Notes under the pieces: generated by a model
Database searches by the model: none
Seen by the model: only the letters and a program-made list of their open reading frames with translations
Told to the model about the DNA's origin: nothing
Made by a program: the position numbers and the translations under genes
In this document: positions 1 to 8,246 of the stretch, in pieces
Layout: every line of letters starts with the position of its first letter
Position numbering within the stretch: the stretch's first letter is position 1
DNA from: a bacterium
GTDB lineage: Bacteria; AUK180
Direction of reading: 5' to 3'
DNA: 8,246 nt
NCBI GenBank assembly: GCA_030622125.1
Contig: JAUXGM010000094.1
Coordinates: 1-8,246 of the forward strand

Positions 1-324
1 ATCGGTGAACTTGGCAGTGGAAAAACAGTTTTTGCAAAGGGTTTTTTTTCTGAATTAGGAATTTTAAAAAAAGATGTTACCTCACCATCATACATTATTG
101 TGAACGAATACAGAAAAGAAGAGCATTTATTTTACCACATTGATCTCTATAGATATAGAAATTTTGAGGATGATTTCGGCTTCTGGGAGATTATGGAAAA
201 GGGTGAAAAGATAGTGATAGAATGGGCTGATCGTCTTGGTGATGATGTTGATTGTCTTGATCTTTTGATCTTTTTTGAAATATCCGAAAATCAGCGGATC
301 ATAAAAATTACAAAAAAAACTTGA
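1..324 (+). CDS. tsaE: TsaE, tRNA threonylcarbamoyladenosine biosynthesis ATPase (5' partial)
   Basis: The window opens inside this gene; 107 codons and the TGA stop are present and roughly the first 25-30 residues are missing. Residues 2-9 of the visible part form a Walker A loop (GELGSGKT), where the TsaE family usually reads GxLGAGKT. They are followed by the family's SPS/T-hydrophobic-VNEY block (residues 29-37), H-x-DLYR (46-51) and IEWAD (73-77), all in the expected order and spacing. TsaE is a cytoplasmic P-loop ATPase that works with TsaB and TsaD to make the universal t6A modification at position 37 of ANN-decoding tRNAs. It has no functional link to the downstream genes that I know of. 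Its stop codon lies inside the -35 box of the promoter for the next gene. Identification is firm; only the start is unseen. Confidence 0.93.
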   Translation: MGELGSGKTVFAKGFFSELGILKKDVTSPSYIIVNEYRKEEHLFYHIDLYRYRNFEDDFGFWEIMEKGEKIVIEWADRLGDDVDCLDLLIFFEISENQRIIKITKKT

Positions 325-349
325 CAAATGAAAATAAAAAAAGTATAAT
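321..349 (+). promoter_or_regulatory. Consensus sigma-70 promoter for the peptidase-bactofilin unit
   Basis: TTGACA at 321-326 and TATAAT at 344-349 are separated by exactly 17 bp, so both hexamers and the spacer match the bacterial housekeeping consensus. The -35 box contains the stop codon of tsaE (322-324). Transcription would be expected to start about 7 bases past the -10 box, around 355-357, which is at the ATG of the peptidase gene. This is seen in the sequence; that it is active is inferred. Confidence 0.78.
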
Positions 350-356
350 ACAATAC

Positions 357-1259
357 ATGAGGCTTATCGAGAAAGAAGTACTTATTATACCGAAATCAAA
401 AGGAAACATAAGAAAGTTCAGATTTTCAAAAAGTATCCAGCTACTAATACTCATTATAATAGTTGGATTAGTGGGAGTAATTGGTTCCATTGGATATGAT
501 TATATTTCATTAAAAAAACAAATGACCGATTATATTGCGCTTATTGAAGAGAATCAGATTTTAAAAGGCGAAAATGAGAAAGTTTCAAGTGATCTACTTA
601 GAATTGCCAGAAAGTATGAAAAGGTTAAACTTTTTGAGGAAGAATTAAGTTCCCTTATCGGCATAAATCATGAGGTGCAAAACTCAAAGGGCGGTCCGGA
701 TTTTTATTCCCTTTACAATGATGAGCACAACACCGAAAGATTAAATGAAATTAGAAATGGTATTATAAATAATCTCAAGAGAGAACTTGCGGAAAAGGAA
801 GATAACTTTATTAAGATCAAGGATTTCATATATAAAAATAATTCACTTATCGCTGCTACACCATCTATATGGCCTGTTAAAGGATTTATTTCATCCGGTT
901 TTAAATGGCGAACAAATCCACTAACGGGAAAAAAAGAATTTCATAAAGGTATTGATATTGCGGGACCTATCGGTACATCAGTAAAATCAACTGCTGATGG
1001 AATAGTAACAAGGGCGGAAAATAACCCCTACGGATACGGTAATCTTATCGAGATAAAGCATGGATTTGGTTTTTCAACAAGGTATGGACATATGAATAGT
1101 TATAATGTAAAGTTAGGTCAAATCGTTAAAAGAGGTCAGATCATTGGAACGAGAGGAAGCACCGGAAGATCTACCGGACCTCATCTTCATTATGAGGTGA
1201 GAATAAGTAATAAACCTGTAAATCCTGTAAATTTCATATTAGATTACAACTTGGAGTAG
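357..1259 (+). CDS. Membrane-anchored M23 family metallopeptidase (peptidoglycan endopeptidase)
   Basis: This is a 300-residue protein with a short basic cytoplasmic tail (1-26), one membrane span (about 27-46), a charged probable coiled coil (about 51-103) and a C-terminal lysostaphin-type M23 domain (about 180-290). The zinc ligands are visible as H196-x3-D200 and the second His of HLH (H276/H278), with H245 in the RYGHM motif as the further conserved active-site His. M23 enzymes of this layout cut peptide crosslinks of peptidoglycan in the periplasm, and genes for them often sit beside bactofilin, as here. The tail contains an IIPKS-type segment followed by basic residues, like other bactofilin-linked M23 proteins. 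I chose ATG 357 because an in-frame TTG at 321 would lie inside the -35 box of the promoter. No Shine-Dalgarno site precedes 357, so the message is probably leaderless. The stop is 3 bp before the bactofilin ATG. Confidence 0.9.
   Translation: MRLIEKEVLIIPKSKGNIRKFRFSKSIQLLILIIIVGLVGVIGSIGYDYISLKKQMTDYIALIEENQILKGENEKVSSDLLRIARKYEKVKLFEEELSSLIGINHEVQNSKGGPDFYSLYNDEHNTERLNEIRNGIINNLKRELAEKEDNFIKIKDFIYKNNSLIAATPSIWPVKGFISSGFKWRTNPLTGKKEFHKGIDIAGPIGTSVKSTADGIVTRAENNPYGYGNLIEIKHGFGFSTRYGHMNSYNVKLGQIVKRGQIIGTRGSTGRSTGPHLHYEVRISNKPVNPVNFILDYNLE
1253..1256 (+). promoter_or_regulatory. Ribosome binding site of the bactofilin gene
   Basis: GGAG lies 6 bases before the ATG at 1263 and within the last codons of the peptidase gene, so the two genes are probably translationally coupled. 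It matters because the first gene of this unit has no such site. Confidence 0.6.
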
Positions 1260-1262
1260 GAA

Positions 1263-1619
1263 ATGAAAGAAACAAATGAAAAAATAGACCTGACGATAGG
1301 GGAAATCACTATTATAAATGGAAATCTTAATTCAAAGGGAAGTGTAAGAATAGATGGTAAGGTAAAGGGAGATATTACCTGTGACGGTATGATCATAATT
1401 GGTGAAAAAGGTAATATTGAAGGTAATATAAATGCAGCACAGGGAATAATCGGTGGTAAAGTAAATGGAAATATCATAACGAAGGATTATCTTGAATTAA
1501 ATGGAACATCGACATTAACCGGAGATGTGGATACTAATATTTTTCAAATTGACAAAGGTGCAGTTTTCAATGGAAATTGCATTATGGGAAAAAATAAGGA
1601 ACAAAAACCAAAAAAATAA
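1263..1619 (+). CDS. Bactofilin, polymer-forming cytoskeletal protein
   Basis: This is a 118-residue protein made almost wholly of the short hydrophobic-glycine repeats of the bactofilin (DUF583) beta-helix, about residues 10-108. Visible blocks include the RIDGKVKGDI and GNIEGNI turns, with short polar ends (a charged N-terminus and a KNKEQKPKK-like basic C-terminus) typical of the family. Bactofilins form nucleotide-independent filaments, often at the inner membrane, that localise cell-wall enzymes and shape the cell. Known examples include Helicobacter CcmA and Caulobacter BacA. The gene directly follows an M23 peptidase gene, a recurrent arrangement in which the bactofilin positions or activates the hydrolase. 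Length is normal for a minimal bactofilin. A GGAG site 6 bases upstream supports the start. The family call is firm; the link to the peptidase is inferred from gene order and family precedent. Confidence 0.93.
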   Translation: MKETNEKIDLTIGEITIINGNLNSKGSVRIDGKVKGDITCDGMIIIGEKGNIEGNINAAQGIIGGKVNGNIITKDYLELNGTSTLTGDVDTNIFQIDKGAVFNGNCIMGKNKEQKPKK

Positions 1620-1627
1620 AATTAGTT

Positions 1628-2263
1628 ATGGATGAGATCAGTAATTTTTTTTCACAGTTTAAATTCATCATACCTATTGTAATAATTGTTTCGATAATAA
1701 TGGTTGTTTCCTTTATTAATTTTATTCATTCTATAAAGAAAAAAAGAATTCTAAAATCTATTTATCAAATGCTTATATTTCTTTTATTTTCCATGATCTT
1801 TATTAGTTTTGCATATCTTTCAGGAGCGATTTTGAGATATATGGTATTTTCAAAGACCGCAAATCTTGCAGAAATTGAAGTTATACCGGGAAATAATGGT
1901 AAATTTTCAATCAACTTTTTACCAAAAGAGGTAAAGGTAGAAAAATTTTCTAAGGAATTTACCGGTGAACAGTTCTATATAGAAGGTGTTTTTATTGATT
2001 TTAAAGATTGGCTTGAATTCTTTGGTTTTAAACCGATCTTTAAGTTAACCGGTATTTACAGTAAAATGGATGATGGAAAGACATTAACAAAATATGCTTT
2101 TAATGAAAGGCATTATTTTTTTTTAAAGAAACTTATGAAGAGTTATGAAAAATGGAATCTCTTTGAAAAGGTTTATGGATCTGCTGCATTTCAATATGTC
2201 AGAAATAGTAAAATAACATGGAAACTTGAAAAGGACACAAACGGTATCTATTTAAAAATGTAA
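1628..2263 (+). CDS. Uncharacterised protein with two membrane spans and a conserved extracytoplasmic or C-terminal domain
   Basis: The 211-residue product has two strongly hydrophobic segments (about 13-33 and 46-69) separated by a KKKR-rich loop, which should be cytoplasmic. This puts the N-terminus and the C-terminal domain (about 75-211) outside the inner membrane. The C-terminal part holds an FKDWLEFFGFKP stretch, a LTGIYSKMDD stretch and YGSAAF near the end. This order (a W-x-hydrophobic block, L-x-G-x-Y/R-Y-x-D, then YGSA) resembles, from memory, a conserved proteobacterial family that databases often label 'multidrug transporter' or 'cation/multidrug efflux pump'. That label has no visible support, since two spans cannot make such a pump. 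The gene lies 8 bp after bactofilin and 8 bp before the cyclase gene, so it is almost certainly cotranscribed with them. No clear Shine-Dalgarno site precedes the ATG. Function is unknown. Confidence 0.8.
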   Translation: MDEISNFFSQFKFIIPIVIIVSIIMVVSFINFIHSIKKKRILKSIYQMLIFLLFSMIFISFAYLSGAILRYMVFSKTANLAEIEVIPGNNGKFSINFLPKEVKVEKFSKEFTGEQFYIEGVFIDFKDWLEFFGFKPIFKLTGIYSKMDDGKTLTKYAFNERHYFFLKKLMKSYEKWNLFEKVYGSAAFQYVRNSKITWKLEKDTNGIYLKM

Positions 2264-2271
2264 AACTATAA

Positions 2272-5200
2272 ATGGTAAAGAAGTGCCCGGATTGTGGCTT
2301 TAAGAATCCTGATATTATGAAGTTTTGCGGTAATTGCGGCAATCCGTTCATAGAAAAAAAGAAGGTATCCGAATTAAGAGATATTGCTGTTCTATTTATT
2401 GATATGGTGGGATTTACATCGTTCAGTGAAGGTAAAGATCCTGAAGAGGTAAGTGAACTTTTAAATAAATATTGGAAGATCGTTTCAGAGATTGTCGAAA
2501 AATATGATTGTTATATTGATAAATATATTGGTGATGCTGTTTTGATTCTTTGTGGATTTCCGCATGGACACGAGAACGATTCCGAAAGAGCGATACTAAT
2601 TGCCCTTGAAATAATAAATGGAATGAGAGGACTCAATCTTCTCATAAAACAGAAAATTCAATTTCGATTCGGTATTCATTATGGAAATGTATTTGCAGGA
2701 GATGTTGGTGGTAATAGTTTTTCTGCAAAAACGGTAATTGGAGATGTTGTTAATACCGCAGAGCGGATACAAGAACTTGCTGATCCCGATACTATTTATG
2801 TTTCCTATGATATCTACGAATTTACAAATAAATTCTTTGATTTTCAAAAGGTCGGAAATAAACATTTAAAAGGTAAAGAAGAAGAGATTGGTATCTGCAA
2901 GGTTTTGGGAAGGAAAAATAAGAGGAAAAGTTTCAGGGGTATTGAAGGCTTGAATATTCCGATGGTGGGACGAGATGAAGAATTAAAATTATTAGTAGAT
3001 AAATTTTCCAATATTACTGCTTCAAAATCGATTGAGATCGGTTTAATAAGAGGTGGAGCCGGTATAGGTAAATCACGATTATCCGAGGAATTTCTTTCAA
3101 CAGTTAAACAAAAATATTCGGATAAGGTATCCATAATAAAGGGAAGATGTCTTCCTTACGGAGAAAGTTTTGTAAATTGGCCGATTATTCAATTAGTTAA
3201 AACAATATTAGGTATTGAAGACTCCGATACGGCATTTTTAATTAAAGGAAAAATTAAGTACTATTTAAGAACTCATTTTGGAGGTTTCAAGATAGAATTG
3301 ATTGATGCCGATAAGATTCTTGGGCTATTGTTGGGGGCGGAAGAGACAATTGATATTGAACCTGAAAAAATAAGAAACCAAACTATTTTAGTATTTATTG
3401 AACTGTTAAAAAAAGAGAGTTTAGATAAGTATTTAGTAGTTGTAATTGAAGATATTCATTGGATTGATTTCTCATCTATTGAGATATTAAGAGAAACCAT
3501 TAAAAGATTGGATAATGTTTCACTTTTGTTACTTCTTATAACAAGACCGGAATACAAAGAAAGTATAACCTGTAAAAATTTTTTAGAATCACTCACACAA
3601 GATAGAGAATTGTTGAATATAAAACTTGATAGATTGTCAAGAAACAATACAAGAAAAATGGTGGAACTTTTGTTGGAGATAGAGAAACTTCCAGATAAAT
3701 TAAAGGAACTTATTATTTCTCATAGTGAGGGGAATCCTTTTTTTACGGAGGAAATAATAAAATCGCTCATTGATAGAGAAATATTAGTATCAAAAGGAGA
3801 TAGTTGGCATGCTGTACGGGAAATAACAGATATCGATATACCAAAAACAGTAACATCGGTTATTCAAGCAAGGGTTGATACATTATCGGAAGATGAAAAA
3901 CAAATCTTACAAACTGCCTCTGTTATCGGTAAGACATTTTGGAAAAAAATATTGGATAGCATCATACCGAATATAAAAACGGCTCAATTCCAGGGTCTAT
4001 TGGATAGAGGACTTATAAAAAATATTATTTCAATGGCAGAGAATGAATTGCAGTATAAATTTAAGCATATTCTTATTCAAGAAGTGGTTTATCGTTCCAT
4101 AGTTAAAAAAATTAAAAGAGAATTACACCTAAGGATTGCCGGTTGGATTGAGAATAGTTATTCCGATAATCTTGAAGGGTACTATGATCTACTTGCAATC
4201 CATTATAATAAAGGTGGAAATGAGGAAAAAGCTATAGAGTATATCTATCTTGCAGGTGAAAAAGCAAAAAAGAATTACGCAAATTCTGAAGCATTGGCTC
4301 TTCTTGAAAATGTTGTAAGAAAAACCAAATTAAGCCCGGAATTTAATGATTATAGAAAAAAAGCAAAAAAATCTATTGCGAATATTTATTCAACTCTTGG
4401 AAAAAATGAGAAAGCAATAGAAGACTATCAAGAGGCACTCAATTTAACTAAGGATGAAAGAGAGAATAAAGAGATCCGTATTTCAATAGGGGAAGTCTAT
4501 CAGAGAATGAGTGATTATAATCACGCACTTAAGATATTTAATGATGTGTTAAGTGAATTGTCCTCTCAACGGTTTGATGAATGGCAATCTGTTATGACTT
4601 CAATTGCATGGATAAAATACTTACAGGGTGATATCAAAAAAATGGGCAAGATCATTGCCGATATCAATGAAAAATTACTAAAAAAAGATGTACCGAAGAA
4701 GGAATATGAAAAATATGTTACTCGTTTAAATAATCTGTATGGTATATATCACAGTAATAAAGGAGATTGGAAAAAATCCATAGAATATTATAAGAAAAAT
4801 ATTGAAATTTATGAAAGGCAAAATGATCTTGGCGGTGTGTCAACAACATACAATAACATAGCCGAAAATTATTCCCAAATAGGTGATTTTAAAAAATGTA
4901 TTGGCTATTATGAAAAAAGTTTAAATATAGCAGAAAAAACCGGAGAAATGTTGGGACAGGCAATTCCTCTTTACAATCTTGGTGAAACTTATTTAGGATT
5001 AAATGCACTTGAAAAAGCAGAGGAATACCTGAACAAATATATGATAATAAACCGTCAAATAGATAATCATCTTGGTATCGGTTATGGCTCTGCCGGATTA
5101 GGAAGTGTTTATCTTAGAAGAAAAAATTACCCAAAAGCAATGGAGTATTTTAATAATTCGTATCAAATGTTTGATAAGCTGGGGAGTAGATCACTTAAAC

Positions 5201-5586
5201 TTTATGCTTTTTCAAAGATCATAAAAGGGCTCATAATACAAGGACAACTTGATGAAGCAAGAGAAAAATTCAGCATTTTTAAGCAAGAAACAAATGATGA
5301 TAAAGATGAAACTCTGCTTTATTTTAATGGTTTATTAGAAGGTGAATCCGGTAATTATATAAAAGCAGTTGAAATATTAGATAATATCATTAAATCATAT
5401 AAGGAATCCGGCAATATTGAAGAAATACCAAATATATTGCTGTATAAAATTAAATATGAAAAATTAAATAATGACCGGACAGCAGTTAAAAAAACAAAAG
5501 CAAAAATGGAAGAATTACTTAATAAATTAAAGATCGGTATTCCGGATGAATTTGTCGCCGATTATCTTGAATATTATAAAAATTGA
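2272..5586 (+). CDS. Zinc ribbon - class III adenylate cyclase - AAA/STAND ATPase - TPR signalling protein
   Basis: This 1104-residue protein has four parts. Residues 5-22 are a zinc ribbon (C5-x2-C8, C19-x2-C22). Residues about 36-210 are a class III nucleotide cyclase domain with metal-binding D44 and D88, the lysine of the adenine pocket (K84 in DKYIGD), a Thr at the second substrate position (T154 in KTVIGD), and transition-state N161 and R165. The Lys/Thr pair is that of class IIIb adenylate cyclases, the group that includes bicarbonate-responsive enzymes. Residues about 230-640 are an AAA_16-type ATPase: VGRDEE (232-237), Walker A GGAGIGKS (261-268), Walker B ending in ED (393-394), then EGNPFF (486-491) and FKH (597-599), both typical of cyclase-linked ATPases. 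Residues about 690-1090 hold some eight TPR-like repeats. The order resembles mammalian soluble adenylate cyclase but with one cyclase domain, so it would need to dimerise. No membrane span is seen, so it is likely cytoplasmic. ATP to cAMP is the expected reaction; the trigger is unknown. Confidence 0.93.
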   Translation: MVKKCPDCGFKNPDIMKFCGNCGNPFIEKKKVSELRDIAVLFIDMVGFTSFSEGKDPEEVSELLNKYWKIVSEIVEKYDCYIDKYIGDAVLILCGFPHGHENDSERAILIALEIINGMRGLNLLIKQKIQFRFGIHYGNVFAGDVGGNSFSAKTVIGDVVNTAERIQELADPDTIYVSYDIYEFTNKFFDFQKVGNKHLKGKEEEIGICKVLGRKNKRKSFRGIEGLNIPMVGRDEELKLLVDKFSNITASKSIEIGLIRGGAGIGKSRLSEEFLSTVKQKYSDKVSIIKGRCLPYGESFVNWPIIQLVKTILGIEDSDTAFLIKGKIKYYLRTHFGGFKIELIDADKILGLLLGAEETIDIEPEKIRNQTILVFIELLKKESLDKYLVVVIEDIHWIDFSSIEILRETIKRLDNVSLLLLLITRPEYKESITCKNFLESLTQDRELLNIKLDRLSRNNTRKMVELLLEIEKLPDKLKELIISHSEGNPFFTEEIIKSLIDREILVSKGDSWHAVREITDIDIPKTVTSVIQARVDTLSEDEKQILQTASVIGKTFWKKILDSIIPNIKTAQFQGLLDRGLIKNIISMAENELQYKFKHILIQEVVYRSIVKKIKRELHLRIAGWIENSYSDNLEGYYDLLAIHYNKGGNEEKAIEYIYLAGEKAKKNYANSEALALLENVVRKTKLSPEFNDYRKKAKKSIANIYSTLGKNEKAIEDYQEALNLTKDERENKEIRISIGEVYQRMSDYNHALKIFNDVLSELSSQRFDEWQSVMTSIAWIKYLQGDIKKMGKIIADINEKLLKKDVPKKEYEKYVTRLNNLYGIYHSNKGDWKKSIEYYKKNIEIYERQNDLGGVSTTYNNIAENYSQIGDFKKCIGYYEKSLNIAEKTGEMLGQAIPLYNLGETYLGLNALEKAEEYLNKYMIINRQIDNHLGIGYGSAGLGSVYLRRKNYPKAMEYFNNSYQMFDKLGSRSLKLYAFSKIIKGLIIQGQLDEAREKFSIFKQETNDDKDETLLYFNGLLEGESGNYIKAVEILDNIIKSYKESGNIEEIPNILLYKIKYEKLNNDRTAVKKTKAKMEELLNKLKIGIPDEFVADYLEYYKN

Positions 5587-5593
5587 AATATGT

Positions 5594-5599
5594 AAGGAG
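5594..5599 (+). promoter_or_regulatory. Shine-Dalgarno site that fixes the lipoprotein start
   Basis: AAGGAG ends 6 bases before ATG 5606 and follows the cyclase stop codon by 7 bases. It selects this ATG over an in-frame ATG at 5546 that lies inside the cyclase gene and would bury the signal peptide. Confidence 0.85.
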
Positions 5600-5605
5600 T
5601 ATAAA

Positions 5606-6382
5606 ATGAAAACAAGCATTAAAATGTTTTTCATTTTGATTATGATTTTATTAGTTATAACATCTTGCACTAATAACAAAGAAAAAGTAGTTAAAAATGA
5701 GAAAATAGTAGGTATTCAAGATGTCCTGGGATTTTGGGATACTGTTTCCGAATATGATGCAGAGAATATTGAATTTCAAAAAGAAGATGGTGGGAATTTA
5801 ATCTATTATTCATATTTGAATTCAAGACCATATAGTAGTGGCAAATGGTCTTTTAAAAATGGAACTTTGAAATTGGAATCGGAATCGGGAGATATTTTCA
5901 CTTATATAAGGGTTGAGATTGAAGGAGATTTATTGAAAATTACAGATTCAAATGGAAATGTATCTGTTTTTAAAAGACCACCTAAGAAAATTTTAGAAAA
6001 AGATGAGATCTTAATTAATTTAAAGGTATATCTAAATAAAATTTCAGCATTTACAGGACTTGACAATAGTGAGCCAATAAAGACAGAATTTAATTGGAAT
6101 TTTAAAGGGGGAAAAACAATAGAAGTTTCCGGATTATCAACAAAATGTCCCTTAAAAGAGATCGCAAAAGATGATTTTCAATCTATGAATGAAAAAGTAA
6201 AAGATATCGGAGATTACTTATCCGGGTTGGAATTTTCTCAAAATGTGTTTAATACTACCGAAATTCAATCTGCTTATTCGGGTGATTCTTATGTTTTTAC
6301 CATTACCATTGATACGAAAAGTCAAACAAATTCCATAATTATTAAAGTAGGAAAATTAAAACAGTTGAGAGTTGAGAATTGA
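5606..6382 (+). CDS. Predicted lipoprotein of unknown function
   Basis: The product is 258 residues. Residues 1-21 form a lipoprotein signal peptide: basic MKTSIK, a hydrophobic core, and a lipobox ITSC with the lipidated C21. A polar linker follows. Residues about 40-125 look like a small beta-rich domain: GFWDT at 42-46, then short strands and turns ending in a phenylalanine and prolines. This is reminiscent of lipocalin-like domains in bacterial lipoproteins, but the resemblance is weak. The rest (about 130-258) is a second, unrecognised domain. The protein should be anchored to a membrane on the periplasmic side. It lies 19 bp after the cyclase gene with its own strong ribosome binding site and no visible promoter, so it is probably the last gene of that operon. 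The last five residues (LRVEN) are encoded by a heptanucleotide repeat that also supplies the stop codon. I do not recognise a family. Confidence 0.82.
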   Translation: MKTSIKMFFILIMILLVITSCTNNKEKVVKNEKIVGIQDVLGFWDTVSEYDAENIEFQKEDGGNLIYYSYLNSRPYSSGKWSFKNGTLKLESESGDIFTYIRVEIEGDLLKITDSNGNVSVFKRPPKKILEKDEILINLKVYLNKISAFTGLDNSEPIKTEFNWNFKGGKTIEVSGLSTKCPLKEIAKDDFQSMNEKVKDIGDYLSGLEFSQNVFNTTEIQSAYSGDSYVFTITIDTKSQTNSIIIKVGKLKQLRVEN

Positions 6383-6398
6383 GAATTGAGAGTTAAAA
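6364..6398 (+). repeat. Heptanucleotide tandem repeat (RTTGAGA)x4 plus a degenerate fifth copy
   Basis: The units are GTTGAGA (6364-6370), GTTGAGA (6371-6377), ATTGAGA (6378-6384), ATTGAGA (6385-6391) and a decayed GTTAAAA (6392-6398). The TGA stop of the lipoprotein gene (6380-6382) sits in the third unit. Repeats of this TTGAGA type are, to my knowledge, common between genes in some AT-rich bacteria. No hairpin or terminator is formed. Confidence 0.85.
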
Positions 6399-6416
6399 TA
6401 TAATATATTTCATCTA

Positions 6417-6445
6417 TTGAAAAAAAGCGTAAAATAAATTAAAAT
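6417..6445 (+). promoter_or_regulatory. Near-consensus sigma-70 promoter for the glycosyltransferase genes
   Basis: TTGAAA (6417-6422) and TAAAAT (6440-6445) each match the consensus at five of six positions and are 17 bp apart. The expected transcription start, about 6451-6453, is within 3 bases of the ATG at 6454. The surrounding 70 bp is very AT-rich, so a chance match is more likely than for the perfect promoter at 321-349. A TATAAT at 6399-6404 has no -35 box at a suitable distance. Confidence 0.55.
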
Positions 6446-6453
6446 AAACCAAC

Positions 6454-7545
6454 ATGAAGATTTTACATATAGATCTTGAGAAATCCTTACGGGGAGGACA
6501 GAAGCAAGTGATAAATCTTATTGAAGAATTGAAAGAATTCCCTGATGTTGAAAACCTTCTTGTCTGTAAAAACGGTTCTGAATTGGCGAAATATGCCGAA
6601 GAAAATGGAATAGCTCACAAAAAAATTAAAGTTTCTTGCGAATGTGATCTCTTTGCAGTTCTTAAACTTAAAGGAATCATACTTTCTGAAAATCCGGATA
6701 TTGTCCATTTTCATTCGGGGCATGCTCATTCAATTGGCTATCTTGCTCTAAAAAATAATAGGAAAATAAAAAAGATCATTACAAGGCGGGTACATTTTGA
6801 TATAAGAAATAATTTCTTTACAAAAAAAAAGTATGCAGATGTTGATAAGGTTGTTTGTATATCAAAATACATTAGGGGAAAAGTCAGGGAATATGGTGTC
6901 CCGGACAAGAATATAGAATTGATCTACAGTGGTGTTAAATTTAGAGAAGCCGTAAATAATATATCTTATCTTGAAAAGGAATTTAAGATTGGAAGTCGTA
7001 TAAAATTTGGAATGCTTACTGCACTTGTGATAGGAAAACATAAAGATTTTCGTAGTCTTTTTGAAGCAATAAAGATATTAAAAAATAGAAACGGAGATTT
7101 CGTTTTTTTTATTATTGGTACGGGAAAAGATCGTAAGAAAATAATTTCTATATCAAAAGAGTTGAATATTAGTGATAGAATTATGTTTACCGGATTTAGA
7201 TATGATATTCCCGAACTTCTCTCCTTTCTTGATATCTATGTTCACAGTGCAGAAAACGAAGGACTTGGAACATCAATTATTGAAGCAATGGGAATGGGAT
7301 TACCTGTTATTGCTACCGAAGCAGGAGGGATCCCTGAGATTATTGAGAATAATAAAAATGGCTTTCTTTGTAAGATAAAAGATGGAAAAGATCTTGCAGA
7401 TAAGATGGAAATTTTGCTTCAAGACGACAAGCTACGGGAAAATATCGGTGATAATAATAAAGTTAGAGCAAGAGATTTTTCAAGTGAATTTATGGTAAAG
7501 AAAAACTATGAGCTTTATAAAGAACTATTGCGGAATAAGGAGTAA
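6454..7545 (+). CDS. GT4 family glycosyltransferase (GT-B fold), probable LPS core or envelope polysaccharide enzyme
   Basis: The 363-residue product has the full length of a GT4 retaining glycosyltransferase. The N-terminal domain starts with a glycine-rich loop (RGGQ near residues 13-16, an acceptor or donor contact in this fold) and carries a D-I-V-H-F-H block and an ITRRV block followed by KY and a C-I-S-K segment. The C-terminal domain has the E-x7-E signature (E269 and E277, inside NEGLGTSIIEA) followed by GLPVIATEAGGIPEI, which binds the nucleotide-sugar donor. The 'LTALVIGKHKD' stretch replaces the more common GRL-x-KG loop, as in a subset of GT4 enzymes I associate with LPS core clusters. 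It acts at the cytoplasmic face of the inner membrane. No Shine-Dalgarno site precedes ATG 6454, and a promoter ends 8 bp upstream, suggesting a leaderless message. Donor and acceptor cannot be read from sequence. Confidence 0.9.
   Translation: MKILHIDLEKSLRGGQKQVINLIEELKEFPDVENLLVCKNGSELAKYAEENGIAHKKIKVSCECDLFAVLKLKGIILSENPDIVHFHSGHAHSIGYLALKNNRKIKKIITRRVHFDIRNNFFTKKKYADVDKVVCISKYIRGKVREYGVPDKNIELIYSGVKFREAVNNISYLEKEFKIGSRIKFGMLTALVIGKHKDFRSLFEAIKILKNRNGDFVFFIIGTGKDRKKIISISKELNISDRIMFTGFRYDIPELLSFLDIYVHSAENEGLGTSIIEAMGMGLPVIATEAGGIPEIIENNKNGFLCKIKDGKDLADKMEILLQDDKLRENIGDNNKVRARDFSSEFMVKKNYELYKELLRNKE
7537..7542 (+). promoter_or_regulatory. Ribosome binding site of the GT2 gene
   Basis: AAGGAG overlaps the last codons of the GT4 gene and lies 5 bases before ATG 7548 (8 before the adjacent ATG 7551). 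Either ATG could be used, and the protein differs by one Met. The overlap suggests translational coupling of the two glycosyltransferases. Confidence 0.75.
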
Positions 7546-7547
7546 AA

Positions 7548-8246
7548 ATGATGGAGAAGTTATCGGTATTAATTCCAACATACAATGAAGAAAAAAATAT
7601 ATTGGATTGTATTGAGTCGGTAAAATGGGCTGACGAGATACTTATTGCAGATTCATTTAGTAATGACGGAACATTAGAGATCGCAAGAAGGTATGCCAAT
7701 GTTAAGATCATTCAAAGGGAATACAAGTATTCTGCAAGTCAAAAGAATTGGGCAATTCCACAGACACTACATAAATGGGTATTGATCCTGGATGCCGATG
7801 AAAGGTTATCCGAAAAACTGGCATCAGAGATCAAAATAGTTTTAAAAAAGGGATTTACCGTTGGTGATGCTTGTGCTTATAAGATATGTAGAGATAATTA
7901 TTTTCTTGGAAAAAGGATCAGGTATTCCGGTTGGCAGAATGATTATGTAATCCGTCTTTTCAGAAGGGAAAAAGCAAAATATGAGGATAAGTATGTGCAT
8001 GCAAAACTTATTGTTGATGGTAAAGTAAAAACATTGAAACACCACATTACACATTTTACCTATAATTCTTTGGATGCTTATTTTAAAAAAATGAAGAAAT
8101 ATACTACATGGGCAGCAATGGATAAGTTTAAAAAGAACAAAAAATCAAATTGTTTTATAATATGGTTCCGTTTCAATATGAAATTTATTCGGGATTATTT
8201 TCTGCGACTTGGTATATTAGATGGCAGCACTGGTTTTATTTTATGC
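7548..8246 (+). CDS. GT2 family glycosyltransferase, WaaE/KdtX-like (3' partial)
   Basis: An open frame of 233 codons runs to the window end without a stop; the family is usually about 250 residues, so little is missing. The N-terminus has the GT2 nucleotide-binding start V-L-I-P-T-Y-N-E-E (7-15) and DSFSNDGT, close to the DSxSTDxT of WaaE-type enzymes. The metal-binding DxD is D82-A-D84 in LILDADERLS. Later, a GW-x-N-D-Y-x-I-R-L-F-R-R block, an H-x-x-H-x-T-Y segment and a Y-F-x-K-x-x-x-Y-T segment match the C-terminal part of the LPS core glucosyltransferase WaaE family. Such inverting enzymes add a beta-linked hexose to the inner-core heptose or act in related glycan pathways. It starts 2 bp after the GT4 stop and is surely cotranscribed with it. 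The exact sugar is not predictable here. Confidence 0.88.
   Translation, partial: MMEKLSVLIPTYNEEKNILDCIESVKWADEILIADSFSNDGTLEIARRYANVKIIQREYKYSASQKNWAIPQTLHKWVLILDADERLSEKLASEIKIVLKKGFTVGDACAYKICRDNYFLGKRIRYSGWQNDYVIRLFRREKAKYEDKYVHAKLIVDGKVKTLKHHITHFTYNSLDAYFKKMKKYTTWAAMDKFKKNKKSNCFIIWFRFNMKFIRDYFLRLGILDGSTGFILC

Follow-up and report, generated by a model that had tools for sequence, protein, structure and literature searches.

A consensus housekeeping promoter directly before an M23 peptidase gene and a predicted class of conserved leaderless genes in one bacterial family

The peptidase-bactofilin locus

The analysed window, a stretch of 8,246 nucleotides that makes up an entire contig (C79), opens with the 3' part of tsaE (positions 1-324, forward strand; Pfam TsaE PF02367, E = 3.6e-23), the 5' end of which is cut by the contig end. 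On the same strand follow a gene for an LmdC-like M23 family metallopeptidase of 300 aa (357-1259; Pfam PF01551, E = 2e-35), whose start at ATG 357 was assigned by comparison with relatives, and a bactofilin gene (1263-1619; Pfam PF04519, E = 1.5e-26), the second gene of a presumed operon. The Shine-Dalgarno (SD) motif of the latter, GGAG (forward strand, 1253-1256), falls within the 3' end of the peptidase gene. A gap of 3 nt between the two genes suggests that they are co-transcribed. Further downstream, positions 2272-5586 encode a protein of 1104 aa with a zinc ribbon, a class III adenylate/guanylate cyclase domain, an AAA ATPase domain and TPR repeats. The end of this gene is overlapped by an ORF (5546-6382) whose product looks like a lipoprotein, and for which the ATG at 5606 (MKTSIKMFFILIMILLVITSC) is the probable real start.

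The peptidase gene is preceded by a -35 box TTGACA (321-326) and a -10 box TATAAT (344-349), both of exact consensus, on the forward strand and separated by a spacer of 17 nt. An A-rich stretch before the -35 box (311-320, forward strand), which is conserved in relatives, is a possible UP element. The tsaE gene ends in ...AAA ACT TGA, with its stop codon (TGA, 322-324) inside the -35 box, and only 7 nt (ACAATAC, 350-356) lie between the -10 box and the ATG at 357-359. The region preceding this ATG is A/T-rich, no SD-like motif occurs in the 18 nt upstream of it, and no terminator was found between tsaE and the peptidase gene. An earlier note on this DNA had described the exact 17-bp spacing, the tsaE stop within the -35 box, the ATG 7 bp past the -10 box and the missing SD site, and each of these points was confirmed. 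Transcription from sigma-70 promoters starts at a purine 6-9 nt after the -10 box, which would place the first nucleotide at A355 (leader of 2 nt) or A357 (leader of 0 nt) on the forward strand; the expectation that the transcript starts at the ATG or no more than two bases from it is thus a fair prediction.

The peptidase has a short cytoplasmic N-terminus, a membrane helix (by inspection, a hydrophobic segment at about residues 26-49) and an M23 domain, the metal ligands of which (H-x3-D and H-x-H) are invariant in the alignment with relatives. M23 peptidase-bactofilin pairs are widespread, and LmdC of Hyphomonas and Rhodospirillum binds bactofilin through its cytoplasmic N-terminus, which has a beta-hairpin (PMC10945521). 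The LmdC-BacA operons of that study likewise have a gene for a bitopic M23 peptidase beside a bactofilin gene, the peptidase having a short cytoplasmic N-terminus ahead of its membrane helix. Judged by its M23 domain, adjacent bactofilin and bitopic N-terminus, the pair encoded at 357-1619 is LmdC-BacA-like. By analogy, the hairpin that binds bactofilin may correspond to the conserved LIIPKSKGNIRK segment, which precedes the membrane helix, and the conserved EKEVLIIPKSKGNIRK that immediately follows ATG 357 may be the counterpart of the bactofilin-binding N-terminus of LmdC. The passages of the LmdC study considered here make no mention of a leaderless layout, and the protein interaction, described there for LmdC, is a prediction in the present pair (PMC10945521).

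Promoter and start codon in related genomes

The peptidase was found in four relatives (G001-G004) of the same family, which represent three other genera (65-67% protein identity). All four carry TTGACA (TTGACT in G002), then 17 nt, then a -10-like box (TATAAT, TAAAAT, TAGAAT or, in G002, TTTAAT), which ends exactly 8 nt before the ATG in every case. The block from -50 to -31 relative to the start has a mean identity of 74% among four genera, whereas the flank from -100 to -51 shows 26%, which is the background level, and is unalignable. The tsaE gene adjoins the peptidase gene only in the present genome (G000) and in G003, and its reading frame crosses the promoter differently in these two; in G002 and G004 it is located on contigs other than that of the peptidase. 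In G001 (L033) tsaE and the peptidase promoter lie about 1 kb apart. Since the promoter and its spacing are retained where tsaE is not adjacent, the promoter can be assigned to the peptidase gene; judged from these comparisons, its overlap with tsaE is incidental. The earlier note had presented the promoter as fused to the end of tsaE; the overlap is real, and the note's reading is adjusted in this one respect. Functional coupling to tsaE was rejected on the same grounds: tsaE lies elsewhere in two relatives and about 1 kb away in another, and its frame crosses the promoter differently in G000 and G003.

Promoter-like sites as a whole are no more frequent in the window than expected (45 found versus 42.3), so its weaker matches carry no meaning, and the A/T-rich exact consensus might likewise be a chance match without function. 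This possibility was rejected as extremely improbable, because 321-349 is the sole site in the window agreeing at 12/12 positions (exact pattern: 1 found versus 0.02 expected from shuffling), because the promoter is kept in four relatives, and because perfect TTGACA-N15..19-TATAAT sites number 58 in the genome (2.08 Mb, 192 contigs searched) as against 2 for a reversed-pattern control. The earlier note had expected an automated caller to pick TTG 321 as the start. This codon shares the reading frame of ATG 357 and would be chosen under a longest-ORF rule, giving a protein of 312 aa from a transcript that starts upstream, but it is part of the -35 box and is not preceded by an SD motif. The conserved part of the protein begins with the residue encoded by ATG 357; the search for conserved peptide sequence upstream of residue 1 in homologues, by which the note had proposed that its reading could be overturned, revealed none. 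In G002 and G003 a stop codon lies four and two codons before the ATG, respectively, and in G001 and G004 the TGA within TTGACA serves as the upstream stop, at a distance of eleven to twelve codons from the ATG. As none of the codons that separate this ATG from its closest upstream stop is an ATG, GTG or TTG in any of the four, it is their first usable start; none has a counterpart of TTG 321, and the 12 extra residues are accordingly without equivalent in the relatives. A further argument comes from mycobacteria, in which a 5'-terminal ATG or GTG is necessary and sufficient for leaderless translation and TTG initiates poorly (PMC4633059). We therefore rejected TTG 321 and see next to no chance that it serves as the start. 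The start at ATG 357 places the putative bactofilin-binding segment at the very N-terminus, whereas the TTG start would add 12 spurious residues.

A class of leaderless-type genes in the family

Many of the 58 perfect sites precede SD-led genes or tRNA-like sequences. The pattern therefore looks like the main promoter type of the organism, and the 17-bp spacing together with its genome-wide use points to the sigma-70/SigA type. At about seven of the 58 sites an ATG follows TATAAT by 5-7 nt and opens a long frame with no better SD-led start; these genes encode NrdR, RadA, a FabK-like protein, the M23 peptidase and three other proteins. At one locus (L005, 83-145) two perfect promoters stand back to back on opposite strands, a few bases apart, one driving the leaderless-type nrdR and the other facing the near contig end.

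The frequency of this layout was determined for ORFs of at least 100 aa in sampled stretches of three family members (G000, G003 and G004; about 325, 312 and 394 kb), from the distance between the promoter end and the first ATG. A promoter was accepted if the -10 box had at least 5/6 matches, A2 and T6 among them, the -35 box had at least 4/6, and the spacer measured 16-18 nt. Promoters ending 5-8 nt before the first ATG were found for 15/264, 16/268 and 14/342 genes, compared with 6/634, 0/631 and 2/837 internal ATGs (p = 7e-5, 3e-9 and 2e-6). When pooled, the counts are 45 of 874 genes versus 8 of 2102 internal ATGs (p = 3e-17); the resulting share of about 5% is an estimate, since the first ATG of an ORF is sometimes not the true start. 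The spacing is bimodal, with a mode of 5 nt within the class, few genes at 9-12 nt (6, 2 and 3) and a second, broad population that begins at about 14 nt. The peptidase gene, whose ATG was confirmed by comparison and lies 7 nt from the -10 box, falls within the class range of about 5-8 nt.

None of the 45 class genes is preceded by an SD-like motif, in contrast to 44-47% of all starts (12-15% of internal ATGs). The 3' end of the 16S rRNA reads CACCTCCTTA, with an intact anti-SD, and by these signals much of the remaining genome uses normal SD initiation. At L163 (about 3050-3065) the 16S 3' end reads GGGTCACCTCCTTA where GGATCACCTCCTTA is usual, the anti-SD itself being intact.

Orthologues of eight class genes of the present genome were read in G001-G004, and the layout is kept in 21 of 29 (versus a background of 5%). 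It was retained for the peptidase, RadA, HutI and a WecA-like protein (4/4 each) and for NrdR (3/3), in half of the cases for a PII-like protein (2/4), and it was lost for the FabK-like protein and DsbD (0/3 each). In reading this count it should be borne in mind that G001 and G004 belong to one genus and are not independent, that NrdR, the WecA-like and the PII-like protein were picked after their G003 copies had been seen (18/26 without those three cells), and that the G002 peptidase copy, whose -10 box TTTAAT falls below the strict filter, was counted by eye. The -10 box of the PII-like gene ends 16 nt before the ATG in G001 and G004 (L189 and L190), as compared with 5 nt, an apparent switch between the leaderless and a short-leader layout within the family. 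One query, the L076 protein, had no orthologue in the relatives.

Extension of the class to a sister family (G005) was dropped: in this small sample there was no significant excess (2/113, p = 0.38) and the orthologues were without the leaderless layout. Nor was a significant class detected in the small samples taken from parts of four more distant genomes.

Proposed expression of the operon and its wider context

Taken together, these results make it very probable that a strong SigA-type promoter drives a leaderless peptidase gene, the first of a peptidase-bactofilin operon and a member of the conserved class of about 5%. With transcription starting at A357 or A355 from the promoter at 321-349, a strong one of the housekeeping (sigma-70/SigA) type, the mRNA would begin with the peptidase ATG or two bases before it. 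The peptidase would be translated by leaderless initiation, the ribosome recognising the 5'-terminal AUG, and the downstream bactofilin gene would be initiated from its ordinary SD site at 1253-1256, one mRNA thus combining a leaderless and an SD-led gene. We infer the 5' end, ribosomal initiation there and the operon structure from the arrangement of these signals. The spacing of 7 nt here, and of 8 nt in the relatives, lies at the upper edge of the class, which makes a 2-nt leader just as probable as none; in mycobacteria the leaderless start codon is required at the very 5' end (PMC4633059).

Alternatively, the promoter might be real and the peptidase be made mainly from tsaE read-through or short-leader transcripts, on which ribosomes would initiate without an SD at an unstructured, A/U-rich site and not by the truly leaderless route. 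The A/T-rich sequence before the ATG and the position of tsaE directly upstream in G000 and G003 are in line with this, and since no terminator separates tsaE from the peptidase gene, long-leader read-through transcripts may exist as well. We nevertheless regard it as unlikely to be the main route, because relatives in which tsaE is not a neighbour still keep the promoter at its distance from the ATG, and because the family-wide peak at 5-8 nt, as opposed to 9-12 nt, is left unexplained by read-through.

Across bacteria, a -10 box situated about 10 bp before the start is a known mark of leaderless genes, and the TA-led genes of Zheng et al. 2011, with a -10-like signal at that distance and as a minority class beside SD-led genes, resemble the present class (PMC3160421). 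The latter adds a consensus-like -35 box and amounts to about 5% by a strict criterion; that survey covered 953 genomes of known groups (PMC3160421), whereas the present lineage belongs to a taxonomic class with only two sampled families. No closer relative of this lineage was present among the genomes searched. In Deinococcus-Thermus, in which the -10 box has been examined experimentally as a promoter of leaderless mRNAs, it also lies mostly 6-7 bp before the ORF, but nearly a third of the genes are concerned and the motif is a degenerate TANNNT, in contrast to about 5% and near-consensus -35/-10 pairs here (PMC12340547). Mycobacterial leaderless genes likewise have the start codon at the transcription start, and about 73% of them stay leaderless between two species, which is comparable with the 21/29 observed here; they were mapped by RNA-seq and ribosome profiling, while the present ones were predicted from sequence (PMC4633059). 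A literature search for work on such genes in candidate phyla or metagenome-assembled genomes found nothing, which is weak evidence.

The phenomenon is known, and what is new is the place: an apparently uncultured family in which about one gene in twenty belongs to a conserved class with predicted leaders of 0 to 2 nt. Leaderless expression is thereby extended to a new lineage, for which the conserved genes form a testable list. Gene callers that seek SD motifs may repeat the start error across the class. In a more far-reaching reading, which we consider rather unlikely, the family would keep a defined leaderless set (RadA, NrdR, HutI, the WecA-like protein and the M23 peptidase) under selection, as an initiation route separate from that of the SD-led neighbours. 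If so, the products of this set could, for example, still be made under limited SD initiation, and the peptidase-bactofilin operon would unite both routes of initiation on one mRNA.
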